DNA of 42,389 nt. It comes from Natrialba swarupiae. Its GTDB lineage: Archaea; Halobacteriota; Halobacteria; Halobacteriales; Natrialbaceae. The notes beneath the pieces are model-generated. The model searched no databases. It saw only the letters and a list, made by a program, of their open reading frames with translations, and was not told the DNA's origin. Positions 1 to 42,389 of the stretch are shown here, one piece after another; the stretch's first letter is position 1; each line of letters opens with the position of its first letter. The position numbers and the translations under genes are program-made. The stretch lies in NCBI RefSeq assembly GCF_008245225.1, contig NZ_VTAW01000031.1, positions 1 to 42,389 of the forward strand, written 5' to 3'.

Positions 1-95
1 AACCGAGTCGTGAATGCTGAACAGTAATTGCTGAGAAACTGTAGCCCTTCCGCCTGAGCACGTTTCGTCTCTTTCATTCTGTCAATAGACGTGTT

Positions 96-560
96 CTACG
101 CCGAAAAACAGCTGCTGGAACTAAACCCCGGAAGTACTGCTAGAACCGTCTCACCGCCGGCTCGGGACCGTGGTCGCCAGTGGAGCGTTCCGACGACCAC
201 GTCGTCCGTTCCGTCACGCGGGAGGCGCTCGAGTCGCCCGTCGAACGCGGCGACGTCGCCGTCGGCGGTCCGAATCGCGAGCGAACACGACGTCGGTGTA
301 ACTCCGGCGTCCCCGTCGTTTCCGACGTCACGGTCGGTTACCGCCTCGAGTGCGTCGGGAACGTCCAAGAGAATGGACGCGAGCGGCGTTCCGCGGAGAT
401 CTTCCGCCGAATACCCCGTCCGCTCGGTAACGGATTCGGTTACCCCGAGGATCTCGCCCGTCGCCGAGAGCAGGAGGGTGGCAATGTCTCCTCGAGACGG
501 GGGCTCCGGGGTACGGGGAGCGTCGTCCCGGCTCGCGGGTGGGCCGTCGGAACGAGTCAC
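96..560 (-). CDS. Short stand-alone PAS-domain protein
   Basis: A protein of 154 residues starting at GTG. Residues 1-25 are a polar, proline-rich tail. Residues 27-130 look like one PAS fold: the run DIATLLLSATGEILGVTES followed by TERTGYSAEDLRG is the typical PAS strand-turn and 'GYSxEDL' helix of sensor kinases. The protein stops soon after the last expected PAS strand (GTLHWRPRSR), so there is no kinase or output domain. It could be a free-standing sensor, or the remnant of a larger signalling protein whose 3' part was lost; the final serine-rich residues look unlike a normal PAS end. The start is supported by a TATA-like box about 25 bases upstream. The ligand and partner cannot be told from sequence. 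Confidence 0.65.
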   Translation of the reverse strand: MTRSDGPPASRDDAPRTPEPPSRGDIATLLLSATGEILGVTESVTERTGYSAEDLRGTPLASILLDVPDALEAVTDRDVGNDGDAGVTPTSCSLAIRTADGDVAAFDGRLERLPRDGTDDVVVGTLHWRPRSRAGGETVLAVLPGFSSSSCFSA

Positions 561-580
561 GGGTCGGTTAGTCGACGAAC

Positions 581-589
581 GATAATAAG
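581..589 (-). promoter_or_regulatory. TATA box of the PAS gene
   Basis: On the minus strand this reads ACTTATTATC, centred about 25 bases before the GTG start at 560. That spacing predicts transcription starting at or next to the start codon, i.e. a leaderless mRNA, as is common in haloarchaea. Confidence 0.5.
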
Positions 590-720
590 TTCGGCCGTGG
601 CTCGTTCACGCCCGGCGAATCGGATTGTCGGTGATTCGAGCTATCACTGGTGGAATCGACGACCCTCCTGCTGGCTGGAAAACGCCAAAGAGAGTTAGAG
701 AACGGGTCGGGTTGGGTAGT

Positions 721-3675
721 TTACTCGAGATGGATCGCTGGCCGGAACGGTTCGGCCTGACTCGCTTTCCCGTCGGGGTCCACCGGGCCGGCGTCTTCTC
801 GCGGTTCCTCGTCGTCGCCGCCGTCTCGCGGCTCTGCCGCTCGACTGTCCGCGGAACTTCGTTCCGCGCTACTCGTTTCTTCCGCGGCGCGTCGCGCCGC
901 GCTCTCCCCGTAGACCTCGACGTCAGCATCGAACTCGCGGGCGAAAAACGACGCGGCCTCCTCGTAGACCGACTGCTCGTCGACCGACGCCAGCGTCTCG
1001 AGGGTGTCGTCGTCGTGCTCGCGGACGAACGAGACGAGGTCGCCGACGAGGCTGTTGACGGCGTCGCCTTTCTCGCGCAGCTGGTCGTTTTGCATGACCT
1101 CGCCCATCACCTGGCCCTGGTTCGGACCGACGTCGATGACGGTCTCGAGGACGTCGCGTTTCCAGTCGGCGGCGACGTAGAGTCGGACCGTCTCCGGATC
1201 GGTGTCGGTGACGTCGACGATGTCGCGAACGTCTTCGAGGACGTCCTCGACCAGTCTCTCCTGGACGACGATCGTCGAGTCCTCGAACTCCGGAACGGGT
1301 TCGGGCCACGGGACGTCCTCCGCCGACTCGCCGGTCAGGCGCTCGTGGAGTTCGTTCGCCAGGAACGGGACGAACGGCGCGAGCAGACGCAGACGGGTCT
1401 CGAGGACCGTCCGGAGCGTCCACCGAGCGCCCGGGCGCTCGAGGTCGGCGCGGCGACGGTACCACTTGAGGTACTCTTCGAAGCCGTAGAACGCCTGCTG
1501 GCTTGCGGTTCGGGTCTCGAAGCGGTCCATCGCGTCGGTGACCGAGCGCACGGTCTCCTGGAGCTTCGCGAGCAGCCAGCGATCGATCGTCTCGAGGTCG
1601 CGCTCGCCGTCGGGGGCGTCGATAACCTCGAGTGCGCGGTTCCAGAATCGGGATAACTGATCGCGCGTCGAGCCGACCTCCTCGGCGCGCCAGTCGAAGT
1701 CCTGCCAGGGCTCGGAGCTGTTGAGCAGGAAAAAGCGCACCGTGTCGGCACCGTACTCGTCGATGGCCTCGTCGGGGAGGACGACGTGGCCCTTCGAGGA
1801 GCTCATCTTCTCGCCCTCGAGGAGGCCCATGCCCATGCTGGTGATCCCCTGTGGCCACTCCGACTTCTCGAACAGCTCGGCGTGGTGATAGAGGAAAAAG
1901 GTGAGGTGATTCGAGATCAGGTCGTTCGCCGAACACCGGAAGTCGACGGGGTACCAGTACTCCCACTCCTCGCGTAACTCGAGTGCGCGCTCGTCGGGGT
2001 CGTCCGCGGCCTCGGGGCCGTAAAACAGGGTGTCGAAAAACGCCCTGTCCATCGCCTCCGGCGGGACGTCCTCGAGTCGGTGGGCGATGGTGTAGTAGGC
2101 CATGTAGATCGTCGAGTCCGATAAGGGTTCGATGACGAACTCGTCGTCCCACGGCAGTCGCGTCCCGAGGCCGTAGTTGCGGATGCAGGGCCACTCTTCG
2201 AGCCAGTCGACGGTGTGGGTGTACTGCTCGCGGGTTGTCTCCGGAATCGCCTCGAGGTTCTCGACCGCCTCGAGGGTCTTCGCTTGCCACTCTTCGTCGT
2301 TGTACCGCAGGAACCAGGTCTCCTGTTCGGCGACGACGACCTTCCCGCCGGCCCGCGAGATCACGGGCTCGGGGAAGTCGTACATCGCCGCGAACTCGCC
2401 CTGTGTCTGGAAGTGGGCTTTCAGCTCCTCACGGACGTCCTCGACGACCTCGCCGGCGAACTCGCCGTACTCCTCGGAGAGGACGCCCTGGTGGAACTCC
2501 CGGTTGTAGACCTCCTGGGTGACCGCCTTCGGGTCGGGGTCGTCTGCGGAGTCGATGCCGTGGGACTCGACGGCGTCTCTCGCCGGGATCTCGCCGTAGT
2601 CGTCGACCGAGAGGATCGGAACCGGTTCGATGGCCTCGACGTTGGCCGGATCGATACCGTACTCGCGCAGTCGCTGTGCGTCGGCTTTCGCCTCCTCGAG
2701 CGCGAGGTAGTCGTCCGGGCTGTGGGCCGGCACGGACATCACGACGCCCGTCCCGCTGTCGGGGTCGACGAACGACGCCGGGAGCACGAGCACCTCGTCG
2801 CCGGTGATCGGGTTCGTGACGGACTCGCCGACGTACTCTTCGCCCGCGACCTCGCGTTCGACCGCGATCTCGTGGTCCTGTAGCTCGAGTTTCTCGACGG
2901 CCTCGAGGGAGACGACCCACCGTTCGCCGTCGACCGTCGCCTCGACGTACTCGCCCTCGGGGTCGATGTAGGCGTTCGTGACTCCGCGAACGGTCTCGGG
3001 ACGGAGCGTCGCCATGGGGAAGACCGTCTCGCCGGACTCGAATTTGACGAGCGTGTACTCCTGGTACTCGACGTCCTCGCCCTCGAGTAAGTCGTGGGTC
3101 GTCACCGGGTTCTCCTGTTCGGTACAGTACTTGACCGGATGCAGCCCCTTCTCGAGCAGCCCTCGCTCTTTCAGGGTTTCGTACTGCCAGGTGATGAACT
3201 TCGAGTAGCGCTCGTCGTTCGTCGTGAACTCTCGACGCCAGTCGATCGACAACCCCAGCTGCTGCATTCCCCGCTTGTAGTGTTCCTCGATGAAGTGGCG
3301 GGCGTAGCCCATCGGCGTCTCGAGGTCGGCGAGGGTGTCCTCGGAGACGTTGTACGTATCCCGCAGGACCGACAGCTGATCCTCCTCGCCTTTCTTGAGA
3401 CGCTCGACGGCACCGATGATCGGCGTGCCGGTGACGTGCCAGCCGATCGGAAAGAGCACGTTGTCGCCTTGCTGGCGGCGATACCGCGCGTAGACGTCCG
3501 GAACGGTGTACGTCCTGGCGTGTCCGATGTGCATCCCGCCGCTCGGATACGGGTACGGCACCGTCACGAACGTGGAATCGTCTAGGTCTCGCCCGTCGGG
3601 GTCAGCCTCGTACCGCCCCGATTCGGCCCAGCGACTGCGCCACTCGGCCTCGAGTTCCTGCGGGTCGTAGCTCAT
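721..3675 (-). CDS. leuS: Leucyl-tRNA synthetase
   Basis: Charges tRNA-Leu with leucine in the cytoplasm (class I synthetase). The start ATG at 3675 gives 984 residues beginning MSYDPQELEAEW; a longer reading frame adds 13 non-conserved residues and would leave no room for the TATA box. The HIGH signature is at residues 49-52 (GGMHIGHART), the KMSKS loop is KMSSSK at about 623-628, and the large CP1 editing domain lies between them. The anticodon-binding domain follows. Residues about 925-970 are a low-complexity acidic stretch rich in A, S, E and D, before a conserved-looking tail (EPFRPAIHLE), so this is an insertion rather than a ragged end. A long plus-strand open frame over its 3' part is only a GC-bias shadow. 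Confidence 0.97.
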   Translation of the reverse strand: MSYDPQELEAEWRSRWAESGRYEADPDGRDLDDSTFVTVPYPYPSGGMHIGHARTYTVPDVYARYRRQQGDNVLFPIGWHVTGTPIIGAVERLKKGEEDQLSVLRDTYNVSEDTLADLETPMGYARHFIEEHYKRGMQQLGLSIDWRREFTTNDERYSKFITWQYETLKERGLLEKGLHPVKYCTEQENPVTTHDLLEGEDVEYQEYTLVKFESGETVFPMATLRPETVRGVTNAYIDPEGEYVEATVDGERWVVSLEAVEKLELQDHEIAVEREVAGEEYVGESVTNPITGDEVLVLPASFVDPDSGTGVVMSVPAHSPDDYLALEEAKADAQRLREYGIDPANVEAIEPVPILSVDDYGEIPARDAVESHGIDSADDPDPKAVTQEVYNREFHQGVLSEEYGEFAGEVVEDVREELKAHFQTQGEFAAMYDFPEPVISRAGGKVVVAEQETWFLRYNDEEWQAKTLEAVENLEAIPETTREQYTHTVDWLEEWPCIRNYGLGTRLPWDDEFVIEPLSDSTIYMAYYTIAHRLEDVPPEAMDRAFFDTLFYGPEAADDPDERALELREEWEYWYPVDFRCSANDLISNHLTFFLYHHAELFEKSEWPQGITSMGMGLLEGEKMSSSKGHVVLPDEAIDEYGADTVRFFLLNSSEPWQDFDWRAEEVGSTRDQLSRFWNRALEVIDAPDGERDLETIDRWLLAKLQETVRSVTDAMDRFETRTASQQAFYGFEEYLKWYRRRADLERPGARWTLRTVLETRLRLLAPFVPFLANELHERLTGESAEDVPWPEPVPEFEDSTIVVQERLVEDVLEDVRDIVDVTDTDPETVRLYVAADWKRDVLETVIDVGPNQGQVMGEVMQNDQLREKGDAVNSLVGDLVSFVREHDDDTLETLASVDEQSVYEEAASFFAREFDADVEVYGESAARRAAEETSSAERSSADSRAAEPRDGGDDEEPREDAGPVDPDGKASQAEPFRPAIHLE

Positions 3676-3697
3676 GGCTCCCCGTAGTGTCGGATGG

Positions 3698-3705
3698 GGT
3701 AAAAG
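3698..3705 (-). promoter_or_regulatory. TATA box of leuS
   Basis: The minus strand reads GCTTTTACCCC, with the TTTTAC core centred 27 bases upstream of the ATG at 3675. It supports the shorter start and a leaderless transcript. Confidence 0.5.
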
Positions 3706-3812
3706 CACTACCACATCGGGCCGAACTGCGCGCGACGACGCTGTTGGCCAGAGTCGCGGCCACTCGCGGGGGTCGCCTGAACCCGATCAAGGACGTCACC
3801 GCGCCCGTCCGA

Positions 3813-4232
3813 TCACTCGATGTCGATCTGCCTCGACTCCTCGCCCCCGCCGACTTTCGGGAGCTGAATCGTCAAAACGCCGTTTTCGTAGCCTGCCGAC
3901 ACCTCGTCCTCTTCGACCGGCTCGGGCAGTCGAATGCGCCGGTTTGCCGTCTTGTGCGTGCGCTCACGCCGGATGTACTGCCCTTCCGCGTACTCCGTCT
4001 CGTGAGTGCGCATCGCCTCGAGTCGAAGCGTTCCCTCCGAGAGCGTCAACGAGATGTCGTCGGTCTCGTAGCCGGGGAGGTCCGCGGTGACGATGTACTC
4101 CTCGCCCGCGTCGGCGACGTCGACGGGAACCGATCCCGGCACCTGGAGTCCGCCGCCGGTCATTCCCTCACCGACCTGCCGGCTGAGCCGATCGAGCATC
4201 TCCTCGAGTTCGTCGAACGGGTTTCCTCGCAT
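3813..4232 (-). CDS. Hsp20/alpha-crystallin small heat-shock protein
   Basis: An ATP-independent holdase chaperone that binds unfolding proteins in the cytoplasm. At 139 residues it has the normal length. Residues 1-40 form the variable N-terminal arm (NPFDELEEMLDRLSRQVG). The alpha-crystallin domain covers about 45-130, with the 'DLPGYETDDISLTLSEGTL' strand and the diagnostic near-C-terminal YENGVLTIQLPK block (the family's A-x-x-x-N-G-V-L motif). The C-terminal I-x-I-like tail is RQIDIE. It is transcribed alone from its own TATA box, between leuS and the peroxiredoxin gene. Heat or salt induction is usual for the family but cannot be seen here. Confidence 0.93.
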   Translation of the reverse strand: MRGNPFDELEEMLDRLSRQVGEGMTGGGLQVPGSVPVDVADAGEEYIVTADLPGYETDDISLTLSEGTLRLEAMRTHETEYAEGQYIRRERTHKTANRRIRLPEPVEEDEVSAGYENGVLTIQLPKVGGGEESRQIDIE

Positions 4233-4255
4233 AGCCGTAGCTACGACCTCGAGGG

Positions 4256-4264
4256 GGATAAATT
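4256..4264 (-). promoter_or_regulatory. TATA box of the Hsp20 gene
   Basis: The minus strand reads GAATTTATCCCC, centred about 28 bases before the ATG at 4232. A second AT-rich stretch (GGTTTTATC on the plus strand, about 4310-4320) lies further upstream, near the 3' end of the peroxiredoxin gene. Confidence 0.5.
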
Positions 4265-4348
4265 CTGCCCGAACTCGAACGACAGAACTGACTGTTTCGT
4301 CTCTGGACGGGTTTTATCTCCCGCGACGTATCCACCCGATTCGCTCGC

Positions 4349-4804
4349 TTACTCCGGCGACGAGACGATCCCTTCCTCGAACGCCTCGCGGAGGACCTCC
4401 CGGGCGTGGCCGTCCGGGTCGACGTCCTCGTAGGCGGCGTGGACTTCCCCGTCGGCGAGGAAAAACGTCGTCCGTGCGGCCGCGCCATCTCGCACGTCGA
4501 CGTCGAACGCCGTGGCGAGTTCGGCGTCGGGATCCGCGAGCAGGTCGAACTCGAGGGCCTCCGCCTCGGAAAACGATCGGTGAGACTCCACGTCGTCCGT
4601 GGAGACGCCGTAGACCGCTACGCCCGCGTCTCGGTAGCTCTCGAGTTCGCGCTGGAACTGAGCGGCTTCGGTTGTACAACCCGGCGTCTCGTCGCGGGGG
4701 TAGAAGTACAGGACCGTCGGCTCCTCGAACGAGAGGGTTACCTCCTCACCGTCCTGGTTCGGTGCCGTTACGGTCGGTGCGTCGTCGCCCGAAGCGAGTG
4801 CCAT
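4349..4804 (-). CDS. bcp: Peroxiredoxin, Bcp/PrxQ type, single cysteine
   Basis: A thiol peroxidase that reduces hydrogen peroxide and organic hydroperoxides, 151 residues with a thioredoxin fold. The active-site block YFYPRDETPGCTTEA carries the peroxidatic Cys43, and the Thr and Arg residues expected around it are present. Bcp/PrxQ enzymes often have a second, resolving cysteine five residues later; here that position (48) is alanine and there is no other cysteine in the protein. It must therefore work as a one-cysteine enzyme that needs an outside thiol. It has its own TATA box and is not obviously in an operon with its neighbours. Confidence 0.92.
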   Translation of the reverse strand: MALASGDDAPTVTAPNQDGEEVTLSFEEPTVLYFYPRDETPGCTTEAAQFQRELESYRDAGVAVYGVSTDDVESHRSFSEAEALEFDLLADPDAELATAFDVDVRDGAAARTTFFLADGEVHAAYEDVDPDGHAREVLREAFEEGIVSSPE

Positions 4805-4824
4805 ACCGGGACACCGCCAGACAG

Positions 4825-4834
4825 CGATAAAACG
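4825..4834 (-). promoter_or_regulatory. TATA box of the peroxiredoxin gene
   Basis: The minus strand reads CGTTTTATCGC, 26-28 bases before the ATG at 4804, predicting a leaderless mRNA. Confidence 0.5.
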
Positions 4835-4885
4835 GTTGGGACTCGAGTTGCCGGCCGGACCGGTTCGGTTGGCGACCCGTCTCGA

Positions 4886-5704
4886 TCAGTCGACGACGTG
4901 TTCGGTATCGTAGGAGCCGAGTCGGCGAACCCAGCCGTCCTCGGAGAGTCCTTCGATCTCCTCGATCGCCTCGATCGTTCGGGACTCGTAGAGACCGGCC
5001 TCGAGGTCGATGTGGAAGACGTAGTCGCCGAGGCGCCGTCCGCTCGGACGCGACTCGACGCGGGTCATATTGATGTCCCGGTCGGCGAAGGGCTCGAGCA
5101 ACTCGAGCAACAGTCCGGGGTAGTTCGCGTTCGGGTAGGCGACGAGCGTCGTCTTGCCACCACCGGTCGAGCGATCCTCGACGGGTGCGATGGCGAAAAA
5201 CCGGGTCGCGTTCGAGTCCTGGTCCTGGATGTCCTCGGCGAGGACCTCCAGGGCGTTTCCGTTCTCGGCGTTCGCCGGGTGGCCGATACCCGCGACGGAG
5301 GGGTCTTCGCGGGCGAACTCGACGCCCTGTGCCGTGCTGGCGACGGCCTCGAGGGCGACGTCGGGGTACTCGGACTCGAGGTAGCTCCGACACTGGGCGA
5401 GCGCCTGGGAGTGACTGGCGATCGTCTCGAACCCCTTGCCCTGGGCGAGTAGGGCGTGTCTGATCGGCGTGACGATCTCGCGGACGACGGCGACGTCGTA
5501 CTCAGCGAGCGCGTCGAGGCTCTCGGTGACGCTTCCCTCGATGCTGTTTTCGATCGGAATCACGCCACGATCGTACTCCCCGCCAGCGACGGCGTCGACG
5601 ATCGATGTGACCGACTGTCGAAAGTCGATCTCTTCGGCGTCGGCGATCGCGCGCGTCGCCCGGTGGGAGTAGGTCCCTTCGGGTCCGAGTGTGACTGCGG
5701 CCAT
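4886..5704 (-). CDS. pheA: Prephenate dehydratase
   Basis: Converts prephenate to phenylpyruvate in phenylalanine synthesis. It has 272 residues from the ATG at 5704; one GTG codon just upstream is in frame but is probably not used. The dehydratase domain covers about 1-180: LGPEGTYSH at the N-terminus, the conserved GVIPIENSIEGSV block, and the NATRFF motif that holds the catalytic threonine. The C-terminal ACT domain, about 185-265, contains NYPGLLLELL and the ESRPSGRRLGDYVF motif, which in this family binds phenylalanine for feedback inhibition. There is no chorismate mutase domain, so this is the monofunctional archaeal form. Phe supply (pheA) and Phe-tRNA charging (pheST) lie within 5 kb of each other. 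Confidence 0.96.
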   Translation of the reverse strand: MAAVTLGPEGTYSHRATRAIADAEEIDFRQSVTSIVDAVAGGEYDRGVIPIENSIEGSVTESLDALAEYDVAVVREIVTPIRHALLAQGKGFETIASHSQALAQCRSYLESEYPDVALEAVASTAQGVEFAREDPSVAGIGHPANAENGNALEVLAEDIQDQDSNATRFFAIAPVEDRSTGGGKTTLVAYPNANYPGLLLELLEPFADRDINMTRVESRPSGRRLGDYVFHIDLEAGLYESRTIEAIEEIEGLSEDGWVRRLGSYDTEHVVD

Positions 5705-5727
5705 CACCTCGCAGTTGGGTCGAGGGC

Positions 5728-5736
5728 GTCAAAAAC
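5728..5736 (-). promoter_or_regulatory. TATA-like box of pheA
   Basis: The minus strand reads CGTTTTTGACG, centred 28 bases before the ATG at 5704. The remaining bases up to the MC1 stop codon (5740-5964) show no gene or clear structure. Confidence 0.4.
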
Positions 5737-5964
5737 GCGTGGGTTTCGACTCATACGGACTCGTGAGGTATTCGCCGCTAATGGAATACGCATACACTCG
5801 ATAGCTAACCCCTGGATTGCCAGATATCCCGGCAGACCGGAACGTTCTGTACCGAGGCGGTTCCGACCACAGCCACGGCTTCATGCGAACGTTTCTACCG
5901 ACGCCCCACGGTCCGACGACGAAACCAATCGGCCCTCAACTCGCAAAACGCACGCGATCGTAGA

Positions 5965-6273
5965 TTACTCGTCCAGGTGTTCGATACCTTTCTTGGAGAC
6001 GTTCGCCTCCGTGATCTCGCTTGGCATCCAGTCGGGTTTGTCGTCGGGTGCGGTCTCCTCCCAGGCCCACCCGTCGTAGATATGGACCTTGTCCGTCCCT
6101 TTCTCGCGGAGCTTGAGTTCGACGCGGTCGGCTGCATCCTCGCTGGAACCCGGCTCGAGCCGCCGGGCGGCTTTCAGCGCCGCCTGTCGTGGTGTGTTTC
6201 CCGAGAAGACACTCGACTCGTCCCCGTTCGATTCCCGCAGTGCAAAGTTTCGCTTACCGTCTTCGCGTACCAT
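5965..6273 (-). CDS. MC1-family non-histone chromosomal protein
   Basis: A small architectural DNA-binding protein that bends and compacts DNA. The 102 residues match the MC1 family of methanogens and haloarchaea along their whole length: RNFALRE, then the VFSGNTPRQAALKAARR block, then ELKLREKGTDKVHIYDGWAW and the DWMPSEI segment. The conserved tryptophans and the basic 'RQAALKAAR' helix are in place. Residues 42-52 (PGSSEDAADR) form a slightly longer acidic loop than in methanogen MC1, as expected for a halophile. Unlike most genes here it has a leader of about 50 bases with a full GGAGGT ribosome binding site. It is divergent from the AbrB-like gene at 6499. Confidence 0.92.
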   Translation of the reverse strand: MVREDGKRNFALRESNGDESSVFSGNTPRQAALKAARRLEPGSSEDAADRVELKLREKGTDKVHIYDGWAWEETAPDDKPDWMPSEITEANVSKKGIEHLDE

Positions 6274-6279
6274 GGTTTT

Positions 6280-6285
6280 ACCTCC
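6280..6285 (-). promoter_or_regulatory. Shine-Dalgarno site of the MC1 gene
   Basis: The minus strand reads GGAGGT, followed by 6 bases and then ATG at 6273. A perfect anti-16S match in front of a single gene is uncommon in this window, where most first genes look leaderless, and it fits a highly translated chromosomal protein. Confidence 0.7.
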
Positions 6286-6346
6286 GTGTCAATTCAGCGC
6301 ACGACCTGACATAAAGATATCCCCGAAAACCGACCGACAGCGTCGG

Positions 6347-6358
6347 TATATTTAAGTA
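6347..6358 (-). promoter_or_regulatory. TATA box of the MC1 gene
   Basis: The minus strand reads CCTACTTAAATATACC. Transcription would start near 6325, giving a leader of about 50 bases that contains the GGAGGT site. The core resembles the divergent promoter at 6455-6469. Confidence 0.5.
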
Positions 6359-6454
6359 GGCCCAGTTCGCTATTCCACCGCAGTATCAGTATTTTCCGTC
6401 CCGATTCCGTTCGTACTGGTTGTCCGTGGCACTTGTCCGTTCGATCGTAGAAAA

Positions 6455-6469
6455 CACTTAAGTATATCC
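6455..6469 (+). promoter_or_regulatory. TATA box of the AbrB-like gene
   Basis: The plus strand reads CACTTAAGTATATCC, centred about 37 bases before ATG 6499, so a leader of roughly 10 bases is expected. It shares the ACTTAA(A/G)TATA core with the oppositely directed MC1 promoter about 100 bases away. Confidence 0.5.
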
Positions 6470-6498
6470 TACGGCGAAGTTCGTCATAGAATCCCGCG

Positions 6499-6696
6499 AT
6501 GGTACGGAAAAAGAAGCTGAGTCCAAGCGGTGCGAAAGACGAAGACGGCAACTATCACAACGTCCACCTCAACCTCCACGAGGACGAACTCGCAGTCGCG
6601 GGGATGGACATCGGCGACGAGGTTTTCGTCCGGGTCCGGGACGGCAAGATCATTATCCAGAAAGCCGACGGGGACGACGTCGAGCACGAATTCTAA
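6499..6696 (+). CDS. Small AbrB/SpoVT-like protein
   Basis: A protein of 65 residues: a basic start (MVRKKKLSPSGAK), then alternating strands, a central LNLHEDELAVAGMDIGDEVFV and a closing VRDGKIIIQKA. The order strand, 'G-(M/I)-x-x-G-D-E-V' turn, strand and 'D-G-x-I-I-I' is that of the swapped-hairpin AbrB/MazE DNA-binding fold, in which 'GDEV...V..GKIII.K' is the signature. Proteins of this sort are widespread in haloarchaea, usually annotated as hypothetical. It may be a transcription regulator or a chromatin accessory protein, and its divergent arrangement with MC1 makes cross-regulation possible (inference). No toxin gene follows, so it is not an obvious antitoxin. Confidence 0.7.
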   Translation: MVRKKKLSPSGAKDEDGNYHNVHLNLHEDELAVAGMDIGDEVFVRVRDGKIIIQKADGDDVEHEF

Positions 6697-6716
6697 GGAA
6701 CGAAGTTTTGCTTTGC

Positions 6717-6735
6717 GGGTGCGCCCGGCGCACCC
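6717..6735 (+). terminator. Stem-loop after the AbrB-like gene
   Basis: GGGTGCGC, a CCG loop and GCGCACCC form a perfect 8-bp stem starting 20 bases after the stop codon at 6696. There is a T-rich stretch before it (GAAGTTTTGCTTTG) but no clean T-run directly after it, so it may be an RNA 3' end or stability hairpin rather than a textbook terminator. Confidence 0.55.
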
Positions 6736-6976
6736 TCGACAAAATCTTCAAAAGAGCGCGGAGTGGTCTGCGTATGTTCTGACCCTATCCCAGGGCTCGT
6801 TCAGCCGTGTTTCGCTTGAGTATCGAGTTGCCGTTGATCAAGGGGTTCAGCTGTTTCGCTGGTCACTCGGCGCTCTTTTGGACCTCGCGGAACTTCACTC
6901 CGCTCAGATTCGATCAAAAGCACTCCTCTTTCCTCTCCGCCCGTTCCACTCGCTCCGAGTCAGTCGTCGGCCCGCT

Positions 6977-6996
6977 CGCTCACTTCGTTCACTCGC
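6977..6996. repeat. Mirror repeat CGCTCACTT-CG-TTCACTCGC
   Basis: The nine bases before the central CG read backwards (not as reverse complement) give the nine bases after it. The wider string, CTCGCTCACTTCGTTCACTC, is of a kind I recall as recurrent in haloarchaeal intergenic DNA; copy number needs a genome search. Confidence 0.5.
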
Positions 6997-7035
6997 GGTA
7001 CCGTTTCTGACTCGTCACCACCGGGCAGTTCCTGC

Positions 7036-7050
7036 GTTCAAAAAGAATCG
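7036..7050 (-). terminator. T-run after pheT
   Basis: The minus strand reads GGCGATTCTTTTTGAACG about 12-25 bases beyond the pheT stop codon. A short T-run after the coding region is the usual archaeal termination signal. Confidence 0.4.
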
Positions 7051-7061
7051 CCAGCGGCTGG

Positions 7062-8789
7062 TCAGCGCAGCGCCTCGAGGTCGAACTCGAAGCCAGCGAC
7101 GGGCACCTCGAGGTCGTGTTCGACGAGCACCTTCGGGTGAACCTCGCCGATGACGCCGACCTCCTCGCCGTCGATCACGACGCTCGCCGTTCGGCCCGGA
7201 ATGTAGGTTGGGTGGTCCGTCGGCGGCGTCTCGAGATCGACGTCGAACCGCCGCGCGAGTGCCTGGAGGCGGGCCTTGGCGTCCTCGTAGCCGGCCTCGT
7301 GGCTGGCGAGGACGGCCCCGACGCGTCGCCGTTCGGCGACGCCGGTGTTCTCGCTGTCGTCGACCGCGGCGGTGAAGCCGATCTCCGCGAGATCCTGTGG
7401 GTAGGCGCGGTGAGTGTTTCGCTCTAAGACCATCAGCAGTGAGGGCGTCACCCACGTCCGGAGCATCGTGTAGTCCTCGCTGTATGGGCCTTTGATCGTG
7501 GGTGGATCACCCGCACCGTAGACGTCGTCGTCGGGAGCGATCTCGAGTCGATCGAAGTTCTCCGCCTCGCTGATCATGTGGAAGTTCAGCAGGTCCTCGA
7601 AGCCCAGACCCACGAGTTGCGTGCGGACGGCGTCCTCGAGACGCGAGCGTTCGTGGCGGCCGCCGACGGTGCCCACGTCGGGGTACTTCGGCTCGAGGTC
7701 GTTGAAGCCGTAGGCGCGACCGAGATCGTCGATAACGTCTAACGGATGAAGCACGTCGACACGATAGGGCGGGATCGTGACGTCGTAGACCAGATCGCCG
7801 TTCTCGTTTTCTTCTGTTTCCGCCTCGAGTCCGGAGCGCTCCGCGAGGTCGATCACTTCCTCGGAACCGAGATCGATGCCGAGGATCGTCTCGATGCGGC
7901 CGTGGGCGACCGTCTTGGTCTTCGTCGAGAGGTCGGGACGGACCAGTTCACGTCCGCCCGAGTCGCCATCTGGGTACTCGACCGTTACTGACTCGAGGGT
8001 CGCTCCGCGGGCCGCGAGTGCGTAACAGACAATATTGAGCATCTTGTCGATCGTCCACTGATCGGTGCCGGTCATCTCGACGAACAGATCGCGAGAATCC
8101 GTCGAGACCTCCGTGCGGCGACCGTTGATCACCGGCGGGAACGAGAATAACCCGAGCTCATCGTAGATCGCCGGGTAGCGCTCGTAGTCGCTGACGAGGT
8201 CGGCGTAGGTCTGGCCGGTCTGGTGTTCCTCGAGCACCTCTGCGGGCGTCAGCTCCTGGTCGGAATCGAGGGGGACGAACCGATCCCCGTCGGGTTCAAC
8301 ACCGACGTACTCGATCGTCGGGCTCCCCTCCGTCGCCGGGTTTCCCTTCATCATTGTCAGGTCGTGGATCCCGATCGCGCCCTTTGCGCGCTTTCGCCCC
8401 ATCGTCGCGTGCAGTTTCTCCTGCAGTTGGATGAGCGACTCGAGGCCCTCCTCGTCGAGGTCGACGTTCCTGACGACGGCCCCCGTCACGTACGGCCGCT
8501 CGTCGGGAACGGAGTCGTCGACGACGATCGTCCATTCGGCGGCGTTCGTCGAGGGGACGTACACGCCACGGGAATCACCGTAGTGATACCGCATCGAGCG
8601 GGCAACACCCTCGACCGAGAGCCGATCGAGCCGGTCGGGAGCGAACTCGAGTTCGAACGCGCCCTCCTCGGTTCGTCCCTCGAACTCGAGGCCGAGACCG
8701 AACAGGTCCTCTTTGAGTTCCTCGTCGCCTTTCTCCTCGCGGCCGGTCAGTTCGCGTAGTTCGTCTGGGTCGATGTCGACCGTGGGCAT
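7062..8789 (-). CDS. pheT: Phenylalanyl-tRNA synthetase, beta subunit
   Basis: The non-catalytic, tRNA- and substrate-positioning subunit of the heterotetrameric PheRS. It has 575 residues, the normal archaeal length, without the long bacterial N-terminal EMAP-like and C-terminal anticodon domains. It begins MPTVDIDPDELRELTG. The B3/B4 region lies in the first half (GAIGIHDLTMMKG, the SFPPVING stretch). The B5 DNA-binding-like domain follows (about 280-360, with PPYRVDVLHPLDVIDDLGRAYGFNDL), and the catalytic-like core ends with ASVVIDGEEVGVIGEVHPKVL. Its ATG overlaps the pheS stop by one base (TGATG), and a GGAGGTGA site lies 7 bases before it, so both subunits are made from one mRNA in equal amounts. 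Confidence 0.97.
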   Translation of the reverse strand: MPTVDIDPDELRELTGREEKGDEELKEDLFGLGLEFEGRTEEGAFELEFAPDRLDRLSVEGVARSMRYHYGDSRGVYVPSTNAAEWTIVVDDSVPDERPYVTGAVVRNVDLDEEGLESLIQLQEKLHATMGRKRAKGAIGIHDLTMMKGNPATEGSPTIEYVGVEPDGDRFVPLDSDQELTPAEVLEEHQTGQTYADLVSDYERYPAIYDELGLFSFPPVINGRRTEVSTDSRDLFVEMTGTDQWTIDKMLNIVCYALAARGATLESVTVEYPDGDSGGRELVRPDLSTKTKTVAHGRIETILGIDLGSEEVIDLAERSGLEAETEENENGDLVYDVTIPPYRVDVLHPLDVIDDLGRAYGFNDLEPKYPDVGTVGGRHERSRLEDAVRTQLVGLGFEDLLNFHMISEAENFDRLEIAPDDDVYGAGDPPTIKGPYSEDYTMLRTWVTPSLLMVLERNTHRAYPQDLAEIGFTAAVDDSENTGVAERRRVGAVLASHEAGYEDAKARLQALARRFDVDLETPPTDHPTYIPGRTASVVIDGEEVGVIGEVHPKVLVEHDLEVPVAGFEFDLEALR

Positions 8790-10315
8790 CAGTAGGTCAC
8801 CTCCGTCTCCCGCAGCAGTTTCAGATCACAGAGCGTCCCGTGGATGTCGCGGATGTCCTCGAAGCCGTACATGAGCATGAGCAACCGCTCGAGTGCGAGC
8901 CCCCAGGCCATCACGTCACAGTCGACGCCGAGTGGTGCTAACATCTCCTCGCGGAAGATGCCCGAGTTACCGATCTCGACCAGTTCTCCGGTCGTGGGAT
9001 GGGTGCCGAACAGCTCGAAGCTCGGCTCGGTGTAGGGGTTGTAGTGGGGTTTGAACTCGATGTCCGTGATCCCGAACTGGGCGTAGAACTCCTCGAAGGT
9101 GCCCATCAGGTCTCGCACGGAGAGGTCCTCGGCCATCACCCACCCCTCGATCTGGAAGAACTCGAGTAAGTGGGTCGGATCGAGCGTGTCGTTGCGATAC
9201 ACTTTTTCGACGCTGAAAAAGCGCGCGGGCGGCTCGATCTCGCCGATCTGCTCGCCGGAGAGATAGCGGGTCGACAGCGAGGTCGTGTGCCCGCGGAGCG
9301 CGAGCGCGCGGGCGAACTCCTCGTCCCACGGCGAGTGATAGCCCTCGCCGTCCTCGCCGACGCCCTCACGGTGGGCGCGCTCGACGTCTGCCACCAGTTG
9401 GTCGGGGAGGTCGTCGATGTGGGTCGGCGCCTCGAGTGCGAAGCGGTCCCAGTGTGTTCTGGCTGGATGGTCCTGGGGCATGAACAGGCAGTCGTTGATC
9501 CAGAAGTCCGCGTCGACGTGGGGGCCTTCCATCTCCTGAAAGCCCATGCCGACGAGCGTCTCCTTGACGCGCTCTGCGGTCTGTCGCAGGATGTGGACCC
9601 GTCCGCCCTCGAACCGTTCGGCGTCGGCCTCGACGTTGTACTCGGCGAACTCGACCTCGTCCCACTCACCGCTGGTCAACAGTTCGGGCGTCACCTGACC
9701 GACGGTTTCGGCGGTCTCGATTCCCGCCATTAGTTCCGTCACGGCCCGTTCGGTGAGCGTCACCTCGCGGACGGTCGACTCGGAGCGCTCGAGCAATCCG
9801 CGCCGCTCGAGTCCGTCGAGAACGTCACCCTCGACGTCGACGGCGTCGGCTGCCGTTTCCTCGGCGTCGGCGAGCGTCTCGAGGGCGTTCGCCTCGGCGT
9901 CGGACGCCGAGTCGGCGTCCGGATCGGCGGTGATCTCACCGCTGTCGATCGAGCCGTAGCCCTTTCGCGCGTAGTTCGAGAGCGCGATGTCGACCCCTGC
10001 TCCCTCGAGTCCCGACGCGCCGATCACCTGCCCCATCTGGGCGGGTTCGTCGGCCGCACCCGCGTCGACGGCGGCCTCGTACAGTCGGATTTCGGGGAGT
10101 CGCTCGTCGGCGTACGTCACGCCTTCGTCGGTGAGCGAGATCGTTTCGTCGACGCGTTCCTCGATGGCGACCAGCCCCTCCTCCTCGAGTTCGAAGACCG
10201 CTCCGGTGACGGTTTCGGGCGGAAGGTCTGTCGCCTCGGCGACGGCGTCGACGGACGTTGCCTCGTCCGCGCTCGCGGTCTCTAAGACCGCGACCTGTGA
10301 TTCCTTCAGTTGCAT
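8789..10315 (-). CDS. pheS: Phenylalanyl-tRNA synthetase, alpha subunit
   Basis: The catalytic subunit of PheRS, class II, 508 residues. The N-terminal 80 residues form a winged-helix-like tRNA-binding region (TSVDAVAEATDLPPETVTG, EEEGLVAIEERVDETISLT). An acidic linker follows around 130-165 (DPDADSASDAEANALE). The catalytic core has motif 2 (FFSVEKVYRNDTLDPTH, then LLEFFQIEGWVM) and motif 3 (GLALERLLMLMYGFEDIRDI). It ends shortly after motif 3, as in archaea and eukaryotes. It is the first gene of a pheS-pheT operon. No TATA box sits at the leaderless distance before its ATG, so a longer leader is likely (see the 10316-10657 entry). Confidence 0.97.
   Translation of the reverse strand: MQLKESQVAVLETASADEATSVDAVAEATDLPPETVTGAVFELEEEGLVAIEERVDETISLTDEGVTYADERLPEIRLYEAAVDAGAADEPAQMGQVIGASGLEGAGVDIALSNYARKGYGSIDSGEITADPDADSASDAEANALETLADAEETAADAVDVEGDVLDGLERRGLLERSESTVREVTLTERAVTELMAGIETAETVGQVTPELLTSGEWDEVEFAEYNVEADAERFEGGRVHILRQTAERVKETLVGMGFQEMEGPHVDADFWINDCLFMPQDHPARTHWDRFALEAPTHIDDLPDQLVADVERAHREGVGEDGEGYHSPWDEEFARALALRGHTTSLSTRYLSGEQIGEIEPPARFFSVEKVYRNDTLDPTHLLEFFQIEGWVMAEDLSVRDLMGTFEEFYAQFGITDIEFKPHYNPYTEPSFELFGTHPTTGELVEIGNSGIFREEMLAPLGVDCDVMAWGLALERLLMLMYGFEDIRDIHGTLCDLKLLRETEVTY
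8797..8804 (-). promoter_or_regulatory. Shine-Dalgarno site of pheT inside pheS
   Basis: The minus strand reads GGAGGTGA, 7 bases before the pheT ATG at 8789. It lies in the last codons of pheS and allows translational coupling across the one-base overlap. Confidence 0.75.
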
Positions 10316-10657
10316 TCGCTTGTTGGTATGGCCGAGTGGCGGTCAGTTAGCGGTTCCGACTCGACGCCGGCCTGTGACCGGCGCGCTGTGGACGGTTTCG
10401 CCGCGGACGCCCGGTGTGGGCACCCACGGGTCCGCCGTCACTCGAGTGACGCGAAGAAAAAGCCGAATCCCGCTTGCGTCCGGTGTGGTCTGCTGGCGAC
10501 GCGATCCGGATGGGATTCGGATACCATACGGGTGAGAATCCGCCCGTCCAGCAAAAACCTTGTGGGATTCGTTCACACGACGCCGAACCGTTCGTACGAA
10601 TCGGTCGACGGTACAAAACGTGAGGGGCGACGCTCCGTGAGCCGACCGAAGGCCGAA
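10316..10657 (-). other. Gene-free region with structured pheS leader
   Basis: This space of 342 bases lies between the 480-residue protein gene and pheS, both on the minus strand. It contains an interrupted hairpin at 10403-10435 (GCGGAC/GTCCGC, CCG/CGG and TGGG/CCCA pairs, 13 pairs in all). Two bases further comes a 14-base perfect palindrome, GTCACTCGAGTGAC (10437-10450). T-rich, TATA-like strings on the minus strand are at about 10453-10462 (GGCTTTTTC) and 10551-10560 (AGGTTTTTGC). The promoter could be either, giving a pheS leader of roughly 110 or 210 bases. No tRNA or convincing small protein was found here. Confidence 0.5.
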
Positions 10658-12100
10658 TCACCCGTCGGAAACCCGCGTCGTCTCGAGCGATCCCGATCCC
10701 ATCCAGACGAACCCGGACTCCTCGGCGGTCGCCTTGGCTTTCGGCAGTGCCGTCGGGTCGAACTCGTCGTCGAACTCGAGGCGCGTTTCGTTCGGTTCGG
10801 TCGCCGGAAGTTCCGGAAGGAACTCGTCGTCCTCGAGGACGCCCTCGACGGAGACCGCGCCGCCCGCTCCCAGCGCCATTCCAAGCGCCCGATAGCGGTC
10901 GTCTTCGGTCTCCCACTCGACGCCCGACCCGAAGGAGTCGTTCGAGACGCGGGCGGTTTTCGTCGTCCCGGAGAGCGTTCCGAATCCCGTTGACTCCTCC
11001 TCGGAACCGGGCGATCCCTCGCCGCGTGCCTCGTCGGGTTCACCGCCCGTGGCTCCGGGCGAACCTGTGTCGTCGTCGGTCTCCTTCGAGTCGCCTTCGT
11101 CGCCTACCCGCGACACCGTCGGCGATCCACGGAGTTCGAATCCGTCGGTTTCGCCGGTTCCGCCCTCGTCAGTGGCCGTCGACCACGTCGGCTCCGTCGT
11201 CGTCTCCTCGCGTGACCGAGATTCGCCCTCGCCGCGCGTCTCGGATTCGTCTCTCGTCGACGACCGGGCGTTCGACGCGGGCTCTGACCCAGACCCCGAT
11301 TCGGCCTCCTCGATGAACGACGCGACGTCGTCGAGCGTCGCCTGGGAACTCTCGGCCGACGCTTCCGGGTCGCCCGTCCTCACACCGGCTCCGTCGCGCT
11401 CGCGCTCGCTCGTCCAGGCTGGCCACGGTTCGTCCTGGCCGCTCCCTGCGTTCGAACGCTTTTGGCCGCTTCTCGCGCCCGAACGATCTCGCTTCGCCGG
11501 AACGTACATCTCGAGTCCGTGTTCGGGCAACAGCGGTCGGTCGACGGCCTCGATGCGCTCCCCGTAGCGTTCCAGCAGGTCCTCGAATTCCTCGCCGTCG
11601 ACCAGCGCCGCACGCCACCGATCGACGCCGTCGGAGAGCAAGACGAATCGAGCGCCGGTTCCAGCGAGTAACGTCTCGTCGATTCTCGCGAGGATCGCCG
11701 GCAGGTTGTCGGTTCCGAGCGGCGAGTCGGGATACTCGAGGGTCGCCTCGCGTCGCCGGCCGTTGTGGTCGACGACGCTCGCCGAGAGCCTGTCGCGCGA
11801 GACCGCCGTCGCGCAGTCGAACGACCAGCCGACGGCCTCGAAGACGCCGGCGAGTTCGGACTCGAGACTTTCCTGGGAGTACCGCGCCGAGCAGGAGACG
11901 CCGCGGTCGCTCCGGGCGATCATCCGCCGGAGGACCGCCACCCGGTCCCGCCCATCCTCGAGTGCGTCGGCGAGGACCTCCTCGAGTGGCCCGTCGGTTC
12001 CGCCCTCTCGTTTGATCTCGGCCGACGTGACGCCGAACGCGCCGAGGACGTCGACGCAGATCAGGAGTCCCTCGTCGCTGTCGGGAGGATCGGGGACCAT
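10658..12100 (-). CDS. Unrecognised haloarchaeal protein, partly disordered
   Basis: A protein of 480 residues from ATG 12100; a GTG start at 12118 would lie upstream of the predicted transcription start. I do not recognise the family. Residues 1-205 look folded: a hydrophobic start (GLLICVDVLGAFGV), a region with three cysteines (about 68-95: SCSARYSQ, FDCATAV), and a 'LPAILARIDETLLAGTGARFVLLSDG' stretch ending with MYVPAKRD. Residues about 205-370 are low complexity, rich in S, E, G and T, and probably disordered. The last 100 residues fold again (YRALGMALGAGGAVSVEGVL ... ESGFVWMGSGSLETTRV). No membrane segment or catalytic motif is visible. It sits between trpS and pheS on the same strand with its own TATA box. 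Confidence 0.7.
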   Translation of the reverse strand: MVPDPPDSDEGLLICVDVLGAFGVTSAEIKREGGTDGPLEEVLADALEDGRDRVAVLRRMIARSDRGVSCSARYSQESLESELAGVFEAVGWSFDCATAVSRDRLSASVVDHNGRRREATLEYPDSPLGTDNLPAILARIDETLLAGTGARFVLLSDGVDRWRAALVDGEEFEDLLERYGERIEAVDRPLLPEHGLEMYVPAKRDRSGARSGQKRSNAGSGQDEPWPAWTSERERDGAGVRTGDPEASAESSQATLDDVASFIEEAESGSGSEPASNARSSTRDESETRGEGESRSREETTTEPTWSTATDEGGTGETDGFELRGSPTVSRVGDEGDSKETDDDTGSPGATGGEPDEARGEGSPGSEEESTGFGTLSGTTKTARVSNDSFGSGVEWETEDDRYRALGMALGAGGAVSVEGVLEDDEFLPELPATEPNETRLEFDDEFDPTALPKAKATAEESGFVWMGSGSLETTRVSDG

Positions 12101-12126
12101 CCTAGCTGACGGTTTCACGAACAGCC

Positions 12127-12136
12127 GTATATATCT
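12127..12136 (-). promoter_or_regulatory. TATA box of the 480-residue protein gene
   Basis: The minus strand reads GTAGATATATACGG, centred 31 bases before ATG 12100 and only 13 before the alternative GTG at 12118. This favours the ATG. Confidence 0.55.
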
Positions 12137-12256
12137 ACGTCAGACGTGGTAAGATATTGTCACTACGTGATGAAAAATACGTTCCACGATACCACCGTTG
12201 CGCTCGAGTCCATCGAATCGGCGCGCAGGTGGTCTCGTCACCGCGGCGACTCGAGT

Positions 12257-12300
12257 GCTACCGACGTCTCGGCGACCCGCGTTACCGACGTCTCGACGAC
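12257..12300 (-). repeat. 24-base tandem duplication at the trpS end
   Basis: The plus strand has GCTACCGACGTCTCGGCGAC at 12257-12276 and GTTACCGACGTCTCGACGAC at 12281-12300, 18 of 20 bases identical with a 24-base period. The second copy contains the TAA stop codon of trpS (12282-12284), the first lies just beyond it. Confidence 0.7.
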
Positions 12301-13907
12301 TCGAGTTCGATCTCCGCCTCCTCGAGAAGTCCTTCGACTTCCGCGCGTTTCTCCTGGTGGTCCGCGAGGAACTCGCGCATGAGCTCGGCGGCCTGTTCCT
12401 TACAGTCGCCACAGAGGCGCTCGCCGCCGACGCACTCGTCGTAAACCAGTTTGGCGAACTCGTCGTCGTCGCCGGAAAGCAGGTAGGCGTACAGCTCGTA
12501 GACGGGACACTCGTCGGCTTTCCCGCCCTTCTCGCGCTGTTCCTCTGCGGTCTCGCGGCCACCCGTCGTCGCCGATTTGACCTTGTCGTAGCCCTCCTCG
12601 GGGTCGTCGAGCAGGGAGATGTGGCTTGCCGGAATCGACGAGGACATCTTCCCGCCGGTGAGGCCAGTCATGAAGCGGTGATAGATCGACGACGGCGGCC
12701 GGAAGCCGTAACCGCCGTTGTCGACCTCGACCTCGCGGGCCAGTTCTTCGGCTTCGGCGAGGTCGATATCGAAGGCGTCGACGTGATTCTCGTAGACGCG
12801 CTTTTCGCCGTCGATGGCGTCGATCAGCGCCTCGAACGCATCGTCGGTCGCTCGCCGGTCGAAAAACCGCGTGCGGGGGCGAATCGGCTCCATCCCCGCT
12901 TCCTCGAGTTTCGTCAGCACCGAACTCAGGGTGTCCGCGTCGGTCTCGAGGTCGGAAAGCGGCGTCTCGGCGAGCGCCTCGGCGACGTGAGTACACCGCA
13001 GGGTGTCGTCGTCGAACTCTTCGGGCTCGAGTCGCTCGTATAACTCGACGACGAGAGCGCGTTCGTCGGGCTCGAGTTCGAAGCTGGCGTAGGCCTTCGA
13101 TACCTTGAAAAAGCGCATCCGTTCGGCCAGATCCCGCGCCAGCCGGACGTGGGGATCCTGGTCGGGACCGACGGGGATCACTGTCGGCTTGGGTTCCTCG
13201 AGTTGCGGATAGAGGATATCGGCCATCTGGGTGACGACCGACTGCATGTGTGAGACGTCGGTCTCGCCGTCGAAGCCGTAGATCGACTGGAACTCCGAGA
13301 AGTTGGCCTCCGCGCCGAGTTCGAACGCCAGGTCCTGGACCTCCCGGTTTTCGGACTGGCGGTAGAGCGTCCCCTCCTCGGGGTCGAAGCCGAGTGCGAG
13401 CAACGAGAGGAGGTAACTCCGGGCGTGCTCGTCGATCTCCTCCCAGCTCATCCCGCGGGCGGCGTGGGCCTCGAGGTCGGCGATCAGACCGTAGGCGTCC
13501 GCGCCCTGCTGTTGGTGCCAGATGATCTCGTCGAAGACGAGCTTGTGGCCGATGTGGGGGTCCCCCGTCGGCATGAAGCCCGAGAGAACGGCCGCGGGTT
13601 CGTCCTCGCGCATCGCCTCGGCGACCGGGCGGTAGTCACGGTGGCCGAAGATGACTCCCCGACGCATCAGGTAGTGAGGGTTCGGCACCTCCTCGAGTAC
13701 CTCGTCGAACTCCTCGATGCCGAACTCCTCGAACAGTTTGCGGTAGTCGGAGACGCTCGAGGATCCCCAGGGGTCGAGGGCCACGTCGTCGACGGCTCCG
13801 CCGTCTGCTCGAGGGACCTTCGATCCCTCGCCGTCAGCGCCTGCTGCCCCGCCGTCGGGTAACGGTGTTCCGTCCTCGGATTCCTCGAGTGGATCGTCTC
13901 CGGTCAT
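12282..13907 (-). CDS. trpS: Tryptophanyl-tRNA synthetase
   Basis: Charges tRNA-Trp with tryptophan (class I). Start ATG 13907 gives 541 residues; a much longer frame upstream is not TrpRS-like and overlaps the promoter. Residues 1-45 are a low-complexity N-terminal extension. The archaeal/eukaryotic TrpRS core begins near DYRKLFEEFGIEEFDEVL. The HIGH signature is GDPHIGHKL, the tRNA/Trp-binding stretch is VIPVGPDQDPH, and the KMSKS loop is GGKMSSS at about 418-424. A YDECVGGERLCGDCKEQ segment near the C-terminus has three cysteines in a small knuckle. It shares strand and neighbourhood with the tRNA splicing enzyme EndA, whose classical haloarchaeal substrate is pre-tRNA-Trp. Confidence 0.97.
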   Translation of the reverse strand: MTGDDPLEESEDGTPLPDGGAAGADGEGSKVPRADGGAVDDVALDPWGSSSVSDYRKLFEEFGIEEFDEVLEEVPNPHYLMRRGVIFGHRDYRPVAEAMREDEPAAVLSGFMPTGDPHIGHKLVFDEIIWHQQQGADAYGLIADLEAHAARGMSWEEIDEHARSYLLSLLALGFDPEEGTLYRQSENREVQDLAFELGAEANFSEFQSIYGFDGETDVSHMQSVVTQMADILYPQLEEPKPTVIPVGPDQDPHVRLARDLAERMRFFKVSKAYASFELEPDERALVVELYERLEPEEFDDDTLRCTHVAEALAETPLSDLETDADTLSSVLTKLEEAGMEPIRPRTRFFDRRATDDAFEALIDAIDGEKRVYENHVDAFDIDLAEAEELAREVEVDNGGYGFRPPSSIYHRFMTGLTGGKMSSSIPASHISLLDDPEEGYDKVKSATTGGRETAEEQREKGGKADECPVYELYAYLLSGDDDEFAKLVYDECVGGERLCGDCKEQAAELMREFLADHQEKRAEVEGLLEEAEIELESSRRR

Positions 13908-13931
13908 CACCACCGCCTTGGCGCTCCGGCG

Positions 13932-13939
13932 CGCAAAAA
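13932..13939 (-). promoter_or_regulatory. TATA-like box of trpS
   Basis: The minus strand reads AAGGTTTTTGCGC, centred 28-29 bases before ATG 13907, so trpS has its own promoter and probably a leaderless mRNA. Confidence 0.45.
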
Positions 13940-14143
13940 CCTTCGCTTCCGTTCCGTGAGGAGTGCCTCGACGGAGACGGAACGCGGCCGACAATCGACG
14001 TGTCCGCCGCACTCGGCCCGAAGGCACGAGTGGGTACCCGGAACGCAGATCGAACGACTTCGCCGGAGCCGACGGACGACCGACGTAGCGATGCCCATCG
14101 ATTTCGGTAACGAACGAGAGACGCCCGCGTTCGGCGAGCGTCC

Positions 14144-15379
14144 TCACCCCCCGCCGGTATCGATCGGCTTGTTTCTGGCTCGCATCTCCGCGATGCGTTC
14201 GACCGGTTCGACGCCAGCGAGGACGACGACGACGAAGACGAGATCCGTCCCGGGACGGGGTGCGTCGCCGCCCAGGACCTCGACCGACCCCGTCGTCGAC
14301 TCGATCGTCTTCCGGGCGTCGGTGATCGCCCGCCGGTTGAGCCACTCGGGCGGTCCCCCGACGATCAACATCCCACGGTCGGCGTTCTCTCGTTCACACT
14401 CGAGGGTGAGTTTGCCACGTAACGCCTTCCCGACGGTGGTCTCGATGGCGCTGACTGCGGCGGCGGTGTCGACCGACGGCTCCGTCGAGAACAAGCCGAG
14501 ACCGAACCGGGATCCGTTTTCGGCTTCGACACGCTGTTCGCCGTATCCGAGCGTCACCAGATCGGTTCCGTCGCCGAGGATCCGCCCGACGTCGTTTGCG
14601 TCGATGACGGTTTCGGCCTCCGGCGTCGCCGTCTCGTCGCGTACGTCCGCGGTCGCGCCGAAAAGCGCCGCGACGCGCGTTGCGATCTCCTGGTTGAGCC
14701 GATCGTGGCCCTCGACGAGGCGTTCGCCGGGTTTCAACCAGGGCTCGTTGTCGAAACAGATGATCGCGTTCGCGAGCCCAATGAGGGACTCGAGCGTTCG
14801 GATCGCGTTCTCCTCGGCGAGCGGACGGGTTATCGGCTCCGGCTCCACTTCGTCTTCGTCCCCGTCTCCGTCATCGCCGCCGGAACCGGTGACGTCCTCG
14901 TCGGTGACACTACCGGCGTTCGGCGCTCGCCGCAGGTCGTCGTCCGGCTCCGGGGGCGTGAGTTCGCGTTCGGCGGGCAACGTGGCGAGGGCGTACACCG
15001 GCGCGTCGTACACCGTTTGAAGCGTCGCGACTAGGTGGGGTGCCGTCCCACCGCCGGATGCTCCGCCGAGACCGACGACGACGAGAAACGCGTCGGCAAT
15101 CGACGGCTGTCCTCGATCCAGCCGGCGATCGAGTTCGTCGACTGCCTCCTCGCCGACTGCCTCGCCCCGGCTCAGGTTCCCGTTGAGTCCGTTCTCGACC
15201 GTCCCGCCGTAGCAGTATCGGTGGTCCTCCGGGATCGAGAAGAGTTCCGCCAGACTGGTCGCGTCCGTGTCGAACGCGAACGCGTCGCCGACGAACGAGT
15301 GGTCGTCCGGCTCGGCGTCGACGATCGCATCGGCGATCCGACACCCCGCGCCGCCGACGCCGATCACCTCGAGTTGCAT
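14144..15379 (-). CDS. Tubulin/FtsZ-superfamily GTPase, non-canonical
   Basis: A cytoskeletal GTPase-like protein of 411 residues. MQLEVIGVGGAGCRIADAI is the FtsZ/CetZ first nucleotide loop. Residues 102-115 (VGLGGASGGGTAPH) are the tubulin signature, with GGASGGGT in place of GGGTGTG/GGGTGSG. The synergy (T7) loop appears as VIDANDVGRIL, about 258-268: the two aspartates of FtsZ's N-x-D-x-x-D are kept but the asparagine is Val. An acidic low-complexity insertion of some 40 residues (about 141-182) interrupts the GTPase domain. It is not FtsZ1, FtsZ2 or a standard CetZ; it resembles the divergent haloarchaeal 'non-canonical' group. It lies 77 bases after endA on the same strand and may be co-transcribed with it. 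Its role in shape or division is unproven. Confidence 0.85.
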   Translation of the reverse strand: MQLEVIGVGGAGCRIADAIVDAEPDDHSFVGDAFAFDTDATSLAELFSIPEDHRYCYGGTVENGLNGNLSRGEAVGEEAVDELDRRLDRGQPSIADAFLVVVGLGGASGGGTAPHLVATLQTVYDAPVYALATLPAERELTPPEPDDDLRRAPNAGSVTDEDVTGSGGDDGDGDEDEVEPEPITRPLAEENAIRTLESLIGLANAIICFDNEPWLKPGERLVEGHDRLNQEIATRVAALFGATADVRDETATPEAETVIDANDVGRILGDGTDLVTLGYGEQRVEAENGSRFGLGLFSTEPSVDTAAAVSAIETTVGKALRGKLTLECERENADRGMLIVGGPPEWLNRRAITDARKTIESTTGSVEVLGGDAPRPGTDLVFVVVVLAGVEPVERIAEMRARNKPIDTGGG

Positions 15380-15456
15380 ACCGTCACCTATCGGCTGGTG
15401 GGGCTTTCACGTTTCCGTTCACGACCGTTTTCGTTGTGCCCCGAAACATATCCCGC

Positions 15457-16503
15457 TCAGGGCGTCAACCGCTCGAGTGACCACCACTCCACGCCGTTCT
15501 CGCCGACGAGCGCGAAGACCATCGTCTTGCGGACGCCGTGGGCGAGGCGAACGTCGAGTGCGAGATCCCGCGGTTCGAAGACGTATCCTGACGGGTGGAC
15601 GCGAATCAGCAACTCGGAGTGGCCGAGATCGTCGACCGACTCGACGTTCGCGTACGTCCGAAAGTCTGCACCGAACTTGTAGCCGGTCTTGGGGACGATT
15701 CCGCGGTCGCGAAGCGCCGCGTAGACCCGAAACCGTCGCCGAAACCGCTCGCCTTCGACCTCTCGACCTCGCTGTCGGACGGTCGCCGGATCGAGATCGA
15801 TCGCGCCGCGCTCGGCGAGGTAGGTCGCCTCGAGCAACGAACACTGCAGCGTCGGCCGCTCGTACTCCCGGCCCTCGAGGGGCTGGCCGTAGAACGCCTC
15901 CTCATACAGCTCGAGGGGAGGATCCCAGACGACGACGCGATCGGCCAGCAGGTCGGCGCCGCACCGATCGGGGAGTTCGTTCTCGGAGCTCCCCCGCGGA
16001 TCCTCTCGGCTTACGTCGAAGTAGGTAATCTCGCTCTCCTCGTCGACGACCGCCAACACGCCGTCGGAGAGGTCACTCGCCGGCACGTCGGTCCGCTCGC
16101 CGATGATCGTCAGCGCGTAGCCGATCTCCCCGTCTCCGGGCCCCTTCCCTCGGGGAAAGACGGCGAAATCGGTTTCAGGCGGGTCGTCGACCCAGGGTTC
16201 GGCGGCCGGCGAGAGATAAAAGCCCCGAGAGCGCAGGTCGGCGTAGACGAGAAATCTCACTCCGAAGCCGTCGCCGGGCTCGCGGGCGACGAACGATCGG
16301 AACTCGAGGCGATCCCCGGTGTCGTCGACGACTGCCTCGAGATCGCCCCGAAAGAGCAGGTGAGCGGCCTCGACGGGTGCCAGCGCGATCTCGTTGCCCG
16401 ACAGCGGGTAGCCGTAGCCTCGTGAGTCGTGATACCGTTGGCGTGCGTCGCTGCCTACGCGGACGACGCCCGTCTCGTCGTCGTATCGCCCCTCGAGTGA
16501 CAT
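15457..16503 (-). CDS. endA: tRNA-splicing endonuclease
   Basis: Cuts introns from precursor tRNAs (and rRNA) at bulge-helix-bulge sites. At 348 residues it is the double-length archaeal form in which two EndA repeats are fused, working as a homodimer of fused pairs. The N-terminal repeat (1-165) is degenerate (AHLLFRGDLEAVV, FLVYADLRSRGFYL). The C-terminal repeat is catalytic: the YKFGADFRTYANVES block gives Tyr284, GHSELLIRVH gives His295, and AHGVRKTMVF gives Lys326, the three RNA-cleaving residues of the family. It has a TATA box (ACTTAGTG) centred 27 bases before its ATG. Neighbours are a tubulin-like gene and trpS downstream, and a zinc-ribbon protein upstream. Confidence 0.96.
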   Translation of the reverse strand: MSLEGRYDDETGVVRVGSDARQRYHDSRGYGYPLSGNEIALAPVEAAHLLFRGDLEAVVDDTGDRLEFRSFVAREPGDGFGVRFLVYADLRSRGFYLSPAAEPWVDDPPETDFAVFPRGKGPGDGEIGYALTIIGERTDVPASDLSDGVLAVVDEESEITYFDVSREDPRGSSENELPDRCGADLLADRVVVWDPPLELYEEAFYGQPLEGREYERPTLQCSLLEATYLAERGAIDLDPATVRQRGREVEGERFRRRFRVYAALRDRGIVPKTGYKFGADFRTYANVESVDDLGHSELLIRVHPSGYVFEPRDLALDVRLAHGVRKTMVFALVGENGVEWWSLERLTP

Positions 16504-16525
16504 GGACGTGGCTTAGCCGGCGGAC

Positions 16526-16533
16526 ACTAAGTG
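16526..16533 (-). promoter_or_regulatory. TATA box of endA
   Basis: The minus strand reads CCACTTAGTGTCC, centred about 27 bases before the ATG at 16503. Confidence 0.45.
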
Positions 16534-16646
16534 GCTGTGGATCGATCGTTTCGGCTGACTATCGACCGAAAAGCCGGCCGAGAGCACCACGGGTGTTTCC
16601 TTCGAGGGCTCCGAGCCGGTGCGACTCGGTCGAGTGGCGTCGTCAC

Positions 16647-16668
16647 ATCGTTACAGCAATCCGTCTCA
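16647..16668 (-). repeat. Half copy of the stop-codon palindrome family
   Basis: On the minus strand it begins with the TGA stop of the zinc-ribbon gene and continues GACGGATTGCTGTAACGAT. Against the full copy at 28320-28402, 20 of the first 22 bases are the same. The 12-bp stem and 12-base loop of the full copies are not recognisable here. A weak candidate for the far end (ATAGTCAGCCGAAACG on the minus strand) lies near 16548-16565. It is probably a decayed or partial element. Confidence 0.65.
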
Positions 16669-17442
16669 GTCATCGCTCGCGGGTTCGGTCTCGAGCGATC
16701 GCGTCGCCGCGCGCTCGCAGGTGGCATCGAGACAGCGGACGCCGGTTCGGGTCTCGAACGTCGGTAGACCGCAGGCGCACTCGCCGTCGACGACGCCCGA
16801 CGGGAGCGCGAAGCCGGTGTCGCAGTCGGGGTAGTGTTCACACCCCGCGATGAGGCCGCCACGGCGCAGGATTCGGAGGTCACCGTCGCAATCGGGTTCG
16901 GGACAGCACCACTCGCGGTCGAACGCCTCCCCGACCGCGTCGTCGAGCGACTCGCAGTTCCGGTCGAGACAGACGTTGAACGCGAGGCCGCGTTCGACGC
17001 GCATTCGGGGGAGACCACAGTCGCAGTTGCTCTGGTCGGTCTTGATCGTCGCGTCGGCGGGTACGCCGTAGCGGGTCCCACAGTCGACACAGTGGACGTC
17101 GTTCGATCGGACGAGTGCGCCGTCACAGTCGGGACATGTGCCGACTGGCATGCCCGCGGGCGAGGAGGGGTAGTGGGCGAACCCGTCCTGGTCGTGGGTG
17201 GCGATTCGGAGGAGTTGCTCGTCTTTCTTTGCGACGAGTGCGAAGCCGTCGGCACGGTCGCTCGAGACGCTGTCGGCACGGGTGAGCCACGCGACGGGCT
17301 GGTAGCCGTCGACGTCGTGGACGAGGACGGTGTTGTCGGGCTTGACCATCGTCGTCACCCGCCCGCGGTACTCCTCGCGGTCGGCTCCTTCGGCGATGAC
17401 GGTACAGTCGCCCGCGAGCACGCGAATCGCGTCGTCGATCAT
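16666..17442 (-). CDS. NucS-like N-domain fused to four zinc ribbons
   Basis: A protein of 258 residues. Residues 1-60 (DDAIRVLAGDCTVIAEG ... DNTVLVHDVDGYQPVAWL) resemble the N-terminal DNA-binding domain of NucS/DUF91 nucleases; no nuclease catalytic domain follows. Instead there are four C4 zinc ribbons of topoisomerase type: Cys103/106/118/121, 140/142/158/163, 180/185/201/207 and 222/224/237/242. The third has the typical topoisomerase I pattern (GLIAGCEHYPDCD). The likely role is binding single-stranded DNA or RNA in repair or RNA processing; no enzymatic activity is evident. It has its own TATA box and lies upstream of endA on the same strand. The stop codon is inside a repeat-family motif. 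Confidence 0.85.
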   Translation of the reverse strand: MIDDAIRVLAGDCTVIAEGADREEYRGRVTTMVKPDNTVLVHDVDGYQPVAWLTRADSVSSDRADGFALVAKKDEQLLRIATHDQDGFAHYPSSPAGMPVGTCPDCDGALVRSNDVHCVDCGTRYGVPADATIKTDQSNCDCGLPRMRVERGLAFNVCLDRNCESLDDAVGEAFDREWCCPEPDCDGDLRILRRGGLIAGCEHYPDCDTGFALPSGVVDGECACGLPTFETRTGVRCLDATCERAATRSLETEPASDD

Positions 17443-17463
17443 GTCCCCGTTGGCCGCGGCTCC

Positions 17464-17473
17464 GTACTTAAAC
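17464..17473 (-). promoter_or_regulatory. TATA box of the NucS-like gene
   Basis: The minus strand reads GGGTTTAAGTACGG, centred about 27 bases before ATG 17442. It is one of the clearest promoters in the window. Confidence 0.55.
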
Positions 17474-17652
17474 CCGCGTCCGTGGGTGGACGTCCGTGGC
17501 GGGAAAACGGTTGGGGGTGTATCGGAAGTAAGCGATGTCGAGTGGCCTCGTCGTTCCTCCTGCTCGAGAGGGGATTGTGCGATCCGTGTCTAAACCATTT
17601 CGATTGTTTCCGATCGGTGCTCTGGGGAGTAAATATATGTGGGTATTACGCC

Positions 17653-17675
17653 TTTTGTGGGGTAAAAACACAAAA
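17653..17675. repeat. Inverted repeat TTTTGTG-N9-CACAAAA
   Basis: Seven-base perfect arms separated by GGGTAAAAA, about 90 bases upstream of the phnD TATA box. It is placed where a repressor or activator site would act, but a chance AT-rich repeat is possible. Confidence 0.4.
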
Positions 17676-17762
17676 ACAGCCATCCACTTCCGATTGTAAT
17701 TTCTACTTTATTCGAACGTTGGAAACAGCATCCGTCGAGCGGACAAATAGCAACATTATAAA

Positions 17763-17771
17763 ACTTATTTA
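17763..17771 (+). promoter_or_regulatory. TATA box of the phn operon
   Basis: AAAACTTATTTAG, centred 30 bases before ATG 17797, which supports that start (not the ATG at 17773) and a leaderless mRNA. Confidence 0.55.
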
Positions 17772-17796
17772 GATGCAGTGTCTCAGGATAACGCGA

Positions 17797-18993
17797 ATGG
17801 TGGACAAGACTACCGCAGCGTCGAAAACGAGACGGAAATTCCTGGCGACCACTGGTGCAGCTGGTGCGTTGGCACTGGCAGGGTGCTCGTCGGACGGAAA
17901 CGGAAATGGGAACGGAAACGGTGGCAACGGCGGAAACGGCGGAAACGGCGGCAACGGTGGCAACGGGGATGCCGACGACGACCCGATCACCTGGGTGATG
18001 AACCCGGCCGAGGATACGATCGACATCGAGATCCAGTATCAGCCCCTGTTCGAACTGATCGAAGACGAGTTCGACGTCGAGATCGAAGGGCTACCGACGA
18101 GTAGCTACTCCGGAACGATGGAGCAACTCGACCGCGCCAGTGACGGCGATCGGATCTTCGCCGATACGTCGCCGGGTGCGGTCCCGAACCTCGGCCCCGA
18201 GGAGATTGACGTCGTCGGGATGCGGGAGGCCTTCGGTGCGGAGCGATACTTCGGAACGCTCGTCACCACGGCCGACAGCGGAATCACCGAGGTTGCCGAT
18301 CTCGAGGGTGAAGCGGTCGCCTCGGCCGACGTCGGCTCGGTGTCGGGTGGGATGGCACCGCTGTGGATGCTCCAGGACAACGGGCTCGACATCGGTAACG
18401 CCGCCCAGGGTGGCAGTGCCGAAGACTTCGAGTGGCGAAGCGGCGTCGCACACGACCTCGCCGTCGAGGAACTCATCCAGGACGACACCATCGCCGCGGC
18501 GGGCGCAGGCGAGTTCGCGTCCATCCCGCACGTTCCGGAAGACCAGATCGAGGGCGACTTCCCGGATCTCTACGAAATTTCGCCGGAGGTCGACATCGCC
18601 GGCACGCGGGATCCGGAGCTTCGACTCCTGGACGTCTCGCCACCGATCCCGCGTGCGCCGATCGTCGTCAACACCGCGTGGGAGGAAGATCTTCGATACG
18701 ACATCGAGGAGTTCATGCGCGGCGTTACCGCCGAGGAACTCGACCACGACGCCTTCGACCTCGCCGACGCACTCGACCTCGACCTGCCCGACGGCCTCCT
18801 CGAGGATTACAACGATCCGGACGCCTCGGCGGATCCAGACGAGTACGATCTTGACGACGATCAAGAAGACGATTGGCAGGCGTTCGACGATCACACGCTG
18901 TGGTTCAGCGGTATCGTCGAGGCCGACCACGACGACTACGAGCCGGTCCGGGACTTCACCGATGACCTCGGGATTCCCCTCGACGACATATAA
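17797..18993 (+). CDS. phnD: Phosphonate/phosphate ABC transporter, substrate-binding lipoprotein
   Basis: The extracellular binding protein of a PhnCDE-type importer, 398 residues. A twin-arginine signal (KTRRKFLATTGAAGALALAG) ends in a lipobox, LAGC, with Cys30 the lipid-anchored residue, as for most haloarchaeal binding proteins. A Gly/Asn tandem repeat (33-57) forms a flexible tether. The mature part follows the PhnD fold: ITWVMNPAEDTIDIEIQYQP, TSSYSGTMEQLDRA, the VADLEGEAVASADVGSVSGG segment that lines the ligand pocket, then VVNTAWEEDLRYDIEEFMRG. The C-terminal 70 residues are very acidic. It is first in a three-gene operon with phnC and phnE. The ligand could be a phosphonate, phosphite or phosphate ester. 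Confidence 0.92.
   Translation: MVDKTTAASKTRRKFLATTGAAGALALAGCSSDGNGNGNGNGGNGGNGGNGGNGGNGDADDDPITWVMNPAEDTIDIEIQYQPLFELIEDEFDVEIEGLPTSSYSGTMEQLDRASDGDRIFADTSPGAVPNLGPEEIDVVGMREAFGAERYFGTLVTTADSGITEVADLEGEAVASADVGSVSGGMAPLWMLQDNGLDIGNAAQGGSAEDFEWRSGVAHDLAVEELIQDDTIAAAGAGEFASIPHVPEDQIEGDFPDLYEISPEVDIAGTRDPELRLLDVSPPIPRAPIVVNTAWEEDLRYDIEEFMRGVTAEELDHDAFDLADALDLDLPDGLLEDYNDPDASADPDEYDLDDDQEDDWQAFDDHTLWFSGIVEADHDDYEPVRDFTDDLGIPLDDI
17893..17967 (+). repeat. Gly-Asn codon tandem repeat in phnD
   Basis: Imperfect repeats of GGNAAC-type units, GGAAACGGC and GGCAACGGC, encode the (GN)n/(GGN)n linker behind the lipid anchor. Such tracts change length easily by slippage. Confidence 0.75.
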
Positions 18994-19034
18994 GGGAAGC
19001 CACAAATAATCCCACTACAAACTCAGGACAACTG

Positions 19035-19841
19035 ATGAGCAAAATCGTCGTCGACAATCTGAGAAAAACATACGGCGAGACCGTCGCACTCGACAACATC
19101 TCGTTCGAAGTGCCGGCGGGCGAGTTCGTCATCATCCTCGGCGTCTCCGGATCGGGGAAATCGACGCTGTTGCGGTGTATGTCCGCGCTCACCGAGCCGA
19201 CCGAGGGACAGGTCCTGGTCGACGGTGAGCCGATGACCCAGCCACGGCCGGAGCTAGCGATGATCTTCCAGCAACACAACATCGTCGGCGATATGTCGGC
19301 CTATTCGAACGCCCTCTCGGGCGGTATCAACCGCTGTGGGTTCTTCGAGAGCGTCTTACAGCTTCAAGACACCGACGAGAAACAGCGCGCACTCGAGGCG
19401 CTCGACACCGTCGGATTACTGGACGAAGCCGAACAGAAAGCCCGGCGGATGAGCGGCGGCCAACAACAGCGTGTCGGCATCGCGCGGGCGCTCACGCAGT
19501 TACCGGAGGTGTTGCTGGCCGACGAGCCGGTCGCGAGTCTCGATCCCGGAAGCGCACAGGACGTGATGCAGTACCTCCAGCGCGCGGCGAACGAGCGGGA
19601 GCTGACGACGTTTATCAGTCTCCACCAGGTCAACATCGCCCGCAAGTACGGTCAGCGATTTATCGGCCTCCACAACGGCCAGAAGGTCTTCGACGGCTAT
19701 CGCGAGGACCTGACGATCGACGTGATCGACGAGATTTACGGCGATATCGACACCGAGGGGATGTTCGTCTCGGACGACGGCGACGGAACGACCCCCCAGC
19801 AGTCGACGAACGAGAACCGTGAGACGGGGGCCGCACCGTGA
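19035..19841 (+). CDS. phnC: Phosphonate ABC transporter, ATP-binding subunit
   Basis: The ATPase of the importer, 268 residues, on the cytoplasmic face. It begins SKIVVDNLRKTYGETVALD. The Walker A motif GVSGSGKS is at 36-43, the signature MSGGQQQRVGIARAL at 140-154, Walker B plus the catalytic Glu (LLADEPVASLD) at 161-171, and the switch His in ISLHQVNIARKYGQRFIGL. The last 25 residues are polar and acidic. The gene starts 41 bases after phnD and its stop overlaps the start of phnE by four bases (GTGA), so all three are one transcription unit. Confidence 0.95.
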   Translation: MSKIVVDNLRKTYGETVALDNISFEVPAGEFVIILGVSGSGKSTLLRCMSALTEPTEGQVLVDGEPMTQPRPELAMIFQQHNIVGDMSAYSNALSGGINRCGFFESVLQLQDTDEKQRALEALDTVGLLDEAEQKARRMSGGQQQRVGIARALTQLPEVLLADEPVASLDPGSAQDVMQYLQRAANERELTTFISLHQVNIARKYGQRFIGLHNGQKVFDGYREDLTIDVIDEIYGDIDTEGMFVSDDGDGTTPQQSTNENRETGAAP

Positions 19842-20929
19842 CCGACGCGGATCGGTCGAACGCGGCGACCGACGGCGGAACCGATCAAACCCAATCGCTC
19901 GAGTCGGCGAGCCCGGCGGTCAACGAACAGTTCGAAAACATCCGGGAAACGCGCCGGCGTCGGGCACTCGGCTGGCTCGTCGGGACCGCGGTGCTCGCGT
20001 TCATCACGCTCCAAGGGCTCGCCGCGACCGAGTTTTTCGACGACCGGACGAACTTCACGTGGAGTCACTTCGCCGACCGGATGGGATCGTATTTCCCCAG
20101 AACGGAGTACGGCGGCGTTCCGTTTCTCGACGTCGGGAACTACTGGGAGTTCATCCGGAACAACGAACTGGTGTACGACCCCGACGTCGGTGGACTGCTC
20201 TTTCAGTTCCCGCCGAACGCCGCGGATCTGTACGCGTTCGTCTTCCAGGAACTCGGTATGTTCACGATCTTCGGCGAGGCCGGAACGACCCTCGCGATGG
20301 GGCTCGTCGGAACCATCCTGGGCTTTCCGCTCGCGTTGCTGTTCAGCGTGCTCGGCTCCGAACGAGTGACGCCGTTCCCGATCAACTTCATCTTCCGTGG
20401 GATCATGTCGTTTATCCGTGCGATTCCGGCGATCATCTGGGCGCTGATCTTCGTCGCCCTCGTCGGTCTCGGCGCGGCCGCGGCGACGCTCGCGATCGGA
20501 CTGAACACGATCGGAAATCTGGGTCGCCTGTTCGTCGAGGAACTCGAGGAACTCGAGGAGGGTCCGATCGAGGCGATGCAGACGACCGGGGCGAACAAAT
20601 CCCAGATCGTCTTCTTCGGGATGTTGAGCCAGGTCAAAACCTCCTTTATCGCCTGGACGCTCTACATCTTCGAGATCAACGTTCGGGCGGCCGTGACCGT
20701 CGGCGTCATCGGTGCGGGCGGGCTCGGTGCGGTCGTCGCGGCCCAGGAGAACTTCCGTGCGTTCAGCAACATGATGGCGACGCTGTTTGTCATCTTCGTG
20801 CTGATCTTCCTCGTCGAACTGTTCAGTCAGCGCCTCCGGGCGCGACTCCGATCCGACGAGGAGAAGATGAGTTGGCGCGAACTCGTCCTCGGCTTTCCCG
20901 ACCGCTTTGCCCGGTCGATGTTAAAGTAA
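19838..20929 (+). CDS. phnE: Phosphonate ABC transporter, permease
   Basis: The membrane channel of the importer, 363 residues starting at GTG. A hydrophilic N-terminal stretch of about 40 residues precedes the first membrane segment (LGWLVGTAVLAFITLQGLAA). Further segments lie at about 145-170 (TTLAMGLVGTILGFPLALLF), 195-225 (IIWALIFVALVGLGAAAATLA), around 280-310 (VTVGVIGAGGLGAVVAAQ) and 318-338 (MMATLFVIFVLIFLVELF). The EAA loop that docks on PhnC is visible as EEGPIEAMQTTGANKSQIVF. No C-P lyase, phosphonatase or phosphite dehydrogenase gene follows; the next gene is an unrelated kinase. Confidence 0.94.
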   Translation: MTDADRSNAATDGGTDQTQSLESASPAVNEQFENIRETRRRRALGWLVGTAVLAFITLQGLAATEFFDDRTNFTWSHFADRMGSYFPRTEYGGVPFLDVGNYWEFIRNNELVYDPDVGGLLFQFPPNAADLYAFVFQELGMFTIFGEAGTTLAMGLVGTILGFPLALLFSVLGSERVTPFPINFIFRGIMSFIRAIPAIIWALIFVALVGLGAAAATLAIGLNTIGNLGRLFVEELEELEEGPIEAMQTTGANKSQIVFFGMLSQVKTSFIAWTLYIFEINVRAAVTVGVIGAGGLGAVVAAQENFRAFSNMMATLFVIFVLIFLVELFSQRLRARLRSDEEKMSWRELVLGFPDRFARSMLK

Positions 20930-21046
20930 CGTCGACTCACTCGAGTCGGCGGCCGTTTCGGTTCTCTTGGGTTTCTCGTGGTGCGTTCCGACTCGCCTCG
21001 TTCGCCGATCGCCTCGGTTCGAGCCGGCCGCAACGAAATCCGGGCC

Positions 21047-21055
21047 GATTTTGTA
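21047..21055 (+). promoter_or_regulatory. TATA-like box of the P-loop kinase gene
   Basis: CCGATTTTGTACC, centred about 27 bases before the GTG at 21078. It argues for that GTG as the start and against a longer frame beginning at 20967. Confidence 0.45.
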
Positions 21056-21077
21056 CCAGTACCGACGAACAGGGTTC

Positions 21078-21599
21078 GTGGCTCGTCCAACGCTGATCGT
21101 CTACTGTGGATTGCCGGGTGTGGGAAAGTCGGCCGCCTCAGCCTATACGACGGAGCGCCTGCAGGCCGAACGCTATCGCAGTGACGAGGTACGAAAACAG
21201 CTGTTTCCAGACCCCGAGTACACCGCCGCTGAGACCGACGCGACCTACGAGGAACTACTCGAGCGCGCTCGAACCGCTCTCGAGGGTGGCTCGTCGGTCG
21301 TCCTCGACGCGACCTTCCGCACGGAGCGACTTCGCGATCGTGCGGCCGCGCTCGCCCGAGAGATGGACGCGGAGATAGTATTCACCCGCGTCACCTGTGA
21401 CCCCGACGTCGTCGAGCGCCGCCTCGCCGAGCGAACGAACGCCGTCAGCGACGCCGACCTCCGGGTCTATCGGCTCGTCAAGGAGTCGTTCGAGCCGCTC
21501 GAGCGCGACCACGTCGTGGTCGACAACTCCGGCTCGCTCGAGGAGACCCGCCGGCAGATCGATCGCTCGATACTGGGCGTGGTACGCGAGCGCGCGTAA
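21078..21599 (+). CDS. P-loop kinase, AAA_33/zeta-like family
   Basis: A soluble ATP-dependent kinase of 173 residues from GTG 21078. Walker A is GLPGVGKS at 11-18. RSDEVRKQLF gives the Asp/Arg substrate pocket typical of gluconate kinase, polynucleotide kinase and zeta-like proteins. VVLDATFRTERLRDRAAALA is the Walker B-like strand plus lid region, and TCDPDVVERRLAERTNAVSDAD is the lid with the Arg pair. The pattern 'GLPGxGKS...R.D..R...D.T' is common in archaeal small-molecule kinases of unknown substrate, so the target cannot be named. It lies between the phn operon and an HD phosphohydrolase, all on the plus strand, with its own promoter. Confidence 0.82.
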   Translation: MARPTLIVYCGLPGVGKSAASAYTTERLQAERYRSDEVRKQLFPDPEYTAAETDATYEELLERARTALEGGSSVVLDATFRTERLRDRAAALAREMDAEIVFTRVTCDPDVVERRLAERTNAVSDADLRVYRLVKESFEPLERDHVVVDNSGSLEETRRQIDRSILGVVRERA

Positions 21600-21607
21600 T
21601 CGACCGA

Positions 21608-21670
21608 TAGACGGCAGAGGTTTCTGGCGCGCTCCGTAGACGGCAGGAGGGTTTTGTCGGTGGCGCGCTC
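21608..21670 (+). repeat. Short tandem duplication before the HD gene
   Basis: TAGACGGCAGAGG...TGGCGCGCTC at 21608-21634 is followed by TAGACGGCAGGAGG...TGGCGCGCTC at 21637-21670. The second unit is longer by a GGTTTTGTCGG-like insert. It makes up most of the gap between the kinase and the HD gene and probably carries the latter's promoter. Confidence 0.6.
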
Positions 21671-21711
21671 GAGACCACCGGTGCTAAGCCGTTGCCGTGA
21701 CGAGTTCGACC

Positions 21712-22887
21712 ATGACCACGGTCAAGGATAGCGTTCACGACTATATCGAACTCTGCCCGACGGCCGAGGCGCTTCTGGATACGGCCGCGATGCAACGCCT
21801 TCGGTACGTCCGCCAGCTGAGCACCGTCCAGTTGGTCTATCCCTCGGCGAATCACACGCGATTCGAACACAGCCTCGGCGTCTACCACCTCGCCTCCCGT
21901 GCGGTCGACCAGCTTGGACTCGAGGCAGACCTCGCGGATCGTCTGCGAGCCGCCGCGTTGGTCCACGACGTCGGTCACGGGCCGTTCGGCCACCAGACCG
22001 AGGCCGCGATCGAGCGCCATCTTGGCCGTCACCACGACGAGATCGAGTGGCTGCTCGCCGACACCGAACTCGGCGACGTCCTCGAGGACCGCGGACTCGA
22101 TCCCCGCGAGATCGCGGCGACAGTCGACGGCCGCGGCCCGCTCGGTGAACTCGTCTCCGGTACCCTCGACGTCGACCGGATGGATTACCTGGTTCGGGAC
22201 GCCCATCACACCGGCGTCCCCTACGGGACGATCGATCACTCGCGTCTGCTCTACGCCCTCCGCGTCGTCGACGGCGAACTCGCACTCGAGGACGGCACCG
22301 TCGCGACCGCCGAGAGCGCACTCATCGCCCGGACGCTGATGAACGCGACCGTCTACCGCCACCACGTCTCCCGAATCGCCGGCGCGATGCTCGATCGGGC
22401 GAGCGAACGTCTGCTCGTCGACGACGTCTTCGACCCCGAGGCGTTCGCCCGGCTCACCGACGCGGAACTGCTCGCGGCCTTCGAGGACCACGACCCGACC
22501 GCCGACTTTGCAACCCGAATCCGGGAGCGGGACCTCTACAAGCGGGCGCTCTGGGCCCGTCGCGAGGCCGTTCCCGAAGACGTCGTCGGCCTCGAGTACG
22601 ACCGAACGCGTACGGTAGAGCGCGAGATCGCCGACGCTGCCGGCGTCGACTCGAGCGCCGTGATCGTCGACAGCCCCTCGGAACCGACCTCACCCGAATC
22701 CAGGGCGAAGATCCTCGTCGACGGCGACGTTCGCCGACTCGAGGAACGCTCCGCGCTGGTCGCGGGACTCGACGCTTGTGCCCGCGAAGTGTGGCGACTC
22801 GGTGTCTACGCGCCCGAAGAACACCTCGATGACGTCCGTGCGGCTGCCTCGACGATACTCGCGGTCGAGACCGACGCCACTCGATAA
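21712..22887 (+). CDS. HD-domain phosphohydrolase
   Basis: A metal-dependent phosphohydrolase of 391 residues, related to dGTPase/SAMHD1-like and YdhJ-type HD proteins. The ATG at 21712 (MTTVKDSVHDYI) fits related haloarchaeal proteins; an upstream GTG would add five residues. The first metal-binding His is in RFEHSLGVYHLA (His53), the HD pair is LVHDVGHGPFGH (85-86 plus His89), and the distal Asp lies in GTLDVDRMDYLVRDAHHTG. These give the full H...HD...D set. The C-terminal 130 residues form the regulatory or dimerisation part common to this family. The substrate may be a nucleotide, but this is inference. Confidence 0.88.
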   Translation: MTTVKDSVHDYIELCPTAEALLDTAAMQRLRYVRQLSTVQLVYPSANHTRFEHSLGVYHLASRAVDQLGLEADLADRLRAAALVHDVGHGPFGHQTEAAIERHLGRHHDEIEWLLADTELGDVLEDRGLDPREIAATVDGRGPLGELVSGTLDVDRMDYLVRDAHHTGVPYGTIDHSRLLYALRVVDGELALEDGTVATAESALIARTLMNATVYRHHVSRIAGAMLDRASERLLVDDVFDPEAFARLTDAELLAAFEDHDPTADFATRIRERDLYKRALWARREAVPEDVVGLEYDRTRTVEREIADAAGVDSSAVIVDSPSEPTSPESRAKILVDGDVRRLEERSALVAGLDACAREVWRLGVYAPEEHLDDVRAAASTILAVETDATR

Positions 22888-22899
22888 CGCTTTTCTCGA

Positions 22900-23203
22900 T
22901 TACGCCCCTGACCCGGGCGTATCGGACGTATCAAGCCGTTTTTCGTACTTCTCGAGCGCCTCTTCGAGCGCCTCCTCGGCGTCGATCTCGAGGGAGTCGG
23001 CCAGCGCGAACAGCGCGAACAGGGCGTCGCCGATCTCGTCGTCGGCGATATCGAGGTCCACAGGAGAGGTGCCGTAGCCGGTCGACTCGTTCGCGTCCTT
23101 TCCCAGTTCGCCGACCTCGGAGACGAGATCGAGCAGTCTGAACTCGGGTGGTGCCTCGATCGTGTCTCTCGACGAACTCCGCGACCGTCTGTTGTCCGTC
23201 CAT
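22900..23203 (-). pseudogene. MazG-like nucleotide pyrophosphohydrolase, frameshifted
   Basis: The protein pattern is split over two reading frames. From ATG 23203 one frame gives MDGQQTVAEFVERHD, then loses sense. The rest of the MazG-like fold is in another frame from about 23160: IEAPPEFRLLDLVSEVGELG, with the E-x-x-E of the metal site, then ADDEIGDALFALFALADSLE, which supplies the second ExxD-type half. Joining them at 23159-23164 rebuilds a normal haloarchaeal MazG-like protein of about 100 residues. The join needs two bases added (CACGATATCGAG instead of CACGATCGAG) or one removed. Either this is a recent frameshift, a sequencing error, or a translational frameshift. An uninterrupted frame from 23229 exists, but its first 20 residues look like junk. 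Confidence 0.7.
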
Positions 23204-23305
23204 ACCCGGTCCACCGGCGGGTCGGCCAAGAATTACACGAATGCCGATTAGCGGTCAGATGCCGGATCGAAACGTTCATCGGATGGCGCTCGAACCGATG
23301 TTGTC

Positions 23306-24145
23306 ATGTACCCGTCACGCTCCGAACTCGAGGCGACGGCGATCGAGGCCTGCCTCGCCGGCGGATCGTACCTTCGGGAGACGTACCGCTCGGAGGAAAC
23401 GGAGGCCGAACGGCTCGCCCACGACGTCAAATCTAGCGCGGATACCGGCTCGGAACGCCGAATTCTCGAGGTGATCCGATCGCGCTTTCCGGACCATCGG
23501 ATCGACGCCGAGGAGTCCGGCGTCCACGACGGGAGTGGCGACGGAGCGTCTTTCGAGTGGATCGTCGATCCCCTCGACGGGACGAACAACTTCGAGTCCG
23601 GACTGGCGTCGTTCGCGACGGCGATCACGGTACTCGAGGACGGAGAGCCAATTCTCGGCGTCGTGTACGTGCCGATGCTCGACGACCTGTACGTCGCCAC
23701 AGGCGGTGAGGGCGTCCGGTACAACGGCCGCCCGGTCGGCGTCGATGATGGCGACGACGGCGATGGTGACGACGGCGGTCGCGACGCCGATCTCGAGCCG
23801 TCGACCGCCACCGTCGTCTCCGTCATCGGCCACGACGTCAAACGAGAGCCCGACCACGAGGCGGTCTCGGAGGCGATCAACCGCGCGCTCGAGGACCGGT
23901 GCAAGCGCCGCCTCGAGAGCTGGTCCCCGACGGTTCACTGGGGGCTGCTCGTCCGCGGCCGACTGGACGGGATCGTCTGTTACCGGCCGGATCGGGAGGA
24001 ACAACTGCTCGGCGAGTTGTTCGCCGCGGAACGCGGACTCGAGACGGACCGCGGCGAGAACTGGTTCGTCGCCGCCGGAACCGATCCGATGTTCGACGCG
24101 CTCCGGGCAGTCGTCGCCGAGACGGTCGACGACTCGTCGCGGTAG
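23306..24145 (+). CDS. Inositol monophosphatase-family protein, atypical active site
   Basis: A protein of 279 residues with the IMPase/FBPase fold. The metal-binding Glu is in IDAEESG (Glu70) and the core motif is WIVDPLDGTNNF (Asp88, Asp91), as in true enzymes. SFATAITVLEDGEPILGVVYVPMLDDLYVATGGEG is a standard middle section. Two oddities are visible. An acidic loop of Asp and Gly occupies 146-161. The C-terminal WDxAAG motif, which supplies another metal ligand, is missing; the corresponding stretch reads CYRPDREEQLLGELFAAERG. It could be a distinct subfamily with a different substrate, or a weakly active protein. No pathway partner is adjacent. Confidence 0.82.
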   Translation: MYPSRSELEATAIEACLAGGSYLRETYRSEETEAERLAHDVKSSADTGSERRILEVIRSRFPDHRIDAEESGVHDGSGDGASFEWIVDPLDGTNNFESGLASFATAITVLEDGEPILGVVYVPMLDDLYVATGGEGVRYNGRPVGVDDGDDGDGDDGGRDADLEPSTATVVSVIGHDVKREPDHEAVSEAINRALEDRCKRRLESWSPTVHWGLLVRGRLDGIVCYRPDREEQLLGELFAAERGLETDRGENWFVAAGTDPMFDALRAVVAETVDDSSR

Positions 24146-24226
24146 CCTCTCGGCGGGGGTGACGGTCGGTCGGCAACAGGTGTCCGGAACAGAACACGTT
24201 TCGGTGTGTCCCCTCGAGTATCGACC

Positions 24227-24823
24227 ATGGTCGACGTCTCCGCGGAAATCGTGCTGTTCGAGGGGTTCGACGAACTCGACGCGATCGGTCCCTACGAGGT
24301 ACTCGAGAACGGTGCCCAGGCCGGTGCGTCGATCGAGACCGATCTCGTGACGCTCGAGGAGACGGATCTCGTCACGGCGAGTCACGATCTCCGGGTCGAA
24401 CCCGACGGAACGCTCGGGGATCCCGATCTGCTGATCGTCCCCGGCGGCGGGTGGACGACCGCCAACGAGGGCGTGCGCGCCGTCGTTGAAGATGGCGTCC
24501 TCCCCGACGCCGTCGACGAGCGCTTCACGGCCGGCGCGACGGTCGCGTCGGTCTGTACGGGGGCGATGATCCTCGCCGAGGCGGGGCTGCTCGAGGGTCG
24601 GCCCGCGACGACACACCACGTCGCGGTCGACGACCTCGCGGCCACCGACGCGAACGTGGTCGACGAACGGGTCGTCGACGACGGCGACGTACTCTCCGCG
24701 GGCGGCGTCACCTCCGGCATCGACCTGGCGCTGTGGCTCCTCGAGCGGGAGTTCGGCGCGGCCGTCGCGGACGACGTGGCACGGGAGATGGCCCACGAGC
24801 GTCGCGGTGAGGTCTTCGGCTAG
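24227..24823 (+). CDS. DJ-1/PfpI-family protein
   Basis: A small alpha/beta glutamine-amidotransferase-like protein of 198 residues from ATG 24227; seven further in-frame codons upstream do not look conserved. LFEGFDELDAIGPYEVLENG is the N-terminal block of the DJ-1/isonitrile-hydratase branch, LLIVPGGGWTTAN follows, and ASVCTGAMILAEAGLLEGRPATTHH carries the nucleophile-elbow Cys110. GGVTSGIDLALWLLEREFG is the conserved helix near the end. Members act on isonitriles, glyoxals or oxidised cysteines, or are AraC-type sensor domains; there is no AraC domain here. The function is therefore open. It converges with the histidine kinase gene. Confidence 0.88.
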   Translation: MVDVSAEIVLFEGFDELDAIGPYEVLENGAQAGASIETDLVTLEETDLVTASHDLRVEPDGTLGDPDLLIVPGGGWTTANEGVRAVVEDGVLPDAVDERFTAGATVASVCTGAMILAEAGLLEGRPATTHHVAVDDLAATDANVVDERVVDDGDVLSAGGVTSGIDLALWLLEREFGAAVADDVAREMAHERRGEVFG

Positions 24824-24908
24824 CGGGCCGCAAGATCAGATCGTGTAACCACCTGACCGGAAACCGGTTCGCACAGTCGACGTGGGGGGTATGCGTCGGT
24901 ACGAGGAA

Positions 24909-27476
24909 CTACGCGTCGGGGAGCGTAAACGAAAACGTCGCGCCCTCGCCGGGGGTGGAGTCGACCCAGATATCGCCGCCGTGGCGTTCGACGATCCGCT
25001 GACAGAGCGCGAGCCCGATTCCGGTACCCGAGTACTCGTCGGGACCGTGCAGACGTCTGAACACCTCGAAGATGCGCTCCTGCCTGTCGGGTTCGATGCC
25101 GATCCCGTCGTCGGCGACGGAGACGGTCCACTCCGAGCCGCTCCGTTCGGCGGTTACGTGTATCTGTGGCGGTTCGTCTCCGCTGTACTCGATCGCGTTC
25201 GAAAGCAGGTTCTGGAACACCTGCCACAGCTGTTCTTCGTCGCCCTCGACGCGAGGCAGTTCGTCCACCGTGATCTCGGCGTCGTGATTCTCGATTTTCA
25301 CCTGGAGATCCGTGCGAACGTTGTCGACGATCGCCTCCAGATCGACCGGCTCGAACTCGCCACCCTGGGTTTCGACTCGAGAGTACTCAAGGAGCCCGTC
25401 GATCATCTTGCGCATTCGGTCGGCTCCGTCGACGGCGTACGCGAGAAACTCCCGCCCGTCCTCGTCGAGGGTCTCGTCGTACCGACGCTCGATAAGCTGG
25501 AGGTACGACGAGACCATCCGAAGCGGTTCCTGGAGGTCGTGTGAGGCGGCGTAGGCGAACTGCTCTAAACGCTCGTTCGACTTCTCGAGGTCGGTGACCA
25601 GCGCCTCGAGTCGCTCCTGATACTGACGACGCTCGATGGCTTCCGCGAGGACGTTGGCGACGCTCCGGACGAAGTTGATGTCTTCGTCGGTAAACTCACG
25701 GGGGGTGGTGTCGTGGGTTCCCAGGATCCCCCACGGCTCGTCGAACGATCCGATGACGACGCTGATTCCGCTGTGAACGTCGTGGCTCCGCAGGAGATCG
25801 GGGCCGCTGAATCGCGATTCCGTCTCGAGGTTCTCGACGACGATCGGGTAATCGGTCGCCAGCGTGTACGCCGCCTGGGAATCGCCTTCGACCGCGGACA
25901 CCGTCGCTTCGCCGACGAGACCGTCCGTCCAGCCGACACCCTGACGGAGCAGGAGGTGGTCGTTTTCGGCGTCGAGGTCGAGCACCTTGCAGTACTCGGT
26001 GCCGAGAACGCTTGCCACCTGCCGACTCGCTTCGTCCATGAGTTCGTCGACGTCGTCCGTTTCGAGGGCGAGTTGGCCGAGGTCGGAGACGACCCGTTGC
26101 TGACGGGCCCACTGCTCGAGTTTTCGTTCCCGTTCCTTGCGCTCGGAGATGTCGCGGACGACGCCGACGCGTCCCATCTCGCCGTCGACTTCGAACAGGT
26201 CGAACCGGCTCTCGACGGTCACCGAGGTGCCGTCGGACCGGTACAGCTCTTCTTCCAGGACGGCGATCTCTTTCTCCCCCGACTCGAGTTCGGCCTGTTT
26301 TTCGTCGGCGATGTCGACGAACGTTCCGCCGAAGACGGTCTCCGCGGCGGCGCCGACGAGTTCGTCACGGCCGTATCCGGTCATCGACGCGAACGCCTCG
26401 TTCACCATCGTGAACTGGCGGTTCCCGTCGAGGACGTACATCCCGTCGTCGATGGTCTCGACGATGCGCTCGTACTGCCGTAACTTCCGCTCACGCCGTT
26501 TTTGCTCGGTAATCTCGTGGAAGTAGACCGAGAGCCCCGACTCCGACGGGTAGATGGCGTTGTAGAACCACCGATCGATCGGATCGTAGTAATCCTCGAG
26601 AATCACGGATTCCTGCGTTTCGAGGGCTTCGTACAGCGCGCTCTCGAACGAGTCGGTGAGGGAGACCTCGTCTCGGATATCCCTACCGACTGTCTCCCCA
26701 TCCAGGTCCAGTACGTCCGCCGCGTGGTCGTTCAGATAGATGAAGCGCAACTCCTCGTCGAGGGCGTAGAAGCCATCGGAGATCCGCTCGAAGACGTCGT
26801 CGAGTTCGCTCTCCAGTTCGTCGCGCTGGCGCTCGAGCCGGTCGGTCTGGGCCTCGAGCCGTTGCTCGTACTCCCGCCGGTCGGTCATATCCCGGGTGAC
26901 CTTCGTGAACCCCTCGAGTTCGCCGTCCTCGTCTCGGATCGCCGAGATCGTGACGTTGGCCCAGAACGTCGACCCGTCGGCCCGGACTCGCCACCCTTCG
27001 TCCTCAGTCGAACCGCGGCGTGTAGCCTCCGTGAGGTTGTTCTCCGGAACGCCGGCCCTGCGATCGACGTCGGTGTAGAACGTCGAGAAGTGCGTACCGA
27101 GGATCTCGTCGGCCTCGTACCCCTTGATCCGTTCTGCACCCGAATTCCACGTTCGGACGCGCCCCTCGGGACCGAGCATGAAGATGGCGTACTCATCGGT
27201 TGCGTCGACGAGCGTCCGAAACTGCTCGTCAGACTGTCTTCCCACCTCTGTCGTCTCTCGTTCGTCCACAGATGGCTGCCACCAGACGCGCCCGCTCCCA
27301 CCGACGTTCTTGGTCTCGAGGCAGCCGTGATCGACGAGTCGTTCCAGACGCTCGTAGGTGCTCCGACGGCCGGGGTCGACCCGTTCGGCGACCTCGGTCG
27401 TCGTCATGGGTGCTCCGCCCTCGTCGAAGAGAGCGAGCGTCTCCCGAAGCGCGTCGGTCAACTGTGGAACGGTCAC
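24909..27476 (-). CDS. Cytoplasmic HTH-PAS-GAF sensor histidine kinase
   Basis: A protein of 855 residues with no membrane segment. In order: a winged-helix domain at about 1-66 (MTTTEVAERVDPGRRSTYER, LVDHGCLETK), PAS1 at about 80-200 (FMLGPEGRVRTWNSGAERI), PAS2 at 215-330 (DGFYALDEELRFIYLNDHAA), PAS3 at 335-455 (DGMYVLDGNRQFTMVNEAF), GAF at 465-625, and HisKA with the phospho-acceptor His646 in YAASHDLQEPLRM. The HATPase domain has NLLSNAIEYS, DDGIGIEPD, IFEVFRRLH and GTGIGLALC. The GTG start has a TATA box about 30 bases upstream. No response regulator lies next to it. The N-terminal HTH is unusual for a kinase and suggests that it may also bind DNA. The signal is unknown. Confidence 0.93.
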   Translation of the reverse strand: MTVPQLTDALRETLALFDEGGAPMTTTEVAERVDPGRRSTYERLERLVDHGCLETKNVGGSGRVWWQPSVDERETTEVGRQSDEQFRTLVDATDEYAIFMLGPEGRVRTWNSGAERIKGYEADEILGTHFSTFYTDVDRRAGVPENNLTEATRRGSTEDEGWRVRADGSTFWANVTISAIRDEDGELEGFTKVTRDMTDRREYEQRLEAQTDRLERQRDELESELDDVFERISDGFYALDEELRFIYLNDHAADVLDLDGETVGRDIRDEVSLTDSFESALYEALETQESVILEDYYDPIDRWFYNAIYPSESGLSVYFHEITEQKRRERKLRQYERIVETIDDGMYVLDGNRQFTMVNEAFASMTGYGRDELVGAAAETVFGGTFVDIADEKQAELESGEKEIAVLEEELYRSDGTSVTVESRFDLFEVDGEMGRVGVVRDISERKERERKLEQWARQQRVVSDLGQLALETDDVDELMDEASRQVASVLGTEYCKVLDLDAENDHLLLRQGVGWTDGLVGEATVSAVEGDSQAAYTLATDYPIVVENLETESRFSGPDLLRSHDVHSGISVVIGSFDEPWGILGTHDTTPREFTDEDINFVRSVANVLAEAIERRQYQERLEALVTDLEKSNERLEQFAYAASHDLQEPLRMVSSYLQLIERRYDETLDEDGREFLAYAVDGADRMRKMIDGLLEYSRVETQGGEFEPVDLEAIVDNVRTDLQVKIENHDAEITVDELPRVEGDEEQLWQVFQNLLSNAIEYSGDEPPQIHVTAERSGSEWTVSVADDGIGIEPDRQERIFEVFRRLHGPDEYSGTGIGLALCQRIVERHGGDIWVDSTPGEGATFSFTLPDA

Positions 27477-27502
27477 TACTCCAGTTACAGGCGACGTACT
27501 CC

Positions 27503-27510
27503 AATAAAGC
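27503..27510 (-). promoter_or_regulatory. TATA box of the histidine kinase gene
   Basis: The minus strand reads GGCTTTATTGG, centred about 30 bases before the GTG at 27476. Confidence 0.5.
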
Positions 27511-27563
27511 CTCCGTAGGTGGAGGAACTTCCGTCGCTCGACGACCAGTCGCCGACAAAACGG

Positions 27564-27572
27564 CTATACGCC
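27564..27572 (+). promoter_or_regulatory. TATA-like box of the HAD gene
   Basis: CGGCTATACGCC, centred about 27 bases before ATG 27595; predicts a leaderless mRNA. Confidence 0.4.
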
Positions 27573-27594
27573 CCGCTCGAGTAGCCGCCCGTAG

Positions 27595-28248
27595 ATGTAC
27601 GCAGTTCTGTTCGACATGGACGGCGTCCTCGTCGACAGCGAGGACTATTGGGTCGAGTTTCAGCGTGAGGAGATCCTCCCCGCGGCCGTCCCCGACGCGG
27701 ACGTCGACGTCGCCGAAGTCACCGGCATGAACTACCGGGAGACGTACGACTACCTCGAGGAGGAGTACGGGACGGCGATAGGCCGCGAGGAGTTCGAAAC
27801 CCGTTTCGAGGAGATCGCCCGCGAGATCTACCACGAGCACGTCGATATGCTGGACGGTCTCGAGGGCCTCCTCGAGCGACTCGACGACCGCGGCGTCACC
27901 ACGGCGGTCGTCTCCTCCTCGCCACACGACTGGATCGACATCGTCGTAGCGCGGTTCGACCTCGCCGACGGGTTCGAGCACGTCGTCAGCGCCGAGGACG
28001 TCGACGCGGCGGGCAAACCGGAACCCGACGTCTTCGAGTACGCCGCGAGCGAGGCCGGCGTCCCCGCCGAGGAGTGTGTCGTCGTCGAGGACTCCGAGAA
28101 CGGCGTCGAGGCGGGTGCTCGAGCCGGATCGACCGTCGTCGCCTACCGGATCGACGCCCACGACGATCTCGATCTCTCGCCGGCCGACGAGATCGTCGAC
28201 ACGCCCGCCGAGTTGTGCGAGACGGTACTCGCGTTGTGCAACCGATAG
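27595..28248 (+). CDS. HAD-superfamily phosphatase/phosphomutase-like hydrolase
   Basis: A protein of 217 residues. Motif I is LFDMDGVLVDSE with the nucleophile Asp7 and acid/base Asp9. The helical cap (about 15-90) is of the small alpha-helical C1 type, with GMNYRETYDYLEEEYG. Motif II is the serine in AVVSSSPHDW, motif III the lysine in AAGKPEPDVFEYA, and motif IV is CVVVEDSENGVEAGARAG. The GKPxPD...EDSxxG pattern and cap place it with beta-phosphoglucomutase and phosphoglycolate-phosphatase-like enzymes. The actual substrate is not evident and no sugar-metabolism gene is adjacent. It converges with the Hel308 gene across a palindromic element. Confidence 0.9.
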   Translation: MYAVLFDMDGVLVDSEDYWVEFQREEILPAAVPDADVDVAEVTGMNYRETYDYLEEEYGTAIGREEFETRFEEIAREIYHEHVDMLDGLEGLLERLDDRGVTTAVVSSSPHDWIDIVVARFDLADGFEHVVSAEDVDAAGKPEPDVFEYAASEAGVPAEECVVVEDSENGVEAGARAGSTVVAYRIDAHDDLDLSPADEIVDTPAELCETVLALCNR

Positions 28249-28319
28249 AAACCGACCGTCCGCGGCGTCGTCTCCGCCCGCCTGCGCTCGAGCGGATTAC
28301 GTCGATGCGCCGCCTCTCG

Positions 28320-28399
28320 TACGGTTTACTGTAAGTCAGTTCCGGCGCAACCGCCGGACGGGTCGCGGTTGCGCCGGTAAATCGTTACAGTAATCCGTA
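28320..28399. repeat. 80-bp palindromic element, copy A
   Basis: A symmetrical element: terminal repeat TACGGTTTACTGTAA (28320-28334) and its near-perfect inverse TTACAGTAATCCGTA (28385-28399, one mismatch); a 7-base spacer on each side; and a perfect 12-bp stem CCGGCGCAACCG / CGGTTGCGCCGG (28342-28353, 28366-28377) around a 12-base loop containing ACGGGTC. The right end touches the TGA stop codon of the helicase gene (28400-28402). It lies between two convergent genes and could end both transcripts. Copy B at 35445 has the same dimensions but a different stem sequence. Confidence 0.85.
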
Positions 28400-30757
28400 T
28401 CAGCGGACCTCGACGTGTCGACTCGCCTCGATCGGCACGAGTGGCTCCTCGGGGAACGCGACGCTGACGGTAAACTCGAGTTCCTCGGCGTCCGCGCCGA
28501 AGACGCCGACGGGGACCGTTTCCTCCTCGCGGAGATACGTGCTGGTGCTCGTCATCTCGACCCCGTTGACGGTCACGCGAACGCCCGCCCTGGCGGGCTC
28601 GCCGACGTTCTCGACTGTCACCTCGCAGACGTCGTTCTCGCCGGTCTCGATCGTTTCGGGGAACGATCCCCAGTCGACCTCGACGGAGGGGAGCGACTGG
28701 GCACCCTCGTAGACGCGTTCGGCAACCCCCTCCGAGAGGCCGGCGTCGACGAGCCCCGCCACGCCAGCGGTCACGACGTCGCCTGGCGTCGAGAGCCCCT
28801 CGGTCGCCAGCTTGCTCGCCCGGCCCGGCCCGACGCCGTCGATCGCCGTCAGGCCGACCGCGTCCTCGGCGACGCCGTTCTCGATTCTGGCCTCGGTTCG
28901 CTGGGCGAGGTTGGCTGCGTGCGGTCCCACGAACCGGTCGAGAAACGCCTCCAGCGCGGAGACGAGTCGGGTCGCGTTGCGCCGGATTACCCAGGCGTCG
29001 CTCCGTAACTCCGCCGGCGTGTTCCCGCTGGCCGCGCCCCGCAGAATCGCGAGGACCTTACGCTGGCCCGGCGAGAGATCCCTGGTATCCGCGCCGACCA
29101 GAACCGCGTCGATCGCGTCGCGTTCGTCCTGGCGAGCCGACACCGAATCGAACTCCGTCGCCGTCGCGACCGCCTCGAGGATCTCTTCGGTTTCCAGCCC
29201 GCTCCTGTCGTCGACGACCCGATCACACAGCTCCGCGAACGTGACTGCCGTCTCGAGGCGCAGGTAGTACTTCGAGGCGAGGACGCCCCGTGGCGTCGCC
29301 TCGATCGAGAGGTCCTCGCTAGTCTCGACGAAACCACGGTCGACCAGTTCCTCGAGGCAGTCGCGAACCCGGCCACGGAGGTCGGGAAAGTCGTACTCCT
29401 CGGGTTTGGACTGGCCGCGGACGTAATAAAAGGTCGTCTCGAGCCACGACATGACGTCCTCGACGTCGCCGATCGTCCCCATCGCGATCTCGGCGTTGAG
29501 GTGGGTCTCTAAGCTCTCCGCCAGGCGGGATTCGATCTCTTTCCCCTCGTTCAGCAGCCGACGGTACTTGTCGGCCTCCGCCGTATCGCAGACGACCCAG
29601 CCGTAGCCGACGTCGTCGTAGCCGGGACGACCGGCCCGGCCGAGCATCTGGAGGACGTCGAGCGGACTCATGTCCACCTCGCCTTCGAGCGGGTCGTGGA
29701 GCTTCGTATCGCGGATGACGACACAGCGGGCGGGGAGGTTCACCCCCCAGGCCAGCGTCGACGTCGAAAAGAGGAGCTCGACCCGACCTTCCTTGAACCA
29801 CTTCTCGACGAGGTCACGGTCGTTCTTCGAGAGCCCGGCGTGGTGAAACGCCACGCCGTCGAGCACCGAGTTACGGAGCGTGTCGTTCTCGAGTTCCTTC
29901 GAGTCGGTGTGAAAGTCGTAGTCCCCGCGTGCGCCCATCGGGACGTCGCGTTCGGCGATCTCGTCTCTGGCCTTTTTCGCCGCCTGCACCGTATCCTGTC
30001 TCGAGGCGACGAAGACGAGCGCCTGGCCGTCCTCCCGAAGGTGTGGTTCGGCGAGGTCGAGCGCCCGATACAGCCGGCGGTACTTGTCGGCGAACGTGTT
30101 CTCGCCGTGCGTGTACGTTTTGACGCCGGCGTTCAAGTCGACGGGACGGTACTCGTCGCCGAACTCGAAGGTAGTCTCGGGGGGTGCATCGAGCCAGGCG
30201 GCTACATCGTCGACGTTGGGCATCGTCGCCGAGAGTGCAACGATTCGCGGATCACAGAGCCGCCGAAGTCGCGATATCGTCACCTCGAGGACCGATCCGC
30301 GTCGGTCGGCGTCGAGAAGATGAACCTCGTCGATGACGCAGACGTCGACGTCGGTGACGAAGTCGTAGCGCCGTGAGTCGTGTTTGCGGGTGGCCGAGTC
30401 GAGTTTCTCGGGGGTCATCACGAGGATGTCCGCTCGCCGGGCGCGGCGGGGATTGAGATCGCGCTCGCCCGTGACGACGTACACCGAGTACTCGAGGTCC
30501 TCGAAGCGGTCCCAGTCGTCTTCTTTCTCGTTCGTCAGCGCCCGCATGGGGGCGATAAACAGCGCGGTCCCGCCGTCGGCGAGTGCCTTACAGATCGCCA
30601 GTTCGGCGAGGGCGGTCTTTCCCGAGGCCGTCGGTGCGCTCGCGACGACGTTGTCCTCACGCTCGATGAGCGCGGGGAGGGCCTCGCGTTGCATCCGGTT
30701 GAACTCCTCAAAGGCGAAGGCGTCGGCAAACTCGGGAAGAACCTCGGCAACCTCCAT
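28400..30757 (-). CDS. Hel308-type superfamily 2 DNA helicase
   Basis: An ATP-dependent helicase of 785 residues from ATG 30757 (a GTG just upstream is in frame). Motifs: Q-motif region FNRMQREALPAL, Walker A APTASGKT (41-48), motif Ib MTPEKLD, DEVH at 143-146 in place of DEAH/DExH, SATMPN (176-181), and motif VI QMLGRAGRPGYD (370-381). The winged-helix and ratchet domains occupy about 400-620. A helix-hairpin-helix pair lies at 636-690 (LTAIDGVGPGRASKLATEG). Residues 700-785 form an extra beta-rich, Ig-like tail (NDVCEVTVENVGEPARAGVRV). Hel308 proteins act on stalled replication forks. The tail and moderate divergence suggest a second Hel308 paralogue rather than the main one. Confidence 0.9.
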   Translation of the reverse strand: MEVAEVLPEFADAFAFEEFNRMQREALPALIEREDNVVASAPTASGKTALAELAICKALADGGTALFIAPMRALTNEKEDDWDRFEDLEYSVYVVTGERDLNPRRARRADILVMTPEKLDSATRKHDSRRYDFVTDVDVCVIDEVHLLDADRRGSVLEVTISRLRRLCDPRIVALSATMPNVDDVAAWLDAPPETTFEFGDEYRPVDLNAGVKTYTHGENTFADKYRRLYRALDLAEPHLREDGQALVFVASRQDTVQAAKKARDEIAERDVPMGARGDYDFHTDSKELENDTLRNSVLDGVAFHHAGLSKNDRDLVEKWFKEGRVELLFSTSTLAWGVNLPARCVVIRDTKLHDPLEGEVDMSPLDVLQMLGRAGRPGYDDVGYGWVVCDTAEADKYRRLLNEGKEIESRLAESLETHLNAEIAMGTIGDVEDVMSWLETTFYYVRGQSKPEEYDFPDLRGRVRDCLEELVDRGFVETSEDLSIEATPRGVLASKYYLRLETAVTFAELCDRVVDDRSGLETEEILEAVATATEFDSVSARQDERDAIDAVLVGADTRDLSPGQRKVLAILRGAASGNTPAELRSDAWVIRRNATRLVSALEAFLDRFVGPHAANLAQRTEARIENGVAEDAVGLTAIDGVGPGRASKLATEGLSTPGDVVTAGVAGLVDAGLSEGVAERVYEGAQSLPSVEVDWGSFPETIETGENDVCEVTVENVGEPARAGVRVTVNGVEMTSTSTYLREEETVPVGVFGADAEELEFTVSVAFPEEPLVPIEASRHVEVR

Positions 30758-30781
30758 CACACGAAAACGGGATGTGCCGGG

Positions 30782-30790
30782 TGAAAGGCG
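30782..30790 (-). promoter_or_regulatory. TATA-like box of the helicase gene
   Basis: The minus strand reads GCCTTTCACCC, centred about 28 bases before the ATG at 30757. It is a weak match. Confidence 0.3.
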
Positions 30791-30942
30791 TTTCCTTCCG
30801 GGGCGACACCGCTCTCGGCGGGTGAAAGAACGGACGACTGTGTCGTCGTCGATCGATCAAACTTCTCGGCTGATGGCCGTCGGTGTCGGACGGTCCACGA
30901 ACGGTTCGTGGTCGGCCCGACAACTCGGGACGGCGATCCGTT

Positions 30943-31224
30943 CTAGACCGTAATCTCGCCGTCGTTGATCTTTCCTGCCTGGAGATACGCGTCAGCCGCT
31001 GCGCCGATGTGGAACAGCGGCGAGAGGAACATCAGCAGGAACCCGATGAAAAGCAACATCGTGACGAAGACAACGATCCAGAAGACGACGTACGCCCCCA
31101 GGATGATGCCGCCGCGTTTCGTCTGGCCGTTGTAAATCTGCCCAACACCCGGAATGAAAAACGAGATAATTGCCGACAGTATCTCGTTTACTTCGTCGTT
31201 GCCCGTTGTAGCTGCATTTGCCAT
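30943..31224 (-). CDS. Small TM2-like membrane protein
   Basis: A protein of 93 residues with two membrane spans: about 15-45 (ILSAIISFFIPGVGQIYNGQ, then GGIILGAYVVFWIVV), and VFVTMLLFIGFLLMFLSPL. The PGVGQIYNGQTKRGGIIL block, with a Gly-rich turn and a Tyr-Asn-Gly between two spans, is like the TM2 domain and related short 'PG.GQ.Y.G....G' membrane families. It ends with a short amphipathic tail. The function is unknown. A TATA box lies about 39 bases upstream, giving a leader of about 12 bases. Confidence 0.8.
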   Translation of the reverse strand: MANAATTGNDEVNEILSAIISFFIPGVGQIYNGQTKRGGIILGAYVVFWIVVFVTMLLFIGFLLMFLSPLFHIGAAADAYLQAGKINDGEITV

Positions 31225-31258
31225 AGTATCGTACCAGGTCCGAATACCGATGCAAACT

Positions 31259-31267
31259 ACTTATACT
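31259..31267 (-). promoter_or_regulatory. TATA box of the TM2-like gene
   Basis: The minus strand reads GAGTATAAGTAG, centred 39 bases before ATG 31224. Confidence 0.45.
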
Positions 31268-31422
31268 CTACGGGTATGTGATATGTTCGACGAACGTCTC
31301 CTATCATTTTGCAGTCTGGCGAAAACGAGCTGGCGTCAACCTTCTTCTCACACCTTTCGTGCGGATGTAAAAATGATTCGTGGTGAAACCGACGTCCCCG
31401 AAACTCCGCGCTCCGTTCGCGT

Positions 31423-32028
31423 CTACCCGCCACGCGAGGCGACGAGCGCGACGAGTGTCGCACCGACGGTCGCGAACAGGAGCGGATACAGGATGCCGGC
31501 GAGAAGAACGGCGGGGACGACCGCAGGCCCCATCGTTCCGCTCGCCTCGATGCCGAGGAACGTGGCCTCCGAGCTCGTCTCGGTGACGACGGCACCGAGC
31601 CCCATCACGACGACGTAGCCGACGGTGACCGGTGCCCCGACGACGACGGCCTCGCCGAGGTCGCGTGCCTCGAGGTGAGAGGCCAGTAATCCGCCGGCGC
31701 CGATGAGTACAAGCGGCGGGACGAGATAGAGCACCGTCGTACTCGTCGCGCCCGACTCGGTGATGAAGTTTACCGTCTCGGCTCGTCCGAACGAACCGAT
31801 CTCGCCGCTGGCGTGGACGTCGACCGCGTGGGCGTTGTAGTAGTACCAGGCGACGCCTTTCCACTCGGCGACGTTCCCGCCGAGGGATTCGTGAACCTCG
31901 CTTGCGACCGCTAGATACGTGATCAAGTAGCCGACTGCGGCGGTCAGCACGCCAACCCCCGCACTCGCCGCAATACTCGTCCCGCGCGATACCGGCTGTG
32001 CGGACGATGGCAGTTGCTGTCGTGCCAT
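31423..32028 (-). CDS. Haloarchaeal multi-span membrane protein
   Basis: A protein of 201 residues that I do not recognise by function; it resembles a conserved haloarchaeal membrane family. Hydrophobic spans: about 20-42 (AASAGVGVLTAAVGYLITYLA), about 98-118 (TVLYLVPPLVLIGAGGLLAS), about 126-150 (AVVVGAPVTVGYVVVMGLGA), and 167-197 (VVPAVLLAGILYPLLFATVGATLVALVA). The first hydrophilic loop (45-95) is long and contains YYYNAHAVDVHASGE, probably facing outward. There are no cysteines and no catalytic motif. It neighbours two other membrane proteins on the same strand, but the gaps are too large for a tight operon. Confidence 0.75.
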   Translation of the reverse strand: MARQQLPSSAQPVSRGTSIAASAGVGVLTAAVGYLITYLAVASEVHESLGGNVAEWKGVAWYYYNAHAVDVHASGEIGSFGRAETVNFITESGATSTTVLYLVPPLVLIGAGGLLASHLEARDLGEAVVVGAPVTVGYVVVMGLGAVVTETSSEATFLGIEASGTMGPAVVPAVLLAGILYPLLFATVGATLVALVASRGG

Positions 32029-32118
32029 TGTACCGCTTCCGTTCTCCGTTGATGTAATGGGCTTTGTGGTTTCACCGAGAGAACGTCGCCCACGATTACG
32101 GCGTTCTGATCCGAGCGT

Positions 32119-32634
32119 TCACCGAACCGGTTCGTCCGTCGCGCTCCCCTCGAGCCGATCGCTCAACACGCTCGAGGCGGCTTCGGGACGGGGAACGCGC
32201 TCGAACGTGAGTTCCGGATCGCCCGAGCCGGCGGTGTAGACGGTCAGGTCGCCGAACCCGACAAGTCGGCCGAGCATCGACTGTCGCAGGCTCGTGTTCT
32301 GGATCCGGTCCAGGCGAAACTGGGTGACGTCCCGCGAGATCACACCCCGTTTCTTGTACAGTTCACTCGAGGTGATCACGTAGCGGGTGTTCGTCCAGAC
32401 CAGATAGCGTGCGGCCACGACCGCAGTGCCCGCGACGGCGAGGACGACGCCAAGAACCGTCCAGATCCCGACTCCCTCGGCTCCCGTCCAGCCGGCGACG
32501 AACAGTCCGACGATGACGACACCGATCGCGATCGGCACGCCTGTTCCCATCGCGATCGGGTGCGGTCGACTCTCCCAGACGACTTCCTCGTCGTCGCTGA
32601 TGTGAAACCAGTCGGGGGTCGTGCCGAACGCCAT
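32119..32634 (-). CDS. PH-domain (bPH2/DUF304) membrane protein
   Basis: A protein of 171 residues. A short N-terminal strand region (WFHISDDEEVVWESRPHPI) is followed by two adjacent membrane spans (about 30-50 and 53-75), then the bacterial-type PH domain: RYVITSSELYKKRGVISRDVTQFRLDRI, QNTSLRQSMLGRLVGFGDLTVYTAG. The 'Y.ITs.rl....G.i......i.l..I......q....r..G.G.i.v.t' pattern is the DUF304 signature. Members often occur in pairs and are linked to membrane or cell-envelope stress; the role is unknown here. A GATTTAC box lies about 30 bases before the ATG. Confidence 0.88.
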   Translation of the reverse strand: MAFGTTPDWFHISDDEEVVWESRPHPIAMGTGVPIAIGVVIVGLFVAGWTGAEGVGIWTVLGVVLAVAGTAVVAARYLVWTNTRYVITSSELYKKRGVISRDVTQFRLDRIQNTSLRQSMLGRLVGFGDLTVYTAGSGDPELTFERVPRPEAASSVLSDRLEGSATDEPVR

Positions 32635-32686
32635 CGGCCCGCGCTATTCCGTTGCTGGCCGTAAATCTGTCGGGGGTATGGGGTGG

Positions 32687-33424
32687 CTACGTGTGGAAAT
32701 CGGTGCTGTCGGGCTCACCACCGATCCTGTTGTCGTCCCCTACGACCTCGCTCGCGCGCGCTCGGACGTCGAGTCCCGGACTGTAGAAATAGACGGGATC
32801 GGCGTCGGGGACGGCGAAGCCGTTCGCCTGCAACAGCGTGTTCGTCTCGACCTCGGCACTCGCCGGATAGAGCGTCCACGGTTCGTGGTCGACGCCCGTT
32901 CGCCGGAGCGTGCCGTCTGGCGCCTCGGTGAAGAAGCTGTAGCGTTCGACCAGAAACCGAGCCAGCGGATCGTCGGGCGCCGAGATTGGCGCTCCGGTCG
33001 GCCAGTAGGTCGCCTCGTACTCGGCGGGCCGCGCTCCGGGGTGGCGACGACGGCTCGAGAACGCAATCCGCCCCTCACGGGGCTCGAGGGAGATCCGCGC
33101 GTAGTAGTACGGCAGGTGATGAAAGAGCCGCGCGCCGATGACGCTCGCGACCCCCTGGGCGTCCAGATTGAAAAAGTAGACGGCGGGTTCGCCGTCGTAG
33201 GTGACGTACGTCCGGAGGTTGAGTTCGGGAAGGCGGATCCCCAGCCGCCGCGGAACGCCCGCCGGACGGACGGCCACGTTCGTGAACGGAACTGCCGAGA
33301 GCCACGCGGTCCCGTCGTGTTCGTCGACCGCGAGTCGGTCGGGCAGGTGTGCGTCGACGACGTCGGGGGCGACCGGCCAGTTTTCGAACAACAGGTGACG
33401 CCAGCCCATCTCGAGGGGGACCAT
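32687..33424 (-). CDS. DUF2071 (YqjF-like) protein
   Basis: A soluble protein of 245 residues of the DUF2071/acetoacetate-decarboxylase-like fold. Diagnostic stretches: MGWRHLLFENWPVAPDVVDAHLP at the start, WLSAVPFTNVAVRPAGVPR, LPELNLRTYVTYDGEPAVYFF, and SLEPREGRIAFSSRRRHPG. It ends with FVERYSFF-type (FLVERYSFFTEAPDG) and the HEPWTLYPASAEVETNTLL block. The biochemical function of the family is not established. The family is common in haloarchaea as a stand-alone gene. A TTAATTG box lies 27 bases before its ATG. The last 25 residues are variable. Confidence 0.93.
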   Translation of the reverse strand: MVPLEMGWRHLLFENWPVAPDVVDAHLPDRLAVDEHDGTAWLSAVPFTNVAVRPAGVPRRLGIRLPELNLRTYVTYDGEPAVYFFNLDAQGVASVIGARLFHHLPYYYARISLEPREGRIAFSSRRRHPGARPAEYEATYWPTGAPISAPDDPLARFLVERYSFFTEAPDGTLRRTGVDHEPWTLYPASAEVETNTLLQANGFAVPDADPVYFYSPGLDVRARASEVVGDDNRIGGEPDSTDFHT

Positions 33425-33446
33425 ACCGTAAACTCGGGATGTCGGC

Positions 33447-33455
33447 CAATTAACT
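33447..33455 (-). promoter_or_regulatory. TATA box of the DUF2071 gene
   Basis: The minus strand reads ACAGTTAATTGGCC, centred 27 bases before ATG 33424. Confidence 0.45.
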
Positions 33456-33625
33456 GTATCGTCCGTTCGGCGTCTATCCGTCGGGACGGCGTTCGAACTC
33501 CGTCGGATCCTCGGATACGTTTCACTCGATACGGCGTTGGATCAATGCAGATCGGCTGCGGTGTCCCACTCAGGCTCGTCGTTTATGCCGTCTCGAGGTG
33601 AACGACGGACGCACGGGTATCCGAT

Positions 33626-34387
33626 ATGAAGGGAATCGAAGGAACGGCCGGCTTAGTAACCGGCGCCGGATCGGGAATCGGGCGAGCAACTGCAAAACGG
33701 TTCGCTGCGGAAGGCGCGCAGGTAGTCGTCGCGGACGTCGACGAAGACGGCGGCCACGAAACCGTCGAGCAGATCGAAGACGACGGCGGCGACGCCACGT
33801 TCGTCGAAACCGACGTGACCGACGAATCCGACGTCGAGCAGATGGTCGAGGAGACGGTAGACACGTACGGCCAACTCGACTTCGCGCACAACAACGCCGG
33901 TATCGGCGCCGAGATGGTTCCGCTGACGGAACAAACCGAGGACACGTGGGATTCCCTGTACGAGATCAACCTCAAAGGCGTCTGGCGTTGTCTGAAAGAA
34001 GAAATTCCCGTCATGCTCGAACACGGCGGCGGTGCCATCGTCAACACCTCCTCGGTGTCTGGCCTGGGCGGCGACTTGAACATGACGCCGTACAACTCGA
34101 CGAAACACGGCGTCGTCGGTCTCACTCGGAGCGCTGCCCTCGAGTTCGGTGGCGAGGGGATCCGGATAAATGCGGTCTGTCCCGGTGTGATCGAAACGCC
34201 GATGGTGAACGAATTACTGGAGACCGCCCCCGACGACGTCGAGCAGATGATAATCGGCCGGCCGATGGATCGGTTCGGTCAACCGGACGAGGTCGCCAGC
34301 GCAACCGTCTGGCTCTGCTCTGACGACGCCTCGTTCATCACGGGCCATCCGCTGGCCATCGACGGCGGCGTTACAGCGCTGCACTGA
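33626..34387 (+). CDS. Short-chain dehydrogenase/reductase
   Basis: An NAD(P)-dependent oxidoreductase of 253 residues, classical SDR length. The cofactor motif TGAGSGIG is at 12-19, the Asp of VVADVDE (37-39) favours NAD(H), and the structural motif HNNAG is at 88-92. The catalytic triad is Ser in TSSVSG (about 143), Tyr156 and Lys160 in YNSTK. The VCPGVIETPMVNELL segment shapes the substrate pocket, and FITGHPLAIDGGVTAL ends the protein, as in glucose 1-dehydrogenase and FabG-like members. The substrate is not predictable. It lies just upstream of lipA on the same strand, but with a separate promoter. Confidence 0.93.
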   Translation: MKGIEGTAGLVTGAGSGIGRATAKRFAAEGAQVVVADVDEDGGHETVEQIEDDGGDATFVETDVTDESDVEQMVEETVDTYGQLDFAHNNAGIGAEMVPLTEQTEDTWDSLYEINLKGVWRCLKEEIPVMLEHGGGAIVNTSSVSGLGGDLNMTPYNSTKHGVVGLTRSAALEFGGEGIRINAVCPGVIETPMVNELLETAPDDVEQMIIGRPMDRFGQPDEVASATVWLCSDDASFITGHPLAIDGGVTALH

Positions 34388-34420
34388 TCGCCGAACGCGA
34401 CCGGGTTCGTGATGGCGACG

Positions 34421-34428
34421 ATTTTTCA
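34421..34428 (+). promoter_or_regulatory. TATA-like box of lipA
   Basis: GCGACGATTTTTCACGG, centred about 28 bases before ATG 34452. Confidence 0.45.
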
Positions 34429-34451
34429 CGGCGCGTCCCCAATAGACTGGT

Positions 34452-35444
34452 ATGAGCAGCGTACGCAAGCCCGACTGGCTCAAGAGCCGCCCGCCGTCGG
34501 GACGGGAGTTCGCAGACATTCGGGAGACGCTGCGCGAACGGAATCTCCACACCGTCTGTGAGGAAGCCAACTGTCCGAACCTCGGCGAGTGCTGGTCGGG
34601 ACGGTCGTCCTCGAGACGCGGTTCGGCTGGCGAACACGCCGGTGGAGACGGCGACCCACCCGCGGGAGAGGGGGGTGGCACCGCGACGTTCATGCTCATG
34701 GGCGATCGCTGCTCTCGAGGCTGTAACTTCTGTGACGTCGAGACGGGCGGGATGGAGCCACTCGACCCGGACGAACCCGAAAACGTCGCGGAGGCGGTCG
34801 CCGAGATCGGCCTCGACTACGTCGTCCTCACGAGCGTCGACCGCGACGACCTCCCCGACCAGGGGGCGGGCCACTTCGCCGAGACGATCCGCGAGATCAA
34901 AGCGCGCCATCCGGGCATTCTCGTCGAGGTGCTCATCCCCGATTTCCAGGGCGAGGAGCGTCTGGTACGAAAGATAATCGACGCCGATCCGGACGTAATC
35001 GCACACAACGTCGAGACCGTTTCCCGCCTCCAGTACCCCGTGCGGGACCGCCGGGCCGGCTACGAGCAATCGCTGTCGGTCTTAGCGCAAGTCGAGCGTG
35101 AATCCGACACCTACACCAAGACCTCGATCATGCTCGGTCACGGCGAGTACGACCACGAGGTCTACCAGACCCTAGCGGACTGTCGCGAGCGCGGCGTCGA
35201 CATCGTCACGCTCGGTCAGTACCTGCGTCCCTCGAGAAGTCACCTCGAGGTTCAGCGGTACGACCACCCGGACAAGTACGAGACGTGGCGTCAGGTCGCC
35301 GAAGAGGAGTTAGGCTTCCTCTACTGTGCCAGCGGGCCGATGGTTCGCTCCTCGTACAAGGCCGGCGAGCTGTTCGTCGACGCCGTCCTGCGAGAGGGCA
35401 AAAGCGTCGAGAAAGCGCGCGACGAGGCGCGCAGGACAGTCTGA
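34452..35444 (+). CDS. lipA: Lipoyl synthase
   Basis: A radical-SAM enzyme that inserts two sulfurs into octanoyl groups on the E2 lipoyl domain, 330 residues. The auxiliary cluster cysteines are Cys36, 41 and 47 (CEEANCPNLGEC), the radical-SAM cysteines are Cys87, 91 and 94 (CSRGCNFC), and the C-terminal RSSY (299-302) supplies the serine ligand. The unusual part is residues 50-76, a low-complexity Ser/Gly/Glu/His insertion between the two cluster regions, where relatives have only a few residues. The gene lies directly upstream of the 2-oxoacid dehydrogenase genes whose E2 needs the cofactor. No lipoyl transferase (LipB/LplA) is in the window. Its stop codon touches palindromic element B. 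Confidence 0.95.
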   Translation: MSSVRKPDWLKSRPPSGREFADIRETLRERNLHTVCEEANCPNLGECWSGRSSSRRGSAGEHAGGDGDPPAGEGGGTATFMLMGDRCSRGCNFCDVETGGMEPLDPDEPENVAEAVAEIGLDYVVLTSVDRDDLPDQGAGHFAETIREIKARHPGILVEVLIPDFQGEERLVRKIIDADPDVIAHNVETVSRLQYPVRDRRAGYEQSLSVLAQVERESDTYTKTSIMLGHGEYDHEVYQTLADCRERGVDIVTLGQYLRPSRSHLEVQRYDHPDKYETWRQVAEEELGFLYCASGPMVRSSYKAGELFVDAVLREGKSVEKARDEARRTV

Positions 35445-35524
35445 TACGAATTGCTGTCCCTGTGTCCCGCCGCTCCCGGAAAACGGGTCACGGGAGCGGC
35501 GGTACCGACCTCCAGTAAACCGTA
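35445..35524. repeat. 80-bp palindromic element, copy B
   Basis: It has exactly the same layout as copy A (28320): end repeats TACGAATTGCTGTCC (35445-35459) and CTCCAGTAAACCGTA (35510-35524), 7-base spacers, and a perfect 12-bp stem CCGCCGCTCCCG / CGGGAGCGGCGG (35467-35478, 35491-35502) around a 12-base loop with ACGGGTC. The left end touches the TGA of lipA (35442-35444). The terminal CAGTAAACCGTA is identical to one end of copy A, while the stem is unrelated in sequence. It lies between lipA and the E1 gene and may end lipA transcription. Confidence 0.85.
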
Positions 35525-35856
35525 TGACCCTGTCAGTTCGACCCTCGGAACGGTCAGTGCTCGGCGATCGGTTTTGACTTTCACGTACCGCCACCCGAGT
35601 GCCTGCCTCGTCCTCGAGCGTCTCTCCACTCGAGGTGTTGTGCTGCGGTAGTGGCGGTACCTGTCGTCGAATGTACGTGTTGAAACCGCTCGTGGATAAT
35701 TCCCGAATCTAACCCGCTGTCGACTCTATATTTGTCTACCTGTCTCTCGAATCACTGTCGTCGTGTGGCAATAATCTCACAGATAGTAAACTATATCGGG
35801 GAAAATCCTTTATCCTGAGCGATATATTATTCGGATATGTGCAGGTGGGTTCACCC
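35525..35856 (+). other. Intergenic region before the 2-oxoacid dehydrogenase operon
   Basis: After element B these 330 bases have no convincing gene. The right third is AT-rich and contains two possible promoter/start pairs for E1alpha: CTTTATCC at 35808-35815 (28 bases before GTG 35839) and CGATATATTATTCGG at 35820-35834 (about 30 bases before GTG 35857). A further AT-rich string, AGTAAACTATATCGGGG, is at 35785-35801. Confidence 0.5.
35820..35834 (+). promoter_or_regulatory. Probable TATA box of the E1-E2-E3 operon
   Basis: CGATATATTATTCGG is the most AT-rich box in the region, about 30 bases before GTG 35857, the start that matches related E1alpha proteins. Confidence 0.45.
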
Positions 35857-36987
35857 GTGAGCACGATACAGCGCGACCCCCGAGAACGAGTACAGGTACT
35901 CGACGAGGCAGGTCGAGTCCTCGAGGGGGCCGACGTACCCGACCTCTCGGAGGGGACGCTCGTCGAGATGTACGAGCAGATGCGCCTGGCCCGCCGGTTC
36001 GACGAACGGGCGGTAAGTCTCCAGCGCCAGGGGCGGATGGGGACCTATCCGCCGCTGTCGGGCCAGGAGGGGTCACAGATCGGTAGCGCCCACGCCTTAG
36101 ACGAGGAGGACTGGGTGTTCCCGAGCTACCGCGAGCACGGGGTCGGCCTCGTCCGCGGTCTCACCCTCGAGCGTACCTTACTGTACTGGATGGGCCACGA
36201 GCGGGGCAACTACATCCCCGAGGACGTCAACATCTTCTCGGTCGCGGTTCCCATCGCGACGCAGATCCCCCACGCGGTGGGCGCAGCGTGGGCCTCGACG
36301 CTCACCGACGAACGCAAGGCGTTTCTCTGCTATTTCGGTGACGGCGCGACCTCCGAGGGCGATTTCCACGAGGCTCTGAATTTCGCGGGCGTCTTCGACA
36401 CCCCGAACGTGTTCTTCTGTCAGAACAACCAGTGGGCGATCTCGGTTCCGAGAGAACGCCAGACGGCGAGTGCGACCCTCGCCCAGAAGGCCGAGGCCTA
36501 CGGCTTTGAGGGCGTCCAGGTCGACGGGATGGATCCGCTCGCGGTGTACAAGGTCACTCGCGACGCGGTCGAGAAGGCCAAACAGTCCGACGAAACCGCC
36601 GACGAAGCGCCGGGACGGGCGACCCGGCCGACGCTGATCGAGGCCGTCCAGTACCGCTTTGGGGCACACACCACCGCCGACGACCCCTCGGTCTACCGCG
36701 ACGACGACGAGGTCGAACGCTGGAAACAGAAGGACCCGATCCCGCGACTCGAGACCTACCTCCGCCACCGGGGAATTCTGGACGACGAGCGCGTCGACGC
36801 CATCGAAGAACGGATCGAGACGGCGGTCGCCGAGGCGATCGACACCGTCGAGGGAACACAACGGCCGGACCCCGAGGAGATTTTTGCACACGTCTACGAG
36901 GGAATGCCAAAACGATTACGTCGCCAACTCGAGTACCTCGAGACGGTTCGCGACCGACACGGCGACGACGCGCTACTGGAGGGTTAA
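35857..36987 (+). CDS. pdhA: 2-oxoacid (pyruvate-type) dehydrogenase E1, alpha subunit
   Basis: The thiamine-diphosphate-dependent decarboxylase half of E1, 376 residues from GTG 35857 ([14 protein letters not shown]); a GTG at 35839 would add six residues. [13 protein letters not shown]-like text ([17 protein letters not shown]) opens the catalytic fold. The ThDP/Mg site is [18 protein letters not shown] (161-178), closed by CQNNQW (188-193). The phosphorylation-loop-like part [20 protein letters not shown] lies near 265-285. It is the first gene of pdhA-pdhB-pdhC-lpdA. In Haloferax volcanii such complexes are encoded and studied, but pyruvate oxidation in haloarchaea runs through a ferredoxin oxidoreductase. 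The real substrate may therefore be another 2-oxoacid. Confidence 0.93.
36978..36983 (+). promoter_or_regulatory. Shine-Dalgarno site of pdhB
   Basis: GGAGGG in the last codons of pdhA, 7 bases before ATG 36991; internal operon genes here use such sites whereas first genes look leaderless. Confidence 0.65.
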
Positions 36988-36990
36988 CAG

Positions 36991-37977
36991 ATGGCAGCAG
37001 AATCGGAAAACCTCACCCTGGTACAGGCGGTTCGGGACGGATTGCACGCGGAGATGGAACGCGACGAGGACGTCATCGTCATGGGCGAAGACGTCGGGAA
37101 AAACGGCGGCGTCTTCCGCGCGACCGAAGGGCTCTACGAGGCGTTCGGCGAGGACCGCGTCGTCGACACACCGCTCGCCGAGTCCGGCATCGTCGGAACC
37201 GCGATCGGGATGGCAGCCTACGGGATGAAGCCTGTTCCCGAGATCCAGTTCATGGGCTTTATCTACCCCGCGTTCGACCAGATCGTCTCGCACGCCGCGC
37301 GCTTGCGGACGCGTTCGCGCGCGAGATTTACGTGCCCGATGGTCGTTCGTGCGCCCTACGGCGGCGGAATTCGCGCGCCCGAACACCACTCCGAGTCGAC
37401 GGAGGCGATGTTCGTCCACCAGCCCGGACTCAAGGTGGTCGTCCCCTCCACGCCGTACGACACGAAGGGGCTGTTGACGAGTGCGATCCGTGACCCCGAT
37501 CCGGTGATCTTCTTAGAGCCGAAACTCATCTACCGGGCGTTTCGCGAGGAGATCCCGAACGAGTCCTACGAGGTGCCGATCGGCGAGGCCGCCGTCCGTC
37601 GCGCGGGCTCGGATATCTCCGTCTACACGTGGGGTGCGATGACTCGGCCGACGCTCGAGGCTGCGGACAATCTCGACGGCGAGATCGACGTCGAGGTGGT
37701 CGACTTGCGGACGCTGTCACCGTTAGACGAGGCGGCGATAGTCGACTCCTTCGAGAAAACCGGCCGCGCTGCCGTGGTCCACGAAGCGCCGAAAACCGGC
37801 GGGTTGGCCGGCGAGATCATCGCAACCCTCCAGGAGGAGTCGTTGCTCTATCAGGAGGCGCCGGTCGAGCGCATCACCGGCTTCGACACGCCGTTCCCGC
37901 TGTACGCCCTCGAGGACTACTACCTGCCAGAAGCCGCCCGTATCGAAGACGGCATCCGGAACGCGATGGAGTTCTGA
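36991..37977 (+). CDS. pdhB: 2-oxoacid (pyruvate-type) dehydrogenase E1, beta subunit
   Basis: The partner of E1alpha, a transketolase-like protein of 328 residues. It opens with NLTLVQAVRDGLHAEMERD and has the conserved MGEDVGKNGGVFRATEGL and TPLAESGIVGTAIGMAAYG blocks. The pyrimidine-binding part is PVPEIQFMGFIYPAFDQIVSHAA, with EHHSESTEAMF (the HxxxxE ring contacts) and KVVVPSTPYDTKGLL. The C-terminal swivel domain is DLRTLSPLDEAAIVDSFEKTGRAAVVHEA. It starts three bases after pdhA, with a GGAGGG ribosome site 7 bases before its ATG inside the end of pdhA. Confidence 0.95.
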   Translation: MAAESENLTLVQAVRDGLHAEMERDEDVIVMGEDVGKNGGVFRATEGLYEAFGEDRVVDTPLAESGIVGTAIGMAAYGMKPVPEIQFMGFIYPAFDQIVSHAARLRTRSRARFTCPMVVRAPYGGGIRAPEHHSESTEAMFVHQPGLKVVVPSTPYDTKGLLTSAIRDPDPVIFLEPKLIYRAFREEIPNESYEVPIGEAAVRRAGSDISVYTWGAMTRPTLEAADNLDGEIDVEVVDLRTLSPLDEAAIVDSFEKTGRAAVVHEAPKTGGLAGEIIATLQEESLLYQEAPVERITGFDTPFPLYALEDYYLPEAARIEDGIRNAMEF

Positions 37978-37978
37978 G

Positions 37979-39604
37979 ATGGTCCGCAAGTTCCAACTCC
38001 CCGACGTCGGCGAGGGGGTCGCGGAGGGCGAACTGGTCTCGTGGCTCGTCGCGGAAGGCGACGACGTGAGCGAGGATCAGCCGGTCGCGGAGGTCGAGAC
38101 CGACAAGGCGCTGGTGGAGGTCCCGGCGCCGGTCGACGGCTCAGTGCGGGAGTTGCGCTACGAGGAGGGCGACGTCATCCCCGTCGGCGAGGTGTTCGTC
38201 ACCTTCGACGTCGACGGCAAACTGGAAGATCGAGAACCCGAGGCCGACCGCGCCAGCAAACCGGCCGACGTCGACGGGTCCGAGGGGACGACCGACGACG
38301 TGGGGGATACCGGCGGCGAGCCCGCGGGCGACCCCGACGCCGGGACGGCCGAGATCGAGACGCCCCAGGAACGGGTCTTCGCGCCCCCGCGCGTGAGACG
38401 GCTGGCGCGCGAGGAGGGAATCGTCCTCTCGAGACTCGAGGGAAGCGGCCCCGACGGGCGAGTGACTACGGTCGACGTTCGGGCCGCCGCCGGTTCGGCG
38501 GGCGTCACGGAAGACGACGAGGCGGAGCCGTCGGAAACCGGATCAGCGTCGTCCGCCGATTCGGACACGGTGGAACCGGCGAGCGCAGGGGCGGAGTCCG
38601 CGGGTCAGGATCCGAGTCGCGAGGCGAGTGCCGATCCGTCGCCACAGGTCGAATCGTCGGATCGCGAGCGGACGCTCGCCGCGCCCGCGACCCGTCGAAT
38701 CGCTCAGGAGGAAGGCGTCGACCTCGACGTCGTTCCTGCGGCCGAACAGCGAGACGGCGAGGCGTTCGTCACTCCGGAAGCGGTTCGGGAGTACGCCGAC
38801 CCCCAGCGCCGCCCACAGCAGGCCGACCGCGAAGCGCTCGAGGCTTGCGAGGCGGCTGCCGGGGAGACCGAACCCGAGTTCGCCGAGGGCGAGCGCGAGC
38901 GTCGCGACCCCTTCAGTGGGGTGCGAAAGCGAATCGCGGAGGCGATGGTCGAATCGAAGTACAGCGCCCCACACGTCACCCACCACGACGAGGTCGACGT
39001 GACGGCCCTCGTCGAGGCCCGCGAGCGGCTCAAACCGCGAGCCGAGGAACAGGGGATTCGGCTGACGTACATGCCGTTTATCATGAAAGCCGTGGTCGCC
39101 GCACTCGAGGAGTTCCCGGAGATGAACGCGGTGATCGACGAGGAACACGAGGAGATCGTCTACCGCGATTACTACAACCTCGGCGTGGCGACGGCCACCG
39201 ACGTCGGACTGATGGTACCGGTCGTCGAGGACGCCGACCGAAAAGGCCTCTTGCAACTGTCCTCCGAGATGAACGAACTCGTCCAGAAGGCTCGAGAACG
39301 CTCGGTTTCTCCCGAGGAACTGCGAGGATCGACGTTCACCGTGACGAACGTCGGCGGTATCGGCGGCGAGTACGCGACGCCAATCTTGAACTACCCCGAG
39401 GCGGGCATCCTGGCGATCGGCGAGATCAAGCGCAAACCCCGCGTTGTGACCGACGAGAGCGGAGACGAGTCGATCGAGCCACGGTCCGTGTTGACGCTCT
39501 CGCTGTCGTTCGACCACCGGCTTGTCGACGGTGCCGTCGGCGCGCGGTTTACGAACACCGTCATGGAGTACCTCGAGAACCCCGAACTCCTGTTGCTCGA
39601 GTGA
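37979..39604 (+). CDS. pdhC: 2-oxoacid dehydrogenase E2 (dihydrolipoamide acyltransferase)
   Basis: The core of the complex, 541 residues. The N-terminal lipoyl domain (1-78) has the lipoylated Lys43 in VETDKALVEVPAP. It is followed by an acidic linker and a peripheral-subunit-binding domain at 135-172 (FAPPRVRRLAREEGIVLSRL). After a second long acidic Ser-rich linker (175-232) comes another such domain at 233-272 (LAAPATRRIAQEEGVDLDVV). The acyltransferase domain begins near 308 (RRDPFSGVRKRIAEAMV) and ends with the catalytic SFDHRLVDGAVG (His and Asp). Two subunit-binding domains are notable, as most E2 chains have one. It starts one base after the pdhB stop, so the genes are co-transcribed. 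Confidence 0.95.
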   Translation: MVRKFQLPDVGEGVAEGELVSWLVAEGDDVSEDQPVAEVETDKALVEVPAPVDGSVRELRYEEGDVIPVGEVFVTFDVDGKLEDREPEADRASKPADVDGSEGTTDDVGDTGGEPAGDPDAGTAEIETPQERVFAPPRVRRLAREEGIVLSRLEGSGPDGRVTTVDVRAAAGSAGVTEDDEAEPSETGSASSADSDTVEPASAGAESAGQDPSREASADPSPQVESSDRERTLAAPATRRIAQEEGVDLDVVPAAEQRDGEAFVTPEAVREYADPQRRPQQADREALEACEAAAGETEPEFAEGERERRDPFSGVRKRIAEAMVESKYSAPHVTHHDEVDVTALVEARERLKPRAEEQGIRLTYMPFIMKAVVAALEEFPEMNAVIDEEHEEIVYRDYYNLGVATATDVGLMVPVVEDADRKGLLQLSSEMNELVQKARERSVSPEELRGSTFTVTNVGGIGGEYATPILNYPEAGILAIGEIKRKPRVVTDESGDESIEPRSVLTLSLSFDHRLVDGAVGARFTNTVMEYLENPELLLLE

Positions 39605-39688
39605 TCGCGCGGGACGACCTCTCCGGTCTCCGGCTCCCGCCGACGTCGTCCCATACCTACACAACCCCTCGCCCCGTTCGCTCGAGTA

Positions 39689-41158
39689 ATGGTCGTTGGA
39701 GACGTCACCACCGGAACCGACGTACTGATCATCGGCGCTGGCCCCGCGGGGTACGTGGCTGCGATCCGCGCCGGACAGCTCGATCTGGACGTCACGCTCG
39801 TCGAGAAAGAGGCCTACGGCGGCGCGTGTCTGAACCACGGCTGTATCCCCTCGAAGGCGTTGATCACCGCGACGGACGTCGCCCACGAGGCCCGCCACGC
39901 CGAGGAGATGGGGATCCACGCCGACCCCGCGATCGATCTCTCGGGGATGGTCGGCTGGAAGGACGAGGTCGTCTCACAGCTTACGGGCGGCGTCGAGAAA
40001 CTCTGTAAGGCAAACGGCGTCAACTTGCTCGAGGGAACCGCCACGTTCGTCGACGACCACACTGTTCGGGTCTCCCACAGCGGCGACGGACAGGGGTCGG
40101 AGACCCTCGAGTTCGAACACGCGATCGTCGCGACCGGCTCCCGTCCCATCTCGATCCCCGATTTTTCGTTCGACGATCCGCCAATTTTGAACTCCCGCCA
40201 GGCACTCGCCCTCGAGTCGGTCCCCGACTCCATGGCCATCGTCGGCGGCGGCTACATCGGGATGGAGCTCGCGACCGTCTTCACGAAACTCGGCACCGAC
40301 GTCACGGTCGTCGAGATGCTCGAGTCGATCCTGCCGGGGTACGACGACGACCTCAAACGACCGGTCAAAAAACGTGCGAGCGATCTCGGCGTCGACTTTC
40401 AGTTCGGCTACACCGCCTCCGAGTGGTACGAACCGGACGGCGGGGTTCGCCTCGTCGCACAGCCAGCCGACGACGCCGCGGCCGATGGCGGAACCGAGGG
40501 CGCGGAGGCGGTCGAATCGGAACGACTGGAACTCGACGTCGAGAAGATCCTCATCGCCGTCGGTCGCGAACCCGTCTCCGACACGCTCGACCTCGAGGCC
40601 GTCGGCGTCGAGACCGACGAGCGCGGGTTCATCGAAACCGATTCGCGCGCGCGTACGAACGTCGACCACGTCTTCGCCGCCGGCGATGTCGCGGGCGAGC
40701 CGATGCTCGCCCACAAAGGGAGCATGGAGGGGCAGGTCGCCGCCGAGGTGATCGCCGGCGAACCGGCCGCCATCGACTCCCAGGCAATTCCTGCCGTCGT
40801 CTTCACCGATCCCGAGATCGCGACCGTCGGCATGACCGAGACGGAAGCCGAGGAGGCCGGCTTCGAGCCCGTCGTCGGCCAGTTTCCGTTCCGGGCCAGC
40901 GGCCGCGCGCTGACGACCGGCGAGTCTGACGGCTTCGTCACGATCGTCGCCGACGAGTCGGAGGGGTACGTCTTGGGCGCGAGCATCGTCGGCCCCGAAG
41001 CCTCGGAGCTGATCGCCGAACTCGGCCTCGCGATCGAACTCGGCGCAACCCTCGAGGACGTCGCCTCGACGGTCCACGCCCATCCGACCCTTTCCGAATC
41101 GGTGATGGAAGCCGCCGAGAACGCACTCGGACACGCAATCCACACCCTAAACCGGTAG
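39689..41158 (+). CDS. lpdA: Dihydrolipoyl dehydrogenase (E3)
   Basis: An FAD enzyme of 489 residues that reoxidises dihydrolipoyl-E2 with NAD. The first FAD motif is VLIIGAGPAGYVAAIRAG (about 12-29). The redox disulfide is GGACLNHGCIPSKA with Cys47 and Cys52 (most family members have CLNVGC). The NAD motif is MAIVGGGYIGMELATVFTKLG, and the second FAD motif is NVDHVFAAGDVAGEPMLAHKG. The dimer-interface catalytic pair is VHAHPTLSE with His465 and Glu470. A short acidic insertion lies around 255-275 (PADDAAADGGTEGAEAVE). It is 84 bases after pdhC, so it may have an extra promoter but belongs to the same cluster. E3 may also serve glycine cleavage and other complexes. Confidence 0.97.
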   Translation: MVVGDVTTGTDVLIIGAGPAGYVAAIRAGQLDLDVTLVEKEAYGGACLNHGCIPSKALITATDVAHEARHAEEMGIHADPAIDLSGMVGWKDEVVSQLTGGVEKLCKANGVNLLEGTATFVDDHTVRVSHSGDGQGSETLEFEHAIVATGSRPISIPDFSFDDPPILNSRQALALESVPDSMAIVGGGYIGMELATVFTKLGTDVTVVEMLESILPGYDDDLKRPVKKRASDLGVDFQFGYTASEWYEPDGGVRLVAQPADDAAADGGTEGAEAVESERLELDVEKILIAVGREPVSDTLDLEAVGVETDERGFIETDSRARTNVDHVFAAGDVAGEPMLAHKGSMEGQVAAEVIAGEPAAIDSQAIPAVVFTDPEIATVGMTETEAEEAGFEPVVGQFPFRASGRALTTGESDGFVTIVADESEGYVLGASIVGPEASELIAELGLAIELGATLEDVASTVHAHPTLSESVMEAAENALGHAIHTLNR

Positions 41159-41271
41159 TTCGTGATCTGTGGCCGTCGCCGAACGGAACTCTCAACCGTC
41201 GACGCCGTCAAAATCCCATCTCTCGCCGGATACGACGGATAAACTGGGTCCGCGACTCGACCGTCGACCGC

Positions 41272-41565
41272 TCACTGCACGTACAACGAGTACGCGATCA
41301 CCACAAAGCCCGCGAGAACGAGTAGACTCTCGAGTAAGATCCCTATCGCCAGCGGCACGTCGAGGAGTTCATAGAGCATTCCCGCCAACACCAATCCGAG
41401 CGTGACGAGACCGAACCCGCCCGCGAGTAACCCGAGTGCCCGCTGTCTGGTCCGGCGATAGGCTTTGAATGCGAAGTACGTGATGACACTCCCGACGACT
41501 AACACGAGCGTCTTTACGATTGCGAGCGCGAGGGCGAGTTCGGTCGCTTCAGCGTACGGGCTCAT
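41272..41565 (-). CDS. DUF7521-like small membrane protein
   Basis: A protein of 97 residues with three hydrophobic spans: LALALAIVKTLVLVVGSVITYFA (about 10-33), LGLLAGGFGLVTLGLVLAGM (44-63), and LAIGILLESLLVLAGFVVIAYS (72-93). A basic loop, FKAYRRTRQR, lies after the first span. It resembles the conserved haloarchaeal DUF7521 family. It overlaps the preceding winged-helix regulator by four bases (ATGA), with GGAG a few bases before its ATG, so it is translated with the regulator. Such regulator/membrane-protein pairs are common in haloarchaea; the regulator may sense the membrane or control its partner (inference). Confidence 0.8.
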   Translation of the reverse strand: MSPYAEATELALALAIVKTLVLVVGSVITYFAFKAYRRTRQRALGLLAGGFGLVTLGLVLAGMLYELLDVPLAIGILLESLLVLAGFVVIAYSLYVQ

Positions 41566-41939
41566 GTCTCCTTTCGCACCTCCGACCAGAGTTCGGCCAG
41601 TCGCTCGTCTGCCGTCCGGGCCGGCCGCTCGATCTGCACGCCGAGGGTCCGGTCGTCCTCCAGTGCGAGCGTGATCTCGTCGAATGCGACCGAGTACTTA
41701 CTCGCGTGGTGACCGTCCCGGCGAATCTCGGTCGACTCCTCGAGTAACGTCGAGTCGGTGAGCAACTCGAGCTTTCGGTACAACGTCGATTGGGGGATGT
41801 CACACCGCTTCGTGAGCTCAGAAGCCGTCATAGGTTCCTCGAGATTCCGGATAATCTCTCGGCAGTCGGGATCGTCGAGCGCGGCGCAGATCTCCTCCGC
41901 CGGTGGGGTCGACTCCGAGGCGATCGAGTCCCGGACCAT
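41562..41939 (-). CDS. Winged-helix transcriptional regulator
   Basis: A small DNA-binding protein of 125 residues of ArsR-like type. The helix-turn-helix is in residues 15-75: EEICAALDDPDCREIIRNL, then EPMTASELTKRCDIPQSTLYRKLELL (helix, turn, recognition helix with STLYRKL). A wing follows with STLLEESTEIRRDGHHASKYSV. The C-terminal 35 residues are a beta-strand region plus an acidic/basic helix. There is no metal-binding Cys/His set, so it is not a metal sensor of the ArsR type. It has a TATA box about 29 bases before its ATG and is translationally coupled to the DUF7521-like gene. Confidence 0.88.
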   Translation of the reverse strand: MVRDSIASESTPPAEEICAALDDPDCREIIRNLEEPMTASELTKRCDIPQSTLYRKLELLTDSTLLEESTEIRRDGHHASKYSVAFDEITLALEDDRTLGVQIERPARTADERLAELWSEVRKET

Positions 41940-42389
41940 TCGTTCGTCCCTTACGACCCACGTGGTTTATTCGCATCGATGCGTGTCGTTCCCGATTCGT
42001 CGCTTTCGGCGTCTCGGATGTGTTCGTCCCCCCATCTATCGGTTTTTGGTTCGCCCACACACGAAGCCTTCTTGCGCATGCGCGTCCGTAGATTCGAACT
42101 ACGCGGGCATCATCCGGTCCGACCGCGTCTACAAGGGCGGAATGACCGACCGACCTCCTCCCGCGTGACACCTGATCTCGAGTGACTGCTCTCGGCTCGA
42201 GCGGCCCCGGTCGGTGTAACCTTTTCACATGGTATCGTGTTCCGATGTGCTGCTCGTTCGACGGCCTTATGTATGGACCCGGACCTCGTCATGAATACGA
42301 ACGACGCGGCGTCGGTCGCCGCGTTCTCCGGCCGTATTCCGGCACGGAGAGCATACGCATCCACTACGCCTCGGACGGTGACGGCGGCT
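41940..42389. other. Gene-poor end of the window
   Basis: No supported gene in the last 450 bases. A TATA-like string, GTAACCTTTTCACATGG, is at about 42217-42233, and plus-strand frames opening with ATG at 42245 or 42273 stay open to the window edge. They could be the first codons of a gene cut by the boundary, but 35-50 codons are too few to judge. A minus-strand frame (42110-42364) has no protein-like pattern. Confidence 0.4.
41964..41972 (-). promoter_or_regulatory. TATA box of the winged-helix gene
   Basis: The minus strand reads GCGAATAAACCACG, centred about 29 bases before ATG 41939. Confidence 0.45.

Follow-up and report, generated by a model that had tools for sequence, protein, structure and literature searches.

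An 80-bp, probably MITE-like palindromic element of Natrialbaceae with a TSA target that often coincides with TGA stop codons

Two palindromes in the window, the whole 42,389-nucleotide stretch of Natrialba swarupiae DNA analysed here (contig NZ_VTAW01000031.1), belong to an abundant family of mobile, non-coding repeats. Constant in length at 79-80 bp, the element is very probably a MITE-like, non-autonomous DNA transposon with a TSA target, moved in trans by a predicted enzyme. The evidence comes from the flanking duplications, empty sites, nested insertions, target preference and the behaviour of the inner stem and loop among the copies.

Copies in the window and distribution of the family

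Direct reading of copy A (28320-28399) and copy B (35445-35524) agreed with the original prediction on both layout and stems. Each copy is composed of segments of 15, 7, 12, 12, 12, 7 and 15 nucleotides in the same order, and the 12-bp inner stem is perfectly complementary in both while its sequence differs between them. The outer ends pair at 14 of 15 positions in copy A and at only about 9 of 15 in copy B, which belongs to a different subfamily and lies in the opposite orientation. Both copies fold far better than shuffled sequences, as single-stranded DNA and as RNA; the single-stranded DNA folds reached -28.9 kcal/mol (z -7.6) for copy A and -19.9 kcal/mol (z -3.5) for copy B. Both also abut a TGA stop codon exactly, on the minus and plus strands, respectively (Table 1); neither this position nor the 3-bp direct repeat outside the element had been part of the original prediction. 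The decayed flank pair of copy A, TCG/TCA, is common, being found at 9 of the 137 copies of this genome, and an internal TCA such as that in its left spacer is an insertion target in other genomes.

Table 1. Elements, target site duplications (TSD) and adjoining genes in the window
Feature	Position	Strand	Remarks
Outer left 3-mer TCG	28317-28319	+	decayed TSD copy, partner TCA at 28400; flanks read
Copy A, left end TACGGTTTACTGTAA	28320-28334	+	terminal inverted repeat
Copy A, spacer GTCAGTT	28335-28341	+	7 nt, with internal TCA
Copy A, left arm CCGGCGCAACCG	28342-28353	+	
Copy A, loop CCGGACGGGTCG	28354-28365	+	12 nt, inverted (minority orientation)
Copy A, right arm CGGTTGCGCCGG	28366-28377	+	
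Copy A, spacer TAAATCG	28378-28384	+	7 nt
Copy A, right end TTACAGTAATCCGTA	28385-28399	+	
TSD TCA (plus strand)	28400-28402	-	TGA stop of the helicase gene
DEAD-box/Sec63 (Hel308-like) helicase gene	28400-30757	-	stop adjoins copy A
TSD TGA	35442-35444	+	stop of the lipoyl synthase gene
Lipoyl synthase (lipA-like) gene	34452-35444	+	stop adjoins copy B
Copy B, arms CCGCCGCTCCCG / CGGGAGCGGCGG	35445-35524	-	80 bp
Second TSD copy of copy B, TGA	35525-35527	+	
Probable third copy, strongly decayed	30868-30942	+	30.7 bits, E 1.8e-5; adjoins TAG stop of called gene 30943-31224 (-)
End remnant ACAGCAATCCGTC of a fourth copy	16653-16665	+	adjoins TGA stop (GACTGA) of gene 16666-17442 (-)

The pattern TTDCTGT-N40-55-ACAGYAA matched about 50 palindromic places in the N. 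swarupiae genome versus one for the reversed pattern, and chance origin of the palindrome family is excluded. The covariance model that the original prediction had called for was made from 43 aligned copies and returned at least 148 rows at E <= 1e-3 in this genome. Removal of double-strand hits and weak rows left 137 distinct copies, a lower bound, whose flanks were read. The original prediction had held that a genome with only the copies of the window would point to chance or ordinary terminators; instead, this 4.2-Mb genome carries the element at no fewer than 137 distinct places, as a short, non-coding repeat of 79-80 bp, with identical copies present at different loci. Among 42 copies, the end pairs at columns 7-8 and 10-13 were nearly invariant (column 13 in 41 of 42), and the TACGG/CCGTA end pairs were retained in 33-40.

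The search of other haloarchaeal genomes, likewise proposed beforehand, found matches in 90 of 121 sampled Natrialbaceae genomes and in 60 of 195 genomes of an order-level sample, several other families of the order included. All named matches to the strict pattern were Natrialbaceae, among them Natronococcus, Natrarchaeobius, Salinadaptatus, Natrialba and Natronorubrum. Plasmids held few copies at the sensitivity used (18 places in 13 records). No match was found in the phage records searched or, with the strict pattern, in the viral contigs searched, and viral carriage of the element was rejected on these results. Rfam covariance models gave no match at the elements, the weak nearby hits being far below the gathering score. 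No description of the element was found in the openly readable literature that was searched, in line with the original prediction, which knew of no published name for it; as far as could be checked, the element is apparently undescribed.

Mobility and target choice

The element is mobile and is unlikely to be an RNA terminator. The view that it is a REP- or MITE-like mobile palindrome, put forward in the original prediction, was strongly supported by target duplications, empty sites, presence or absence at orthologous places, nested and tandem insertions and a large number of copies. The flanking direct repeat is 3 bp long, TGA/TGA or TCA/TCA. Identical flanking 3-mers were read at 89 of the 137 N. 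swarupiae copies, 85 of these being TGA or TCA, and both relative orientations occur (57 TCA/TCA and 28 TGA/TGA); in other Natrialbaceae, 78 of 94 copies had identical flanking 3-mers. Decayed flank pairs often read TGA/CGA or TCG/TCA. The downstream duplicate was CGA in 17 of the 48 non-identical pairs among the 137 copies, and selection on stop codons is not by itself enough to account for this T-to-C bias in the duplicate distal to the gene.

Empty sites were obtained for L128, a locus at which the element lies within a multicopy gene: paralogues from the same genome and from another one could be aligned over the joined flanks with no gap and carry a single TCA. These paralogues, of about 70-80% identity and not from a near-identical strain, were used because, within the genus, the sequence downstream of orthologous junctions had diverged too far to reveal an empty site cleanly. 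The small multicopy gene (L128 and its paralogues L401, L403, L407, L409 and L411) encodes a zinc-ribbon-like protein (CDCG...CPDC) and occupies about ten places across two genomes; the element disrupts one of its copies.

For the lipA stop, 61 family genomes yielded 30 loci, and among the 27 with a readable gene end a copy was present only in N. swarupiae and in one other genome (G012), the two copies belonging to different subfamilies. The same stop has been hit independently by different subfamilies at lipA (L340, L364) and at the Hel308-like gene (L103, L150), and further independently hit stops are those of the C26:858 gene (L385) and the C39:20175 gene (L392). Nested insertions were also found: the copies in L258, L203, L263, L209, L253 and L224, and probably that in L225, are inserted at one TGA within a cousin element, and a 99-bp sister element is nested in the internal TCA of the 80-bp copies L295 and L306. 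Tandem copies with a common TSD occur at L086.

The cousin is a palindromic element of about 78 bp (TACGGTYTGCGATGACTGATT...CCGTA) with TSA flanks, also present at L030:4074-4150 and L204:2656-2733, and the 80-bp element has inserted repeatedly at its internal GACTGA. The sister family has a fixed length of about 99 bp, the ends TAGGGATTATCGT and, where seen, TCA/TGA flanks (L310-L339, for example G063:C1:11128-11226). Stacked left ends in tandem ahead of a full element were observed at L133, L178, L289 and L300, and probably arose by nested insertion and a later deletion between similar ends. At L290 (G012:C11), a 21-bp remnant, TACGGTTTACTGTAATCCGTA, lies between two TGA copies, an internal deletion having joined both ends.

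A TGA stop was abutted exactly by 56 of the 137 N. swarupiae copies (about 41%) compared with 8.9% expected (p = 9e-24), the expectation being the fraction of candidate TSA sites located at called stops in this genome (302 of 3405). In other genomes, 51 of 94 copies (54%) were on a TGA stop compared with 7.7% expected (p = 8e-32). Genes were called by a codon-usage script trained on long frames, with some stops missed or misplaced. None of the 137 and 94 copies was called wholly inside a gene, L128 being located in a small or broken gene omitted by the gene caller. Orientation at stops is biased, with the right end directed to the gene in 39 of the 56 copies.

Insertions at stops and elsewhere have the same GACTGAGA context, and therefore DNA sequence preference largely explains the stop bias. 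A weight matrix derived from non-stop insertions, a reference set that may include missed stop codons, predicted that 26-48% of insertions would fall at stops, the value varying with the positions included; the preference is thus enough, or nearly so, and exact recognition of stop codons was rejected, the sequence motif being sufficient. Purging of harmful insertions by selection may supply the remainder. The duplicated TGA regenerates the stop and leaves the gene intact, so that an insertion at a stop would be harmless and be retained.

Pairing of the arms and inversion of the loop

Two-sided base changes in nine pairs of the stem filled 93 cells, compared with 42 in shuffles, which leave relatedness among the copies in place, and 3-19 for slid partners. 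The two arms within one copy match at 10.25 of 12 positions, compared with 8.48 between left arms of different copies. Perfect stems were commonest with intact ends (16 of 38 copies), and stem mismatches increased both as the ends decayed (rho 0.41, p = 3e-6) and where the TSD was lost (from 1.43 to 2.40). G-U and A-C oppositions were seen 65 and 54 times (p = 0.36), that is, with no G-U preference. The pairing is thus a feature of the lineage of moving copies, and individual sites do not maintain it. The earlier proposal that the folded form is selected or copied holds for the mobile copies, where the loop inversions described below extend it.

Since pairing fades with age and G-U is not preferred, an RNA function at each site is argued against. 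The second possibility raised in the original prediction, a structured RNA 3' end, would make the element a 3'-UTR hairpin or terminator selected beside stops to end transcription or protect mRNA. Its exact position after stops in 41-54% of copies, its very stable RNA fold and the two-sided changes fit such a role, but the last were scored against shuffles that do not take out relatedness, and pairing is lost as copies age, with no excess of G-U over A-C. This explanation is unlikely also in view of the 3-bp duplication and empty sites, the many orthologous genes (most of them) that lack the element, the location of more than half of the N. swarupiae copies away from a called stop, and the lack of an Rfam match.

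The loop was forward in 85, reverse in 19 and unclear in 19 of 123 copies; it is inverted, with unchanged arms, in about one-fifth of the scorable copies. Pairs with inverted loops that differ by 0-1 bases outside the loop were present in several subfamilies. Arms of 12 bases seem too short for ordinary homologous recombination, which suggests that the loop flips via a hairpin, cruciform or template-switch step.

Candidate movers, proposed mechanism and known relatives

A transposase with matching ends, which the original prediction had suggested looking for, did not turn up in the material examined. No transposase-bearing element was found among orphan ends in eight whole genomes, and no autonomous partner was found among like-ended pairs with equal TSD 150-5000 bp apart in about 1.9 Mb of loci or in a search with the ends of the 99-bp sister family. 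End pairs at 1-3 kb proved to be two separate 80-bp elements around ordinary genes, and PF01609 (DDE_Tnp_1) transposase loci in three genomes had other ends. Clustering of 430 neighbour proteins, with the larger clusters judged by eye, gave no recurrent mobility gene; the neighbours are ordinary (sensor kinase, UspA, ABC ATPase, Mrp and others), and, on these clusters, a mover encoded beside the elements appears unlikely. Only the 3-bp duplication bears on the class of the enzyme, and it points to the DDE type.

A REP/RAYT-like mode of spread, through a single-strand (HUH, Y1) enzyme whose gene lies elsewhere, appears improbable. A high-copy, extragenic, hairpin-forming repeat for which no autonomous copy with the same ends was found, and whose loop inversion suggests a folded intermediate, is consistent with such an enzyme, but Y1 enzymes leave no target duplication, both orientations relative to TGA (57 : 28) would be unexpected for them, and the clustering of neighbour proteins revealed no recurrent mobility gene. 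It is most improbable that a host-encoded or domesticated, unlinked transposase upholds the element for the use of copies after stops in insulation, mRNA ends or chromosome organisation: family-wide occurrence, fixed length, stop-codon bias, the preferred orientation with the right end on the gene side (39 : 17) and the scarcity of plasmid copies agree with it, but sequence preference alone nearly gives the observed stop share, many family genomes lack any copy, and copies decay.

For the favoured MITE-like transposon, we infer action in trans and a role of the hairpin. The supplied enzyme would recognise the TACGG-N-YTRCTGT ends and cut the two target strands 3 bases apart at TSA (TGA or TCA), preferably within GACTGAGA; the element would be joined in, and repair would then duplicate the three target bases. 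Many stops would match this target, since an acidic codon followed by TGA is a frequent ending of haloarchaeal genes. The inner 12-bp palindrome would stay complementary only in the lineage of moving copies, complementarity being either required for transposition or produced in a folded intermediate, where one arm serves as template for the other; loops that flip between identical arms and ends would fit such an intermediate. A wider proposal is tentative and rather doubtful: the 80-bp element, its cousin and its sister might form a superfamily of palindromes of constant length whose spread depends on an unlinked transposase, maintained over long times without a mobile copy of its own. Movement would pass through a folded DNA intermediate in which one arm is rewritten to match the other and the loop is inverted, with stops as safe harbours since the 3-bp duplication restores them.

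The nearest known kinds are the MITEs and SMRs of Haloquadratum, and the element works like a MITE. Like the haloarchaeal MITEs (PMC3119063), it is short, non-coding and multicopy and has terminal inverted repeats and a target duplication of constant length; mobilisation in trans, probable here, would be a further common trait. It differs from them in that the searches turned up no parent transposon of matching ends, and in its fixed length, complementary arms that vary between copies, loops in either orientation and a TSA target on stops. SMR-A and SMR-B of Haloquadratum walsbyi are of similar size (80-110 bp), with inverted ends unlike those of known transposons, a target preference and, as here, no mover identified, but SMRs are reported to insert into other mobile elements without target duplication (PMC3119063), whereas the 80-bp element makes a 3-bp duplication and is found mainly at gene ends and in spacers. 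REPs, which are associated with RAYTs, are likewise non-coding extragenic palindromes with more than 100 copies, some right after stops; they measure 20-40 bp, have a GTAG or CGTC tag at one end and cause no target duplication (PMC2817692, PMC3733652), whereas the present element is longer, with TACGG...CCGTA inverted ends and a duplication, and has neither the size nor the tag of a REP. The palindrome-associated transposable elements (PATEs) are also haloarchaeal and non-coding with inner palindromes, but they lack inverted ends, are related to IS605-type ends and make no target duplication (PMC3119063); the inverted ends of the 80-bp element set it apart from PATEs.

In conclusion, a large archaeal family carries an abundant repeat that is unnamed in the literature searched, and remaking of the stop by the duplicated TGA offers a straightforward explanation for the tolerance of insertions next to genes. 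Whether short palindromes move through a folded intermediate can be tested, by sequence alone and at the bench, on the loops of opposite orientation and the complementary arms particular to each lineage, and the predicted mover is a concrete search target. Haloarchaeal annotation and RNA work should expect such hairpins directly 3' of stop codons.
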